A DNA stretch of 64,000 bases from Pseudonocardia sp. (lineage in GTDB: Bacteria; Actinomycetota; Actinomycetes; Mycobacteriales; Pseudonocardiaceae). The translations under genes were made by a program, and so were the position numbers. How positions within the stretch are numbered: the stretch's first letter is position 1; each line of letters opens with the position of its first letter. Of the stretch, positions 1 to 64,000 are shown in pieces. The notes under the pieces were generated by a model. That model was given only the letters and a program-made list of their open reading frames with translations. It made no database searches and was not told where the DNA came from. The stretch is taken from contig JAFASX010000144.1 of the NCBI GenBank assembly GCA_019244295.1, positions 1 to 64,000 on the forward strand. The letters run 5' to 3'.

Positions 1-358
1 CCGGATAGGTCAACACCACTCGCTCCGGCGGCTTACCTTCGGTCTCGGTGACCCGGCGCAGCACCTCGCGCAGCAAGGTAGCCATCAGCTCGACCGCGCT
101 ACGCTGCTGACCCGCGAGAACGATCGGCGTCGGGTCTCCCAACCGGCGTTTGAACTCCCGTACGACCCGCTCCGGGGAGTCAGCCGAGCGTCGGGCGGCC
201 GCGTCCCCAGTCATCAACACGCCGTCTTCGCGGACATACACCACGGCCGGGCTGACAACCGAACGGTCACCCAACGTGAACATCTCCGCACGGACGTTAC
301 GCCACAGCGCGGCCGCGACGAACGTGGTACCCAAGTCCACGCCCAAGCTGTAGCCCAC
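1..358 (-). CDS. Hsp70/DnaK-family protein, N-terminal part (runs off left edge of window)
   Basis: Reverse complement reads GTG-GYSLGVDLGTTFVAAALWRNVRAEMFTLGDRSVVSPAVVYVREDGVLMTGDAAARRSADSPERVVREFKRRLGDPTPIVL...; the Hsp70 phosphate-1 motif DLGTT is present. Open to position 1; not in the ORF track because it is truncated and starts with GTG. Confidence 0.8.
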   Translation of the reverse strand, partial: MGYSLGVDLGTTFVAAALWRNVRAEMFTLGDRSVVSPAVVYVREDGVLMTGDAAARRSADSPERVVREFKRRLGDPTPIVLAGQQRSAVELMATLLREVLRRVTETEGKPPERVVLTYP

Positions 359-559
359 TCCACCTCCCGTGGGCGCAAGGTCGGTCAAGAATAACCACCA
401 GACAGGCGCAAACCCAGGACGTTTTTTCACTTGTTGTCGAAGCCAACCCTGAATCCCGCTCCAGCTGGTGATCGACGCCTAGAACATGATCGCCACGTTC
501 GGCCGCCGCCGGACGCGGAGATCTCGGCCCGTCGCACTCGAGTCGAAATGTTCGGTCTG

Positions 560-1122
560 GGTTCATTGGCTTGGGCGCAATTTTGGCGCAGCCGCGCCAG
601 CAGCGCGATAATTCGCGGGTCACGATGGCCGAGTTCGGAAAGCGCGCCGTCGGCGGCGTGGTTGACGTGGTTCAGGATAGCTTCGTCAAAATCGATGCCG
701 CCGAGGGTTCAATACCTTCCGGCACACCCAAGATCTCTATCCCCTGAGGAAGTTTGCGCAAGACTGTAATGTCGAAAGTACCGCCGCCCAGGTCATAGAC
801 AGCCAGCGATTCGCCGTCGTCAAGCCGACGTACTGAGGCGTAGTGGATAGCGGCGGCTTCAGGCTCGGTGATCGTCGGAGTGGCCGGGGTAGCGGAGTTG
901 GTCGCCGAGGCGACGCTTGAACTCCCGAACGACCCGCTCGGGACGGTCAGCGGCACGCCGAGCGGCGGCCTCTCCGGTGATCAGCACGTTGTCCTCGCGC
1001 AGACACGACAGCTGGCTGACGATCGAGCGATTAGCCAGGGTGGACATCTTAGCCCGTGCGTCTTGCCACAGCGCCGCCGCTACGAATGTCGTGCCCAAAT
1101 CCACGCCCAGGCTGTAGGCCAC
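560..1122 (-). pseudogene. Decayed Hsp70-family tandem copy (internal deletion plus frameshifts)
   Basis: 859..1122(-) encodes MAYSLGVDLGTTFVAAALWQDARAKM...VVREFKRRLGD. Reading then jumps frame to TEPEAAAIHYASVRRLDDGESLAVYDLGGGTFDITVLRKLPQGIEILG (672..956), then frame again to GGIDFDEAILNHVNHAADGALSELGHRDPRIIALLARLRQNCAQANE. Residues between ~70 and ~145 of a normal Hsp70 are missing. Confidence 0.8.
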
Positions 1123-1274
1123 CGCACCTGCCCGGGCGTATCGAACCGATCAAAAATAGGCGTCAGCACGGACCCAAGCCCGAGCTCACTCCGACAAGGG
1201 GGTGGTGACCTAGCGATAAGTCTTCCACGCTAGGGGCTGCTCAGCGACTCTGACCGCCGGAAGGACCACATCTC

Positions 1275-2576
1275 ATGACCCGAGTTTCAGACCCCTCCGG
1301 CACCGCCGCTCGAACCGGACATCGGGACGTCCGAAGGGCAATCTTCGGGGCTGGGGTTGGGAACACCTTCGAGTGGTTCGACTGGAACGTCTACGCAACC
1401 TTCGCCACCTACCTCGCCACGCAGTTTTTCAATGGCGCGGATAAGGTCTCAGCGCTATTGGCTACTTTGGCCGTCTTTGCCGTCGGCTTCGCCGCCCGCC
1501 CATTCGGCGGATTTCTATTTGGTTGGGTTTCTGACCGGCTTGGCCGCAAGTTCTCTATGTCACTGTCGATCGGACTCGCCGCGCTCGGCAGCCTCGCTAT
1601 CGGCATCTCCCCCACATATTCCACGATCGGGAGTCTCGCCTCGTTCATCCTAGTCAGCGCCCGGCTAGTGCAAGGCTTAGCGCACGGCGGGGAACTACCC
1701 TCAGCCCAGACCTATATCGCCGAGCTCGCGCCTCGCGAACACCGAGGCCTGTGGTCTAGCATGATCTATATCTCGGGGACACTTGGGATAATGATGGGCA
1801 ATTTTCTGGCAGCGACCCTCAGCCTTGCCCTCAGCAAAGACCAGATGAACGAGCTGGGCTGGCGCATTCCGTTTATCCTAGGCGGAATCTTCGGTCTGTA
1901 CGCACTATTCATGCGGATCCGGATGACCGAGTCGAAAATCTTCGAAAACGATATCATAATGCACGACCGAGCCACCGAACAACGGATGTGGCTAGTGCTC
2001 AAAGAGCACAAGAAGCAAGTCGCCCAGGTGATCGGCATCACCGTCGGCCTGACCGCCATATTTTACGAATGGGCGGTATCAGCGCCGGCGCACGCCATTG
2101 CCGCGCGCGGTATCTCCCCGGGCGGAGCCTTCTGGTCCGGCGTCCTCACTAATGTCATTTTCATCGTGTTCTTGCCAATATGGGGCCGGCTTTCAGACCG
2201 GATCGGCCGCAAACCTATCCTGATCGCCGCCGCCGCTGGCTCAGCGGTGCTCACTTTTCCGCTGGACATCATGATCGGAAGCAGTGCGGTCCGGCTGGCC
2301 GTCGCGATGTCAATCATGTTGATTTTTATCGCGATGGGTGCGTCGATCGTCCCCGCTGTGTACGCCGAAATGTTCCCGACCGGCATCCGCACAATCGGGT
2401 TAGGCATCCCATACTCCATCTGCGTGGCCGCTTTCGGCGGCACCGCCCCATATTTGCAAGAGCTGATCGCTGTCAAGCTCGACCCGAGATGGTTCAACGC
2501 CTACGTCATCGGCCTACTCCTGGTCTCGGTCACCGTGATCTCGCGGCTGCCGGAGACCAAGGCCAAGCAGCTGTGA
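1275..2576 (+). CDS. MFS transporter, metabolite:H+ symporter (MHS)-like
   Basis: 433 aa, multi-TM, GNTFEWFDWNVYATFATYLATQFF N-terminus and DRLGRK / DRIGRKP loop motifs typical of MHS-type MFS. Confidence 0.85.
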   Translation: MTRVSDPSGTAARTGHRDVRRAIFGAGVGNTFEWFDWNVYATFATYLATQFFNGADKVSALLATLAVFAVGFAARPFGGFLFGWVSDRLGRKFSMSLSIGLAALGSLAIGISPTYSTIGSLASFILVSARLVQGLAHGGELPSAQTYIAELAPREHRGLWSSMIYISGTLGIMMGNFLAATLSLALSKDQMNELGWRIPFILGGIFGLYALFMRIRMTESKIFENDIIMHDRATEQRMWLVLKEHKKQVAQVIGITVGLTAIFYEWAVSAPAHAIAARGISPGGAFWSGVLTNVIFIVFLPIWGRLSDRIGRKPILIAAAAGSAVLTFPLDIMIGSSAVRLAVAMSIMLIFIAMGASIVPAVYAEMFPTGIRTIGLGIPYSICVAAFGGTAPYLQELIAVKLDPRWFNAYVIGLLLVSVTVISRLPETKAKQL

Positions 2577-2616
2577 ACGCTCGGTGGTTCGATAACGCAC
2601 CGACCTTGACGAGCGG

Positions 2617-4617
2617 TCACAAAGCCGCTCGTAGCGGATGGTGGCAAGCGGCTTGCTGGCCCTGTTCGCTGAACCGGCGCATGGCCGGCGCCTCTTCGGC
2701 ACATATCTCGGTGGCCAGCCGGCAGCGGGTGCGGAACCGGCAGCCGGACGGCGGGTTGAATGCCGAAGGCAGCTCGCCGCGCACCCCAGCCTGCCCCTTG
2801 CGTTGTTCTCGCTCCGGGTCCGCCAGCGGAATGGAGTCGATCAACCCTCGGGTGTAGGGGTGGACCGGCGTGGCGTGCACCTGCTCCGCCGGCCCGATCT
2901 CGACGAGCTTGCCCAGGTACATCACGCCGATCGTGGTGGCGATGTAGCGCACCACGGACAGGTCATGCGAGATAAACACGTAGGTCAAGTCGTATTCGCG
3001 CTGCAGCGCGCGCATCAGGTTGAGGATCTGCGCCTGCACGGATACATCCAGCGCAGACACCGGCTCGTCGGCCACGATCAGCTTGGGGCGCAGCGCCAGG
3101 GCCCGCGCGAGCCCGATGCGCTGGCGCTGCCCACCGGAGAACTCATGTGGGTATTTCTCCAGCGCGGCGCGGGGCAACCCCACCTCATCCAGCAGCGTGG
3201 CGACCGCCCGCTCCTGCTCGGCGGCCGAGCCCCGGCGTTGGATAGCCAGTGGCTCACGCAGAATCGAGCGCACCCGCATACGCGGGTCCAGCGAGGCGTA
3301 TGGGTCCTGGAACATCAGCTGGAAATCCCGCCGCAGCTCACGCAACGCCCGCTGTGGCTGACCGGTGATCTGAGTACCGGCGAAGGTGATCGAACCGGAG
3401 GTGGGGGCATCATCGGCCACCAGCAGCCGCCCCACCGTGCTCTTGCCGCATCCGGACTCGCCGACCAGACCAAAGGTCTCCCCGGCGCGCACGCCGAACG
3501 ACACGTCCGACACCGCGCTGACGGTGCCGATCCGGCGGCGCAGCACGCCGTTCGAGTTGACCGGAAACTCGCGCACCAGGTTGCGCACCTCCAGCAGCGG
3601 GGCACCTTGCTGCGCACGAGGTGGCTGGGCTGGCGGGTTGGCGGCTGTCTGTCCTGCCTTCCCGAGCGGGTGGAAGCACGCGAACGGGTGCCTGTCCCCG
3701 GTGAGCTTCGGCTCCTCGGCGCGGCACTCGGGCGTGGCGTAGCCGCAGCGCGGGGCGAATCGACATCCCGGCGGCGGATTCGACAGGTCTGGTGGTAGGC
3801 CGGGGATCGCGTACAGCGCTCGGTCTCGTTCCACGTTCTCCGGCAACGCGCGGAACAGCGCCTCGGTGTAAGGGTGGCGAGGGTTGGCGAACAGCTCACG
3901 GGTGGAGCTGGTCTCCACGATCTTCCCCGCGTACATCACCGCGACCCGGTCAGTGTGCCCGGCGACCACACCCAGGTCGTGGGTCACCAAGATGACCGCC
4001 ATGCCCAGCCGAGCCCGCAGCTCGTCGATGAGCCGCAGGATCTGCTTCTGGATCGTCACGTCCAGCGCGGTGGTCGGCTCGTCGGCGATGAGCAGCTCCG
4101 GCTCGCACGCCAGCGCCATCGCGATCACCACGCGCTGACGCATCCCGCCGGAGAGCAGATGCGGGTAGGAGTCCAGCCGCTCCCGCGCGCGCGGCAGCCC
4201 GACCAGTTCCAGCACCTCCTCAGCCCGCTGCCTGGCCTGCGCGCGGGTGACCTTCCGGTGCAACAGAACCGTCTCGGCTACCTGGTCACCGATCGTCATG
4301 CACGGGTTCAGCGAGGTCATCGGGTCTTGGAAGATCATGCCGACCCGGGTGCCCCGAACCGCGCGCATGCCGTCCTCCTCCAGGGCGGCCAGGTCGGTGT
4401 CGCTGAACCGGATATGGCCGCGCGAGATGTGTCCACCGGGCGGTAGCAACCGCATGATCGACAGGACGGTCATGGTCTTGCCACAGCCAGACTCGCCGAC
4501 CACACCGAGCGTCTCGCCCTTGTTGACGGTGAACGACACTCCGCTCACCGGGTGGGCCACGCCACGGCGCAGCGCGATATCAGTGTGCAGGTCCTCGATC
4601 GACACTACCGGGGTCAT
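2617..4617 (-). CDS. Dipeptide/oligopeptide ABC transporter, fused double ATPase (DppD-DppF type)
   Basis: Two Walker A ([16 protein letters not shown]), two signature motifs ([16 protein letters not shown]) and Opp-type C-terminal Cys motifs ([28 protein letters not shown]). Start taken at [10 protein letters not shown]; the upstream part of the ORF to 5016 overlaps the permease gene. Confidence 0.9.
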
Positions 4618-4622
4618 GACGG

Positions 4623-5567
4623 TCACCTCCGCCGTAGCCGCACGTCGAACGAGTCCCGCAACGCGTCCCCAATGAGGTTGAACGCGACCACCACCAACAC
4701 GATGGCCAGGCCAGGCGGGTAGATCAGCCACCAGTAGCCGTCGTAGACGTAGTTGATGCCGTTGGAGAGCATGTCCCCCCAGTTCGCGGCGGGCGGCGGT
4801 ACCCCGAGGCCAAGGAAGCTGAGCGCGGCCACGGTCAGGATCGCGTCCGCCACCTGGAACGGGGCGTTGACCACCACGGTGCCGATCGAGTTTGGCGCGA
4901 TGTGTCGCAGCACCGCGCGCATCGGGCCGCCACCCATCAGCCGAACTGAACGCACGTAGTCGCGGGTGCGCAGGGTCAATGCCTGGCCTCGGACCAGCCG
5001 CGCCGGGCCCAGCCAAGAGATCAGCGAGATGACCAGGATGAGCAGCCCCGAGTTCGGTCGAGCAATGGACGACAGAAAGAGCAGCAGAAACAGCGCGGGC
5101 ATCGCGAGCAGCGCATCCACTATCCGCATCATCGCGGCGTCGATCACACCGCCGGCGTACCCGGCGACCGCCCCCCAGAGCGTGCCGAACGCGGTGGCCA
5201 GCAGGGCGGCCGCGATACCCACCTCCAGCGAGGACTGCCCGCCCACCATCAGCCGACCGAGCTGATCGTAGCCGACCTCGTTGGTGCCCAGGGGATGGGC
5301 CAGCGACGGCGCCAAGGTGGTTTCGGAGAGCTCGATGTGTATCTGGTCGGTGTGGTAGACCGACGGCCCCACATAGCAGAACAACAGGAAAAACCCCACG
5401 ATCCCCACGCCGACAACGGCGAGCCGGTTCTCCAGGAACGTCGACAGCGTCCGCACCAGGCGGCTGCGTTTATGGGCTTCGGCGTTCGCGGCTCGGTTCC
5501 GCTCGGCATCCGCGTCTGGCCCGTCCATGTTCCGCGATACGCGCTCGCTGTGGGCTTCGGTACTCAT
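4623..5567 (-). CDS. ABC transporter permease (DppC-type)
   Basis: 314 aa, multi-TM with binding-protein-dependent transport EAA-like region (ALRHIAPNSIGTVVVNAPFQVADAILTVAALSFLGLGVPPP). Confidence 0.9.
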   Translation of the reverse strand: MSTEAHSERVSRNMDGPDADAERNRAANAEAHKRSRLVRTLSTFLENRLAVVGVGIVGFFLLFCYVGPSVYHTDQIHIELSETTLAPSLAHPLGTNEVGYDQLGRLMVGGQSSLEVGIAAALLATAFGTLWGAVAGYAGGVIDAAMMRIVDALLAMPALFLLLFLSSIARPNSGLLILVISLISWLGPARLVRGQALTLRTRDYVRSVRLMGGGPMRAVLRHIAPNSIGTVVVNAPFQVADAILTVAALSFLGLGVPPPAANWGDMLSNGINYVYDGYWWLIYPPGLAIVLVVVAFNLIGDALRDSFDVRLRRR

Positions 5568-6511
5568 GCGAACCTCACTCGTGGATCAAGGACGGCATAG
5601 GCAAGGTCGGCGAGCAGCGAACCGATCACGGTGGCCAGCCCGACCAGGACGGTGATGCCGAGCATGATCGGATAGTCCTGAGTCTGGGCAGCGGTCCAAA
5701 ACAGCTGGCCCATGCCCGGGAAGTTGAACACCGCCTCGGTGATCAACGCACCAGAGAAGATCGCCGGCAGGGACAGCCCGAGCAGCGTGGCGATGGGAAT
5801 CAGCGAGTTGCGCAGCACGTGACGCACCAGCACGACACTCTCGCCCGCGCCTTTGGACCGGGCGGTACGCACGTAGTCCTCCGCCAAGTTCTCAATCACC
5901 GAGGACCGCATGTACCGGGAGAACTGCGCGATGGTGAGCAGAGCCAATGTCAGTACCGGCAGGATCAGCCCGGCCGGCTGGGAGAGGATCACCCTGAGCG
6001 AGGAGCTCTGCGGCGCCTCGGCGGGCAGAATCGGCAGGTACACCGAGAACACCACGATCAGTACAACGCCGAGGAAGAACGGCGGCGTGGCATAAAAAAC
6101 GAAGGCCCAGAACGTGATCATGTAGTCGGCGGCGCGGTTGCGCCGCACCGCCTGCACCACACCCAGCGGAATCGCCACCACCAGCGCGAACAGGGTGGAC
6201 AAAACCGTCAGGACCAACGTCTTGGGCAGCCGCTCGCCGATTAGCGACAGCACCGACTGGTTCAGGCTGACCGAGAATCCTAGGTTGCCGGTGGCCAGCT
6301 CGGTGAGCCAGCGCCAGTACTGCACCAGAAGCGGCCGATCGTAGCCCTGCTGGTGGTTGAAGTTGGCGATAGCCATGGCGGTCGCCTTAGGCCCGAGCTG
6401 GGCGCGAGCAGGTCCACCAGGCAGCAGGTGCAGCAGGATGAACACGATGACCGTGACCAGCAGGACTACAACGAGCGATTGCAGCAGTCGCCGGAGAATA
6501 AATCTGGTCAT
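5564..6511 (-). CDS. ABC transporter permease (DppB-type)
   Basis: MTRFILRRLLQSLVVVLLVTVIVFILLHLLPGGPA N-terminus typical of DppB/OppB; C-terminal ...YAVLDPRVRFA; overlaps downstream permease by 4 nt. Confidence 0.9.
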   Translation of the reverse strand: MTRFILRRLLQSLVVVLLVTVIVFILLHLLPGGPARAQLGPKATAMAIANFNHQQGYDRPLLVQYWRWLTELATGNLGFSVSLNQSVLSLIGERLPKTLVLTVLSTLFALVVAIPLGVVQAVRRNRAADYMITFWAFVFYATPPFFLGVVLIVVFSVYLPILPAEAPQSSSLRVILSQPAGLILPVLTLALLTIAQFSRYMRSSVIENLAEDYVRTARSKGAGESVVLVRHVLRNSLIPIATLLGLSLPAIFSGALITEAVFNFPGMGQLFWTAAQTQDYPIMLGITVLVGLATVIGSLLADLAYAVLDPRVRFA

Positions 6512-8325
6512 TTCACGTAGTACCAATCCTCCGGCGTGATATTGAGGTACGGATTCTGCGGGGTGACACCCTTGAGGTTGTTGGCAATCTCGGTGATCTC
6601 ATAGTCGTAGTTGGGCTGCCAGATCACCGGCAATATCTCCGAGCCGTACTGGACGTAGGCACTCATCGCGTCCGGGGCGTCGCTATGCTGAGTGGCCGCG
6701 ATCAAAGCGTCTAGCTTCGGGTCAGAGAAGCTGCCCACATTCGAGCCCGCGCCTGTTTGGAAAATCTGTTCACCGGTCGGGTAATACCCCGGCGCAAACA
6801 CCCAACCGTCGCCCCAGTTGGCCATCTCCCAGGTGCAATCCGGCTTGCCCACTTCGCACGGGATCGCGGTGCCGATTACGGTGTTGAATGGCGTGCCCCG
6901 CGGGTCCACCCGAATACCGACCTTGGTCGCCGCGGACTGCAGCTGTTGAACCGCCAGCAAGACCCGTGGTACGCCCGAGGCGAACTGCATCGAAAACTCC
7001 AGTCTCGCGCCCGCGGGCACCCCCAGTCCGCACTGGTCAGGACCGGGACCAGAACGCTCACACGTGCCAACCCCGTCTGGCGGAGTGCTCCAGCCGTGCT
7101 CAGCGAGAAGCCGCTGCGCCCTCGCCGGGTCGTAGCCGAATGGATTGGGTTCGGTCTGCTCGGACGCGTACGGATTGGGCGGCACCGTCGGGACCGGGCC
7201 GTTCGTGGGGTTTCCGTAGCCGTGCACGGCCGCCTTGATGATTGACTTTTGGTCGACGAGCGAGGCCAAGGCCTGTCGGAAATACCGCTGTCGGAAGATC
7301 GGCCCCGAGGTCGCATTATGCGCGTTGATCTGAAAGTAGTTCACCGACAGACCGATCCAGCGATCCAGCGTGTAGTTGCTCGCCAGCGGGTTGTGTCCGA
7401 CGGTCTGGCCGGGTGAGATGGCCGGCGCGTCCTCCGGGGGCAGGTAACCAACTTGGACGGAACCGTCACCCGAGCGCAGGACGTTGTACTCGGCGGCGTC
7501 GTCCGAGAATGGTGCCTCGTTGAATTGATCGAGATGAGGCTTGTTCGGTCCTGAGTACGCCTTGTTCGGCGTGAAGCTGATGTGACCATCGGCGTTGAAC
7601 GTTTTGAGCTTCCATGGCCCGTCCACTATCTGCCACAGCGGGTTAGTCGCGTAGTCATTCAACGTCTTCGCCTGCTCGCTCAAGTAGTCATACACGGCGG
7701 TGCAGTCGCCCAGGTGGTGCTCACAGTCGCTCGGGCCGCTGGCGGTACGGTCCCAGGCATGCGGCAGCGGAGTGATCTGGGAGAGTTCGTTGTAGGTGAA
7801 CCACTTCGCGCTGTAAGTTCTGTTCAGGCGAAACGTCACCTGAGTCGACGACTCCACAGTTAACGACTCTATGTCGTCCGGGATCCCGCCCGGGACGTAC
7901 GCTGCCCAGTTCGCTTTCTGAGCCTTCATCATGTTGATCCAGAAAACCACGCCGTCAGCGGAGACCGGTGTGCCGTCCGACCAGACATAAGGCCGGAGCG
8001 TTACCGTGACAGCGCGGTTGCCGTCGGCGAACGTCGGCTGGTCCGCCAGGCTCAACCTGTCGTTCAGCACGGGCCGGCCCTGATCGCCAAACCAGTACAG
8101 CGGCCGGTACAGCAGATATTGCAAGTCCGAGACGTTGACGACGCTCAGGTACTGGATCGGCATGAACGGGAAGATGTAGTTCGGCGTGGTGTTCGCTGGC
8201 TCGGCGAAGGTGGCGACTCCACCCTCAACCGGTCGGCCGGTGCTTGACGTCGAGGTTTGGTTGGCGCACCCGGCCGCGACCAGCACGACCACCGTAACCA
8301 GCACCGTCCAGCGCAACTGGTTCAT
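6508..8325 (-). CDS. ABC transporter substrate-binding protein, family 5 (peptide-type), lipoprotein
   Basis: Signal and lipobox MNQLRWTVLVTVVVLVAAGC; SBP_bac_5-like body; ATGA overlap with dppB-type gene. Confidence 0.88.
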   Translation of the reverse strand: MNQLRWTVLVTVVVLVAAGCANQTSTSSTGRPVEGGVATFAEPANTTPNYIFPFMPIQYLSVVNVSDLQYLLYRPLYWFGDQGRPVLNDRLSLADQPTFADGNRAVTVTLRPYVWSDGTPVSADGVVFWINMMKAQKANWAAYVPGGIPDDIESLTVESSTQVTFRLNRTYSAKWFTYNELSQITPLPHAWDRTASGPSDCEHHLGDCTAVYDYLSEQAKTLNDYATNPLWQIVDGPWKLKTFNADGHISFTPNKAYSGPNKPHLDQFNEAPFSDDAAEYNVLRSGDGSVQVGYLPPEDAPAISPGQTVGHNPLASNYTLDRWIGLSVNYFQINAHNATSGPIFRQRYFRQALASLVDQKSIIKAAVHGYGNPTNGPVPTVPPNPYASEQTEPNPFGYDPARAQRLLAEHGWSTPPDGVGTCERSGPGPDQCGLGVPAGARLEFSMQFASGVPRVLLAVQQLQSAATKVGIRVDPRGTPFNTVIGTAIPCEVGKPDCTWEMANWGDGWVFAPGYYPTGEQIFQTGAGSNVGSFSDPKLDALIAATQHSDAPDAMSAYVQYGSEILPVIWQPNYDYEITEIANNLKGVTPQNPYLNITPEDWYYVK

Positions 8326-8481
8326 CCGAGCGAGGCGACCGCTCCAGCAGCTCATGGACGACAAGGATGCACCTGGGCAAGCTCAGGTGCGACCTCACCG
8401 TTGACCGAAGGGCACTCGAACCGGTGTTGTGATCTATCCGGTGCGAGGGCGAAAGGTCAACGCGTCCACGCACTCCGGCGA

Positions 8482-11331
8482 TCAGCACGGCGGGCAGGAG
8501 CAGACCAGGTACCGGTCGCCTCGGGCACCGTCGATGCGCCGCACCGGCGGCCAGATCTTGTTCGTGACCACGCCGGTCGGATACGCGGCCAACTCACGGG
8601 GGTACGGATGGTCCCATTTGTCACCGAGGCAGGCGGCGGTGTGTGGCGCGTTGCGCAGCGGGTTGTCCTCGGCCGGCCATTCTCCCAGCGCTACTCGCTC
8701 AATCTCGGCTCGGATGGAGATCATCGCGTCGCAGAACCGGTCGAGTTCGGCCAGGTCCTCACTCTCGGTTGGCTCGACCATCAGGGTCCCATTCACGGGG
8801 AACGACATAGTCGGGGCATGCATGCCATAGTCAGCTAAGCGTTTGGCCACATCTTCCACGGTGACGCCGGTGGCGCGGGTGAGCGGGCGAAGGTCCATGA
8901 TGCACTCGTGGGCCACGAACCCACCCGCGCCGGTGTACAGCACCGGGAAGTGTTCATGCAGCCGTTTGGCCACGTAGTTCGCGGCAGCCACCGCGACGAG
9001 CGAGGCCCGGCGCAGCCCGTCCGCACCCATCATGCGTAAGTAGGCCCAGGAGATCGGTAGTACCCCGGCGCTGCCGTATTCCGCACCGGACACCGCACCG
9101 GCACCCCGGTCGGGCAGGTAAGGGGCCAGATGTGCACGCACGGCCACCGGCCCGACGCCAGGGCCGCCGCCGCCGTGCGGGATACAGAACGTCTTGTGCA
9201 GGTTCAGATGGCTGACGTCGCCGCCGAATTCGCCCGGCTTGGCCAGCCCAAGCAGCGCGTTCAGGTTCGCCCCGTCCACGTACACCTGTCCCCCCGCAGC
9301 GTGTACGGCCGCGCAGGTCTCGCCCACGCCGACCTCGTACACACCGTGCGTGGACGGGTAGGTAATCATTAGCGCGGCTAGCGCGGAGCCGTAACGGGCG
9401 ATTTTCGCGTGCAGGTCGGTCAGGTCGACATCGCCCGTCTCGTCGCATGCCACCACGATCACCCGCATACCAGCCATCACCGCTGAGGCGGCGTTGGTGC
9501 CGTGCGCGCTGGCCGGGATCAGGCAAATATTCCGGTGCCCCTCGCCACGGTCGCGATGGTAGGCCCGGATGGCCAGCAACCCGGCCAGTTCGCCCTGGCT
9601 GCCGGCGTTAGGTTGCAGCGACACCGCCGCGTACCCGGTGATCTCCGCCAGCCAGCGCTCCAGATCCGCGACGAGGCTGAGCGTGCCGGCCGCGTCGGCG
9701 GCTGGGGCGTGCGGGTGCAGGTCGGCGAACCCGGGCCAGGTAATCGGTTCCATCTCGGCCGCGGCGTTGAGCTTCATCGTGCATGAGCCGAGCGGGATCA
9801 TGCCTCGGTCCAGCGCGATGTCGACGTCAGCCAGCCGGCGGAGGTAGCGCAACAGCGAGGTTTCGGTCCGGTAGCGGTGGAACACCGGGTGGCTGAGGTA
9901 CTCCGACTCGCGACGCAGCCCAGCGGGGATCGCGTCGGGGGTCTCTTTGTCTAGTGAATCCAGTTGGTCGGTCGTGACAGCCACCCCGAATGCGGCCGCC
10001 ACCGCTACCAGATGTTCTCGGGTGGTCAACTCCGAACAGGACACTCCAACATGATCGTCATCTACTCGGCGTAGCGTGATGCCGTGGTCGTGTGCTGTGG
10101 CTAGCACCGCGTCAGCGTGGCCGGGAACGCGAACCACCGCTGTGTCGAAGAACTCGTCATGCACCACCGGCAAGCCGCCGGTTCGCAGGGCGGCGGCCAG
10201 AACGGCCGCCATCCGGTGTGCACGCCGCGCGATCGCGCGTAGTCCATCTGGACCGTGGTAGACGGCATACATCGAGGCGATCACGGCAAGCAGCACCTGC
10301 GCGGTGCAGATGTTGCTGGTCGCTTTTTCCCGGCGGATGTGTTGCTCGCGGGTCTGCAGCGCCAGCCGCAAGGCCGGATTGCTATCAGTATCGACGGACA
10401 CTCCCACCAGTCGGCCAGGCAGCTGGCGGCGCAGCTCCGCACGTACCGCGAGGTAGCCGGCGTGCGGACCGCCGAAGCCCAGGGGCACGCCGAAGCGCTG
10501 GGTGCTGCCCACCGTTGCGTCAGCGCCGATTTCCCCGGGCGGGCGCAGCAGGGTCAACGCCAGCGGGTCGGCGGCGACTGCGACCTTCGCGCCTCGTTTG
10601 TGTGCCTGGGTGACCAACGCCTCGTGGTCGGCAAGCGCACCGGAAGCGCCGGGGTAGCTGAGCAGCACCCCGAAGAAATCACCGTCCGGTAGCTCGCCGC
10701 CGCCCAGATCAGCCACAACTATCTCAATGCCGACCGGCTCGGCCCGAGTGCACAGCACCGCCAGGGTACGCGGCAAGGTGTCCGCGTCGACCACGAATCG
10801 GGAACTGACGCTACGGCTGGCACGGCGCAGCAGGGTCATGGCCTCGGCGGCGGCGGTGGCCTCATCCAGCATCGATGCACCGGCCACCGGCAGGGCGGTC
10901 AAGTCGGAGACCATCGTTTGGAAGTTCAGCAGAGCCTCCAACCGGCCTTGGCTGATCTCCGGCTGGTATGGCGTGTACGCGGTATACCAGGCCGGGTTCT
11001 CCAGCACGTTGCGGCGAATCACCGGTGGGGTGACGGTCCCGTGGTAGCCGAGCCCGATCATCGGCACGGTCGGGGTGTTCCGGGCGGCCAGTGTGCGCAA
11101 CTCGGCCAGCGCTTCGGATTCGGTGGCGGGGGGCGGCAGCGTGCCGCGATCGGCGGAGCCGCCGCGGATGGCTGGGGGCAGAGCCCGATCGGCGAGCTCT
11201 TCCAGCGATCCGACCCCGATCACCTCAGTCATGCGGGCCAGCTGCTCATCATCCGGCCCGATGTGTCGCTCGGCGAAGGGGATACCGCGTTCCAGCTCGG
11301 CCAGCGGCTGACGGTGTGAGTGGTCGGTCAT
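8482..11331 (-). CDS. gcvP: Glycine dehydrogenase (decarboxylating), glycine cleavage P protein
   Basis: [28 protein letters not shown]... and PLP-lysine motif [21 protein letters not shown]. The track ORF to 11565 reads through the riboswitch leader; true start is ATG at 11331. Confidence 0.95.
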
Positions 11332-11359
11332 TGGACGCCTCCGGGTGCGGACAGCCTGT

Positions 11360-11570
11360 ACCGTCCTCCCCCTCTGTCTCCTGCTCCGAGCCGGAGCGCC
11401 TGAGAGATTCACCCGCGGAGCGGCGGGCTTTCCCCATCGGCGAGCGGAGCACTCCGCTCTTTCCAGAGGCGTCTCACCCGTGCGGTCCACAGTGCCTGAG
11501 AGATTCCGGGGAGAAGTTGCTCCTTCGGCGCCCGATCGCTGGCCGCGACCGGGACTCTCCCGCACGGGAT
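11360..11570 (-). ncRNA. Tandem glycine riboswitch (two aptamers) upstream of gcvP
   Basis: Reverse complement: CGGGAGAGTCCCGG...GGGCGCCGAAGGAGCAACTTCTCCCCGGAATCTCTCAGGCACTGTGGACCGCACGGGTGAGACGCCTCTGGAAAG, then a second unit GCCGATGGGGAAAGCCCGCCGCTCCGCGGGTGAATCTCTCAGGCGCTCC. These are glycine aptamer core motifs (GCCGAAGGAGCAA, GAATCTCTCAGGCA, CTCTGGAAAG), second core repeated. Confidence 0.9.
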
Positions 11571-11654
11571 TTGGCGACTACGGGGACCAGAATACCCCCG
11601 AGTCCGTCCGCTCGCCGCTCGTAGCTCACTTCGGGCTAAGCCGGGAGCGGCGTG

Positions 11655-12257
11655 CTAGCTGATGCGTTTGGCGGCGCGCCGTCGGCTGAGCTCGTCAGTG
11701 GGTGCGTCCGGCACCACACCATCGGCACCATCGGCGCGCTCTGCTGGAAACTCGCGGATGGTACCGGTGATCTCCCGCATCGCGCCGCCGATCGCGATTC
11801 CGAAGACCCCTTGGCCACCCCGTAACAAGTCGACGACTTCCTCGGGGGAGCCGCACTCGTAGACGGTGGTGCCATCGGACAACAGCGTGATGCCCGCGAG
11901 GTCGCGGACTCCTCGGGCCCGCAGGTGATCAACGGCCAATCGGATGTTCTGCAACGAGACACCGGCGTCCAACAGCCGCTTGACCACCTTCAGGACCAGT
12001 ACGTCTTTGAACGAGTACAACCGCTGGCTGCCTGAGCCTGACGCACCTCGTACCGAAGGCACCACGAGACCGGTACGTGCCCAGTAATCGAGCTGACGGT
12101 AGGTAATCCCGACCACCTGGCAGGCGGTTGGGCCTCGGTAGCCGGCGAGCTGGTCGGGCAGCCCGTCGACCAGGGCTGAGTCAGGAAACAACTCGCCCTG
12201 TACTGCGCCGTCCCCCGGCCGCTCGGAGTCCATGGAGAGACCGTATTCCGAGGTCAT
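11655..12257 (-). CDS. MerR-family transcriptional regulator (Rv1830-like)
   Basis: MerR HTH (TACQVVGITYRQLDYWARTGLVVPSVRGASGSGSQRLYSFKDVLVLKVVKRLLDAGVSLQNIR) and synteny with bifunctional nuclease, FtsR-like, garA, gcvH. Confidence 0.88.
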   Translation of the reverse strand: MTSEYGLSMDSERPGDGAVQGELFPDSALVDGLPDQLAGYRGPTACQVVGITYRQLDYWARTGLVVPSVRGASGSGSQRLYSFKDVLVLKVVKRLLDAGVSLQNIRLAVDHLRARGVRDLAGITLLSDGTTVYECGSPEEVVDLLRGGQGVFGIAIGGAMREITGTIREFPAERADGADGVVPDAPTDELSRRRAAKRIS

Positions 12258-12298
12258 CGACCGGTCAACGCGACGCGCGGCAACCTTCGATGAAGGCT

Positions 12299-12772
12299 TC
12301 AGGGTTGTGCGCCCCGAAAGTCCTCCGGCGAGACTGAGTCGAGGAATTCCCGGAACTTCTCGACCTCGTCTTCCTGCTCGTCCGGAATGATCAGACCGGC
12401 TTCGGCCAGTACGTTTTCCTCCGCGTGGATCGGCACGCCAACTCGCAACGCGAGCGCCACCGAGTCGCTGGGACGGGCGGAGACCCGGGTGCCCCCGTCG
12501 AAGACCAGCTCGGCGAAGAACGTACCTTCCTGGAGGTCGGTGATTCGGACCTGTTCCAGCCGCCGCCCCAGCGACTTGATCACGTCCCTGAGCAGATCAT
12601 GGGTGAGCGGCCGGGCCGGCTTGACACCTTGTTGCTCCAGCGCGATGGCGGTGGCCTCCACCGAGCCGATCCAGATCGGCAAGTACCGATCGCCACTTGT
12701 CTCCCGCAGCAGGAGAATGGGTTGGTTCGCGGGCAGCTCGACTCGAACACCCACTACGCGCATCTCACTCAC
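12299..12772 (-). CDS. Bifunctional nuclease family protein (DUF151)
   Basis: MSEMRVVGVRVELPANQPILLLRETSGDRYLPIWIGSVEATAIALEQQGVKPARPLTHDL...; characteristic DUF151 sequence. Confidence 0.92.
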   Translation of the reverse strand: MSEMRVVGVRVELPANQPILLLRETSGDRYLPIWIGSVEATAIALEQQGVKPARPLTHDLLRDVIKSLGRRLEQVRITDLQEGTFFAELVFDGGTRVSARPSDSVALALRVGVPIHAEENVLAEAGLIIPDEQEDEVEKFREFLDSVSPEDFRGAQP

Positions 12773-12949
12773 GCGCCTTGGCCTCCCTCCCCGACGGGGA
12801 CTCGCACCACCTGATCGCCCCTGGCGATAGAACCTCTGGTTGCTTTGCTAGTCGGGTCGGATCCGGTGGACCCTGGTACTGGAAGACGCTACACGGATGG
12901 GCGGCCGATTGCGCGCCATCCGGCGACAGGTCGTGCCGCCGGGCAAGAT

Positions 12950-13672
12950 TCACCGAGGTAGCCCCTCCCGCAAGCCCGCTCGGATCAGGAGGCCGTGCAG
13001 CCGAACCGACAACCCGGCCATCTCACGCAGCAGATCTTCGGCCCGGGAAGAGGCGTCCGGGTCCCGCTGGCGGGCCAGTGGACCAACGATCTGGTGCAGC
13101 AAGCCGATCTCCCGGTCCGCCGCCGCGCGAAAGGCCCGAAGGTGGCGAGGCTCGAGCCCGAAGTCAGTGAGCGCACGCGCGGCCTTGGCCAGCTCCACCG
13201 CGTCGGCGTCGTAGAACCCGGCGGGCCCGGTTCGGACAATGCCGTACTGCTCGAGTGCCGCCAGGGTTACACCGTCGATGCCGGTCTCGGCGAGCAGATC
13301 TTCCCTGGTCAGCCGTATCTTCGGGGTCGGCCGGACAATCTCTGGATCACCGCTGGGCACCACGACCAGTGGTCGGGACTCGTCCATACTTTGCCGATCC
13401 CGCTCGTCGAGCTGCTGTTTGATCACTTTGAGCGGCAAGTAGTGGTCGCGCTGGGCGGCAAGGACGAACCGGAGCCGCTCGAGATCCTCAGCGGTGAACT
13501 GGCGATACCCTGAGGCGCTGCGCGCCGGGGACACTAGACCCTCCGATTCCAGAAAACGAATCTTGGAGATGGTCACGTCCGGAAACTCGGGACGGAGCCG
13601 GTCGAGCACCGCACCGATACTCCACCGACCTTCCTCGGCTCCCCGCCCTCGGGACCACTGCGGGGCGGTCAC
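12950..13672 (-). CDS. ftsR: MerR-family regulator, FtsR-like (Rv1828-like)
   Basis: WSIGAVLDRLRPEFPDVTISKIRFLESEGLVSPARSASGYRQFTAEDLERLRFVLAAQRDHYLPLKVIKQQLD; position between bifunctional nuclease and garA. Confidence 0.88.
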   Translation of the reverse strand: MTAPQWSRGRGAEEGRWSIGAVLDRLRPEFPDVTISKIRFLESEGLVSPARSASGYRQFTAEDLERLRFVLAAQRDHYLPLKVIKQQLDERDRQSMDESRPLVVVPSGDPEIVRPTPKIRLTREDLLAETGIDGVTLAALEQYGIVRTGPAGFYDADAVELAKAARALTDFGLEPRHLRAFRAAADREIGLLHQIVGPLARQRDPDASSRAEDLLREMAGLSVRLHGLLIRAGLREGLPR

Positions 13673-13706
13673 GATCCCGCCGCCGAGCCGGCGACCACCT
13701 CGACGA

Positions 13707-14174
13707 TCATCCGCGCCCCTGGATCTCCCCCGGACCGGCGTCCCGAGGACCGGTCAGGAAAACCAGCCGGAACTTGCCGATCTGCACCTCATCGCCGTTG
13801 GCGAGCACGGCTGTGTCCACCGGCTCTCGGTTGACATACGTGCCGTTTAAGCTGCCGACGTCCACTACCACAAATTCCCCGACGTCTCTGCGGAACTCGG
13901 CGTGGCGACGGGAAACAGTCACGTCATCCAGGAAAATGTCGCTCTCCGGATGCCGGCCAGCACTGGTGGTCGCCCGGTCGAGCAGGAACCGGGAACCGGC
14001 GTTCGGTCCTCGCTTAACCACCAGCAGGGCCGAGCCAGGCGGCAGCGCATCAACCCCCGATACTCGCGGTTCGGCCTGCGGGGTGTCGTGCTCGGCGAGA
14101 AAGTCCGCCCGGAAAATCGACGTCGTCTCCGGGGAACGTTCCGGTGGTACGCCGGGCCCGTGGTTGCTGGTCAC
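13707..14174 (-). CDS. garA: FHA-domain regulator GarA/OdhI
   Basis: N-terminal ETTSIFRADF phosphorylation motif, FHA core AGRHPESDIFLDDVTVSRRHAEFRRD...SLNGTYVN; adjacent to gcvH. Confidence 0.93.
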   Translation of the reverse strand: MTSNHGPGVPPERSPETTSIFRADFLAEHDTPQAEPRVSGVDALPPGSALLVVKRGPNAGSRFLLDRATTSAGRHPESDIFLDDVTVSRRHAEFRRDVGEFVVVDVGSLNGTYVNREPVDTAVLANGDEVQIGKFRLVFLTGPRDAGPGEIQGRG

Positions 14175-14256
14175 CTCGGGATCTCCTCTTGCGCGGTGTC
14201 GGTGGGCCGCTGACGGCAGTGGTGGGTTGCGCCCAACTTACCGCGCAGCGTGGTGT

Positions 14257-14646
14257 TCAAGACCGCTCGGTCAGCGAGCGGTAGGTCTCTGCGTTGAGCA
14301 GCGGAGTAAGAGCATCACCGACCAGGCCGTCAAGCCGGATCTCAACCATCCAACCATCGTTGTAGGGCTCGGTGTTGACCAATTCCGGCTCATCAGCGAG
14401 AACCGTATTCACGGACGCCACTTGCCCACTCACTGGCGCGTACAGTTCAGAAACGGCTTTGACGGACTCAATAGTTCCGAGGGCTTCCCCGGCGTTAGCT
14501 CGCTGACCGACCGTTGGAGGTTCCACATATACCACGTCGCCGAGCTGGCGTTGGGCATAATCGGTAATGCCGATACGTACCGTGTTCTCGGATACGGTGC
14601 GGACCCACTCGTGGTCCTCGGTGTAGTGCAGGTCCTCTGGGATCAC
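14257..14646 (-). CDS. gcvH: Glycine cleavage system H protein
   Basis: MIPEDLHYTEDHEWVRTVSENTVRIGITDYAQRQLGDVVYVEPPTVGQRANAGEALGTIESVKAVSELYAPVSG; lipoyl-lysine ESVKA. Confidence 0.95.
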   Translation of the reverse strand: MIPEDLHYTEDHEWVRTVSENTVRIGITDYAQRQLGDVVYVEPPTVGQRANAGEALGTIESVKAVSELYAPVSGQVASVNTVLADEPELVNTEPYNDGWMVEIRLDGLVGDALTPLLNAETYRSLTERS

Positions 14647-14742
14647 CCAGGCAGCCTATCGACGCCGCCGACCGGGTCACCGAACGGGCCGGTCCAGAGG
14701 GCGGCTTCAGCGCCGGGGTTGAGCGTCAGCACGGCATCTTGT

Positions 14743-15324
14743 TCAAAGCTCGCCCGAACTTCGCAGGGCCCGACGGAACTGCGCCAGGTACACCACCCCA
14801 GACCACAGGTACAGCGCGCCGCCCCATACGGCGAAGGCGCAGGCCAACGCTCGAACCACTCCAAGCAGATCGGGACCGATACCCGAAGTGCCCTCGGCGA
14901 GCAACAGCAGCGGAAACGCGTAAAGCAGGTTGAGCGTCGCGGCCTTGCCGAGGTAAGTCACCGGGAAAGAGCGATACCCGCGCCGACGCAGCACGCCGAT
15001 ACACACCGCCAAGACCAGATCCCGGCCGACCAGCGCGGCGACGGCCCACCACGGCACGATGCCTCGGATCAAGAACGCCGCGAGGGTGGCCAGGATGTAC
15101 AGTCGATCCACGGCTGGGTCCAGCAACTCACCGAGGTGGCTGTGCTGGTTGAGCAAGCGCGCCGTTTTGCCGTCGAGCCAGTCGGTGAGCCCGCTGGCAA
15201 TCAGCACGAGTACGCCGGCACGGTCGGCATGCGGGCCAAGCAGCAGCCACAGGAGCAGCGGCGCCCCTGCCAGTCGCGCGAGACTGAGCAGGTTGGGCAG
15301 GGTAAGGACACGGTCCGAGGCCAT
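14743..15324 (-). CDS. CDP-alcohol phosphatidyltransferase (PgsA-like)
   Basis: MASDRVLTLPNLLSLARLAGAPLLLWLLL...LTDWLDGKTARLLNQHSHLGELLDPAVDRLY; CDP-alcohol phosphatidyltransferase motif DGxxAR...GxxxDxxxD. Confidence 0.9.
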   Translation of the reverse strand: MASDRVLTLPNLLSLARLAGAPLLLWLLLGPHADRAGVLVLIASGLTDWLDGKTARLLNQHSHLGELLDPAVDRLYILATLAAFLIRGIVPWWAVAALVGRDLVLAVCIGVLRRRGYRSFPVTYLGKAATLNLLYAFPLLLLAEGTSGIGPDLLGVVRALACAFAVWGGALYLWSGVVYLAQFRRALRSSGEL

Positions 15325-15576
15325 CTCGGACCACCGATGGCGAGTGGGGGCCACGTCGGCAGGCTCCCTGGCGGGCACGGCCACGTCGGCAGGGTCCCAT
15401 ACCACCGCCTGTCCGGCATCTGGCTTCGTCGAGCTATGGTCGCCCCACGACCGTATCCAGCTCGACTATCGTTAAGACCGGCCGAGGCTGACTTGCATCC
15501 CGCAACCGGGCTCCAGACCATCCAGTCATCCATCTACCACAGTGGAGCTCAAGACAGCGGAGACAGGGAGCGCACC

Positions 15577-16962
15577 GTGGTCGAGATCGAAGCGGCACTG
15601 GCCGACCTGGTAGGCATCGATCACGTGCTGACTGGCGACCGGATCAGCGATGACTACGGCCACGATGAGGCGTTGTCGGTCACCCCGGCGCGGCCCGCCG
15701 CGGTGGTGCGCCCAGCGAGCACCGCCGAGGTCTCGGCGGTGCTGCGGCTGGCCTCGGCACACGGCATCCCGGTGACCGCCCGAGGCAGCGGTACCGGGCT
15801 GTCCGGCGCGGCCGTGCCGCAACCAGGGGGCGTGGTGATTTCCTTCGAGCGAATGAACGCCATCCTTGAGATCGACACGGCGAATCACGTCGCCGTGGTA
15901 CAGGCGGGGGTGACGCTGGCTCAGCTCGACGAAGCGGCGACGGCGTACGGGTTGACATACCCGGTTTACCCCGGAGAGCTCAGCGGCAGCCTGGGCGGGA
16001 ACGTGGCCACCAACGCCGGCGGAATGCGCGCGGTGCGCTACGGGGTGACCCGAAGCCAGGTGCTGGGTCTGCAGGTCGCGCTGCCCACCGGCGAAGTGAT
16101 CCGCACCGGCGGCAAGCTGGCCAAGGCCAGCACCGGCTACGATCTCACCCAACTGATCGTGGGCTCGGAGGGAACGCTCGCCCTCATCACCGAAGTGACC
16201 CTGCGGCTCTACCCCCGTCCGCCGCACCAGGCCTGCGTGCTCGCGCCGTATCGCACCGTGGACGAGGTGGCGAGGGCCGTGCCGAAGGTAGTGGCCAGCG
16301 GGGTCGGGCCGTCGATCCTGGAGTACCTCGACGCGCTCACCCTGGCGGCGATCACCCACGCCAACCAGCTGGAGCTCGGGGTGGCCGCCGAGATCCGGGA
16401 CAGCGCGCAAGCCTACCTGTTGGTGATGTTGGAGAGTACTCACGCCGACCGGCTGGAGGCCGACATCGAGCGGCTCGGTGAGCTGCTCACCGAGTTGGGC
16501 GCAATTGAGGTGTACGTATTGCCCGGCCCTTCGGCCCGCCGGCTGATCGAGGCCCGTGAGAAAACGTTCTGGACGTCGAAAGCGGCCGGGGCGAACGACA
16601 TCGTGGATGTGGTGATACCCCGGGCGGAGATCGCGGAGTTCCTCCGGGTCGTCAAGGAAATCGCGCATCGGCACTCCTCTTATGTGCTGGGCTGCGGACA
16701 TGCCGGCGACGGAAACGTGCATCTAGCGGTGTTCCAGGCTGACGACGAGGTGCGCTCCGCGCTGCTGCGCGAGCTGTTCGAAGCCGGGATGAAACTGGGT
16801 GGGCTGATCTCCGGGGAGCACGGTGTCGGGCGATGCAAGAAACGATACTTCCTTGAGCTCACCGATCCGGTCACCATCGAGCTGATGCGTCGGATCAAGT
16901 TCGCGTTCGACCCAGCGGGGATTCTCAACCCCGGTGTCTTACTGGACCCCTTAACGGCTTGA
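15577..16962 (+). CDS. FAD-binding oxidase (GlcD/D-lactate dehydrogenase-like)
   Basis: VVRPASTAEVSAVLRLASAHGIPVTARGSGTGLSGAAVPQPGGVVISFERMN; C-terminal LISGEHGVGRCKKRYF. GTG start at 15577; the longer ORF from 13774 is antisense to garA/gcvH/pgsA. Confidence 0.92.
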   Translation: MVEIEAALADLVGIDHVLTGDRISDDYGHDEALSVTPARPAAVVRPASTAEVSAVLRLASAHGIPVTARGSGTGLSGAAVPQPGGVVISFERMNAILEIDTANHVAVVQAGVTLAQLDEAATAYGLTYPVYPGELSGSLGGNVATNAGGMRAVRYGVTRSQVLGLQVALPTGEVIRTGGKLAKASTGYDLTQLIVGSEGTLALITEVTLRLYPRPPHQACVLAPYRTVDEVARAVPKVVASGVGPSILEYLDALTLAAITHANQLELGVAAEIRDSAQAYLLVMLESTHADRLEADIERLGELLTELGAIEVYVLPGPSARRLIEAREKTFWTSKAAGANDIVDVVIPRAEIAEFLRVVKEIAHRHSSYVLGCGHAGDGNVHLAVFQADDEVRSALLRELFEAGMKLGGLISGEHGVGRCKKRYFLELTDPVTIELMRRIKFAFDPAGILNPGVLLDPLTA

Positions 16963-17016
16963 AGCGCAATCTTCTCGTGGATGCTGTGATCAGCGGGTGG
17001 GAAGGGAGGAAGCCAC

Positions 17017-18576
17017 ATGAACGGCGCGCAGGCGCTGATCCGCACCCTGGTAAACGCTGGGGTGAATGTGTGCTTCGCCAACCCGGGCACTTCGGAGATG
17101 CACTTCGTGGCCGCTTTGGACGCCGTGCCCGAGATGCGTGGCGTGCTCACCTTGTTCGAAGGTGTGGCCACTGGCGCCGCCGACGGGTTCTCCCGGATCG
17201 CCGAACGCCCGGCGGCCGTGCTTTTACACCTTGGTCCTGGCTTGGGGAACGGGCTGGCCAACCTGCACAACGCCCGGCGAGCCGGCACCGCCGTGCTCAC
17301 CGTCGTGGGTGACCACGCGACATACCACAAGCGGTTCGACGCTCCGCTGGAATCGGATATCGACGCGCTGGCCGGCGCCGTGTCTGGTTGGGTCCAACGG
17401 ACGGAGCGCATCCAGGACGTGGCGCGGGACGCGGCCGCCGCAGTCGCCGCCGCCATCGGTCCACCGGCTGAGGTAGTGACGCTGATTCTGCCCGCTGATG
17501 TGTCCTGGCAGCTCGGAGCGTCCGTAGCGCCGGCACCGACCCCGCCCACACCAGGCCCGCCACTGGTCCGTGATGAGGCACTTTCGGCGGCCGCCGCGGC
17601 ACTGGGCTCCGGGGAGCCGGCGGTGCTGCTCATCGGCGGCGACGCGACGCGTGAGCGCGGGCTGTGTGCGGCGGCTCGGATCTCGGCGGCCACCGGCGCG
17701 AAACTGCTTTGCGAGACGTTCCCGACCCGTTTGGAGCGTGGAGCCGGGCTGCCGATGGTGGGCCGGCTGGGCTACCTCCCCGAGATGGCGACCTACCAGC
17801 TCGGCGGCGCGAAGCACCTTGTGCTCGCCGGTGCCCGCTCCCCCGTCACGTTCTTCGCCTACCCCGGCCAACCCGGCGACCTGGTTCCCGCGACCTGCCG
17901 AGTACACGAGCTGATGGGGCCGGCCGGAGCGAGCGCCGCGCTGGAACGGCTGGCCGAGCTGTTGGCCATGGATATCAAGGCCCCGCTGGCCGAGCTTTGC
18001 CGGCCGAGGCTGCCCACCGGTGAGCTGACCGCGCAGTCCGCCGCCGAGGTCATCGGCGCGCTACTGCCCGAGGCGGCCATCGTGGTGGACGAATCGAACA
18101 CCTCAGGCGTGTTCCTCAACCCCGCCACTGAGGGCGCGCCCCGGCACGACTGGCTTGCCCTGACCGGTGGCGCGATCGGCTACGGGCTGCCAGCCGCTAC
18201 CGGCGCGGCGATCGCCGCGCCGGAGCGTCCGGTGCTGTGTCTGCAAGCGGACGGGTCGGCAATGTACACGATCTCGGCGCTGTGGACGCATGCCAGGGAG
18301 AACCTGAACATCACAACCGTGATCTTCAACAACCGCGCCTACGCCATCCTGCGTTTGGAGCTGCGCAAGGTCGGCGTCGACGGCGCGATGGGCCCGAAGG
18401 CCAAAGCGCTGCTCGATCTGTCGGAGCCCACGATCGACTTCGTCGCGTTGGCCACTGGCATGGGGGTGCCAGCGGCCCGGGCCACGACAGCCGAGCAGCT
18501 CGCCGAGGCGTTGCGCACCGCGCTGGCTGAGCCCGGTCCGCACCTGATCGACGCGATCGTGCCGCCGGTGGTGTAA
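17017..18576 (+). CDS. Thiamine-pyrophosphate-dependent enzyme (acetolactate synthase / benzoylformate decarboxylase-like)
   Basis: 519 aa; MNGAQALIRTLVNAGVNVCFANPGTSEMHFVAALD...FEGVATGAADGFSRI; TPP-binding GDGSAMYTISALWTHARENLNITTVIFNNRAYAIL (as ADGSAMY). Confidence 0.9.
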   Translation: MNGAQALIRTLVNAGVNVCFANPGTSEMHFVAALDAVPEMRGVLTLFEGVATGAADGFSRIAERPAAVLLHLGPGLGNGLANLHNARRAGTAVLTVVGDHATYHKRFDAPLESDIDALAGAVSGWVQRTERIQDVARDAAAAVAAAIGPPAEVVTLILPADVSWQLGASVAPAPTPPTPGPPLVRDEALSAAAAALGSGEPAVLLIGGDATRERGLCAAARISAATGAKLLCETFPTRLERGAGLPMVGRLGYLPEMATYQLGGAKHLVLAGARSPVTFFAYPGQPGDLVPATCRVHELMGPAGASAALERLAELLAMDIKAPLAELCRPRLPTGELTAQSAAEVIGALLPEAAIVVDESNTSGVFLNPATEGAPRHDWLALTGGAIGYGLPAATGAAIAAPERPVLCLQADGSAMYTISALWTHARENLNITTVIFNNRAYAILRLELRKVGVDGAMGPKAKALLDLSEPTIDFVALATGMGVPAARATTAEQLAEALRTALAEPGPHLIDAIVPPVV

Positions 18577-18590
18577 GAGTGGTCAAGTGG

Positions 18591-20939
18591 CTACTCCACC
18601 CACCGGCGCGCGGAGCTTAACGCGCGCGACGGCGGCCGACCTGGCGGCTGGCTCACCGGTGCTGGCGTGATCAGCTCAGGTATCGGCTCGCTGGCTGGAT
18701 GATCGACCTTGATAGTGAGCTCGCTTCCGTAGTGGCTCAGCGTCATAGGCTCACCGGTGACCAAGGAGTACTCGGCCACTCGCGCGCCGACCTCCACCCG
18801 CAGCTGACGGCCTTGATAGCCCATACCGAACCGCAGCCTGGTCCAGCCGGGCGGTAGCCGGGGGGCGAAGGTCAACCTACCGTCGTGATCCCGCATTCCA
18901 CCGAATCCAGCGACCAGAACTAGCCAAACCCCAGCCAAATTAGCCAAGTGCAGCCCGCTGTCGGCGTTGTGGTGCAGGTCGTCCAGGTCGGTGAAGGCAA
19001 CCTCCCGCAGATAATCCTGGGCCAGCCGCAGGTGGCCGAGCTCGGCCGCAATGATGGCCTGGGTGCACGCCGACAGGGAAGAGTCACGTACCGTGAGTGC
19101 TTCGTAATAGGCGAAGTTGCGGATCTTCTCCTCACGGGTGAATGCGTCCCCGCGTAAATGCATGGCCAGTACCAAGTCGGCCTGCTTGATCACCTGCCGG
19201 CGGTAGATATCGCCGTACGGGTAGTGCAGCAGCAGTGGGTACTTCTGCGACGGGGTGTTCGCGAAGTCCCAGCGTTCATGGTCAGTGAAACCGGTGGCCT
19301 GGGGATGTACGCCGAGGCGATCGTCGTAGGGCACGTACATCGCTTCAGCCGCCCGCCGCCAGTCCTCGATCTCGGCGTCGGTGACCCCCAGCTTCGAGGC
19401 ACTCTCCTGGTGAGTCGCCGCTGCCGCCGAGGCGCCGCGCAGATTTCGCTGGGCCATGAGGTTGGTGTAAACATTGTTGTCCACGAGTGCGCTGTACTCG
19501 TCGGGGCCGGTGACGCCATCGATGCGGAACCTGCCCGCCGCATCGTAGTGCCCGAGAGAGAGCCACAGTCGCGCGGTTTCCACCAGGATGTCGCATCCGA
19601 TATCACGCATGAACCCGACGTCTTCGGTCGCGTTCACGTACCGCAGCACGGCATCCGCGACGTCGGCGTTAATATGGTAAGCCGCCGTGCCAGCCGGCCA
19701 GTAGGCCGAACATTCCTGGCCCCGGATGGTCCGCCAGGGAAAGGTCGCGCCGACGTGGCCAAGTTGGCGAGCTCGCTCTCTGGCCAGGTCCAGGGTGCTG
19801 TGTCGCCAGCGGAGCGCGTCAGCGGCGGCTTTGGGCGCGTTGTAGATGAGCACCGGCAGCAGGAACGTCTCGGTGTCCCAGAACGTGTGGCCGTCGTAGC
19901 CCGAGCCGGTCAATCCCTTGGCCGGAATGGCCCGCCGCTCGGCTCGCGCGCCCGCCTGCAGCACGTGAAATAAGGCGAATCGGGTGGCTTGCTGCAGCCG
20001 GTCGTCCCCGTCGAGTCGGACGTCGGCGCGTTCCCAGAAATCGTCCAGGTACTGGCGCTGCTCGGCGGCCAGTCGGGCGAAGCCGGTGTGCCTCGCGGCG
20101 GTCACCGCGGCCTCCACCTGACTGCATACCGCCGGTCGAGACCGTTGGCTGGACCACCCGTAGCCAATGAGCTTGACCAGCCGCAGCACCTGCCCTGGCT
20201 GCAGGGTCGTGCTGAGGGTCACCCGAGCGGTGTCCGGATGGCCATCGTTGGTGACCAGCACATCGTCCGAACCCTCCCAGATATGGTCCATCATCGCCGC
20301 CATCCGCAACCCGCTGCGCCGGGTGCGGTGGACCATGACCACGCTGGAGTAGTTGACCTCGACCTCCTCGGCCTCCAGCGGAGCTTCCAGCGCTGTGGCC
20401 ACCCGAGGGTCGTTGATCGGGGCCGGAAGTTGCTCGTTGGCAATCAGCTCGGACTGCAGAACTATGCGCGCGGACTGTTCGACCGGAGTGACCTCGTACT
20501 CGATCGCGGCGATCGACCGTTGCACGAAGGAGACCAGCCGAGTGGAGCGCACGATGACGGCTTGCCCCGCCGGGCTGCGCCACTTCACTTCACGGCGCAA
20601 TACCCCATCGCGAAAATCCAGCTCACGGCGGTGCCCGCGCAGCTCGCCGTATCGCACATCGAACGGCTCGTCATCGACCAGCAGCCGGATCAGCTTGCCA
20701 TTGGTCACGTTGATGACACTCTGGCCGGATTCGGGGTAGCCGTAGCCCGCCTCGGCGTACGGCAGGGGACGCAACTCATACAGTGAGTTGAGGTAGGTGC
20801 CCGGCGTGGAATGCGGGTCACCCTCGTCGAGGTTACCACGCACCCCAATATGTCCGTTGGAAAGCGCGAACAACGACTCAGCCTGGCCTAGCCGGTCCAA
20901 GTCGAGCTCAGGCTCGACAAGCCGCCATGTGTGATCCAT
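18591..20939 (-). CDS. Glycoside hydrolase family 65 (maltose/trehalose/kojibiose phosphorylase-like)
   Basis: MDHTWRLVEPELDLDRLGQAESLFALSNGHIGVRGNLDEGDP; catalytic-region motif GVTGPDEYSALVDNNVYTNLMA; HHNADSGLHLANLAGVWLVLVAGFGGMR. Confidence 0.92.
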   Translation of the reverse strand: MDHTWRLVEPELDLDRLGQAESLFALSNGHIGVRGNLDEGDPHSTPGTYLNSLYELRPLPYAEAGYGYPESGQSVINVTNGKLIRLLVDDEPFDVRYGELRGHRRELDFRDGVLRREVKWRSPAGQAVIVRSTRLVSFVQRSIAAIEYEVTPVEQSARIVLQSELIANEQLPAPINDPRVATALEAPLEAEEVEVNYSSVVMVHRTRRSGLRMAAMMDHIWEGSDDVLVTNDGHPDTARVTLSTTLQPGQVLRLVKLIGYGWSSQRSRPAVCSQVEAAVTAARHTGFARLAAEQRQYLDDFWERADVRLDGDDRLQQATRFALFHVLQAGARAERRAIPAKGLTGSGYDGHTFWDTETFLLPVLIYNAPKAAADALRWRHSTLDLARERARQLGHVGATFPWRTIRGQECSAYWPAGTAAYHINADVADAVLRYVNATEDVGFMRDIGCDILVETARLWLSLGHYDAAGRFRIDGVTGPDEYSALVDNNVYTNLMAQRNLRGASAAAATHQESASKLGVTDAEIEDWRRAAEAMYVPYDDRLGVHPQATGFTDHERWDFANTPSQKYPLLLHYPYGDIYRRQVIKQADLVLAMHLRGDAFTREEKIRNFAYYEALTVRDSSLSACTQAIIAAELGHLRLAQDYLREVAFTDLDDLHHNADSGLHLANLAGVWLVLVAGFGGMRDHDGRLTFAPRLPPGWTRLRFGMGYQGRQLRVEVGARVAEYSLVTGEPMTLSHYGSELTIKVDHPASEPIPELITPAPVSQPPGRPPSRALSSARRWVE

Positions 20940-21195
20940 CGCAGCACAATGACATGACAACGGTTGCACAGGCACGCCATACCTATGAGACGATGCCAGA
21001 TGTTCATATACCTCATGATTTGACGACGATTAGCGGTCATTCACCTCCGTTCACCGCACCGGCCGGCCATCTGACCTTATCCCGCCGCCGTTCGATACTC
21101 GATCTTCTATGGTCCTCTATGGTGAAGGGAACCTAGGGCCCAGGGGGTGGACGGGACCCTCGACGTCAGCTACCAGGGTGGGGAGCCGTTTGTCC

Positions 21196-22089
21196 ATGAC
21201 CAAGACCGTTGCGGAGGTCGCTCCTGGCGATCACGCGCTTGTCGTCTTGGACGGCGATGAGCAGCACTGGGAGGTGGCCGCCAACTACGTTGCCGCCGGG
21301 CTGACTCGCCATGAGAAGGTGATGTACCTCGACGGGGAGCACACCAAGGAGCCGCTGTTGCGGCGGTTGCGCGAGGACAAACTTGATGTCGACCGTGTTC
21401 TCGAAACCGGTCAGCTGGTGGTGTGGCCGACCGAAGCGATGGTCAGTTTCTGGGAAGCCGCTTCGGTGGATTGGGAACGCACCATTACCCAGAGGCTTGC
21501 CGGGATAGCCGATGCCATCACGGACGCGTGCGCTGAAGGATACGACCATGTGCGGCTGACCAACGAGCCGGCCGCAGGCTTACATCGCCCGGTCAAACTA
21601 CTCTGCCACGGCGACCAGCTGGCGCATGAGTTGCTCCTGACTCACCCGGCCACTTGGCTCTGCCAATACGAACGTCGTCACTGGTCGCCAAGCGAGCTCG
21701 AGGAGCTCGGCCGTTCGCACTCCGTCAAGGTGGTTGCGCCTTCCCTCTACGACGACGAGCTGCTGCGGGTCACCCGATGCGGCCCGTTCAGCCTCCGATT
21801 CGCTGGGGAGATCGATTACAGCAACCGCGAACCAGTTCGAACGATGATCGAACGGGAACTGCAGCAAGCGCTGCGGGCAACTCCGCAGCCGGAAGACGTC
21901 CAGATTCACCTACAGTCGCTGCGTTTCGCCGACGTGACCTCGGTGACCCAGCTCATCCACACCGTGGACAACTTCCCGAAGAGCCAACAGCTGGTGTTGC
22001 AGAACGCGCAGCCACGAATTCGCCGACTGTTCGACCGCTGCGGCGCGGCGTCAAACGACCAGTTGGTGATCCGGGAGACTCCGAACTGA
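21196..22089 (+). CDS. MEDS-domain sensor with C-terminal STAS-like domain
   Basis: GDHALVVLDGDEQHWEVAANYVAAGLTRHEKVMYLDGEHTKEPLLRRL...; C-terminal FAGEIDYSNREPVRTMIERELQQ...VQIHLQSLRFADVTSVTQLIH like STAS. Confidence 0.82.
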   Translation: MTKTVAEVAPGDHALVVLDGDEQHWEVAANYVAAGLTRHEKVMYLDGEHTKEPLLRRLREDKLDVDRVLETGQLVVWPTEAMVSFWEAASVDWERTITQRLAGIADAITDACAEGYDHVRLTNEPAAGLHRPVKLLCHGDQLAHELLLTHPATWLCQYERRHWSPSELEELGRSHSVKVVAPSLYDDELLRVTRCGPFSLRFAGEIDYSNREPVRTMIERELQQALRATPQPEDVQIHLQSLRFADVTSVTQLIHTVDNFPKSQQLVLQNAQPRIRRLFDRCGAASNDQLVIRETPN

Positions 22090-23045
22090 TGAAGGTCAAG
22101 AACACCCGGTCAGGCCCGTCCGCCAGCTTCGTGCACTGCGCCGCCGAGTACGACACTTCGGCCGAGTTCTTGGCGATCACCTTACCGCTGATCGAACAGG
22201 CCCGGCGACAAGGAGCACCAGTCGCGGTCATCGCGGCGGCGCCAACTGTGCGGTTACTGAGGGAGATCACTGGTTCCGACCGAGAGCTGATCCTTCTCCC
22301 ACCTCCAGCCCCCGAGCTGCGCCGTTCCGGGCAGAGCATCGCGACGATGAGAGCCCGCGAGTTCCGCGAGCTCACTGACCGGGCAGACTCGGCAATCGTT
22401 ATCGCGCACTATGACCCGGAGCAGAGCCTGTTTGACCCAGCCGCGTGGGCCGAAGCCGAGGCGGCGTTGAACATCGCGGTGACCGACCTCCCGTTGACGA
22501 TCGCGTGCCTGTACCGTAAACAGCTGAAGGCCGAGCTAGCCGCCCCCATTCAGTGGAACCATCTACAGCTGCTTGGGCGGGGCGGAACGGTTCGGCCGAA
22601 CCCCGCGTATCGCCCTCCAGCCCAGGTACTTGCCAGCTACCCGGTTCGGGCGCCGGTCGCATTTGGTCCTCCAGACAGTGAGCTCCGCTTCAACCCTTGG
22701 CAACTCACCGACCTGCGAGTCCTACTTCAGGAGGTCGTCACCCAAAGCGGCCTGGACCAGGAGCGAGCTGAAGACTTCGTATCGGCGGTGAACGAGGTCG
22801 CCAGCAACGCCGTCGAGCACGGGTCCAGCGTCGGGCTATTGCAGACGTGGTTGCGCCCCCAGTTTCTCGCGTGCGAAGTACACGACTCAGGCTCACTGGG
22901 GCAGCCAATTCCGGGCCTGCGCCCACCTCGCTCGAACGACCCGCGCGGACGCGGGTTGTGGATCGCTCGCCAGCTGTGTGACCTGTTACACGTGTGGGCT
23001 GACCGGCAGGGAACTCATGTTCGGGTACAGGTTGCCCGGCGCTGA
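22089..23045 (+). CDS. MEDS-like domain plus HATPase_c anti-sigma-factor-type kinase
   Basis: C-terminal VSAVNEVASNAVEHGSSVGLLQTWLRPQFLACEVHDSGSLGQPIPG...DPRGRGLWIARQLCDLLHVWADRQGTHVRVQVAR (RsbW-like HATPase N/G boxes). ATG overlaps previous TGA. Confidence 0.82.
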   Translation: MKVKNTRSGPSASFVHCAAEYDTSAEFLAITLPLIEQARRQGAPVAVIAAAPTVRLLREITGSDRELILLPPPAPELRRSGQSIATMRAREFRELTDRADSAIVIAHYDPEQSLFDPAAWAEAEAALNIAVTDLPLTIACLYRKQLKAELAAPIQWNHLQLLGRGGTVRPNPAYRPPAQVLASYPVRAPVAFGPPDSELRFNPWQLTDLRVLLQEVVTQSGLDQERAEDFVSAVNEVASNAVEHGSSVGLLQTWLRPQFLACEVHDSGSLGQPIPGLRPPRSNDPRGRGLWIARQLCDLLHVWADRQGTHVRVQVARR

Positions 23046-23275
23046 GTAGCCTGTTCGAGTGCAGGCGACGAAGTATGGGGGACCCCTGGTTTGTTTTGGC
23101 ATACGAGTAAGCGAAGATAGTCCCGAACGGACCTAGGCAACGCACTCCAGACCGGCAAGACTGTGAATGCCGACCTGCGCCCGAAGGCGACCACGGGCGT
23201 CGGCTCACATGATTGTCGCCGGGGGCTTGAGTCGTCGGGTGGGACCCGTCGACCGCACACGTGGGGAATACAAGA

Positions 23276-24118
23276 ATGTTTGAAGATCAGCGTCGCTCTG
23301 GTGCGCCGGTGCCCGGAGTACAGCTGCGGGTGCTCGGTGGTTTCGAGCTGAGGACTCCCGGAGGCGCTGAGATTTCAGCGATAGACCTCGACGGCCGGCG
23401 ATTGCTTGCGGCCCTTGCGGTTGGGGCCGCGCCGAAGACCAGAACGGAGTTGTCGGCCATGCTCTGGCCGGAGCTGCCCAGGGTGTCGGCCTTGGCGGCA
23501 CTTTCTTCCGCCAAGGCGGCAGTTGCCGACCTGGTTACCGAGAACGGCCGAGGATTGGCGTTAGTGGCCGAGGTGACGGTCGATCTCGTCGAGGCGCTGC
23601 GTCGCCTCCGGGAGTGGCAGCGAGACTCGGGGCAAGCTCTCTCGGTAACCGCCGAGGAAATCGCCACGCTCGGTGACGACCTGCTGCCCAGCTGGAGCGA
23701 GGCGTGGGTTGAGCAGGAGCGAAAGCGGTTTCATCAGGTCCGGGTGCATGCGTTGGAGTCGCTGTGCCGCCGACTCACTCAGGCCGGCCAGCCCGAGTCC
23801 GCGATCCGAGCTGGTCAGCTCGTGGTTGACCTCGACCCATTGCGCGAGAGCGCGCGCCGAGCATTGATCGAGGCACATCTGGCGGCCGGAAACGTATCCG
23901 AGGCGGTGCACCAGTACGACACGTTCGTTGAGTTGTGCGCCGCACTGGGTTTCGCTCCGGACGCGGAGCTACGTAGCTTCTTTCCGCCGTCGCCAGCCTG
24001 GCCAGTGCTGCACGTTCGACGGCCGATTCACCCTGGGTATGCGGTCGGCCGAGGGGTGCGGTTCGATGCTCCGGGCCGTCGAGCCAAGGTTGGCGCGGGC
24101 GCCGCCGTTCGCGGGTAG
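23276..24118 (+). CDS. BTAD/SARP-like transcriptional regulator
   Basis: VQLRVLGGFELRTPGG...DLDGRRLLAALAVGAAPKTRTELSAMLWPE; BTAD TPR-like ALESLCRRLTQAGQPESAIRAGQLVVDLDPLRESARRALIEAHLAAGNVSEAVHQYDTF. Confidence 0.82.
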   Translation: MFEDQRRSGAPVPGVQLRVLGGFELRTPGGAEISAIDLDGRRLLAALAVGAAPKTRTELSAMLWPELPRVSALAALSSAKAAVADLVTENGRGLALVAEVTVDLVEALRRLREWQRDSGQALSVTAEEIATLGDDLLPSWSEAWVEQERKRFHQVRVHALESLCRRLTQAGQPESAIRAGQLVVDLDPLRESARRALIEAHLAAGNVSEAVHQYDTFVELCAALGFAPDAELRSFFPPSPAWPVLHVRRPIHPGYAVGRGVRFDAPGRRAKVGAGAAVRG

Positions 24119-24194
24119 TGCTGGCGGTCGCTCTCGCCCAGCCAGTTACCCGAGTTGGACCGCTCGTGCCCCGGCGGGCACCATCGGGGTTGCT

Positions 24195-26705
24195 ATGACG
24201 CTTACTGATGAAATTCCCGGCACCGCCGATGCCGATGCGCTCTATGACGCCTTCACGCTGTGGGCCACCGCGCAGGGCTTCAAGCTCTACCCCGCGCAGG
24301 AGGAGGCGCTCATCGAGCTTGTTTCGGGCGCGAATGTCATCCTCAGCACCCCCACCGGCTCGGGCAAAAGCCTGGTCGCCACCGGCGCTCACTTCGCCGC
24401 ATTGGCCCAGGGTGTGCGCAGCTTTTACACCGCTCCGCTTAAGGCGCTGGTGTCAGAAAAGTTCTTCGCGCTGTGCGAGATCTTCGGCGCGGGACAGGTT
24501 GGCATGATGACCGGTGATTCCAGCGTGAATCCGGCTGCGCCGATCATCTGCTGCACCGCCGAGGTACTAGCGAACCTGGCGCTGCGCAATGGTGGCCCAG
24601 GCGCGGGCGAGGACGTACCCGGTCAGGTCGTGATGGACGAGTTCCATTTCTACTCCGACCCCGCGCGGGGATGGGCCTGGCAAGTACCGTTGTTGGAGCT
24701 GCCGCATACTCAGTTCCTCCTGATGTCGGCGACCCTCGGCGACGTCACGTTTTTCCGTCAGGACCTCACTAGGCGCACGGGGCAGCGCACCGCGGTGGTG
24801 GCCAGTAATGAACGACCGATTCCACTGCTGTACTCGTACTCGACCACCCCGCTGCACGCCCTGACCGAGGAACTGCTAGCGACCAAACGAGCGCCCGCCT
24901 ACATCGTGCATTTCACCCAGGTCGCGGCCATCGAGCAGGCGCAATCGCTGACCAGCATCAACGTCTGTACCCGTGCGGAGAAGGACGCAATCGCGGAGTT
25001 GATCGGCGGATTCCGATTCACCGCTGGATTCGGTCGCATCCTGTCGCGGCTGGTCCGACACGGGATCGGCGTGCACCACGCCGGGATGCTGCCAAAGTAC
25101 CGCAGGTTGATCGAGCGATTGACTCAAGCCGGGCTGCTCAAGATCATTTGCGGTACCGACACGCTCGGGGTTGGGATCAACGTACCCATCCGCACCGTGG
25201 TGTTCACCGGACTATCGAAGTACGACGGACAGCGCAACCGGTTGCTCAACGCGCGAGAGTTCCACCAGATCGCCGGTCGAGCTGGTCGAGCCGGCTTCGA
25301 CTCCATCGGTACGGTGATCGTGCAGGCCCCCGAACATGTCATCGAGAACGAGAAGGCGCTGGCCAAGGCCGGCGAGGACCGCAAGAAACGCCGCAGGGTA
25401 ATCCGTAAGCAACCGCCTGAGGGATTCGTGTCTTGGGGCGAGCCGACATTCAACCGCCTTGTGGAATCCCAGCCCGAGCCGCTCACCTCCAGCTTCACCG
25501 TTACGCACGCGATGGTCCTCAACATCGTCAACCGGCCCGGGGACACGCTCGCGGCCATGCGTCACCTGTTGGAAGACAATCATGAGGAGCGACCGGCCCA
25601 ACGTAGGCACATTCGGCGGGCTATCGCGATCTACCGGGCGCTGCTGGCCGCTGGGGTAGTCGAGCAGCTGCCTGAACCCGACGTCGACGGCCGCCGCGCC
25701 AAGGCCACCGTGGATCTGCAGCGGGACTTCGCGCTCAACCAGCCGCTATCGCCCTTCGCGCTGGCCGCGATCGAGCTGCTGGATCGGGAGTCCGAAGACT
25801 ACGCACTGGACGTGCTCTCGGTTATCGAATCCACCCTTGATGATCCTCGGCAGGTTCTCCTCGCCCAACGCAACGCGGCTCGCCGGGATGCGCTGGCCGC
25901 GATGAAGGCGGACGGGGTGGAATACGAGGAAAGGATGGCGCTGCTGGAGGAGATCACCTATCCGAAGCCGCTGGCTGAGCTGCTCGGCACCGCGTTCGAG
26001 ACCTACCGGCGTGGACATCCCTGGGTAGCTGACTTCGAGCTCTCCCCCAAGTCGGTGGCGCGCGACCTGTATGAGCGCTCGATGACGTTCGTCGAGTTCG
26101 TTGGCCACTACGGGCTCGCTCGTTCCGAAGGGTTGCTGCTGCGTTATCTGACAGACGCCTACAAGGCCATGCGCCAGACGGTGCCGGAGGAAGCACGGAC
26201 CGAATCGTTAGCCGACCTCATCGAGCTCATGGGCGAGCTAATCCGCGAGGTCGACTCCAGCCTGCTCGACGAGTGGGAACGGCTGGTCAATCCTGATACC
26301 CAAGAACTAACCCAGGACCGAGGCAGCTCGGTGACCGCCAACCTCCGGGCCCTGCGGGTATTGGTGCGCAATGCGATGTTCCGGCGAGTGCAGCTGGCCG
26401 CGCGCAAACGGTGGGATGAGCTCGGCGCACTAGACCCAACCCAGCTGTGGGACGCCGACCGCTGGCACCTGTCGCTCGAGCCATATTGGCAGCAACACGA
26501 CGAGATCGGCACCGACGCGCACGCCCGAGGACCGCGGTTATTTATCGTCGACGAGGGGCCTGGTCGCTGGAATGTACGGCAGATCCTGGATGACCCGGCC
26601 GGCTATCACGACTGGGCGATCTGCGCCGAGGTCGACCTGGAAGCCTCTCACCGCGCCGGGACCGCAGTGCTCAACGTCACGACCGTCGAGCAGCTATACC
26701 AGTAA
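24195..26705 (+). CDS. DEAD/DEAH-box helicase with DUF3516-type C-terminus
   Basis: Walker A STPTGSGKS, Walker B VMDEFHFYSD, motif III MSATLGD, motif VI HQIAGRAGRAG; long actinobacterial C-terminal domain. Confidence 0.92.
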   Translation: MTLTDEIPGTADADALYDAFTLWATAQGFKLYPAQEEALIELVSGANVILSTPTGSGKSLVATGAHFAALAQGVRSFYTAPLKALVSEKFFALCEIFGAGQVGMMTGDSSVNPAAPIICCTAEVLANLALRNGGPGAGEDVPGQVVMDEFHFYSDPARGWAWQVPLLELPHTQFLLMSATLGDVTFFRQDLTRRTGQRTAVVASNERPIPLLYSYSTTPLHALTEELLATKRAPAYIVHFTQVAAIEQAQSLTSINVCTRAEKDAIAELIGGFRFTAGFGRILSRLVRHGIGVHHAGMLPKYRRLIERLTQAGLLKIICGTDTLGVGINVPIRTVVFTGLSKYDGQRNRLLNAREFHQIAGRAGRAGFDSIGTVIVQAPEHVIENEKALAKAGEDRKKRRRVIRKQPPEGFVSWGEPTFNRLVESQPEPLTSSFTVTHAMVLNIVNRPGDTLAAMRHLLEDNHEERPAQRRHIRRAIAIYRALLAAGVVEQLPEPDVDGRRAKATVDLQRDFALNQPLSPFALAAIELLDRESEDYALDVLSVIESTLDDPRQVLLAQRNAARRDALAAMKADGVEYEERMALLEEITYPKPLAELLGTAFETYRRGHPWVADFELSPKSVARDLYERSMTFVEFVGHYGLARSEGLLLRYLTDAYKAMRQTVPEEARTESLADLIELMGELIREVDSSLLDEWERLVNPDTQELTQDRGSSVTANLRALRVLVRNAMFRRVQLAARKRWDELGALDPTQLWDADRWHLSLEPYWQQHDEIGTDAHARGPRLFIVDEGPGRWNVRQILDDPAGYHDWAICAEVDLEASHRAGTAVLNVTTVEQLYQ

Positions 26706-26727
26706 CCGCAGCCGGCCTGACGGCAGC

Positions 26728-27438
26728 TTAGAGAGGTTCCAGGTTTGAGATCAGCCATTGCCCGTCTTCCGTTTTAGCCATTGTTGCCTTGACCTGGATG
26801 GTTTCTTGCTGCGGCTGGGGTACGGCGGTGGTGGTGATGGACTGGCGCAGGAACAGCAACGCTTCGGCACGGTCCGGTTGGGAGTCGATCAACGCGGAGC
26901 GGATCACCTCAACCTTCGACGCCAGTCCTTGTTCCTTACTGGCCGGCTTGATCACCGAGGTAATGAGCTGGTCGAACTGAACAGCAAAGGCGCCGGAAAG
27001 CTGAGCTCGGGCCCGAGCCAGATCGGCATCCAAGGTCTTGGGGTCGTAGCTGAGCACCTGGACGGTGCGGGTCCGAGCAGCATCCAGGGCCGCCTCCGCG
27101 TTCCGCTGCGCCTGGCTCGCGGAGAACGCCTGCCAGCTGAGCAGCCCGACTACGACCGCCGCGGCTACCACGAGCGCCCCGAGAAGGATCAACGGTAGAC
27201 GGCTGGCTTTTGCTGGCGGCGAGCTGGTCACTTCTTCGGTTTGGGCGACGGGGTCGGCGGCTGGATCGCTCACCGGTTCGGATTCGGGAAGAGAAGCCGG
27301 CTCGGCTGCGCTAGCTGACCGATCATCGGCGGGCTCAGTGTTGCCCTCTTCCAGCGCGGTTTCCACCGTTGTGGCTGCCGCGGTGTCATCGGTGGTTGCC
27401 ACGATGCCCTCCTCCGGGTCGCGGTCGGTGCGATTCAC
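26728..27438 (-). CDS. Mce-associated-like membrane protein
   Basis: Acidic N-terminus, one TM (LPLILLGALVVAAAVVVGLLSW), conserved tail VTTTAVPQPQQETIQVKATMAKTEDGQWLISNLEPL (as SITTTAVPQPQ). Confidence 0.75.
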   Translation of the reverse strand: MNRTDRDPEEGIVATTDDTAAATTVETALEEGNTEPADDRSASAAEPASLPESEPVSDPAADPVAQTEEVTSSPPAKASRLPLILLGALVVAAAVVVGLLSWQAFSASQAQRNAEAALDAARTRTVQVLSYDPKTLDADLARARAQLSGAFAVQFDQLITSVIKPASKEQGLASKVEVIRSALIDSQPDRAEALLFLRQSITTTAVPQPQQETIQVKATMAKTEDGQWLISNLEPL

Positions 27439-28211
27439 TGGACGAACTCAACATTCGAGACGAGCCATCGCTCGCCGTCGCGCTGGAGCAGCACGGCCAA
27501 CCGGTACGCACGCAACTGGCCTTCTGGAGCCTGGTTGCTTGAGATCTTGGATTTCACCGTCACCAGGCCAGATGCGGTATTGCCGTCGAATTTTTCGATT
27601 CCTGCCGCAGTGATCGCGCTGATGGAGCTGACGTTGTTTGATTTGAGCACAGCTTGGAACATCGCCGCGTAGCTCGCGATCTGATCGCGGAACGACCCGG
27701 TGGCCTCCCGGGTCAGGTTCTCGATCTGCTTCGCCGCGTTGTCCGAAGTGAGCGTGGTCAGTTCAGACGCAGCCGACCGAGCGGCCTGCAGCGCGACCTC
27801 CCGATCGTGAGCGGCGGCGCTGACGCCGCGATTGTGCACGAAGAGCAGCGCTCCGGAAGCCACAAGCGCGACCAACAGCCCAGTGAGCGCGGTGATCAGC
27901 GCGCTCCGCCGGGAGAGCCGGCCTAACCGCCACTTCGGCACGGCGCTGATCGGGGTTAGTTCATCGGCGTCATTCGCGGTGGGCTCTGCTGCGCTCTCCG
28001 CGGCTGGCTCGGCGCCCTGCGGCTTAGACTCTCCCGCCGTCGCCGCTTCCGGCCCAGGCTCAACGGCGGTCTCCGGCTCCCTAGCAGTCTCGACATTCAC
28101 CTTGGGCTCAGCGTTCGCGGAGAGCTCGGAGGTCATCTCGGTTGTCGCAGGTTCAACCGTGGTCGGATCAGCCTCAGTTGTCGAGTCCTGCCGGCTGTCG
28201 AGATCAGCCAT
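27435..28211 (-). CDS. Mce-associated-like membrane protein
   Basis: Acidic E/A/P-rich N-terminus, single TM, C-terminal AYRLAVLLQRDGERWLVSNVEFVQ; ATGA overlap with downstream paralog. Confidence 0.75.
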   Translation of the reverse strand: MADLDSRQDSTTEADPTTVEPATTEMTSELSANAEPKVNVETAREPETAVEPGPEAATAGESKPQGAEPAAESAAEPTANDADELTPISAVPKWRLGRLSRRSALITALTGLLVALVASGALLFVHNRGVSAAAHDREVALQAARSAASELTTLTSDNAAKQIENLTREATGSFRDQIASYAAMFQAVLKSNNVSSISAITAAGIEKFDGNTASGLVTVKSKISSNQAPEGQLRAYRLAVLLQRDGERWLVSNVEFVQ

Positions 28212-28470
28212 CGGCGGTCTCCCTCACTCGCGGTGTTAACCGTGCCGTGCCGGCGCATCGCGACGTGACGACAACGTCGTTACGTTGACGATCCCGACCA
28301 GGAGGCGGAGGAGCTGTTGAGGAGCAAGGCCCGCCGCCGATGAGACGCCAAGACACGAGGCGCCGTACTACGTCGGTTCCTGACATCGAGAGCCGGTGCG
28401 GCAATGCTAGGGGCCGGGCAAAGCCAGGCGGCGGCCGGGGTGCCCGGAGCTAGCCGAGGAGGACGGCGGT

Positions 28471-29325
28471 TCAGCGATCCAGCTGGTCAGCCAGCTGCTC
28501 GGTGAGCATGCATGAACGCTCGTGAAAGCGCAGTTCCGCGTAACTGACCGTGGTGATCCCAACGGCTACCACACCCAACGGAATGGCGAAAAGCGCCTCC
28601 AATGCCGCCTCATTGAAGGACTGGGGGGTACTCAGCACACTCACCATGTACGAAGTGATCACCGAGTACGTCCCACCCGCTAGCACCGCCACTATTATTC
28701 GTCTGGCCGTCGGCCACAATCGGCGATTAACTAATTCGAAACACCGCATGACGCCGAGTCGTTCAACGGTGATGACGCCGGTCAGCGTCGCGGCGAAGAC
28801 GATGGTCAGATACAGACCTGGGATCACAAACAGCACGAAGCCGACGAAGGTGAGGGTCCCTGCGGCCAGTCCCGCGGGCACGAGCGCGGGGGCCAGTTTG
28901 ATGGCGAACCGCAGACCCTGCTTGGCTGTAGTCGGCCGGCCGGCCGCATCGCGGATAGCTACGTAAACGCCGGCGGCTTGAGTTAGCATCCCGATCGCCA
29001 AGGTTGCCATCAGGCCTAGAAATGCTAGCAAGCCGACGGCATCATTAGCGCTTTGGCCGTTGGACAGCAGCCGCGTCATCGTGAACGAAAGCACCGCGCT
29101 AATGGCGGCGACCCAGAGCTGCAGGGTCAATAACGGTACCAGGCTGCGCTGCACAACACCGATCACACGTTCAATCCAACCCCGTAGGTCGGCCGGCACC
29201 AGCGGATCACCCAGGGGAACCTGAGGGTGGCCCGAGGAATGCCCGGCACGATCTGAACCTCGACCAGGCTCGGGTGGCCAGCTCTGGCTCGACCAGTCCG
29301 AAGCTGGTGGCGGAGGCAGTGACAT
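28471..29325 (-). CDS. Multi-TM membrane protein of unknown function
   Basis: Pro-rich N-terminus MSLPPPPASDWSSQSWPPEP followed by ~6 hydrophobic helices. Confidence 0.7.
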   Translation of the reverse strand: MSLPPPPASDWSSQSWPPEPGRGSDRAGHSSGHPQVPLGDPLVPADLRGWIERVIGVVQRSLVPLLTLQLWVAAISAVLSFTMTRLLSNGQSANDAVGLLAFLGLMATLAIGMLTQAAGVYVAIRDAAGRPTTAKQGLRFAIKLAPALVPAGLAAGTLTFVGFVLFVIPGLYLTIVFAATLTGVITVERLGVMRCFELVNRRLWPTARRIIVAVLAGGTYSVITSYMVSVLSTPQSFNEAALEALFAIPLGVVAVGITTVSYAELRFHERSCMLTEQLADQLDR

Positions 29326-29548
29326 ATGCTGACGGTAGCGCCGGCCGGACCATGCCGCCTGTGTGTGTCCCCCAGACGCGTCGAAATCGATATCTTGTTG
29401 GCCGGCCACGGTGTACCTAATCGCACGTCGGTGGCCAGGACCCGTCCGGTCGCGCCGACGCGTTCAGCGAGTCAAACCGGCACGTGCTTTACTAAAATCC
29501 CATGTCGAGCGCACCTCCAGGTATCGGAAGGTGAGCGGGGAGGCCTTG

Positions 29549-30287
29549 ATGGAAGGCTCCATGGCGTCACCGAGCACGACGGACGAGCGGCTCGCGGGAA
29601 ACGGCGGCTCGCCAGGCTCGCCGCCGAGAAAAGGGCTGAAGCCCTCGACCCGGATCGGGTTGAGGGTGATCGGCGCTCTGGCGTTACTAGCCACGATGGC
29701 CTTTGTCGGCACATACTTCCTCTACTCACGTAACTATGTCATTACTGACAACGCCCAGGTGGACGGTGACAAGATCTCCATCAATGCGCCGGCCACCGGG
29801 TTTCTCACAATTGGGCCGGCAGCCAGGGCGCGACGGTGCATCGGGCTCAAATCTTAGGTCGGATCAAGATGCAAATGGGATTCGCGGCGCCGTTGATGAG
29901 CATCAAGGCTCCGGGAGACGGCACTATAGCGGTGGACGACGGGATAGAAGGATTATTTGTGACGGCTGGGACCACGCTGGCCACTGCGTACGATTTCCAC
30001 AAGATCTTCGTGACCGCCTGGGTTGACGAGACCGACATGAACAACGTCCGCGTTGGACAGCTGGTCGATATCAACGCGGATGCCTACTCCGGCACTCAAA
30101 TAACTGGCCAAGTGGTTGACATACAAGACGCCGCCGCCAACGAGTTCTCGCTTTTCCCTCAGCAGAACAGCTCAGGTAACTTCCAGAAAGTAACCCAGGT
30201 GATCCCAGTCAAGATTGCCCTGACCAGCACCAGTGGGGTGGCGTTGGTGCCGGGGATGACGTCACGGTGAGGATCCACAAATACTGA
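29549..30287 (+). pseudogene. HlyD-like membrane-fusion protein with two frameshifts
   Basis: Frame 1: MEGSMASPS...RNYVITDNAQVDGDKISINAPATGFLT. Next frame: WAGSQGATVHRAQILGRIKMQMGFAAPLMSIKAPGDGTIAVDDGIEGLFVTAGTTLATAYDFHKIFVTAWVDETDMNNVRVGQLVDINADAYSGTQITGQVV...FQKVTQVIPVKIALTSTSGVALVPGM. Third frame ends VTVRIHKY*. Confidence 0.78.
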
Positions 30288-30297
30288 GCAAACCGAG

Positions 30298-30708
30298 TTA
30301 CGGGCGGCCTGTGCCGGGCAAGGACCGAGTCCCTCCGGCGACCTCCCGGATCGTGTGGACCAGCAGCGGCGCCACCTCGTGCTTGCTCACAAACGCGGCT
30401 GCCCCGACGGCCCAGGCTTGGGCTTTGGTCTCGAGATCATCGTGCAAGCTGAGTACCACCACCGGGACCTTCGGTTCGAGCGCGCCGACGTCAGCGGTAG
30501 CCTCAAAACCGCCGCGCAACCGCATTGCCATGCCTATGAGTACGACGTCAGGGCGCAGCGAGCCGACCAAGCCACAGACGTCAACACTATGGTCGGCCTC
30601 CCCAACCACCTCCAGGTCGGGTTCCAAAGCCAACCACATCCGAAGACCTCGACGGGCCGACGGCCGGTCATCGACCAGCAGAAGCCGAATCCTCCGTCGG
30701 TCATCCAT
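30298..30708 (-). CDS. Receiver-only response-regulator-like protein lacking phospho-acceptor Asp
   Basis: MDDRRRIRLLLVDDRPSARRGLRMWLALEPDLEVVGEA...RPDVVLIGMAMRLRGG aligned with neighbouring NarL-type TPDVVLMDLIMPGTDG; no HTH domain. Confidence 0.75.
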   Translation of the reverse strand: MDDRRRIRLLLVDDRPSARRGLRMWLALEPDLEVVGEADHSVDVCGLVGSLRPDVVLIGMAMRLRGGFEATADVGALEPKVPVVVLSLHDDLETKAQAWAVGAAAFVSKHEVAPLLVHTIREVAGGTRSLPGTGRP

Positions 30709-30813
30709 AGGAATAAACTCAAACAGCGTGGTGGCACCCAGGCACCGGACGTGCGGCCGACCGACCACAAGCGTTTCGACCGAGTTGGCATCGGCCAAGA
30801 GACGGAGGTGACG

Positions 30814-31464
30814 ATGCCGGTCCGGGTGCTGATTGCCGATGACCATAGCGTCGTGCGCCAAGGCTTGCGAATGTTCCTCGCCCTCGATCCCGAGCTGGAG
30901 ATAGTCGGCGAGGCAGTTGACGGTGCCGAGGCGATCCGGATGACCAAGGCATTGACCCCCGATGTTGTCCTGATGGATCTGATCATGCCCGGCACCGACG
31001 GCATCACCGCGACCGAAATCATTCGCACCGAGGTACCCGACACCGAGGTACTCGCCTTGACTAGCGTCCTGGAAGACAGCGCGGTTGTTGGTGCTATACA
31101 GGCCGGCGCGGTCGGTTACCTGCTCAAGGACACCCAGGCCGAGCAGCTCTGTTCGGCGATCAAAGCGGCGGCCCGAGGCCAGGTGCAGCTGACTCCTCGG
31201 GCGGCCGCTCGGCTGGTCCGAGAGCTACGTTCACCAGAAAGCCCGGAAGCGCTGACCGCCAGAGAGACCGAGGTGCTGCGGGCCCTGGCGAAGGGCCTGA
31301 CAAACCGCCAGATCGGGCGCAGCTTGCACATCGGCGAACGTACAGTCAAAACGCATGTGAGCCATCTACTCGCCAAGCTCGGCCTGCAGAGCCGCACGCA
31401 GGCCGCGCTGTACGCGGTTCGCATCGGGCTCGTCTTGGAGTGGGAACTCGGCCAAGAGCCGTGA
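30814..31464 (+). CDS. NarL/FixJ-family response regulator
   Basis: MPVRVLIADDHSVVRQGL...TPDVVLMDLIMPGTDG...; LuxR HTH LTARETEVLRALAKGLTNRQIGRSLHIGERTVKTHVSHLLAKLGL. Confidence 0.95.
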   Translation: MPVRVLIADDHSVVRQGLRMFLALDPELEIVGEAVDGAEAIRMTKALTPDVVLMDLIMPGTDGITATEIIRTEVPDTEVLALTSVLEDSAVVGAIQAGAVGYLLKDTQAEQLCSAIKAAARGQVQLTPRAAARLVRELRSPESPEALTARETEVLRALAKGLTNRQIGRSLHIGERTVKTHVSHLLAKLGLQSRTQAALYAVRIGLVLEWELGQEP

Positions 31465-31494
31465 GCGCCGGCCGCGACGCCCAGGCTAGGCCTG

Positions 31495-34383
31495 TCAGCC
31501 ACCAGTTCCCGCGGACTCACCTGGGGAAGGCGGAACCGGGAGCCTCGCGTGGATCGTGGTGCCGACGCCCCTGCGGCTATCGATCACAATCTCCCCGCCT
31601 TGCGCGACGGCCCTTTCCCGCATTGAGTGCAGCCCCAGGTGGCCTGGTTTGGGCTCAGTGGGTTCAAATCCGACACCATCGTCAACGATCTCAAGCTCGA
31701 CCGCCTCTTGATCCACGCTCAGCCGGATGGCCACCTGTCCCGCGTGGGCATGCTTCACCGCGTTGTGCAACGCTTCCTGGGCGATTCGGTATACGGTTTC
31801 TTTGAGCGGGGGCGGCAGCTTCGGTTCCGCACAGAACTGAGCCCGCACGGCCAATCCGTGCCGTGAACGCAGCACCGCGACCCTCTTCTCCAATGCCGCC
31901 ACTAGGCCTTCCATTTCCAACGAGTTCGGACGCAGCTCGAAAATCAGCGAACGCATCTCGGTCATAGCGGCATCAGCCAGCGAGAGCACGTAGTCCAGCG
32001 GCTCGGACAGCTCATCTGGATGTTTCTCGGCCAGGCTGCGTGCCGTGCGGGCACCGAGCGCGATGCCATACAGCGCCTGCGATACCGAGTCATGCAGCTC
32101 CCTAGCTAACCGCTGACGTTCTTCCGCGCCCGCCCGGCTTCGTGCCTCAGCGAGCAGCTCGGCGTTCTCCACCGCCACCGCGCCTTGGTCAGCGACCGCA
32201 CGCAAGAAGGCGATCTCATCAGGCGAAGGCTCAACACCATGGGGATAGTAAGCGTTTACTGAGCCGAACTTGCGGTGTGACTCCAGTGAAACCATCACCA
32301 CGGTATCCCATTCCACACCGCCCAAGACGCTGTACAACAGCGACCGACCGGGGCTTCGCAGGGCCCGGCGCACGGCGTCACGGACAACCAGCAGCCCATG
32401 CTCACCGATCTCGTGGGTGTTTGGGGAGGCCTCGACGCCGCACCAGTGCTGCTCAATTCCTTCCGGGTAGCCGTCCGGAAGCCCGACACTCGCGAAGACC
32501 CGCCGCCCACCGGTCTCGTCGTCGAGTACGTATGCCGAACAAGCCACCGCCGGCGTTGCGGCGACCACAGATTCCGTAATTGTGTCCAGGGTCTCCGACA
32601 ACGCCTGGTTGACCCTCGTGCTGGCGGCAATAGCAGACAGGGCGTTGATTCGGGTCTCCAGCAGTTCGAACGCTTGCGCACGTTCGGTGTCGTCGTGCAC
32701 AACACTGAGTACGTGAGGCTGGCCGCCGAAGGTGAACGACGAGGTGGTGATCTGCACCGGAAACGTGCTGCCGTCTTTGCGGACACCGATCCGATCGCGA
32801 GTCGACCGCGCACCGGGCTGGGTCGCGTCACAATGCGGCAGCCCTTTGCTTGCCCAAACGGCGGCGAGCTCACCCGGTTGGTATCCGTGCATCCGGTGGA
32901 AAGCTGGGTTAGCCTGGACGTAGCCGCCCTTGATATCGCTGATCACTAAGCCATCGCCGGTAGCTTCAAATACCTGCTGGTACTGCTCCTGCTGTTCACG
33001 CAGTTGACTTAAAGCTCGCTGCAGCTGGATGGCGGCGCCCAAGGTGCTGGCGGCCGCCTTCAGCGCATCGATCTCGGCGGTAGACCAATGTCTTTCACAC
33101 TCACAATCATCAAGGCCGAGGAAGCCCCACCACTGGTCGTCCACAAAAATCGGAACCACCGCGATGGCCAGCACGCCCTGTGGCTCCAGAATCGCCCGCT
33201 CGGCTGAAGTCATGTCCGCCACATGACTCGCCATGGCCTCACCGCGCGCCATCAACTCCGCAAAATGATCAAGACCTAGACCTCGATACGACAAAGCGAT
33301 GAGGTCCGCGTTGTCGAGTTCGCTGGATATGCCCTCCGCCACCCACTCATGACGCTGGCTGCTCCATAGCGAACCGTCCGACCCTTCATAATTTTCGAAT
33401 AGATACGCTCGGCTGGCCCCGGCCGCTGTGCCCAGACTCTTCATCACCTCATCGATGTTGGTCCGCCAGGACCCAGGCGAATCCAAAAAACGATGCGCAG
33501 CAAACCGAACCGCCTCCAGGATCGCGTCTCGGCGGTGCAGCTCGGCCTCGGTGTGCGCGCGTTCGGTTACGTCACGGAGATTCAGCACTACTCCCTGCAC
33601 GTCGGGATCACCGAGCAGGTTGATCATCACTCCGTCAACCGTGCGCCACGAACCGTCGACCCGCTTGAGCCGAAACCGTCTGGCCTGGCTTTCACCAGGG
33701 CGAGCCAAACTATCCGACAGCAGCTGGCGGACCGTGGCGACATCATTAGGATGCACCGGGTCGACCAGGTTGCGCCCGATCGCGAATGCTGGATTGATTC
33801 CCACAACCCGCTCGATCGACGGTGCGGCGTAGCTCACAATGCCTTCAGCATCAACAACCATCACCAGGTCCGACGAGTTGCGCATGATAGACTGAAAGCG
33901 TCGCGCGGCGCGCAGCAGCTCATCCTCCGCCCGCCGTCGTTCAGTAGCCTCAGTGACGAGACCGACCAGGCCGGCTACCTCACCGTCCTCGCACAGCGGA
34001 ATGAAGACCAAGTCCCAGTAGGACGTAGTTCCGTTGGGACGATTGAACGGAACCGCGCAGTAACGGCGGGTGGCACCGGCGAGCACCGGGGCAACAGCCG
34101 GCAAGATTACTTGTTCAGTTCCAGGGAAGTAGTCGAAGATAGTGCGCCCCACCACCACCTGGTCAGCGGATACCGCGCCATGCATACCGACGAAGTCCGC
34201 CCACGCCAGGTTCCAGCGCCACAGAACCAGGTCCCGGCCGAATACCGCAACGGCCATCGGGGAGCGATCGAACAGCACGTCGAGCAGTCTGGAGTTATCT
34301 GTCAGGCTCGGCTCGGCCGCACGTTGTCGGCGCGCGCCCAGCCCAGCACGCCATGCCCTGGTCGTCAACAGCCAACCCGACAC
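31495..34383 (-). CDS. Multi-PAS/GAF sensor histidine kinase (HisKA_3 type)
   Basis: ERQRLARELHDSVSQALYGIALGARTAR (HisKA_3 His), ATPase DDGVGFEPTEPKPGHLGLHSMRERA; several PAS/PAC and GAF-like segments upstream. Confidence 0.92.
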   Translation of the reverse strand: MSGWLLTTRAWRAGLGARRQRAAEPSLTDNSRLLDVLFDRSPMAVAVFGRDLVLWRWNLAWADFVGMHGAVSADQVVVGRTIFDYFPGTEQVILPAVAPVLAGATRRYCAVPFNRPNGTTSYWDLVFIPLCEDGEVAGLVGLVTEATERRRAEDELLRAARRFQSIMRNSSDLVMVVDAEGIVSYAAPSIERVVGINPAFAIGRNLVDPVHPNDVATVRQLLSDSLARPGESQARRFRLKRVDGSWRTVDGVMINLLGDPDVQGVVLNLRDVTERAHTEAELHRRDAILEAVRFAAHRFLDSPGSWRTNIDEVMKSLGTAAGASRAYLFENYEGSDGSLWSSQRHEWVAEGISSELDNADLIALSYRGLGLDHFAELMARGEAMASHVADMTSAERAILEPQGVLAIAVVPIFVDDQWWGFLGLDDCECERHWSTAEIDALKAAASTLGAAIQLQRALSQLREQQEQYQQVFEATGDGLVISDIKGGYVQANPAFHRMHGYQPGELAAVWASKGLPHCDATQPGARSTRDRIGVRKDGSTFPVQITTSSFTFGGQPHVLSVVHDDTERAQAFELLETRINALSAIAASTRVNQALSETLDTITESVVAATPAVACSAYVLDDETGGRRVFASVGLPDGYPEGIEQHWCGVEASPNTHEIGEHGLLVVRDAVRRALRSPGRSLLYSVLGGVEWDTVVMVSLESHRKFGSVNAYYPHGVEPSPDEIAFLRAVADQGAVAVENAELLAEARSRAGAEERQRLARELHDSVSQALYGIALGARTARSLAEKHPDELSEPLDYVLSLADAAMTEMRSLIFELRPNSLEMEGLVAALEKRVAVLRSRHGLAVRAQFCAEPKLPPPLKETVYRIAQEALHNAVKHAHAGQVAIRLSVDQEAVELEIVDDGVGFEPTEPKPGHLGLHSMRERAVAQGGEIVIDSRRGVGTTIHARLPVPPSPGESAGTGG

Positions 34384-34561
34384 GCCTGCTCCGTCTCCTG
34401 GTCGTTATCACCTCGATCGAAGGCTCGATCGCCGGCCTTTGTGAGTTTCTGGGTCGCCAGCCGAGTCTAACCTCGATCCGCTAAGTAAGCAGCGGTTCCA
34501 TCGACGCCCGGCGATGTTGACGTCGATAGCGAGCCAGCCGACTATAGCGAGGAGTATACTG

Positions 34562-34800
34562 CTACGCGAGGCCGAGCCCGAATTTCATTCCAGCACCATA
34601 GGTCATGTCGTAGCTGAAGTTCGGGTCGAGAGTCGGAATGCGCGCTGGAAAGTCCAGCTCCCCGATCTTATTGGTGAACATGACCGCCACTGTGGCCGGC
34701 TTCAGGATCATAACGTAATCGAGCGAGCCGCCGCCGAGCACCGCCCGCTAGAAAGCCAGATAGTCGGAAGGGGTCGAACACAGCCCATGACCACCAGCGC
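34562..34800 (-). pseudogene. C-terminal relic of a beta-lactamase-family serine hydrolase, in-frame TAG
   Basis: Reverse strand single frame: AGGHGLCSTPSDYLAF*RAVLGGGSLDYVMILKPATVAVMFTNKIGELDFPARIPTLDPNFSYDMTYGAGMKFGLGLA*; resembles the C-terminal region of class C-like esterases (GGAGLVSTxxDYLxFLRxLLGGGxLDGVRILKPETV). Confidence 0.6.
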
Positions 34801-35262
34801 ACCTGCCTGGTCGCGGCTAAGATCGATGCCAGTGGCCACCAATCTCCGTCCTCATTCCGTACATGTACCGGGGCCTATTTCGCCCTCTGCTTATCGTTCA
34901 TACGGAACGTGGTGTTGCTGATGCCGAGTGGTTCGTCTCCCGGGAGGATTCACTCGATGAAGCATCCGTCTCGGCGGTCACCCATTCGCCGCACTGGCGC
35001 CGGGGATGGATGACCGTACCTTCCTTAGTCTGACGTGTCGCAAGTCCGCGCGACGTTATCCACAGTTGTGGATGAAGTCATGCCGGTGTGGCTCGATACA
35101 GTCGACCTTGTGAATCACACGCCGATCTACGACGAGCTTCGCGAGCGCCGGCTCACCGAGCACAAGACGGACGTGTCTTCGGCAACTCAAGCGACCATCC
35201 GTCTCCCCGCATGTGCGTACGAGCCACAGGACAACATCGACGTGCTAGCCGGCCGACGCGGC

Positions 35263-36540
35263 CTAGGCGGACGGCACCGCAGGACGTCTAGCTGATCGCT
35301 CCGCACGATCATCCGGTTGCAGTCGGGGGCCCAATCCCGCCGCGGCGCGCAGGGACGGGGCCAGGTCCGTGCTTTCCCAGGGGAAGTCGGAGTCGTTGCG
35401 ACCGAAGTGGCCGTACGCGGCGGTCTGGCGGTAGATCGGCCGATGCAACCGAAGGCGGCGACGGAACGCGGCTGGCCGCATATCGAAGTACTCGTCGACC
35501 AGCTTGCGGATCATAGTCAGCGGAACGTGTTCAGTGTGGTACGTCTCGATCAGCAACGACAGCGGTCGAGCCACCCCGATCGCGTAGGCCACCTGTACCT
35601 CGACCTTATCCGCCAGGCCGGCTGCCACGATGTTCTTGGCTAGGTACCGGGCAGCGTAGGCGGCGGAGCGGTCCACCTTGGACGGATCCTTGCCGGAGAA
35701 CGCACCGCCGCCGTGCCGGGCGAACCCGCCATAGGTGTCCACGATAATCTTGCGGCCGGTCAGGCCGGTATCACCCACCGGTCCGCCGATAACAAAACGG
35801 CCGGTCGGGTTAACGTAGAAACTCTCCCGCAGCTCGTCGGCGGAATAGAGGTCAGCGGGCAACATCGGCACCACTACATGTCGCCACAGATCCTCGCGGA
35901 TCTGCTCGTTGGTGGCGTGCTCGGCGTGTTGGGCGGAGATCAGCACCTTCCCCACCGACACTGGCCGATTGTCCCGATAAAGCACGGTGACCTGGGTCTT
36001 GCCATCAGGGCGCAGATATTCCAGTGTGCCGTCCTTACGCACCTCAGACAGCCGTCGTGATAGCCGGTGGGCCAGCGCGATCGGCAATGGCATCAGCTCG
36101 GGTGTTTCGTTGGTGGCAAAGCCGAACATCATGCCCTGGTCACCTGCCCCAACGCTATCCAACTCGTCATCCGACAGCTGACCCCGCCGTTCCTGGGATA
36201 TGTCCACCCCCTGAGCGATATCAGGGGACTGCTTGTCCAGCGCGATCATCACCGCGCAGTGGTTGCCGTCGAACCCGAACTCGCCCCGGTCGTAGCCAAT
36301 CTCACAGATGGTGCGTCGCACGACATCGGCGAACTCGATGGTGGCCGTCGTGGTAATCTCGCCCGCAACCACAACAAGCCCGGTGGTGATCAGGGTCTCG
36401 CAGGCCACCCGGGAGTTCGGGTCGCCGGCCAGCGCGGCGTCCAGGATGGCGTCCGAGATCTGGTCAGCGATCTTGTCCGGATGTCCCTCGGTCACCGACT
36501 CCGAGGTGAACAGGTACTCGTTCTCAGCCAGCGGGATCAT
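35263..36540 (-). CDS. metK: S-adenosylmethionine synthase
   Basis: [105 protein letters not shown]. Confidence 0.97.
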
Positions 36541-36920
36541 GAGGCTCCTCGGTGTTCGGGTCGTCGGGAACAGGCTTGGAAGCAGGCAAGTCGCTCAACT
36601 CGGCGCGGACTTCCTTGGTAGCGGTTGCCATCGCATGCAGCTTGGCACGAGCGACCGCCGCCGGCAGGTGACGAAGGCCGCAGTCTGGATCGATCACCAG
36701 TCGTTCGGCCGGCAGCATGCCCAACGCCCGCGGTTCCCAACTAGCCGGCACGTCCTTGGTGACGATGTTGATCGCCGCAATCGCCAACTCGACGGCCTCG
36801 GGGTAGCCGGCGGCCCTGGCCCACAGGCGGGCAGTGGGTGGGTAACCACGATGTTGAGGTAGTCGAGAACCCCCAGTTCTTGCCGCGCAGCTTGGCGATC
36901 GGCCGACGCACCTCAACCAG
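36524..36920 (-). pseudogene. Degenerate MetE/UROD-like methionine-synthase C-terminal remnant
   Basis: ELAIAAINIVTKDVPASWEPRALGMLPAERLVIDPDCGLRHLPAAVARAKLHAMATATKEVRAEL resembles the C-terminus of MetE-like enzymes (PxxRLxxxPDCGLxxLPRxxAxxKLxAM). No barrel upstream; MTHFR begins directly upstream. Confidence 0.5.
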
Positions 36921-36926
36921 CACGGC

Positions 36927-37880
36927 TCATCGCCTCCCCGCGCTTCGCGCCCCGTCGGTGGTGGTCGCACCGATCAGCCTCGGCCCGAGCCCCGCACGGC
37001 GCAGGATCTCGGGCACTCCGCGCTCGTAGCCGAACGCCATCACATGCACGCCGGCCACCCCGGGGATTTCTCGGAGCCGCCGCACGGTCTCCACACAGAT
37101 ATCCATGCCCTCGCTCGCGACCCGTTCCGCCGGGACGCCACGCAGCCGCCGGTCCACCTCCTCGGGCACGTGGACCCCGGGTATCCGATGCCGCAGATGC
37201 TCAAGCGCGCGTAGCGAGCGGATCGGACCCACCCCGGCCAGCACCGCGCAGCGGGTGTCTAGCCCGAGGTCGCGCACCCGGGCCATCCAGCGCTCGAACA
37301 TCGGCAGATCGAACACGAACTGGGTCTGCACGAACTCCGCGCCGGCGGCGACCTTCTTACCCAGCCGGGCGGCGCGAAACGCCGTGGGAGGAGCGAACGG
37401 GTTTTCCACCGCCCCAATGAGCCAGTCCGGGCGGGGTTTCACCACTCGGCCGGACAGCAGCCGGCCGTGCTCTCGCAGCGTCCGGGCGGCCCAGACCAGC
37501 TGCACACCATCCAGGTCGAACACGGCCTTGGCGTCTGGCTGGTCACCAAAGCAGGGATGGTCACCGGTCAGCAACAATACGTTCGGAATACCCAGCGCGG
37601 CCGCTCCGAGCAGATCCGACTGCAGCCCGATTCGGTTGCGGTCTCGGCAGGTCAGCTGCATCACAGGTTCGATCCCGGCATTCATGGCGAGCACGCTGCC
37701 GGCCATGCTGCTGATCCGGACGTGCGCGCTCGGGTTGTCGGTGATGTTCGCCGCGTCGACCCACCCGCGCAGCAGCCGCGCGCTGCGTCCGATGGCGTCA
37801 CGGTCAGCGCCCCGAGGCGGCTCGATCTCCGCGGTGACCACAAACCGACCCGCTCGCAGTGCCTCACGCAATCCGGTCAT
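36927..37880 (-). CDS. Methylenetetrahydrofolate reductase-like protein
   Basis: MTGLREALRAGRFVVTAEIEPPRGAD...NITDNPSAHVRISSMAGS...MQLTCRDRNRIGLQSDLLGAAALGIPNVLLLTGDHP: MetF fold motifs. Confidence 0.9.
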   Translation of the reverse strand: MTGLREALRAGRFVVTAEIEPPRGADRDAIGRSARLLRGWVDAANITDNPSAHVRISSMAGSVLAMNAGIEPVMQLTCRDRNRIGLQSDLLGAAALGIPNVLLLTGDHPCFGDQPDAKAVFDLDGVQLVWAARTLREHGRLLSGRVVKPRPDWLIGAVENPFAPPTAFRAARLGKKVAAGAEFVQTQFVFDLPMFERWMARVRDLGLDTRCAVLAGVGPIRSLRALEHLRHRIPGVHVPEEVDRRLRGVPAERVASEGMDICVETVRRLREIPGVAGVHVMAFGYERGVPEILRRAGLGPRLIGATTTDGARSAGRR

Positions 37881-37985
37881 AATGGCGTTTGCCCCACGGC
37901 AGCCTCGCCACATCCACCAGAGCCGAGCTCGTCATACACCGCCATCTAGGGTCTGAAGATCCGCCGCCGTTGTGTTTAGCGCCGC

Positions 37986-39431
37986 TTAAAACAATCCGGC
38001 TAACCACTTGGTAAACCGATTCCAGGCTTTCGCGACGTCGTCCAGCACGGCCGTGGAGATCTCGGACGAATCCGGAAGATCAGGCAGGCCGCCAGAAGGG
38101 CTGACACTCGGGGTGGTGGTCCTTCCACCGGAAGGTGCCGTGGCGCGGGCAGTTGGCGTCGTCCGGCGTGTACTGGACGGACTACCGGTATCGCTGGATC
38201 CGGTGTTCAGTGTCCCGCTGTCCGAGGTAGCGGTGCTGGATGTTCCGACGCTAGATGCACCCGAAGGGGCCGAGACTGTCGGCTTGGTCGAGCTCGACGA
38301 GTCGTCGCTGCTGACGAAAGCGGTAAAGCCGATGAGTGCGGCCAGAGCTAGCATGCCGAGGGCGATCACCAGAATGTGACTCATCGTCGTGCGGGACGCC
38401 GGCTCAGGATCGGGGATGGCCAACGGGATCGGGTCGACTCTCGGCGGCAAGTCGTGCCTAGGCAGGTCAGCTTGCCGCAACAGCGATGCTGAGTGCGCCG
38501 CCGTCGGCCTCGACCTCGGGTCTGGGTCGGTCATCGCCAGCAACGCCTGTCGGAGACCCTCAGGTAGGTCAGCGGGCACAGCGGGACGGCGAGTCAGCCG
38601 CTCGGCGGCGACATCCGGCCCGCCGCCCGGATACTCCACCGGACCGGTCACCGCTTCCAGCAGCACCAGGCCCAGCGCATACACATCAGCCGGTGGGCCT
38701 ACCCAGTCACCGCGTACCTGCTCCGGGGACAGGTGCGCGAGGGAGCCTAGATCATGGTCAGGACTGTGGGGACGAACGTTGCCGAAGTCAGTCAACCGCA
38801 CTCGGCCATCGCTACCGACTAGCACATTCGACGGCTTGAGGTTGCGGTGCACCACGTGTTGCTGATGCAGTTGGCCGAGTATGTCGCAGAGCGCGGCGCC
38901 GATGCGAACCACCTCGTCCAGCGGTAGTTGTTCTTGGCGGGTGAACTCAGCCAACGTCCAACCATTCACCGACTCCGTGACCAGGTAAGGCTGATCAGCC
39001 TCTACCCCACAGTCGTAGACCGCCACCACGCCCGGCTGGCTCAGCTTAGCCAGCATGCGCGCTTCTTCTTGAAATTGGCGCAATCCCTGCCGATCAGCGC
39101 CGGGACCGAACAGCTTGACCGTCGCCGGCCGGTTGAGCTGGAGGTCGGTGGCTCGGTGCACCTCCGACATTGCCCCGGTGCCGAGCAGCCCCTCCAGCCG
39201 ATATCGCCCATCGAGCACCCGACCGGTCACCAAATCGCCTGGTGTGACAGCGGCACGCATATCGGCAGGATGCCCGACAATGGGGGCGATGATCTGAGTG
39301 GCATCCAGGTCATCAGGGCGCTGAACGTGCCGTCGACCGCCCGGCGACCGCGCCGCGACATATCCGGAGCGATCCACATATCCGGGCCGATCCGCGCGGC
39401 GGCCATCGTTGCGGCCGTTAACCTGCTGCAC
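37986..39431 (-). CDS. Ser/Thr protein-kinase-like membrane protein, candidate pseudokinase
   Basis: GTGAMSEVH Gly-loop, ATVKLF Lys, VVHRNLKPSNVLV (HRN instead of HRD), LTDFGNVR, SPEQVRG; single TM near C-terminus and S/T-rich tail. Confidence 0.85.
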   Translation of the reverse strand: MQQVNGRNDGRRADRPGYVDRSGYVAARSPGGRRHVQRPDDLDATQIIAPIVGHPADMRAAVTPGDLVTGRVLDGRYRLEGLLGTGAMSEVHRATDLQLNRPATVKLFGPGADRQGLRQFQEEARMLAKLSQPGVVAVYDCGVEADQPYLVTESVNGWTLAEFTRQEQLPLDEVVRIGAALCDILGQLHQQHVVHRNLKPSNVLVGSDGRVRLTDFGNVRPHSPDHDLGSLAHLSPEQVRGDWVGPPADVYALGLVLLEAVTGPVEYPGGGPDVAAERLTRRPAVPADLPEGLRQALLAMTDPDPRSRPTAAHSASLLRQADLPRHDLPPRVDPIPLAIPDPEPASRTTMSHILVIALGMLALAALIGFTAFVSSDDSSSSTKPTVSAPSGASSVGTSSTATSDSGTLNTGSSDTGSPSSTRRTTPTARATAPSGGRTTTPSVSPSGGLPDLPDSSEISTAVLDDVAKAWNRFTKWLAGLF

Positions 39432-39600
39432 GGAAACCTCCCGACATCCGACCTACATCCGAGGCGGGGCCGCTCCCCGTCGCGTTGCCGGTGACCGTAC
39501 CCCAACGAAGTACCGCCCCTCGGCCCTGCATGGCCCGAGCGTAGGGTGTGCGAGCCCGTCTCAGAGAGGGTGGGACTATTCCTCGGAATTCGGCGGGGCG

Positions 39601-40911
39601 ATGATCGGAACGGGTGAGACGATGGGATCAGCGGGCGACCGGGGTGGCCCACGCAAGCACAGTGCGCGGGCGGGCAAACCGGGCCGGTCCACCCTACGGC
39701 CGGCGATCCTCATCTCGGGCTCACCGGCCGGGCTAGCCGTCATCCGAGGCCTGGGCCAAATGGGCGTGCCAGTCGTGGTGCTGCGCTACGACAAGCGCGA
39801 CATGGGCCATGTCTCCAAGTACGTCACCGAAGTGCACCGGATCCCGTTCCCGGACAACGATCCGCAGCAGGTGCTCCAGACGTTGCGGTGGATGTCGGCT
39901 CGACACCCCGGCGCGCTGCTCATGTCAGCCAGCGATCCCGCGATTGCGCTGCTCGCCCAGCACCAGTACAAGCTCGCCGAGCTGGGGTTCACGGTGGCCA
40001 CCAGCTCGGAGAAGGCCGCGATGACGTTCCTGGACAAGACCGCGACCTATGCACTGGCCAGAGCGGTCGGTGTGGATATCCCGATCACGGTGACTTTGGA
40101 CACTGAGGACGATATCGCCCGATATGCCGAAGTCGCCGCGTTTCCCGCCGTGCTCAAGCCCGCCTTGAGCCATCGGTATCAGCTTGCCTTCGGCCGGAAA
40201 TGGACCAGAGTCGACAACCTCGACGCCGCGGTCCGTGAGTTCGCGCTGGCCCGCGCGGCGGGGATAACGGTCAACCTGCAGGAGTTCATTCCCGGCGACG
40301 AGCTCTGCGGAGCGAATTACAATTCTTATTTCTGCTTAGGCGATGCGCAGGTCGAGTTCACCGCTCGAAAGATTCGCAACTCCCCCCCGGAGACGGGCTC
40401 GCCCTGCGCAGCGGTCAGCCAGCACATCCCCGAGGTGATAGAACCCGGGCGGCGGTTGCTCGCGGCAGCCGACTTCCGAGGGTTCTCCTGCATTGAATTC
40501 AAACGCGACTCCCGCGATGGCGTATACAAACTCATTGAGGTAAACGGGCGGCACAATCTTTCGGGCATGCTTGCTCTTCGCTGCGGGATCAACTTTCCGT
40601 GGATTCATTACCAACATTTGATGCTCGGCCGGCTTCCGCACCACGTGGATTTCGAAAAGGGCGTGCACTGGGTTGACATCACCCGCGACATGAAGACACT
40701 TCGATATTACCGACAAGTACCAGGATACTCCGCCGTCCGCTTTGCTCAGCCTTATCTTTCTCGTCATGTATTCGCTGTCCTCTCCGGTCGGGATCCGAAG
40801 CCGGCGATCGCCAGGGCGCGGGACACCCTCCGGGTGATCACCACTGGGCACCGGATCGGGAACTTCTTCCCGCCTCAGGAGGCGGCCAGCCCCGGCACCA
40901 CCACCTGGTAG
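39601..40911 (+). CDS. ATP-grasp superfamily protein (carboxylate-amine ligase type)
   Basis: PAVLKPALSHRYQLAFGRKWTRVDN...NLQEFIPGDELCGANYNSYF...FRGFSCIEFKRDSRDGVYKLIEVNGRHNLSG. Confidence 0.85.
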   Translation: MIGTGETMGSAGDRGGPRKHSARAGKPGRSTLRPAILISGSPAGLAVIRGLGQMGVPVVVLRYDKRDMGHVSKYVTEVHRIPFPDNDPQQVLQTLRWMSARHPGALLMSASDPAIALLAQHQYKLAELGFTVATSSEKAAMTFLDKTATYALARAVGVDIPITVTLDTEDDIARYAEVAAFPAVLKPALSHRYQLAFGRKWTRVDNLDAAVREFALARAAGITVNLQEFIPGDELCGANYNSYFCLGDAQVEFTARKIRNSPPETGSPCAAVSQHIPEVIEPGRRLLAAADFRGFSCIEFKRDSRDGVYKLIEVNGRHNLSGMLALRCGINFPWIHYQHLMLGRLPHHVDFEKGVHWVDITRDMKTLRYYRQVPGYSAVRFAQPYLSRHVFAVLSGRDPKPAIARARDTLRVITTGHRIGNFFPPQEAASPGTTTW

Positions 40912-40933
40912 CTTGCGAGCTGGGTGAGACAAG

Positions 40934-42259
40934 ATGAAAATCAGTGTGCTCGGGCTCGGATACGTTGGCAGCGCGTCGGCGGCATGTCTGGCCGCGCGTG
41001 GACACGACGTGGTGGGCGTCGACATCAACGAAGACAAAGTGCGCTTGATCGCCGACGGCCGTTCGCCGGTCGTCGAGGATCAGTTGGAGCAGCTGGTCGC
41101 CGACGGTGTGACGGCGGGTCGGCTGACCGCGACCACCGATCTGGCTAGCGCGGTGACGACGACGGAAATATCACTCGTGTGCGTCGGCACACCGTCGGAG
41201 CCGAACGGCGGGTTGTCAACCGTCTATCTCGAGCGGGTCTCGCGGGAAATCGGCCTGGCTCTGCGCGCCGCGTCGGGGCGACACACCGTGGTGTTTCGAA
41301 GTACCATGCTCCCAGGAACTTGCGAAAATCTACTGATACCACTGCTGATGCAACATTCTCAGATGCGTGCGGGGGCTGACTTCGGCGTCGCGGTCAACCC
41401 GGAATTCTTGCGCGAGGGGTCTAGCGTCCAGGACTTCCACGATCCGCCCAAGACGGTCTGCGGCGAGTTAGACCCGGCGAGCGGCGACCCGGTGGTGGCC
41501 CTCTATGCCGGCCTGCCGGGTCCGGTGTTCCGGGTCCCGCTGCGAGTCGCGGAGATGACCAAGTACGTGGATAACTCGTTCCACGCGCTCAAGGTAGGGT
41601 TCGCCAACGAGATCGGCGCGATCTGCGCCGCGCTTGACCTCGACTCCCACGAAGTCATGGACATTTTCCTTGCCGACCGCAAGCTCAATGTGAGCCCGGC
41701 TTACCTGCGCCCCGGGTTCGCGTTCGGCGGGTCATGCCTGCCCAAGGACCTGCGAGGTTTGCTGCACCGGGCCCGACAGATCGATGTCAGTGTGCCGATA
41801 CTGGAGCATGTGCTGCCTTCCAACGAGACCCACCTGCGCCGGGCGGTGGCCCTGATCGAGTCCACCGGCCAGCGCCGAGTGGGCATCCTCGGGCTTTCCT
41901 TCAAGTCAGGTACCGATGACCTGCGGGAGAGTCCGCTCGTCGAGCTGGCCGAGCGGCTACTCGGCAAGGGTTACGAGCTGCGTATCTACGATCGCGAGGT
42001 CTCGTTGGCTCGGCTCATGGGCACCAATCTCGACTACGTGAGCACTCGGCTCGCGCACCTCGGCGAGTTACTCGCGGACTCGCCGGAGGAGGTAGTACGG
42101 CACGCCGAAGTCTGCGTGGTCGGCAACACCGACAGCGACGTCGTCAAGGCTGTGGAATCGTGCGCGGACGGCTCGGACATGACGATCGTCGATCTCGTGC
42201 GGCTTCCGGACGCCGCTCGTCGACGTGACCAGAAAGGATATCTGGGCCTTGGCTGGTAG
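40934..42259 (+). CDS. UDP-glucose/GDP-mannose dehydrogenase family protein
   Basis: MKISVLGLGYVGSASAACLAARGHDVVGVDIN; VCVGTPSEPNG; NPEFLREGSSVQDF; RPGFAFGGSCLPKDLR; GLSFKSGTDDLRESP. Confidence 0.95.
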   Translation: MKISVLGLGYVGSASAACLAARGHDVVGVDINEDKVRLIADGRSPVVEDQLEQLVADGVTAGRLTATTDLASAVTTTEISLVCVGTPSEPNGGLSTVYLERVSREIGLALRAASGRHTVVFRSTMLPGTCENLLIPLLMQHSQMRAGADFGVAVNPEFLREGSSVQDFHDPPKTVCGELDPASGDPVVALYAGLPGPVFRVPLRVAEMTKYVDNSFHALKVGFANEIGAICAALDLDSHEVMDIFLADRKLNVSPAYLRPGFAFGGSCLPKDLRGLLHRARQIDVSVPILEHVLPSNETHLRRAVALIESTGQRRVGILGLSFKSGTDDLRESPLVELAERLLGKGYELRIYDREVSLARLMGTNLDYVSTRLAHLGELLADSPEEVVRHAEVCVVGNTDSDVVKAVESCADGSDMTIVDLVRLPDAARRRDQKGYLGLGW

Positions 42260-43442
42260 GGTTTTGTTTCTCAACGAGAACGAATCTGTGCCTTTTGATA
42301 CCCGTGTGTGGCAGGAATGTCTCGCGCTCCGCGAGGATGGCTGGGATGTTCACGTGATCTGTCCGCTGGGGGATAAAGAAGATAGTGAGCTTGAGTCGCG
42401 TATCGACGGAATTTCCATATATCGGTATCCACTGCGCGCCGCCACCGGCGGGCCGTGGGGGTACGCCCGGGAGTACGGCCAGGCGCTCTTCCACACGTAC
42501 CGGCTGGCCCGCCGGATTCGGGACGTGGATGTGGTACACGCGAGCAATCCTCCTGACCTGATGTTTCTGGTAGCCATGGCGCTCAAACGTCGGGGAGCAC
42601 GGTTCATCTTCGACCATCACGACGTCGTTCCCGAGCTGTATCTCTCCCGTTTCAGTCGAGGTAAGGATTTGCTGTATCGAGGTGTCTGCTGGCTGGAGCG
42701 ACGTACCTTCGCAACGGCCGACGTGGTGATTGCCACCAACGAGAGCTACCGCGAAGTAGCGATCAAGCGAGGCCGGGTAGATCCGGAGCGTATCTTCGTG
42801 GTGCGCAACGCGCCCAGAGGCGATCGAGTCAAGGCGGTTATGGCCGACCAGTCGCTGGCCCGGGGCAAGCCGTACCTGCTGTGCTATCTAGGCACGATGG
42901 GTCCGCAAGACGGTGTCGACTACGCTATCCGAGCGCTGTCGCTGCTGCGTGACGATATCGGTCGACAAGACTGGCATGCGGCGTTCATTGGCGGGGGTGA
43001 CTGTGTCAGCGAACTACGGACGTTGACCACCAGGCTGGGCCTCGACTCGATGATCAGTTTCACCGGTCGTATCTGTGACGAAGAGCTGATGCGTTACCTC
43101 TCAACGGCGGATGTCTGCATGGCGCCAGACCCGCTCAACCCGTTGAACAACGTGTCTTCCATGACGAAGATCATTGAGTACATGACGGTGGGCAAGCCGA
43201 TCGTCTCGTTCGACCTTCGAGAAACGCGGTTCACCGCCGCCGACGCCGCTAGCTACGCGCAGCCGAACTCGGAGCTGGACTTCGCGCGGATGATCGCCGA
43301 GCTGCTTGACGACCCTGAGCGCAGGCGACGCATGGGACTGGCGGGACAAGCTCGGGCACAGGGCATGCTGTCGTGGGAGACTTCGCGTAGGTCATTGTTG
43401 GCGGCGTACCAAGAGGTCATGCGAACGGCCCCGGTGCCCTAG
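42225..43442 (+). CDS. Glycosyltransferase family 4 protein
   Basis: VLFLNENESVPFDTRVWQECLALREDGWDVHVICP...FDHHDVVPELYLSRF...YLGTMGPQDGVDYAIRALSLL...NPLNNVSSMTKIIEYMTVGKPIVSFDLRETRF. Exact start uncertain (GTG 42225 or internal TTG). Confidence 0.9.
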   Translation: MTRKDIWALAGRVLFLNENESVPFDTRVWQECLALREDGWDVHVICPLGDKEDSELESRIDGISIYRYPLRAATGGPWGYAREYGQALFHTYRLARRIRDVDVVHASNPPDLMFLVAMALKRRGARFIFDHHDVVPELYLSRFSRGKDLLYRGVCWLERRTFATADVVIATNESYREVAIKRGRVDPERIFVVRNAPRGDRVKAVMADQSLARGKPYLLCYLGTMGPQDGVDYAIRALSLLRDDIGRQDWHAAFIGGGDCVSELRTLTTRLGLDSMISFTGRICDEELMRYLSTADVCMAPDPLNPLNNVSSMTKIIEYMTVGKPIVSFDLRETRFTAADAASYAQPNSELDFARMIAELLDDPERRRRMGLAGQARAQGMLSWETSRRSLLAAYQEVMRTAPVP

Positions 43443-43577
43443 CGCGCGCACCGCCGCACCGCCGCCGCCACTTATACCTCCAGCGCACACCTACCCGGGA
43501 CTGGACATGTACGCCGTCGACCATCCGGTCACCGTGGACATCCACGCGATCAGCCTTTACGCCCTGGCTGACCGCAG

Positions 43578-46500
43578 CTAACCAGTAGCGGTTTCCAGGG
43601 TGCGGGCGATGCCGCGCCGTACGGCATCGACCAGGTAAGGCCGCAGCCGGCTAGCCGGCACGATCTCGTGCACCGAACCCATCCGTTGCGCGCGTTCGAT
43701 GCTGTGCCGATTGTCGAACTCATCGGCGACCTCACCCAGCTTTTCCGAACGTACCAAGGCGCGGACACCGGCCAGTTCGGCGCGCAGCCGGGCGACGTCG
43801 CTCTCATCGGCGTTTTCCACCGCCTCGGCTAGCCGCGCTTCCAGGCTGGCGACCCGATGGTCGGCGGCGGTGCGTTTGTTGACCTCACCGGCGAACACCA
43901 CAGCCGCGGCGGGCGCCCCGCCGATCACCGAAGCGTACGAACCCTCAACGGCGGCGACCTCCATGTTGTCGTTGAGCGTCGCGGAGAACACTACGAACGC
44001 ACCGCCGTGGTAACGCGAAACCACGCAGAACACAATCGGGCCATCAAAATTGACGACGGCGCGTCCGATCTCGGCGCCGTACTCGAGCTGCAGCTCCCGC
44101 ATGGACTCTGGTGAGCCGTCGAAGCCCGAAAGGTTCGCCAGTACCACCAGCGGACGGTTGCCGCTGGCCGCGTTGATAGCTCGCGCGGTCTTCTTGGACG
44201 ACCGGGGGAACAGCGTGCCTGCGGTCCATTGCGACGGTCCGTCCACCGGCGAGCGCCCTCGCCGGGGCAGCGGACGGGATTCGATACCGAGCAGCGTGAT
44301 CGGCTGCCCACCCAGGTGCGCGTCCAGCACGACAACCGACTCGGCGTCATGCATGTCGGCCCAGCGCTCCAAAGGAGGGTGGTCGGCGTCGGCCACCCCG
44401 CGCATCAGCGAGCGGATGTCGAACGGTTTCTTGCGCTCGGCATTCGTCGCCGCCTCAAAGATCTCACCGAGCCGAGTAAAGCCACCGTCTGATCCGCCGT
44501 GCGGGGTCTCGCGGATGTCCCGCTCCACCGGGTCAGTGGTTGGGGCCGGGCGGGGGAAACGCTCGCCCGCCGCCACGTAGGTATGTGCGTAGTGCGCGAG
44601 CAGAATGTCGACCGCCCCCGACAAGTCGGGCGCCCAGTACTGGGCTTGCCCGTTCGGGCCCATGATCCGGTCGTAACCCCCGATCCCGAAGTTGTCCTCG
44701 GCGGATACCCCACCGGAGTAGTCCAAGCTCTGCTTGCCGGTCAGCACCATCGCCGAGTCCGGGGTCATGATCAAAATTCCTTTGGTATGCATGAGCATCG
44801 TGGCCTCGGCGTTCCAATACGGCTGCGCGCCGACGTTGATCCCGGCCACCACGATATTGACCTCGCCGCCTTCCTGAGTGAACTCGATCAGTCCGCGCAA
44901 CACCCGAGAAATCCAGTCCATGTTCTCCACCCCGGAGTCCATGGCGATCTTCGCGCCGGCGGACACCGCGAACCACTCCACCGGCGCCGACATCCGTCGA
45001 GCCAGCTCAAGCGCGGCGAGCACCCGGCGGCACTCGGGCTCGGCCAGCGCACCGAGCGCTTTGGTCGGATCGCCGAGCAGCACGACCCGGGTCATGCCTT
45101 CGGGGTAACGCTCGGTCTTGGTGGTGACCACACCGAGTACCAGGTTGGCGGTGTTGCCTCCCGGCGCCCGTTCCACTGCCACTGGTCGGCCACGCTCGTC
45201 GAGGTCGTACTCGGTGAATGTGCCCAGGTCTCCGAAGGCGTCCGGGTGGCGGGTGAGCAGCGGGATCAGTTCGTAGGGGTACACCGCGCCCCGTCGGCGT
45301 GCCCGAATCACCTTCTGCCCGTAGGCGTCGAGCTCACGCAGTGGCTCAGTCGGCGGCTCCGTGATGCGCAGGGTCAGGCCAGCCCCCGGCGGCCGGGACA
45401 TCCGCAGCATCAGTTCACGGGGTTCGCCCTGCTGGGTGACCGTCCGGAACTGCACCATCACTTGCTCCAGCCCCAGCCCGTCGGCCCGAGGTGCCAGCAC
45501 CCTGACCACGGCGTCCAGATCATTGAGCGGGATGTCCACCACCGGCCATACGTAAAGCAGCACCCGGTTCCAGGCCAGCTTGGCGGTGGCGGGATCGGCC
45601 GAACGAGCCGCGCGGATGCTGTTGAGACAGGCATCGAGTACATGTTCAAGCTCAGGCAGGCCGCTGACCAGGCCCCGGTCGTCGCGCAGCGTGGTGAGGT
45701 CACGGACGTCGGCCAGCGCGACCAGTCGCTGGTCTTCGGGGACCTCCCGGCCCTGCGCGCGGAATAGGTGCACGTCGGTGGCCGAGGGCAGGCGGGTGAG
45801 CTGAAACCCGGACAGCCGCCACAAGCCCAGCCGTTCGGCCACCATCGGGTGCAGTCCACGCAGGGTGCGGTCTTCGCTGGGCCGACCGTCCGGACCGGGC
45901 CGGAAGGTGAACCACGTCGTGGCACTGGCAACGTCATCACCGTCGCGGCGGACCGCTACCGCCACCCGACCAACCGATGCGGGAATCATGCCCAGCTTGG
46001 CTTTGATCCGCGCGGCGCGCGCGTTCGGCTCGACCCCCGACGAATCGTCTGACGTGACGTAAAGGTCGATCAGCACCGTGCGGTCAGGCGGCAGCGCATT
46101 GACCATCTGGTGCAGATCGGTGGAGACGGCGCTCGGCGCGTCCGCGGCTAGGTCGTCGACGCCGGCTTGCCCGCTGGCCACGGTGGCCAGCACGGTGTAG
46201 GCGTTGCCTTGGTGGCGGTACTCGGCCACTAGCAGTGGACGCCCATCGTGCGACACCACCTCGACGTTCTCTACCGGTCGAATCCGGTAAAACCGGCGTG
46301 TCATGATCGTGAGCATCGAGGCGTGGTGCCGTACGGCGAACACCTCGAGGATCGGTTCCCCCGAGGCCACGATCTCGTCGATCTGCGCCGCCCGCTCGAT
46401 CGGGTCGGTTGATAGGCGGTCGAGGCTGTTCTTGACCTGGCGTTGGACCGAGGCTCGGCGAGCGGCGATCAGTGGGGCGTCGAAGCAGTGGTACCGGACC

Positions 46501-49223
46501 TGACGGGCTAGGTCACCGATCGAGGGGTAGCGCAGCTGGGTAGCGGTGACTACCTGGTCGAGGACGTGCCGGTACTCATCCCGGGCATCCGGGGAGACGC
46601 TCAGTACGGACTCAGGATGACGCAGCCGCCACCGCAGCAGCTCGGAGAGCGTGGAAACGTGTGAACCAGCGCGGCGGTGCGCTAGGAACATCCGGTAGAG
46701 AGCTGGACCTAGTTCTGGCGTGTCCGCGAGGTCGTGCACGCCGTAATGGGCCAGTGCCCGGCGCAGCTTGATTCGGAAAGACTCTGGGAGGCTTTCGGCG
46801 TCGGCGTCCCGGGAGCGCAGGTAGGCGTATAGGTACTCCTGTGGGTTGCGGGCCGCTTCGGCGTCCACCGCTGATGCGTCGGTGAGCAAGTCGTCCGAGC
46901 TGTCCGGCAGCCGCCGGTTGCGCGAAAGAGCGCACAGGTCGGCGAAGATACCCAGCACCGATGCCTCGCCGGCCAGTAGCCGAACGTCATCCCGAGGCAG
47001 CCGCACCCGAGCGGCCGCCAGCCCGGCCAACAACGGCCGAGCTTCTCGTTCGTCGATATCGAAGCCAAGCACCAGCGAGCGCAGCGCGTTCAGTCCGTCT
47101 TCGGCGGCTGACGCGGGATCGGCGCTCGCCGTGGTGTGCGCCAGCTCCGCCAACCCGACGCGGTCGCCTGTTGTGTTGGTGTCCGCGCCAGCTTCAGGCG
47201 TGGGCTCCAGCCGCACCAGCTTCGTACCGGCCTCGACCTGGGTATTCGTGGCCACCAGGATTTCGGCTACCCGGCCGCTGACCGGTGCCCGCAACACGGT
47301 CTCCAGCTTCATCGACTCGACGATCGCCACCACGTCACCTTCGGCCAGATCATCACCCGCGCTGACCGGAATCGACACGACCATGGCTGGCGCCGGAGCA
47401 CGGACTAGCCCAGCTTCACCACCGGAAATCCGGTGCACCGCGCCATCAACCTCAACCAGGTAATCGGAGCCCTGGGCAACCGAGAGCACATCGAATCGTC
47501 GCCCACCGATGGTGAGCCGACGCTCAAAACGACCCGCGCGTTCGACGTCGACGTCCACCGCATGGTCATCGAGCTCGATTCGGTATCGGCTCGCCCGTGA
47601 CCTCGCCACCCGCAACCGATAAGGCCGGCCGCCGGCTCGCACGTCGACCTGGTACCAGGTCTCGTGGCCGACCTCAGGACGCCCGCGCTCGGCCGAAGCG
47701 AACAGCCGGTCACGCTGCCGGCGCACATGCGCGTCGTGCGCCTCCACTCCAGTCGCGAGCAGCGCGACGTCCAGGCGCCGCGGCGGCGTGTACCCGGCGG
47801 CCAACATGGTGTCCAGCCAGGTGGTATCCAGCTCACCGGAACGCATTTCGGGGCGGTCCAGCAGCTCAAGCAGAAACGCTTTGTTCGTGGTGCCGCCATT
47901 GATTACCACTGAGGTCTGGCGCAGCGCGCGACGCAAGCGAGCCCGCGCCTCGTCTCGGTTTCGGCCCCACGCGATCACTTTGGCGATCATGGAGTCGTAC
48001 TGCGGTGGGATGACGTCCCCAACGACCACCCCGGTGTCGACCCGGATGCCCGGACCGGTCGGCAACATGAGATGTTCGATCACACCGGGTGCCGGAGCGA
48101 AGTCGCGATCTGGATCCTCGGCGGTCAGCCGAGCTTCGATCGCATGCCCTCGGGACGGGGGGCTGGCGCTTTCAGCGCCGGTGCGGCTGGCGCCGAGCTT
48201 GTCGCCGAACTCGTCGAGCAGGCCGCCAGCGGCTACGTGCAACTGCAGCTTGACGATGTCGATGCCCGTGGTCACTTCGGTAACCGGATGCTCCACCTGC
48301 AGTCGAGTGTTGACCTCAAGGAACGTCAACAGCCGCTCCTTGGGCTCGTAGAGGAACTCCACCGTGCCGGCGTTGACATAACCAACGGCCCGCGCGAGGG
48401 CGGCCGCCGAGGTACGCAATACCTGCGCCTGGTCGGCGTCCAGCGCGATGGACGCCGACTCCTCGATAATCTTCTGGTTGCGCCGCTGAACGCTGCAGTC
48501 CCGAATACCCAATGTCCATATACAGCCGGCCGCGTCCGCGACGACCTGGACCTCGACATGGCGGCCACCCCGGATGGCGCGCTCCAGGAACACGGTGGCA
48601 TCGCCAGCGGTACGGGAAGCCTCCGACGAGGCCCGCTCGAACGCCTCCGTAAGCTCGTTCGGGCTGTTCACCAGTCGGATGCCGCGCCCACCGCCGCCCG
48701 CGGTTGCCTTCACCATCAGTGGGTACCCGATGGTTTCGGCGTGTCGGCGGGCCTCGGCCAGGTCCGCGACCGGGCCGCCGCTCCACGCGGCCAGCGGCAC
48801 ACCGAGCTCCTCGGCCAGCCGCTTGGACTCGATCTTATCGCCGAGCTGCCGCATCACCTGCGCCGACGGACCGATGAAGGTGATCCCCAGCCGCTCGCAC
48901 AGCTCGGCGAACTCCGCCTTCTCCGAGACGAATCCCCAGCCAGGCCACACCGCGTCCGCCCTGGCCAGCCGCAGCGCGCGCGCCAGCTCGGCGTAGTCCA
49001 GGTAGGGGTTGGGGCCAAACGCGGCTGTGTCCTTCAGGTCCGGGCCGACAAGCACCGCCTCGTCAGCCTCCCGCACAAACATCGACCGGCGGTCGACGGC
49101 GGTGTGCACGGCGATGACGGTGAGCTCATGACGGCCTTCGGCATTCCACTCGCGCACCGCGTTAATCAGCCGCATCGCGGGCTCGCCTCGGTTGACGATA
49201 GCGACTCGCCGAAAGGAGGCCAT
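43578..49223 (-). CDS. Single-chain multidomain acyl-CoA (acetyl-CoA) carboxylase: BC-BCCP-central-CT
   Basis: N-terminal biotin carboxylase (KATAGGGGRGIRLV, EVNTRLQVEHPVTE), biotinyl motif VESMKLETVLRAPVSG, then ~650-aa central region, then carboxyltransferase (YPYELIPLL, GARIA-like SAGAKIAMDSG, PSGPxxTVGP-like GPSQWTAGTLF). ~1881 aa. Confidence 0.93.
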   Translation of the reverse strand: MASFRRVAIVNRGEPAMRLINAVREWNAEGRHELTVIAVHTAVDRRSMFVREADEAVLVGPDLKDTAAFGPNPYLDYAELARALRLARADAVWPGWGFVSEKAEFAELCERLGITFIGPSAQVMRQLGDKIESKRLAEELGVPLAAWSGGPVADLAEARRHAETIGYPLMVKATAGGGGRGIRLVNSPNELTEAFERASSEASRTAGDATVFLERAIRGGRHVEVQVVADAAGCIWTLGIRDCSVQRRNQKIIEESASIALDADQAQVLRTSAAALARAVGYVNAGTVEFLYEPKERLLTFLEVNTRLQVEHPVTEVTTGIDIVKLQLHVAAGGLLDEFGDKLGASRTGAESASPPSRGHAIEARLTAEDPDRDFAPAPGVIEHLMLPTGPGIRVDTGVVVGDVIPPQYDSMIAKVIAWGRNRDEARARLRRALRQTSVVINGGTTNKAFLLELLDRPEMRSGELDTTWLDTMLAAGYTPPRRLDVALLATGVEAHDAHVRRQRDRLFASAERGRPEVGHETWYQVDVRAGGRPYRLRVARSRASRYRIELDDHAVDVDVERAGRFERRLTIGGRRFDVLSVAQGSDYLVEVDGAVHRISGGEAGLVRAPAPAMVVSIPVSAGDDLAEGDVVAIVESMKLETVLRAPVSGRVAEILVATNTQVEAGTKLVRLEPTPEAGADTNTTGDRVGLAELAHTTASADPASAAEDGLNALRSLVLGFDIDEREARPLLAGLAAARVRLPRDDVRLLAGEASVLGIFADLCALSRNRRLPDSSDDLLTDASAVDAEAARNPQEYLYAYLRSRDADAESLPESFRIKLRRALAHYGVHDLADTPELGPALYRMFLAHRRAGSHVSTLSELLRWRLRHPESVLSVSPDARDEYRHVLDQVVTATQLRYPSIGDLARQVRYHCFDAPLIAARRASVQRQVKNSLDRLSTDPIERAAQIDEIVASGEPILEVFAVRHHASMLTIMTRRFYRIRPVENVEVVSHDGRPLLVAEYRHQGNAYTVLATVASGQAGVDDLAADAPSAVSTDLHQMVNALPPDRTVLIDLYVTSDDSSGVEPNARAARIKAKLGMIPASVGRVAVAVRRDGDDVASATTWFTFRPGPDGRPSEDRTLRGLHPMVAERLGLWRLSGFQLTRLPSATDVHLFRAQGREVPEDQRLVALADVRDLTTLRDDRGLVSGLPELEHVLDACLNSIRAARSADPATAKLAWNRVLLYVWPVVDIPLNDLDAVVRVLAPRADGLGLEQVMVQFRTVTQQGEPRELMLRMSRPPGAGLTLRITEPPTEPLRELDAYGQKVIRARRRGAVYPYELIPLLTRHPDAFGDLGTFTEYDLDERGRPVAVERAPGGNTANLVLGVVTTKTERYPEGMTRVVLLGDPTKALGALAEPECRRVLAALELARRMSAPVEWFAVSAGAKIAMDSGVENMDWISRVLRGLIEFTQEGGEVNIVVAGINVGAQPYWNAEATMLMHTKGILIMTPDSAMVLTGKQSLDYSGGVSAEDNFGIGGYDRIMGPNGQAQYWAPDLSGAVDILLAHYAHTYVAAGERFPRPAPTTDPVERDIRETPHGGSDGGFTRLGEIFEAATNAERKKPFDIRSLMRGVADADHPPLERWADMHDAESVVVLDAHLGGQPITLLGIESRPLPRRGRSPVDGPSQWTAGTLFPRSSKKTARAINAASGNRPLVVLANLSGFDGSPESMRELQLEYGAEIGRAVVNFDGPIVFCVVSRYHGGAFVVFSATLNDNMEVAAVEGSYASVIGGAPAAAVVFAGEVNKRTAADHRVASLEARLAEAVENADESDVARLRAELAGVRALVRSEKLGEVADEFDNRHSIERAQRMGSVHEIVPASRLRPYLVDAVRRGIARTLETATG

Positions 49224-49660
49224 GGTCCGTCCGTTCATCCGGTGCTCATCCCCGCTTGTTCCGATGATCGCTGTGGTCGCTCACAACGCAGAAGTATCTG
49301 CGTCGGCGATTGGCGCTATCGTTGCTCCCCTTGATCGTGCTACGGATCCGTGGTCAGCGGCACCCGATGACACCGTGACGTCGTAGAGCGGTCCAGGCCG
49401 CGACGATGTCTGTGTCGTTGAGCGCGGCGTCTGTGACACAACATCATAAAGCAGAGAGCTCGGGGCGGATGTTACCAAGATGAGGGCGGGACGATGGGCT
49501 GGGTTCGGCTGGTTCCCGGCTAGCCGTCAGCAGCACGAACAATCGCCACCCCAAGCAACCGCTGGGCGGCGAGCAAATGGGAAAGGCGATCAGTAGTGAA
49601 AAACATAGTGGCCACCCGAGCCGGCGGGCGGGGTGACCACGGTGTCATGCGGAGATGTTC

Positions 49661-49819
49661 CTAGTACCAGTGCCGTCGGCCGAGCAACGGGTACCCGATG
49701 CTGCCGAGCAGCAGAAGCACCAGGCCCACCGCGAGTAAGATATAGCCGATTGTCGTCAAAATGCCCAGCCCTGGGACCAAGTAGCCCAGGACAAGCAAGA
49801 TGATGCCGAGAACAATCAT
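49661..49819 (-). CDS. Small hydrophobic membrane protein (DUF6131-like)
   Basis: MIVLGIILLVLGYLVPGLGILTTIGYILLAVGLVLLLLGSIGYPLLGRRHWY. Confidence 0.75.
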   Translation of the reverse strand: MIVLGIILLVLGYLVPGLGILTTIGYILLAVGLVLLLLGSIGYPLLGRRHWY

Positions 49820-49948
49820 GGAGTCCTCCCTGTTTCGCCGTTCCGCTAGTGAACTACCCGATGTGGCCACGACGCAAACTCAACAAGTCACGTCGCTAGT
49901 GGTCTACCCTGACATCAGCGGTGCTGTTATGTCCAGAAAGAGGTTGGC

Positions 49949-50269
49949 ATGCCCGAAGAGAGCCACGGCGACACCGACCAGGTCCTGACCGTACTCCGAG
50001 ACATCTGGTCAGCCCGGGATGAAACGAGCGCCGAACTCGTCGAGCGCTTCGAACGCACCCGGGGTCGAGCGTGCAAGAACATGGCGCACGTTGGTTTCGG
50101 CGGGATATCGTCGCACCTCGCCGGTCACGAACCTGCCGGTGACACCAACCTGCCGGTTGACGCTGACCAGCGCTCCGCGTGGCGCGAGCGCCTCGGCCGA
50201 GAAGGCAAGCTGGTGCCCGGAGCGGTGAGCATCGGCGAAACGATCCGGCGTCAGAGCTCACACCGCTGA
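49949..50269 (+). CDS. Hypothetical protein
   Basis: 106-aa ORF in otherwise empty gap between 49819 and 50298, starting MPEESHGDTDQVLTVLRDIWSARDETSAELVERFERTRG. Confidence 0.35.
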   Translation: MPEESHGDTDQVLTVLRDIWSARDETSAELVERFERTRGRACKNMAHVGFGGISSHLAGHEPAGDTNLPVDADQRSAWRERLGREGKLVPGAVSIGETIRRQSSHR

Positions 50270-50297
50270 GTCGCGACGCAGCTATGGAGGCTCGTCT

Positions 50298-51170
50298 GTG
50301 ACCCGACCAAGCTCGGTCGCCGAGCTCATCGAGCTCCTGCGGGGCAGCGGGTATCTGGCCGACCGCGGCCTGGCCACCGCCATACATGTCGCTCTCGCGC
50401 TCGACCGGCCGGTGCTGCTGGAGGGCGAGGTCGGGGTCGGCAAAACCGAGTTGGCGAAGGTACTGGCCACCGTGCTGGGCCGCGTTCTGATCCGCTTGCA
50501 GTGTTATGAGGGCATCGACGCCAATCAGGCCATGTACGAGTGGGATTACGCCAGGCAACTGCTGCACATTCGGGCGCTCTCCGAGCGCTCGGTGACTGAT
50601 GACGCAGCGGTGGACCAGGTGTTCGGCCCTCGGTTTCTGCTGGAACGCCCGCTGCTGCGCGCGGTGCAGGCAGGTGAACAGGCCGTACTGCTGATCGACG
50701 AGATCGACCGGGCCGACGACGAGTTCGAGGCATTCCTGCTAGAGCTGCTTTCGGACTTCCAGGTCAGCATCCCCGAAATAGGCACAGTGGCCGCCGAGCG
50801 CCCGCCGCTGGTGCTGCTCACCTCCAACCGCACCCGGGAGCTACACGATGCGCTCAAGCGACGTTGCCTCTACCACTGGATCGGCTACCCCAGCTTCCAG
50901 CGCGAGCTGGAGATCGTCCGGGTACGCCGGCCAGAGGTGCCCGACGCGCTGGCTCGGTCAGTGGTCGCGGCGGTCACGCGACTGCGCGAGATGGAACTGG
51001 CCAAGCCGCCGGGGGTGGCCGAGACCATCGACTGGGCCAGCACGTGCGCCTTCCTCGGCATCGGGCAACTCGACGCCGAAACCGCCGAGCTCACCCTGGG
51101 TTCGGTGGTCAAGGACCACGACGACGAAGACCTGGTCCGCCCCCGCCTTGGCGACATCGTGGCGACGTGA
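50298..51170 (+). CDS. MoxR-family AAA+ ATPase (CoxD-like)
   Basis: GEVGVGKTELAKVLA Walker A, LLIDEIDRADDEFEAFLLELLSD Walker B, LTSNRTRELHDALKRRCLYHWIGYP; GTG start. Confidence 0.92.
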   Translation: MTRPSSVAELIELLRGSGYLADRGLATAIHVALALDRPVLLEGEVGVGKTELAKVLATVLGRVLIRLQCYEGIDANQAMYEWDYARQLLHIRALSERSVTDDAAVDQVFGPRFLLERPLLRAVQAGEQAVLLIDEIDRADDEFEAFLLELLSDFQVSIPEIGTVAAERPPLVLLTSNRTRELHDALKRRCLYHWIGYPSFQRELEIVRVRRPEVPDALARSVVAAVTRLREMELAKPPGVAETIDWASTCAFLGIGQLDAETAELTLGSVVKDHDDEDLVRPRLGDIVAT

Positions 51171-52297
51171 CCGCGGCCGGCTTTGGTTTAGCCGGGGTGC
51201 TGGTCCGGTTCGCGCGGGCACTTCGCGCCGAAGGTGTCGCGATCGGATCGGGCGATATGGTGACCTATTGCGCGGCGATGACATCGCTGGATCCGACCGA
51301 TCTGGAAGACCTGTACTGGGGCGGGCGAGTCTCGCTGGTGAGTAGGTGGGAGGACGTCGAGGTCTACGACCGAGTGTTCCAGGCGTTCTTCCTCGACGTG
51401 GCTAATCCGGTGGACGAGCTGGTGGCCTTGGTAGCCCGGCCGGAAGCCAACGCCGAGTCAACGCTGGTGGCGCCGGCTGTTGAGCCGGGCGAGCAGGAGC
51501 CCGACGAGCAAGCGAGGCTGGGATTGATGGCCTCCGACGTCGAGACGCTGACCTCGAAGTCGTTCGCGGAGTGCACCGAGGACGAACTGGCCGCACTGCG
51601 TCGGATCATCGCCCAGATTCAGCTGGCCCCGCCGATGCGCAGAACCCGGCGCACTCAATTGTCGCGTCGGGGCCGCCGACCCGACCTGCGGGCGTCCATC
51701 CGCCGTTCACTACGGGTGCACGGCGAGCTGGTCGACTTACGCTGGCGTCGCCGCCGCCGGCAGCCGCGGCCACTGGTGCTGATCCTGGACATCTCCGGCT
51801 CGATGGCTGAGTACTCTCGGGCGCTGCTGCAATTCGCGTACTCCACAAAGCGGGCCGGAGTCCCCCGGCTGCGGGTGGAAGTGTTCTGCTTCGGCACCCG
51901 GCTGACGTACCTCACTCCCTCGCTGCGTACCCGGGTTCCGGACGAGGCGCTGACTCGGGCCGCCGCGAGCGTGCTGGACTGGGACGGCGGTACCCGCATC
52001 GGGCGGTCATTGGACGAGTTCATCAGGCGTTGGGGACGGCGTGGCATGGCCCGGGGCGGCGTGGCCGTGATCTGTTCGGACGGTCTAGACCGGGGTGACC
52101 CCGAGTTGTTGTCCGATGCGATGGCGCGGTTGTCGAGGTTGTGTCACCGCATTGTCTGGCTGAACCCGCACGCGGCGGATGGTCCGCCCCGCACGGTCGG
52201 CATGATGGTCGCTAAGCCCCACATCGATCTGTTGTTGTCTGGCCACGACCTGGACAGCCTCGAGCGATTGGCGGCGATGCTGCCCACCCTGAGCTAA
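51167..52297 (+). CDS. VWA-domain protein, CoxE-like
   Basis: RRQPRPLVLILDISGSMAEYSRALLQFAY (MIDAS DxSxS), DWDGGTRIGRSL; GTG start overlapping coxD-like stop by 4 nt. Confidence 0.9.
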   Translation: MTAAGFGLAGVLVRFARALRAEGVAIGSGDMVTYCAAMTSLDPTDLEDLYWGGRVSLVSRWEDVEVYDRVFQAFFLDVANPVDELVALVARPEANAESTLVAPAVEPGEQEPDEQARLGLMASDVETLTSKSFAECTEDELAALRRIIAQIQLAPPMRRTRRTQLSRRGRRPDLRASIRRSLRVHGELVDLRWRRRRRQPRPLVLILDISGSMAEYSRALLQFAYSTKRAGVPRLRVEVFCFGTRLTYLTPSLRTRVPDEALTRAAASVLDWDGGTRIGRSLDEFIRRWGRRGMARGGVAVICSDGLDRGDPELLSDAMARLSRLCHRIVWLNPHAADGPPRTVGMMVAKPHIDLLLSGHDLDSLERLAAMLPTLS

Positions 52298-52307
52298 GGT
52301 TTTGTTT

Positions 52308-52745
52308 GTGCAGATCAGGCTGGGTTCATTGGCGGGGTATCCGTTCGAAGGCCCTCGCTTGCTCGGGGGTTGGACACCGCCGGCTACCCCGGGTGTCTAC
52401 GTCGTGCTGTACAAGCCCGACCCCGAACGCGAGCAGTACGCGGTGATCTACGTCGGCCACAGCGCGGACCTCTCAACCGAGAACTTTCCGTTCCGCCACG
52501 TCGCGGCACCCTGCTGGATACAGCGGGCCGGCTCCAAGTGGAAGCTGCACGTGGCCACGTTGGAGATCCCCGGCGGCGGGCCCGGGCACCGAGAGATGGT
52601 GGCAAACGAACTGATCTCGATATACCGGCCGCATTGCAACAATGAGCGATATGACAACACGTGGCGGGCCGAATGGATCGGCGAATATTCCGATGCCCCT
52701 ACCACCGCCCCGCTGCCCCAGCATCGGTCAGACAATTCTGGCTGA
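52308..52745 (+). CDS. GIY-YIG-like small protein
   Basis: TPGVYVVLYKPDPEREQYAVIYVGHSADLSTENFPFRH...ELISIYRPHCNNE; GVYVV...YVGHS resembles GIY...YIG. GTG start 10 nt after coxE-like stop. Confidence 0.5.
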   Translation: MQIRLGSLAGYPFEGPRLLGGWTPPATPGVYVVLYKPDPEREQYAVIYVGHSADLSTENFPFRHVAAPCWIQRAGSKWKLHVATLEIPGGGPGHREMVANELISIYRPHCNNERYDNTWRAEWIGEYSDAPTTAPLPQHRSDNSG

Positions 52746-52852
52746 GCGGACACCCAGACTGGTCATCCACGCGAAGCCGCGACACGCTGTCCCGGTTAAC
52801 GCAGGAACAGGGCAATTCCCGCTTGAGAGGAAAGCGATAATGCCCGCAATTA

Positions 52853-53206
52853 TTAGTCTTCTGGAGTGAACCCGACGGCTTTATGCAGCCGCGAGCGTCG
52901 ACGGCCGGAAGCCGGCGTGGCGATCACCGAACGCTGTGGAGTAGGCGATGCTTTGGTGACGATTCGCTCGGCGAATCCGTACAGCAGCGGCAACGCACCG
53001 GCCACCGTGCCGCCGGTGTGGTTGATGTGCTCGATACCTGGGCCGATCAGGGCCGCGTCAGCGTTGATCCGCTGAATACTCTGTTCGGACGCCTCGAGAT
53101 TAGTAGCGATACCACCCAGCAGCGAACCGACCCAATACAGATAGAACGCCAGCCCGGCGATCAGCGCGACAATAACCAACACACTGAGTACGATCATCAG
53201 CGTCAT
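52853..53206 (-). CDS. Small single-TM protein (cox-locus array member 5)
   Basis: MTLMIVLSVLVIVALIAGLAFYLYWVGSLLGGIATNLEASEQSIQRINADAALIGPGIEHINHTGG; overlaps 53203 stop (ATGA). Confidence 0.7.
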   Translation of the reverse strand: MTLMIVLSVLVIVALIAGLAFYLYWVGSLLGGIATNLEASEQSIQRINADAALIGPGIEHINHTGGTVAGALPLLYGFAERIVTKASPTPQRSVIATPASGRRRSRLHKAVGFTPED

Positions 53207-53514
53207 GACGTCGCGCCTCCGTTGCTTGCGGCCGTGGCCGGGGTCGGGATGCTGGGCAGCACACGCCCGAGGAAAAGGTGGTGTTGCAGGCCTTCGGCCA
53301 GCACTGCGTCCACCGCGTCGGCGGTCTTCGGGATGAGTGTGGTCGCCGACGTGTTTGAAGTGATCGTTTCTAGAGTACGCCGAACCTCGCTGACTCGCTT
53401 GTCAATGATCTTCACTAGATAGATCAAAATGCTCAGCAACGCGGCAACCGCGAGCACCACAACGAATCCACCGATGATTGCTATCCACCAGGCGGTCAGC
53501 TCCTGATCAGACAT
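53203..53514 (-). CDS. Small single-TM protein (array member 4)
   Basis: MSDQELTAWWIAIIGGFVVVLAVAALLSILIYLVKIIDKRVSEVRRTLETITSNTSATTLIPKTADAVDAVL. Confidence 0.7.
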   Translation of the reverse strand: MSDQELTAWWIAIIGGFVVVLAVAALLSILIYLVKIIDKRVSEVRRTLETITSNTSATTLIPKTADAVDAVLAEGLQHHLFLGRVLPSIPTPATAASNGGATS

Positions 53515-53515
53515 C

Positions 53516-53758
53516 TCAGCCTCCCAACCGCTCGCGGCCTCGGCGCAGCCCGGCCGTGATCACCTCGGCATGGTTGATAGTAGTAGTCAGATCGGTCAAT
53601 GGACGAGTGTTCCGTTCGGCCTTCCCCAACGTCGCGTTGATCGCCGCCGCTTGTTTACCGATCTTGTGCGCTAACAGCAGAATCGGCACGACCAACGCGA
53701 CGACAACGAGCACCACGATGACGCCGATCGTGAAGCCGATGTACCAACCGGTCATCAC
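53516..53758 (-). CDS. Small single-TM protein (array member 3)
   Basis: MMTGWYIGFTIGVIVVLVVVALVVPILLLAHKIGKQAAAINATLGKAERNTRPLTDLTTTINHAEVITAGLRRGRERLGG. Confidence 0.7.
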   Translation of the reverse strand: MMTGWYIGFTIGVIVVLVVVALVVPILLLAHKIGKQAAAINATLGKAERNTRPLTDLTTTINHAEVITAGLRRGRERLGG

Positions 53759-53982
53759 ACACCCTCACAGAAGTCCCGGACCGGCTTGAGGTTAGTGTTC
53801 ACCGAGGCCACCACGGTGGGCACGGTCGCCGTGGAGGCGGCGATCACTTCCACCCCGCCGCTAAGCGTGGCCAAGGTTTTCGAAACGTGCCACAGGTGCA
53901 GAATCACCCGCAGCAGCCCCACCGCAGTGATGCCGATGATCAGCGCCGCGATGATCAGCGTCGCCCAGGCCGCAGCTGGCAT
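53755..53982 (-). CDS. Small single-TM protein (array member 2)
   Basis: MPAAAWATLIIAALIIGITAVGLLRVILHLWHVSKTLATLSGGVEVIAASTATVPTVVASVNTNLKPVRDFCEGV; overlaps next gene by 4 nt. Confidence 0.7.
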   Translation of the reverse strand: MPAAAWATLIIAALIIGITAVGLLRVILHLWHVSKTLATLSGGVEVIAASTATVPTVVASVNTNLKPVRDFCEGV

Positions 53983-54017
53983 GGCTGGCTCCTTTCGGGG
54001 AGAAACTTGATGATCGG

Positions 54018-54269
54018 CTACAGCAGCTTGGCCACGCTGCCGGCGTACCGAGTCGCCCCAGCCGCGACCTGCGCGACGGTGGAGTCCGTTTCAGCCAGCA
54101 GTCCAGGCACTGGATCGAGTTGGCCGATCAAAGTGACACCGCCTGCGAGGATGTCATCGACGGCCCAGCGGATCCGCTCGATGGCCGCGAGCACTCGGTT
54201 GAGCAACGCAACCACGACCGGGAACACCACGAACAGCAAAACCGCGTTGCCGATCCACCACAGCACCAT
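54018..54269 (-). CDS. Small single-TM protein (array member 1)
   Basis: MVLWWIGNAVLLFVVFPVVVALLNRVLAAIERIRWAVDDILAGGVTLIGQLDPVPGLLAETDSTVAQVAAGATRYAGSVAKLL. Confidence 0.7.
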   Translation of the reverse strand: MVLWWIGNAVLLFVVFPVVVALLNRVLAAIERIRWAVDDILAGGVTLIGQLDPVPGLLAETDSTVAQVAAGATRYAGSVAKLL

Positions 54270-54307
54270 CTCTCAGACTTCCTTCCGCGATGGTCGATTC
54301 CGCTCGC

Positions 54308-54907
54308 TCACCCTGCACCCCCAACCGGCCGGGTGCTCGGGCCGAAGAACCGCCGCAGTACTCGTTTCAGCGCCATCACCGCAGCCGCGATACCAATGCG
54401 TAGCCCGCTGGCCGGCGCGGCCGCGCGGGTGGCAACGGCGACACCACCGCCGACGCGCTGCGCCTCGATGTTGTGCGCAATACAGTCGCTGAAACTGCGC
54501 AGCAGCACGCTGGTGATATCAGCGATCATGCCCCGACCGTATTGGGCGACGGCTCCGGTGATCTGCAGCTCCTGAGATACCTTCATCGCCGTCGCGTTTG
54601 GGCCGGCCGCGGTGAGCCGCGAGGAGACCGTCATGTCGGCGGAGCCCTTGCCGCGAGTCTCCGCGCCGCTGGCATGCAGCACAATCCGCCGCGCGGCTTC
54701 GTCGGCCTCGACGATCCGCGCTGTACCGGTGAAACGCAGGGACACCGGCCCGAGCTTGACCAGCACCTTCCCCGAATAAGAGCCATCCGCGTTCTCGTCG
54801 GTGAGCTCGGCGCCAGGCAGGCACGGCGCTAGCCTGGGCAGGTCCTGCAGGTAGTCCCAGACTTTGTCCAGCGGCGCGGCTACCCGCAGCTCGTTCTCGA
54901 TCAGCAT
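54308..54907 (-). CDS. coxG: CO dehydrogenase subunit G-like protein (SRPBCC, CoxG)
   Basis: MLIENELRVAAPLDKVWDYLQDLPRLAPCLPGAELTDENADGSYSGKVLVKLGPVSLRFTGTARIVEAD...; hydrophobic C-terminal segment. Confidence 0.92.
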   Translation of the reverse strand: MLIENELRVAAPLDKVWDYLQDLPRLAPCLPGAELTDENADGSYSGKVLVKLGPVSLRFTGTARIVEADEAARRIVLHASGAETRGKGSADMTVSSRLTAAGPNATAMKVSQELQITGAVAQYGRGMIADITSVLLRSFSDCIAHNIEAQRVGGGVAVATRAAAPASGLRIGIAAAVMALKRVLRRFFGPSTRPVGGAG

Positions 54908-54922
54908 CGCTGCTCCCCCGGC

Positions 54923-57307
54923 CTAGTCCTGACGCACCGGCGGGACGCCGGAGACGTCCCGCCCGGTTTGGATCGCTTGCCACACCCGGTCTGGCAGCAC
55001 CGGCATGTCGATGTTGCGTACACCGGTGTCCTCCAGCGCATTCATCACCGCGTTGACGAACGCGGCCGGGCCGCCCACCGCCGCGCACTCACCAACGCCC
55101 TTGGCGCCGATCGGATGATGCGGACAGGGCGTCACTACCTCGTGCAACTCGAACCCGGGGGTTTCCCACGCGGTCGGCAACAGGTAGTCAATATAGTTCG
55201 CGCCGATCATGTTGCCGTCGGCGTCGTAGGTCATGAACTGCATGTTTGCCATGGCGTAGGCCTCGGCAAGCCCGCCCATGATCTGGCCCTCGACGATCAT
55301 CGGGTTGATCCGAACCCCGCAGTCGTCCACCGCGACCACACGCAGCACGTCCCACACGCCTGTCTCCGGGTCAACCTCGACCGTCGCGATGTAGCAGGCG
55401 AACGGCCAGGTCAGGTTGGGTGGGTCGTAATAGGCGTTGTTTTCGAGACCAGGCTCCATGCCGTCGGGCATGTTCGTATAGGCGGCCATGGCGCATTCCT
55501 GGATGGTGACGCCACGTCTCGCCGCGCCACGCACGTAGAACCGGCCGAGCTCCCACTCGATGTCCTCTTCGGAGACTTCGAGCAGATGCGCGGCGAGCTT
55601 GCGTGCCTTTGCCCTGACCTTGCGCGCGACCATCGACACAGCGGCACCCGCGACCGGGGTGCTACGGGAAGCGTAGGTGCCCATTCCGAACGGGGCGGTG
55701 TCGGTGTCGCCCTCTTCGACTATTACATCGTCAGCCGGGATACCTAGCTCGTGGCTGACGATCTGGGCCCAGGTGGTCTCGTGCCCTTGGCCCTGGGTCT
55801 TCGCCCCCGTGCGCAAGATAGCTTTTCCAGTTGGGTGCACCCGAAGCTCGGCGGAGTCGAACATCTTAATGCCCAAGATGTCGTACTCGCGGCTGTTACC
55901 GGCGCCCAACGGCTCGGTCATGGTGGAGATACCGATGCCGAGGCGCCGTCCCCGGGAGCGGGCCTGCGCTTGCTCTCTCTTGAAGTCCTCGTAGCCGATC
56001 GCGTCCAAGCCCAGCTGCAGGCACTTGTGGTACTGGCCGGAGTCGACCAGGAAACCGAACGGCGTGCGCGCTGGGAAGTCGTCGGCGCGGCGCAGGTTGA
56101 TCCGGCGGAACTGGGCCTGGTCCATGCCTAAATCGGCGGCGGCCGCCTGTATCATCCTTTCCTGGAAGAACATCGCTTCGGTGACCCGGAACGAGCACCG
56201 GTAGGCCACTCCGCCGGGCGCCTTGTTGGTGTACGCGCCTCGGGCGGTGATGTGCCCGACCGGGATGTCGTAGCAGGCGAACGCCGAGTGCACCAGCCCG
56301 ATCTTGAATTTGCTGGGCTGCGCGTCGGAGAAGAACGCGCCTTGGTCGGTGTCGGCATGGAAACGGACGGCAAGGATCTTGCCGTCCTTGCGCAGCGCCA
56401 GCTCACTGTCCAGGTACATGTCCCGGCCGAAGCCAGTGGAGATCAGGTTGCCGAAGTTGTCCTCGATCCACTTCACCGGCTTGCCGGTGAGGATCGAGCC
56501 CAGGATCGAACATACGTAACCGGGGTAGACCGGAACCTTATTGCCGAACCCGCCGCCGAGGTCCGGCGACACGATCCGGATCATGTGCTCGGGCAACTCC
56601 GCCACCAGGGCCACCGCCGCCCGGATGATGTGCGGGGCCTGGGTGGTCATGTAAACGGTGAGCTTGCCGGTGGCGGCGTTGTAGTCGGCGACCGAGCCGC
56701 AGCACTCGATTGGCGAAGGGTGGCTGCGCGGGTAGTGCAGCTTCAGCCGGGAGATGTGGTCAGCTTGGGCGAATGCCCGGTCGGTGCCCTGCTTGTCACC
56801 GACCTCCCAGCGATAGCAGACGTTGTCGGTCTGCCCCTCCTTGTCATCGCGGATCAGCGGCGCGTCCGGCGCGAGTGACTGGATCGGGTTGACGATCACG
56901 GGCAGCGGCTCGTACTCCACCACGATCGCCTCGCAGGCGTCCTTGGCGATATACGGGTCGTCGGCGACGACACAGGCCACCTCTTGGCCCTGGAACCGCA
57001 CCTTGTCGGTAGCCAGCACGGCCTGCGTGTCGTAGGACAGCGTCGGCATCCAGGCCAGGTTGCGCTGGGCGGCCATCTCACCGGTCAGCACCAGCCGCAC
57101 ACCTGGAATGGCCCATGCGGCCGAAGTGTCGATTGATATGATCCGGGCATGCGCCAGCGGACTGCGCAGGATCTCCATATGCAGCATGCCGGGCAGCTTG
57201 AGGTCATCGATGTAGTTGCCTCGACCCCGGATGAAACGGGCATCCTCCACCCGTTGCCGGCTGGATCCCAGCCCGCCGATCTTGACTTCGTCGAGTGCCT
57301 GCGACAT
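54923..57307 (-). CDS. coxL: Aerobic CO dehydrogenase large subunit, form I
   Basis: 794 aa molybdopterin-binding subunit; form I active-site motif AYRCSFR (56186..56206); GSSRQRVEDARFIRGRGNYIDDLKLPGMLH N-terminus. Confidence 0.95.
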   Translation of the reverse strand: MSQALDEVKIGGLGSSRQRVEDARFIRGRGNYIDDLKLPGMLHMEILRSPLAHARIISIDTSAAWAIPGVRLVLTGEMAAQRNLAWMPTLSYDTQAVLATDKVRFQGQEVACVVADDPYIAKDACEAIVVEYEPLPVIVNPIQSLAPDAPLIRDDKEGQTDNVCYRWEVGDKQGTDRAFAQADHISRLKLHYPRSHPSPIECCGSVADYNAATGKLTVYMTTQAPHIIRAAVALVAELPEHMIRIVSPDLGGGFGNKVPVYPGYVCSILGSILTGKPVKWIEDNFGNLISTGFGRDMYLDSELALRKDGKILAVRFHADTDQGAFFSDAQPSKFKIGLVHSAFACYDIPVGHITARGAYTNKAPGGVAYRCSFRVTEAMFFQERMIQAAAADLGMDQAQFRRINLRRADDFPARTPFGFLVDSGQYHKCLQLGLDAIGYEDFKREQAQARSRGRRLGIGISTMTEPLGAGNSREYDILGIKMFDSAELRVHPTGKAILRTGAKTQGQGHETTWAQIVSHELGIPADDVIVEEGDTDTAPFGMGTYASRSTPVAGAAVSMVARKVRAKARKLAAHLLEVSEEDIEWELGRFYVRGAARRGVTIQECAMAAYTNMPDGMEPGLENNAYYDPPNLTWPFACYIATVEVDPETGVWDVLRVVAVDDCGVRINPMIVEGQIMGGLAEAYAMANMQFMTYDADGNMIGANYIDYLLPTAWETPGFELHEVVTPCPHHPIGAKGVGECAAVGGPAAFVNAVMNALEDTGVRNIDMPVLPDRVWQAIQTGRDVSGVPPVRQD

Positions 57308-57840
57308 CAGGTTCTCCCGGAGACCGTAGTGCCTTGACCATTTGTTTCCGCGACGTGCCCATGTTGCTTAGCCGCCGCCCAGAGCACCGCTTTGACGATG
57401 TTCTGATAGCCGGTGCACCGGCAGAGGTTGCCGGACAACCCCCATCGCACGTCCTCTTCGGAGGGATTGGGGTTGTTGGTGATCAAGGCCTTCGCGGTGA
57501 GCATCATGCCGGGGGTGCAGAATCCGCACTGCAAACCATGCTCAATGGTAAAGCCCTCCTGCACCGGGTCGAGCTCACTGAGGCTGCCGAGGCCTTCGAC
57601 GGTGGTGATCTCGTGGCCATCCGCCTGCACAGCCAGCATGGTGCACGATTTCACCGGGGTGCCGTCGTAGAGCACTGTGCAAGCACCGCAGTTGGTCGTG
57701 TCACAGCCGATGTGGGTGCCGGTCAGACGCAAGCCCTCCCGCAGTAAGTGCACCAGCAGCAGCCGAGGTTCGACCTCGACCGCATGTGGCTCGCCGTTAA
57801 CTGTGACGGTGATCCGGTGTTCGTCCGCAGCGTCAGTCAT
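57307..57840 (-). CDS. coxS: Aerobic CO dehydrogenase small [2Fe-2S] subunit
   Basis: [20 protein letters not shown] and [13 protein letters not shown]...[13 protein letters not shown] iron-sulfur motifs. Confidence 0.95.
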
Positions 57841-57901
57841 GACCGCTCAAGTCGCTCGTTGTCACTTGCGTCGTCCTCCTCGTGGTGTGCCATTAAGCGG
57901 A

Positions 57902-58771
57902 TCAAGCGGGCACGGCCAATCGATAGCTCGACAGTGCTCGCCGGACGAACGTCTCCACGACATGGCGCTTGTACTCCGCGCTCCCTCGGTGGTCGCTGCG
58001 TGGGCGAGCGGCGCCGGCGGCTAGCCCGGCCGCGCGCGCGATCACGTCCGGCTCCAGGGCCTGGCCAATCAATGCTTGTTCTGCTTCGATCGCCTGAATC
58101 GTGTTCGGGCCGACGCCGGTCAGCGCAATGCCGGCACGGCTGATCTGAAGTCCGGACGTCTCGATTGCCACGGCAACCCCGACTGTTGCGAAATCACCCA
58201 CTCGGCGTTCCAGCTTCAGGTAGCTGCCGTATGGTGTTCCCTTCGCGGCGGGAACGCTGGCCTCGACGGCAATCTCTCCAGCGGCCAGGGAGTTCTGAAA
58301 CGGCCCGACAACGAAATCGGCGACGGAGATAGTCCGCCGCCCGTCCTTGCCAGCGACGACGACCTGACCGTTCAGCGCGAGCAGCACCGAGGCCCAGTCA
58401 CCCTGCGGGTCGGCGTGGCACAACGAACCAACCACCGTGCCCCGGTTGCGCACGATCGGATCCGCCACCTGCGGGGCCGCGGCGGCCATCGTCGGGTAAC
58501 GGCCAGGCAACAGCGCTGAACGTTCCAGGTCGACGTGCCGGCACAGCGCCCCGATTCGCAGGGAACCGTCACTCTCCGCCCGGTGGTAGGCAAGATCGGA
58601 CAAACCGTTGATGTCCACTAGGACGGCTGGCGAAGCGAAGCGGAGCTTGAGCATCGGCACCAGGCTCTGCCCACCAGCCAGCACCTTCGCGTCATCGCCG
58701 TACTCGGCCATGACCGCGAAGGCTTCATCCAGGGATTTCGGTGCGACGTAGCGTAGCCGAGGGGGGTACAT
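57902..58771 (-). CDS. coxM: Aerobic CO dehydrogenase medium FAD subunit
   Basis: MYPPRLRYVAPKSLDEAFAVMAEYGDDAKVLAGGQSLVPMLKLRFASPAVLVDIN; VGSLCHADPQGDW (FAD-binding). Start at 58771. Confidence 0.94.
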   Translation of the reverse strand: MYPPRLRYVAPKSLDEAFAVMAEYGDDAKVLAGGQSLVPMLKLRFASPAVLVDINGLSDLAYHRAESDGSLRIGALCRHVDLERSALLPGRYPTMAAAAPQVADPIVRNRGTVVGSLCHADPQGDWASVLLALNGQVVVAGKDGRRTISVADFVVGPFQNSLAAGEIAVEASVPAAKGTPYGSYLKLERRVGDFATVGVAVAIETSGLQISRAGIALTGVGPNTIQAIEAEQALIGQALEPDVIARAAGLAAGAARPRSDHRGSAEYKRHVVETFVRRALSSYRLAVPA

Positions 58772-59037
58772 CAGACGTTGCCCATGCGGTGAGCGCCTCG
58801 AGGCTGGCCCGAGCCGGGCTCCACGATCGCCACTGGAAGTATGTCCTCCTCGGGGTCCGGCCGGCGCTGCTGGTGCGGCGGCCACGGCCCCGGCACCGGC
58901 TGACCGGCCACCTTCATGAAGTCGATGAGCGCGGGGAAAGCCCACACCGTCGGGCTCTTCCCGGTTTTCGGCGCGTTCTCAATGAGCTCATACATGCGTG
59001 GGTTCCGGCCGCCGTGTCCATCAGACTCGATCGCCAT
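58771..59037 (-). CDS. 88-aa uncharacterised protein overlapping coxM start
   Basis: MAIESDGHGGRNPRMYELIENAPKTGKSPTVWAFPALIDFMKVAGQPVPGPWPPHQQRRPDPEEDILPVAIVEPGSGQPRGAHRMGNV*; TGA overlaps coxM ATG (position 58771 shared). Confidence 0.6.
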   Translation of the reverse strand: MAIESDGHGGRNPRMYELIENAPKTGKSPTVWAFPALIDFMKVAGQPVPGPWPPHQQRRPDPEEDILPVAIVEPGSGQPRGAHRMGNV

Positions 59038-59216
59038 GTCGGGCTCGCCTTCCAGGTGGGGATGCCGGCCGTAGTCCGTTCGGGCGAATCGGACACGCAG
59101 AAGTGCTCGGCGTGACGGGATTGTTGCTTGTTCTCCCCAGAGACGCATCCGGAACATAAGCAATCACTTAAGACTGAATTGTTCGGCACCCCAATAGGCG
59201 CAACCATGCCTCGAGC

Positions 59217-60014
59217 ATGAGCAGCACCGATCTACGTACCCGGATCGAGCGGTTGCGCACCGAGCGCACACCGTTCGTGATGGCGACCGTGGTCCGCGCG
59301 GAGCGGCCAACAAGCGCGAAACCGGGCGACAGCGCTGTGGTACTACCCGATGGCTCGATCGACGGCTTCGTGGGTGGAGTCTGCGCCGAATCCACCGTGC
59401 GGACGGAAGGACTCCGGCTGCTGCACACCGGGGAATCCGAGCTGCTGCACCTGACCTCGGATACCAGTACCCGGCCAGCGGCCGAGGGCATGCGAGTCCT
59501 GGGCAACCCCTGCCTGTCCGGCGGCACGTTGGAGATCTTCTTAGAGGCGGTCATCCCTCGGGCGCTAGTGCACGTGTTCGGGCAGTCACCGATCGCGCAC
59601 GCCCTGGTGCGCCTCGGGTTCGTGATGGACTACGACGTCCGGGCAGGGGCCGATCCCGCTGTAGCGGTCGCTCCGGATGCCACCGCGGTCATCGTGGCCT
59701 CACACGGGCGAGACGAAGAGGCAGTGTTGCGGGCGGCCGTCGCCGCCGGAGTGCCCTACGTAGCACTGGTGGCCAGCCCTCGACGGTCAGCTTCGGTGTT
59801 GGCCGGGCTCGATGTGGCGGAGGCGGACAAGGCAGCCATCCGAGCGCCGGCCGGGCTCGACATCGGTGCTCGGACCCCGGAGGAAATCGCGCTGTCGATA
59901 TACGCCGAGCTGATCTCCCGCCGCCCTCGGCCACGGCAGCCCGCCGATCAGCCACCTGACGCGGCGCTGCCTGCCGTCGATGCGGTTGCCTGCGGCCATT
60001 GCGGTGATCTGTAG
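59217..60014 (+). CDS. XdhC/CoxI family molybdenum-hydroxylase maturation protein
   Basis: PFVMATVVRAERPTSAKPGDSAVVLPDGSIDGFVGGVCAESTVRTEGL; Rossmann part VHVFGQSPIAHALVRLGFVMDYDVR...AIRAPAGLDIGARTPEEIALSIYAELI. Confidence 0.92.
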   Translation: MSSTDLRTRIERLRTERTPFVMATVVRAERPTSAKPGDSAVVLPDGSIDGFVGGVCAESTVRTEGLRLLHTGESELLHLTSDTSTRPAAEGMRVLGNPCLSGGTLEIFLEAVIPRALVHVFGQSPIAHALVRLGFVMDYDVRAGADPAVAVAPDATAVIVASHGRDEEAVLRAAVAAGVPYVALVASPRRSASVLAGLDVAEADKAAIRAPAGLDIGARTPEEIALSIYAELISRRPRPRQPADQPPDAALPAVDAVACGHCGDL

Positions 60015-60027
60015 CTCCCGTAAGCAG

Positions 60028-61533
60028 TCAGCCCGCGATGTACTCAGCTACCGGACGCTTCGACGCGGCGACGGCTGGGCGAACGCTGAACCGCACACCT
60101 TCGTTCTCGATAGGTCCGTAGCGCATGGCCAGCAGGTTGCGTGGATAATTCTGGCGCACATGCCAGGGCGCCGCGGTTACCCGCTTAGGCAGCTGCGCGA
60201 GACTGCGCAATACATATCCCGAGTGCAGGTCAATCAGCGGCGCCAGCGGCTGCGCCGGGTTCGGGGCAAGCGGAGTGCACACGTCGAGCCCCCGCGAGTC
60301 CATGTGCTTGAGCAGCCGGCAGACGTATCGGGCCACCAGGTCGGCCTTGAGCGTCCATGAGGCGTTCGTGTAACCGAGGGTGAGCGTGAAATTCGGCACA
60401 CCGGACAACATCATGTCCTTGTAGGTGACCGTTTCGGGTAGATCAACCCGGGCACCCTCCACAGTGAGCTGGATGCCGCCGATCGCGAGCAGGTTGAGCC
60501 CGGTGGCGGTGACGATGATGTCAGCTTCAAGCTCGGCGCCGGAGCTCAACAGCAAGCCACGCTGAGTGAACCGCTCGATCTGGTCAGTGACGACAGACGC
60601 CTTGCCGCCTCGGATCGCCCGGAACAAGTCACCGTCGGGCACCACGCACAGCCGCTGGTCCCACGGGTCGTACTTCGGAGCGAAGTGAGTGTCCACGGCA
60701 TAACCGCTGGGCAGTTGAGCGGCTACGCCCTTGCGCAACAGCGCCTTCGTCCACCTGGGGTAGCGCCGGCAGAGCTGGTAGCTCAACATGGTGAGCAGCA
60801 CATTCTTCCAGCGCACGATCGAGTACGCCACTTTCGCTGGCAGCTTGCTCCGCAGCTGCTCGGCCAGCCCGTCAACCGTCGGCAACGAAATGACGTAGCT
60901 CGGCGAGCGCTGCAACATCGTTACGTGCCCTGCCTGTTCGGCCAGCGCGGGCACCAGGGTGACCGCGGTTGCCCCGCTGCCGATCACCACAACGCGCTTG
61001 CCGCGGTAGTCCAGTTCGGTCGGCCAGTGTTGGGGGTGCACGAGCTGGCCCGCGAAGTCGTCGACGCCTTCGAAGCTCGGCGTGTAGCCCTCGTCGTAAC
61101 GGTAGTAGCCGGTGCAGACGTGTAGGAACGAGCAGCTCAGCTCAACCGTCTCCGCGGAGTCGACCAGGCGCGCGGTTACTTTCCACCGCGCCTGCTCGCT
61201 GGACCATTCAGCCCGCTCCACGCGATGCTGAAAGTGAATCAAGCGATCGACTCCGTAATCCCGGGCGGTCTGTTGAACGTACCCCCGGATGGCCGTTCCG
61301 TCGGCGATCGCCTTGCCCTCGGACCACGGCCGAAACGAATAACCCAGGGTGAACATGTCCGAGTCGGAGCGGATACCGGGGTAGCGGAACAGGTCCCAGG
61401 TGCCCCCGATCACGTCGCGCGCCTCGAGTATGGCAACAGTCTTATCGGGACATTCCCGCCGGAGGTGGCAAGCGGCGCCGATACCGGAGATGCCGGCACC
61501 GACGATCAGTACGTCGACGTGATCGATGGGCAT
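60028..61533 (-). CDS. Flavin-containing (Baeyer-Villiger-type) monooxygenase, EthA-like
   Basis: VDVLIVGAGISGIGAACHLRRECPDKTVAILEARDVIGGTWDLFRYPGIRSDSDMFTLGYSFRPW; second GxGxxG VVVIGSGATAVTLVPALAEQAGHVTMLQRSPSYV. Confidence 0.93.
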   Translation of the reverse strand: MPIDHVDVLIVGAGISGIGAACHLRRECPDKTVAILEARDVIGGTWDLFRYPGIRSDSDMFTLGYSFRPWSEGKAIADGTAIRGYVQQTARDYGVDRLIHFQHRVERAEWSSEQARWKVTARLVDSAETVELSCSFLHVCTGYYRYDEGYTPSFEGVDDFAGQLVHPQHWPTELDYRGKRVVVIGSGATAVTLVPALAEQAGHVTMLQRSPSYVISLPTVDGLAEQLRSKLPAKVAYSIVRWKNVLLTMLSYQLCRRYPRWTKALLRKGVAAQLPSGYAVDTHFAPKYDPWDQRLCVVPDGDLFRAIRGGKASVVTDQIERFTQRGLLLSSGAELEADIIVTATGLNLLAIGGIQLTVEGARVDLPETVTYKDMMLSGVPNFTLTLGYTNASWTLKADLVARYVCRLLKHMDSRGLDVCTPLAPNPAQPLAPLIDLHSGYVLRSLAQLPKRVTAAPWHVRQNYPRNLLAMRYGPIENEGVRFSVRPAVAASKRPVAEYIAG

Positions 61534-61552
61534 AGCTTACGGTACCAACAGC

Positions 61553-61590
61553 GTGTTGACATAGTCAACGTGTTGTTGAATTAATCAACA
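61553..61590. promoter_or_regulatory. Candidate EthR-like operator between divergent monooxygenase and TetR genes
   Basis: GTGTTGACATAGTCAACGTGTTGTTGAATTAATCAACA: GTTGAC-ATA-GTCAAC (61555..61569) and TGTTGA-ATTAA-TCAACA (61574..61590), perfect arms. Confidence 0.7.
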
Positions 61591-61607
61591 CGGTATAGGC
61601 TCACGCT

Positions 61608-62264
61608 GTGAGTCTCTCACCCACCGCTGACAAGGCGCGGTTGACGCGCAGCCGTCGAGGTTCCCGCCCATCCGGCGACGAGCGAGAACTGGCGATCTTG
61701 GCCACAGCCGAACGGTTGCTGGCCGACCGATCACTGAGCGAGATCTCGATCGACGAGTTGGCTCGGGGCGCCGGCATCTCGCGGCCGACCTTCTACTTCT
61801 ACTTCCCTTCCAAGGACGCGGTGCTGCTCACTCTGCTCGACCAGGTGGTGGCCGAAGCCGACGCCGCCGCGTTCGCCCCGGCCCATGAAATGGCGGGCGA
61901 TCAAGAAAAGCCGTGGCGGGAGGCGATCACTGCGTTCTTCGTAACGTTTCGCGCCCACCGGGCGGTGGCGGTGGCGGCCGCTCAGGCACGGGCCAGCAAC
62001 CCCGAAGTGCGCCAGCTGTGGGCGCGGGTCATGGAGAGCTGGGTACAACGCACCGAAGAAGCTATCCAGGCCGAACGCGATCGGGGAACCGCGCCCAGTG
62101 GCGTGCCAGCCCGAGATCTCGCCGTTGCGCTGAACCTGATGAATGAGCGGGTCATGCACGCGGTATTCGCCGAGGAGCAGCCGTCAATGAGGGAGGCCCA
62201 GGTGGTGGACACCCTGCTGCAGGTGTGGCTATCCAGCATTTACCACCCGGTGGCTCTGGCGTAG
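61608..62264 (+). CDS. TetR-family regulator, EthR-like
   Basis: ERELAILATAERLLADRSLSEISIDELARGAGISRPTFYFYFPSKDAVLLTLLDQVVAEADAAAF; divergent to EthA-like monooxygenase. Confidence 0.93.
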   Translation: MSLSPTADKARLTRSRRGSRPSGDERELAILATAERLLADRSLSEISIDELARGAGISRPTFYFYFPSKDAVLLTLLDQVVAEADAAAFAPAHEMAGDQEKPWREAITAFFVTFRAHRAVAVAAAQARASNPEVRQLWARVMESWVQRTEEAIQAERDRGTAPSGVPARDLAVALNLMNERVMHAVFAEEQPSMREAQVVDTLLQVWLSSIYHPVALA

Positions 62265-62265
62265 C

Positions 62266-63948
62266 TTAACTAGCGGTCTTGCCGCGACTCGATGGGACCG
62301 CGCACACTGGCTCTCCGACGCGAAGCTTTGCCCGTAGCCTGGCGCGGATCACCGGAAGCTGACCGGAGAGTGCGGCGAGGGTAAAACCGAAGCAAACGGC
62401 GGAGACGGCTCCCAAGCCGGCGGCCACGAGCAGCTGCGGAAATCGCTCGTGGACCCGCGCCTGCACGAGCCAATACCCCAGGCCGGCGGCGGGCAGCATC
62501 GCCACCACCGCCAGGGCAATCCGCCCGAGCCGGGCGGTATCGAACAGCTGCTGCGGCCGGATCGCCCGGTGCAGAAGCCACAGGGTCAGCATGGCACCGG
62601 CTGCCTCGCCCGCAAGCACCGCGCACGAAAGGCCGAGCAGCCGGTCGCCGCCAGCCGGCAGCGCCAGGCTGGCCAGGCCAACGCCCAACCGCACGACCAA
62701 GTTGACGAAGCTGACCCGCCGGGGCCCGCGCACGTCCAACCGGGCGAACAGCGCCTGCCGACCAATCTCGCCGACCGCGTTGGCGAGCTGGGCGAACGCG
62801 AACACCGACAGCGCGGCCGTGACCCATCGCATGATCTCCGGGGTACGCAGATGGCCCTGGATCAGGACGCTCGCGGTCGGTTCGGCAAAAGCAATCAGCA
62901 GACAGGCGGCGGGCAGGCTGGCAGTCACGCCGAGACACAGCGCCTCGCGCCACGCGGCGCCGAACCGAGCGGTGTCATGTCGCTCGTTCGCCGCGCTCAT
63001 CCCAGGCAGCGCCGCGGCGTTGACCGACTTCACGCCCAGTGCGTTGAGCACGAAGTACACCGACATGCCCGCCTGGAAGACGGCGGAACCACCCGGAACC
63101 GTGCCGGCCAGAGCGAGCATCGCGAACATGGACGCCGATGGCGATACGGCAACCACAAGTGAGCGGCGCAGCCGGTGGGTGATCTCGTTGACGGCGTCAT
63201 CGGCCTGCCATCGTCGGCCAACCCGTACTGGCATCCCGCAGCGATGTGCACCATAGAGCTGCACGGCAGCATGGAACACCACTGACGCGGTCGACCCGAG
63301 TCCGAGCAGCACCACCATGCTCAGCGGTACCCCAGCCACCTCCAGATCAGGTTGGTAAAGCAACGCGACGACACTCATGGTCGCTATCAACCCGATGTTC
63401 TCGATCGCCGGAGCGGCTGCGGCGATCGCATAACGGCTGCGGGCTTGCTGGGCAGCCACCCCGATGTTGATCAGCATGTAGCCCACAACCTGCGGTGCCA
63501 CGAACAGCAACACCAGAATGGTCAACCACCACGCCTGAGCGCGGCTGGCCTGATCTGGTATGCCGAAGGTGGGCGCCAAGGCGATCAGCGGCGAGGCTAG
63601 CACCAGTAGGGCGGTGCCCAGGGACGCGCGTGTGATCAGGTACCCGGTGACCCTGGCGAGCAGCTCGATGGATGCCTGGGGCCCGGCGGACACCAGCGAC
63701 CTGACCAGGGCTGGTACCAGCACCAGCGCCAGTACCGGGCCGGCCGTCGCGGTAAAGATCCAGTTGGGCACCTGGTTCGCTTGGACGAACACATTGGAGA
63801 AGTAGGTTGGGCCCAACACGGCACCGATCACCGCGACACGAGCCAAGCCAGTGATCCGGCTGACCATCGTCCAGACCGAGACGGTCAACGAGCTGCGAGC
63901 CGTCGTCCGCCGCCGGGCACCTGGAGCTGGGGTTTCCCCAGCGGTCAT
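62266..63948 (-). CDS. MurJ/MviN-like lipid II flippase family protein
   Basis: 560 aa, ~14 hydrophobic segments; VSRITGLARVAVIGAVLGPTYFSNVFVQANQVPNWIF typical of MviN/MurJ N-terminus. Confidence 0.85.
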   Translation of the reverse strand: MTAGETPAPGARRRTTARSSLTVSVWTMVSRITGLARVAVIGAVLGPTYFSNVFVQANQVPNWIFTATAGPVLALVLVPALVRSLVSAGPQASIELLARVTGYLITRASLGTALLVLASPLIALAPTFGIPDQASRAQAWWLTILVLLFVAPQVVGYMLINIGVAAQQARSRYAIAAAAPAIENIGLIATMSVVALLYQPDLEVAGVPLSMVVLLGLGSTASVVFHAAVQLYGAHRCGMPVRVGRRWQADDAVNEITHRLRRSLVVAVSPSASMFAMLALAGTVPGGSAVFQAGMSVYFVLNALGVKSVNAAALPGMSAANERHDTARFGAAWREALCLGVTASLPAACLLIAFAEPTASVLIQGHLRTPEIMRWVTAALSVFAFAQLANAVGEIGRQALFARLDVRGPRRVSFVNLVVRLGVGLASLALPAGGDRLLGLSCAVLAGEAAGAMLTLWLLHRAIRPQQLFDTARLGRIALAVVAMLPAAGLGYWLVQARVHERFPQLLVAAGLGAVSAVCFGFTLAALSGQLPVIRARLRAKLRVGEPVCAVPSSRGKTAS

Positions 63949-64000
63949 CCGCGCTTACCGCCACGCATCGTCTGGGACGCGGAGCCGGCGAGGTAGCTCT

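Follow-up and report, generated by a model that had tools for sequence, protein, structure and literature searches.

Five small genes directly 3' of coxM-coxS-coxL-coxG in a Pseudonocardia sp. encode members of five homologous families of single-transmembrane (TM) proteins, and the near-constant neighbourhood of these families with CO dehydrogenase (CODH) or hydrogenase genes suggests a shared membrane mount that joins trace-gas enzymes to the respiratory chain. The genes lie on the minus strand of the window (the whole 64,000-nucleotide stretch of DNA that was analysed), are transcribed in the order E-D-C-B-A, and are listed here with the cox genes around them.

coxD-like gene, 50298..51170, plus strand: MoxR AAA ATPase with an AAA_5 match; conserved convergent neighbour
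coxE-like gene, 51167..52297, plus strand: VWA protein (VWA_CoxE, PF05762); conserved convergent position
orf145, 52308..52745, plus strand: convergent to the array and conserved beside it; without a Pfam match
Array gene A, 52853..53206, minus strand: 117 aa; C-terminal basic RRSRL-xxx-VG tail specific to arrays linked to CoxL I-B
Array gene B, 53203..53514, minus strand: 103 aa; LAEGLQHHLFLGRV segment as in cox-linked copies
Array gene C, 53516..53758, minus strand: 80 aa from GTG, 79 aa from the ATG at 53755; paralogous to B and E
Array gene D, 53755..53982, minus strand: 75 aa; paralogous to A
Array gene E, 54018..54269, minus strand: 83 aa; TM helix with the N-terminus predicted outside, then a predicted amphipathic cytoplasmic helix
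coxG, 54308..54907, minus strand: 199 aa; PF06240; matches PDB 8UDS (E 2e-28); C-terminal amphipathic basic helix, no TM anchor
coxL, 54923..57307, minus strand: form I CODH large subunit, subtype I-B; TIGR02416, 1098 bits; active-site loop AYRCSFR
coxS, 57307..57840, minus strand: assigned by homology to iron-sulfur small subunits and by synteny
coxM, 57902..58771, minus strand: assigned by homology to FAD-binding subunits; start picked by the gene caller
orf88, 58771..59037, minus strand: small conserved protein encoded 5' of coxM at 60/60 loci of this cox subtype; without a Pfam match

An earlier sequence-only reading had described five ORFs of 83, 75, 80, 103 and 117 aa on one strand, each with one N-terminal TM segment and all placed immediately behind coxM-S-L-G. 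All of this was borne out: the ORFs are present, the best 19-residue Kyte-Doolittle means are 2.5 to 3.5, and coxG is separated from E by 38 nt with no intervening gene. E and D are 35 nt apart, while D, C, B and A overlap or touch. Of the two ATGA overlaps that had been proposed, the one at the B/A junction (53203/53206) is genuine, whereas the D/C junction (53755/53758) reads either as GTGA with a GTG start for C, or as a 1-nt TGATG overlap with an ATG start; homologues favour the ATG (MTGW...). A promoter-like site was looked for between coxG and A and none was found, and the single terminator-like match, which is inside A, is no better than expected from shuffled sequence.

Measured against the orthologues of a near relative (L057), pN/pS is 0.19-0.33 for the five array genes, 0.39 for coxG and 0.16 for coxL. 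Given these values and the colinearity of the genes in dozens of genomes, the array ORFs are not chance reading frames and, to judge from the substitution pattern, E to A are under purifying selection. Profile comparison yields two groups, one of D and A and the other of B, C and E. It is likely that the five families arose by duplication, although this is not proven, since TM proteins inflate profile scores. The families fall in two linked blocks, E-D and C-B-A, and no natural fusion of two different array families was found.

The window CoxL scores 1098 bits against a TIGR02416 cut-off of 991 and has both the AYRCSFR loop and a GAKGxGE segment; by sequence it is the large subunit of a form I aerobic CODH, from which CO oxidation activity is inferred. 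Other features of the window were recorded in passing. In I-B cox clusters orf88 and orf145 match the array in conservation; both are uncharacterised and lack Pfam matches. A protein of ~95 aa encoded between orf145 and coxE in other genomes is absent from the window. An ORF of 1886 aa (43578-49238) reads as a fusion of biotin carboxylase, biotin carrier and carboxyltransferase, and positions 1-358 and 859-1122 hold two very similar N-terminal Hsp70-like pieces, the second apparently truncated.

The linkage of the array to this CODH subtype is very regular. Among 151 relatives, all 22 CoxL I-B loci (from 21 genomes) have coxG and the array on the 3' side, subtype I-B scoring 1076-1124 bits to TIGR02416, with one partial CoxL in G062 added. 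The array is carried by 0 of 24 genomes in which only the other form I subtype exceeds the cut-off (I-A, 1203-1471 bits). In named genomes the order E-D-C-B-A is seen at 66/66 I-B loci with enough sequence, a further 14 loci having been left out as they meet contig ends, and orf88-coxM-coxS is found 5' of coxL at 60/60. These loci come from Pseudonocardia, Actinophytocola, Nocardioides, Kineosporia, Frankia, Trebonia, Actinomadura, Acidimicrobiia and Ilumatobacteraceae. Homologues lying mainly away from cox genes would, by the criterion of the sequence-only reading, have refuted a membrane platform for CODH, and at both sets of loci the close homologues adjoin coxL-coxG. In a class-wide sample of 19 array-bearing genomes, 17 arrays are cox-linked, one is hydrogenase-linked and one is on a 3-kb contig; this sample carries the tie to cox into other families, many with genomes of 1.5-2.5 Mb.

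CoxL I-B forms a supported clade (18/18, 0.98) that retains the form I loop AYRCSFR. The array is also encountered with a third CoxL type, where it precedes coxMSL in two loci (L159 and L160); in L160 it lies between a coxG encoding a tailless protein and coxMSL. Separately, several loci (L053, L055, L057, L063 and others) have two form I CoxMSL clusters of different subtypes in divergent adjacency, with CoxL proteins 54-57% identical, and this arrangement is seen in many Pseudonocardia genomes.

What the five proteins look like can be predicted in some detail. Lysine and arginine are more numerous after the TM segment than before it in 746 of 759 array proteins, and the reverse is never seen, so the tails should face the cytoplasm, where CODH works. 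The tails had been described as short helical or linker segments; helical they appear to be, but not short, since AlphaFold2 models A as one helix over residues 2-86 and E as two helices over residues 2-51 and 54-82. In each of the five families the periodicity of tail hydrophobicity is strongest at 102-106 degrees per residue, against 102.9 for a heptad, with B showing the weakest periodicity (its peak is reached by 22 of 500 shuffles). When compared with the PDB, the profiles of families A, D and E look like coiled coils, either designed or natural. These profile matches, like the single-helix models (pTM 0.43-0.47), are weak evidence for a bundle, and the searches with E, A, C and D returned coiled-coil look-alikes or nothing, with no homologue.

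The position of these genes within redox-enzyme operons, together with a conserved HH pair in B of cox arrays, might point to small membrane subunits with a redox or metal-carrying function that hand electrons on, or to a small molybdate or copper transporter. This is very improbable: no array family has a Cys or His conserved throughout, which haem, Fe-S or Cu ligation would require, and proteins with one TM helix each do not provide a transporter fold.

CoxG is reported to be the menaquinone-binding membrane protein of CODH (PMC13240472), and its homologues to anchor enzymes to membranes (PMC11962113). The canonical form I protein (PDB 8UDS; PMC13240472, PMC11962113) resembles the proposed array in associating with the membrane and delivering quinone for CODH, although the array proteins are not CoxG homologues. 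The two kinds of CoxG differ at the C-terminus. In I-A-only genomes, a TM-grade tail is usual (25/30, most of the others having a weaker or displaced segment), whereas none of 116 array-adjacent CoxG proteins reaches the hydropathy cut-off (maximum 1.54), their C-terminus being an amphipathic basic helix that mostly ends in RRFF. The I-A comparison set includes paralogues not beside coxL; of the nine that are beside coxL, six exceed the cut-off and three reach 1.5-1.7. By this comparison of sequences, CoxG has lost its own membrane anchor where the array is present, and the simplest explanation is that the array supplies both anchor and docking stalk. Two clusters (L096:2557-3231 and L097) also hold a second coxG with a C-terminal TM anchor beside the array-linked anchorless one.

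It is therefore probable, though by no means settled, that E-D-C-B-A constitutes a five-subunit membrane mount for a soluble trace-gas enzyme, in this case the form I-B CODH, with a stalk that docks CoxMSL and CoxG. Each subunit would span the membrane once, with its N-terminus outside and a long amphipathic helix reaching into the cytoplasm, and the five helices may pack side by side into a coiled-coil bundle that rises from the bilayer as a stalk. Such a stalk would take over the anchoring done in canonical CoxG by its own C-terminal TM helix. CoxMSL and CoxG would dock on it, the contact probably being made by ends that differ between subunits, for instance the RRSRL tail of A; a basic C-terminal tail of this type is conserved in A of I-B clusters and absent from hydrogenase-linked arrays. 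The stalk might then position CoxG for the exchange of menaquinone between the bilayer and CODH. This reading is based on gene linkage, homology, predicted topology, predicted helices, heptad periodicity and the observed loss of the CoxG anchor; the formation of a hetero-oligomer or bundle, the docking and any quinone route are inferred, and there are no expression, localisation, interaction or biochemical data. The fact that canonical I-A CODH works without an array counts against it.

The proposal of a small-subunit membrane platform for CODH had already been made from the sequence alone, and the cox linkage, the tail topology and the lost CoxG anchor support it. Its restriction to CODH does not hold, since the family also accompanies [NiFe]-hydrogenases, and the idea that the proteins are cox subunits only was rejected in view of those arrays and of a full array away from cox in the window's own genome (G000:C54). 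Homologous arrays flank, or lie between, the genes of group-1h-like [NiFe]-hydrogenases. In four genomes (G004, G018, G066, G090) a hydrogenase cluster is flanked by E-D at one end and C-B-A at the other. The nearest PDB entry to its large subunit is 5AA5, the hydrogenase HofG, and the cluster encodes a HycI-type protease and NifU-like, TPR, BirA-like, DUF1059 and small TM proteins. This gene set agrees with the description of group 1m hydrogenases in PMC9561532. In five loci (L162, L163, L165, L252, L254) the order C-B-A-E-D is found between hhyS and hhyL, and in f67 genomes the array has this place between hydrogenase small and large subunit genes. The profiles that recover these genes were built from window-type, 1m-linked and stand-alone arrays, and in the first three loci the genes match the profiles of the five families, in that order, with E values of 2e-13 to 3e-18. 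The group 1l label of such loci depends on published synteny and on the best PDB match, 5AA5, and not on HydDB phylogeny. No [NiFe]-hydrogenase of the HylTM-linked type was found in the window's own genome (G000).

The genes that accompany the arrays raise the possibility of an assembly or maturation scaffold, absent from the working enzyme, that brings CoxD and CoxE, or else Hyp and NifU-like factors, together at the membrane during the building of CODH or hydrogenase. The convergent neighbours are coxE and coxD in nearly all I-B loci, and arrays in hydrogenase clusters adjoin hypC/hypD, a HycI-type protease gene and a NifU-like gene. However, the MoCu-pterin and NiFe cofactor pathways are unrelated, which makes a shared need for the membrane and quinone the more natural link; a scaffold would not explain why array presence tracks the loss of the CoxG anchor; and canonical CODH matures without an array. 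Such a scaffold is thus unlikely. The membrane mount fits what can be inferred of the partners: CODH and [NiFe]-hydrogenase have two unrelated catalytic folds and share mainly a cytoplasmic, quinone-coupled lifestyle, so that related arrays might serve group 1l and 1m-type hydrogenases in the same way.

Beyond the close relatives, a phylum-wide sample contains 36 genomes, the window's own excluded, that have an E-family match at E <= 1e-6. In 33 of them the array is linked to CODH or [NiFe]-hydrogenase genes: 29 have a structural gene (coxL, hhyL or hhyS) on the examined stretch, and 4 more have only coxG, coxDE or hydrogenase accessory genes. The other 3 have neither, two of them on contigs under 7 kb. 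Such genes would rarely be expected in a random 20-kb stretch, but no formal background was computed. Since the profiles used to detect the array were themselves trained on this material, diverged copies may be missed, and some contigs in the genome samples are short.

The linkage with trace-gas enzymes is strong, not absolute, as stand-alone arrays and an array-free 1m-type cluster in G123 demonstrate. Stand-alone arrays were found in G000:C54, G065:C23, G103, G893 and G883:C58. The first of these (L012/L059:4849-6380) is a second complete five-family array in the window's genome, in the order C-B-A-E-D and away from cox, and three longer proteins with TM segments and helical repeats are encoded near it (L059:1400-3634). 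A similar trio accompanies a stand-alone array in G112:C51 (L049), whose neighbours read by eye as RuBisCO large and small subunits, phosphoribulokinases and an aldolase. No recognisable array genes adjoin the 1m-type hydrogenase clusters L131 (G123:C1) and L130 (G112:C16). A mobile-element origin was also considered: a transposase-like gene, identified by eye, is near a partial array of E-D only (G000:C80, L011:15-624), none is present at the cox locus, and a plasmid collection contains no E homologue.

The stand-alone arrays could be taken to mean that these are general envelope-stress or membrane-microdomain proteins, of the DUF948 or PspB kind, whose link to gas enzymes is incidental. Searches of Pfam and NCBIfam with the five proteins gave sub-threshold matches only, with B and C weakly resembling DUF948 and C resembling PspB. 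DUF948 (PF06103) shares the plan of one N-terminal TM segment ahead of a helical tail (E 0.0015 for C, 0.0043 for B), but the scores of 17.7-19.1 bits are far below the cut-off of 37.2, so the proteins are not members, and the PspB match is likewise far below its curated cut-off. An incidental link is also hardly credible given linkage in 18/19 (class) and 33/36 (phylum) genomes of unbiased samples and a tree that groups arrays by partner.

In that tree, a concatenation of 105 arrays, all 90 I-B-linked arrays are in one clade (0.93), while the two arrays of the third CoxL type and the three of group 1l type each form a clade of their own (1.0 in both cases); the 1m-type arrays are near the group 1l-type ones and poorly resolved. 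Arrays thus follow their partner enzyme, and on this phylogeny the linkage to CODH appears to have arisen more than once. It is tempting to go further and to regard five-subunit TM stalks as a portable unit for electron delivery that unrelated soluble oxidases recruited on more than one occasion (at least twice by MoCu CODH, and by group 1l and 1m [NiFe]-hydrogenases), and in which a quinone-accessible docking tower replaces enzyme-specific anchors; for this wider proposal the case is evenly balanced.

The hydrogenase literature provides two comparisons. HylTM1-5 are five short single-TM proteins of group 1l [NiFe]-hydrogenases; the available text of PMC9561532, citing an earlier study, assigns them no function. 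The sequence-only reading knew of no assigned function for the array, which agrees with that text, but it missed the published name. Like the window array, HylTM1-5 are encoded together with a trace-gas enzyme; the families are homologous one to one, and hhyS-CBAED-hhyL is the layout given there. The window array differs in following coxG of a CODH rather than lying between hydrogenase large and small subunit genes, in its order (E-D-C-B-A versus C-B-A-E-D), and in the extra basic C-terminal tail of A. Group 1m clusters are described in the same text as encoding two single-TM proteins of 82-92 aa, to which it likewise assigns no function. The E-D pair in L044/L045, beside DUF1059, TPR, BirA-like, NifU-like and protease genes, fits this published pair, but these loci also carry C-B-A across the hydrogenase genes, giving five proteins and not two, and the partner is a hydrogenase where the window has CODH.

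A third comparison is HucM, an elongated helical scaffold that tethers the hydrogenase Huc to the membrane and lets menaquinone in (PMC10792529). A similar job is proposed here for the array, namely helical support of a soluble cytoplasmic enzyme with access to menaquinone. However, HucM is one protein that forms a homotetramer and associates peripherally with the membrane, while the array consists of five different single-TM proteins, and PDB searches with the E, A, C and D profiles returned no hydrogenase scaffold chain. The HucM precedent invites the idea that the stalk is more than an anchor and serves as a hydrophobic conduit for menaquinone to the enzyme, as a multi-subunit counterpart of HucM. 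CODH and hydrogenase must both reach menaquinone, the tails are long and heptad-patterned, and no CoxG was seen near hydrogenase-linked arrays, so the array might itself provide quinone access there. Against this, cox clusters still have CoxG, a known quinone carrier that makes a conduit unnecessary, and monomer models cannot show pore formation; a conduit is considered quite unlikely.

No publication linking the array families to CODH was found in a search from which the original group 1l study and most other subscription papers were missing. As far as could be checked, four points are new: the families are linked to CODH; the CODH, 1l and 1m sets are homologous one to one; the 1m set has five members; and the loss of the CoxG anchor goes together with the array.

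How soluble CODH and high-affinity hydrogenases hand electrons over to the quinone pool is an active question, and the answers so far are HucM for Huc of M. smegmatis and CoxG for CODH. A five-protein module shared by many Actinomycetota, which apparently replaces a lost CoxG anchor, suggests a second, modular solution in many trace-gas oxidisers. The unexplained HylTM proteins thereby gain a comparative frame. If the stalks are indeed portable, one Actinomycetota toolkit would couple the oxidation of both atmospheric CO and H2 to menaquinone.
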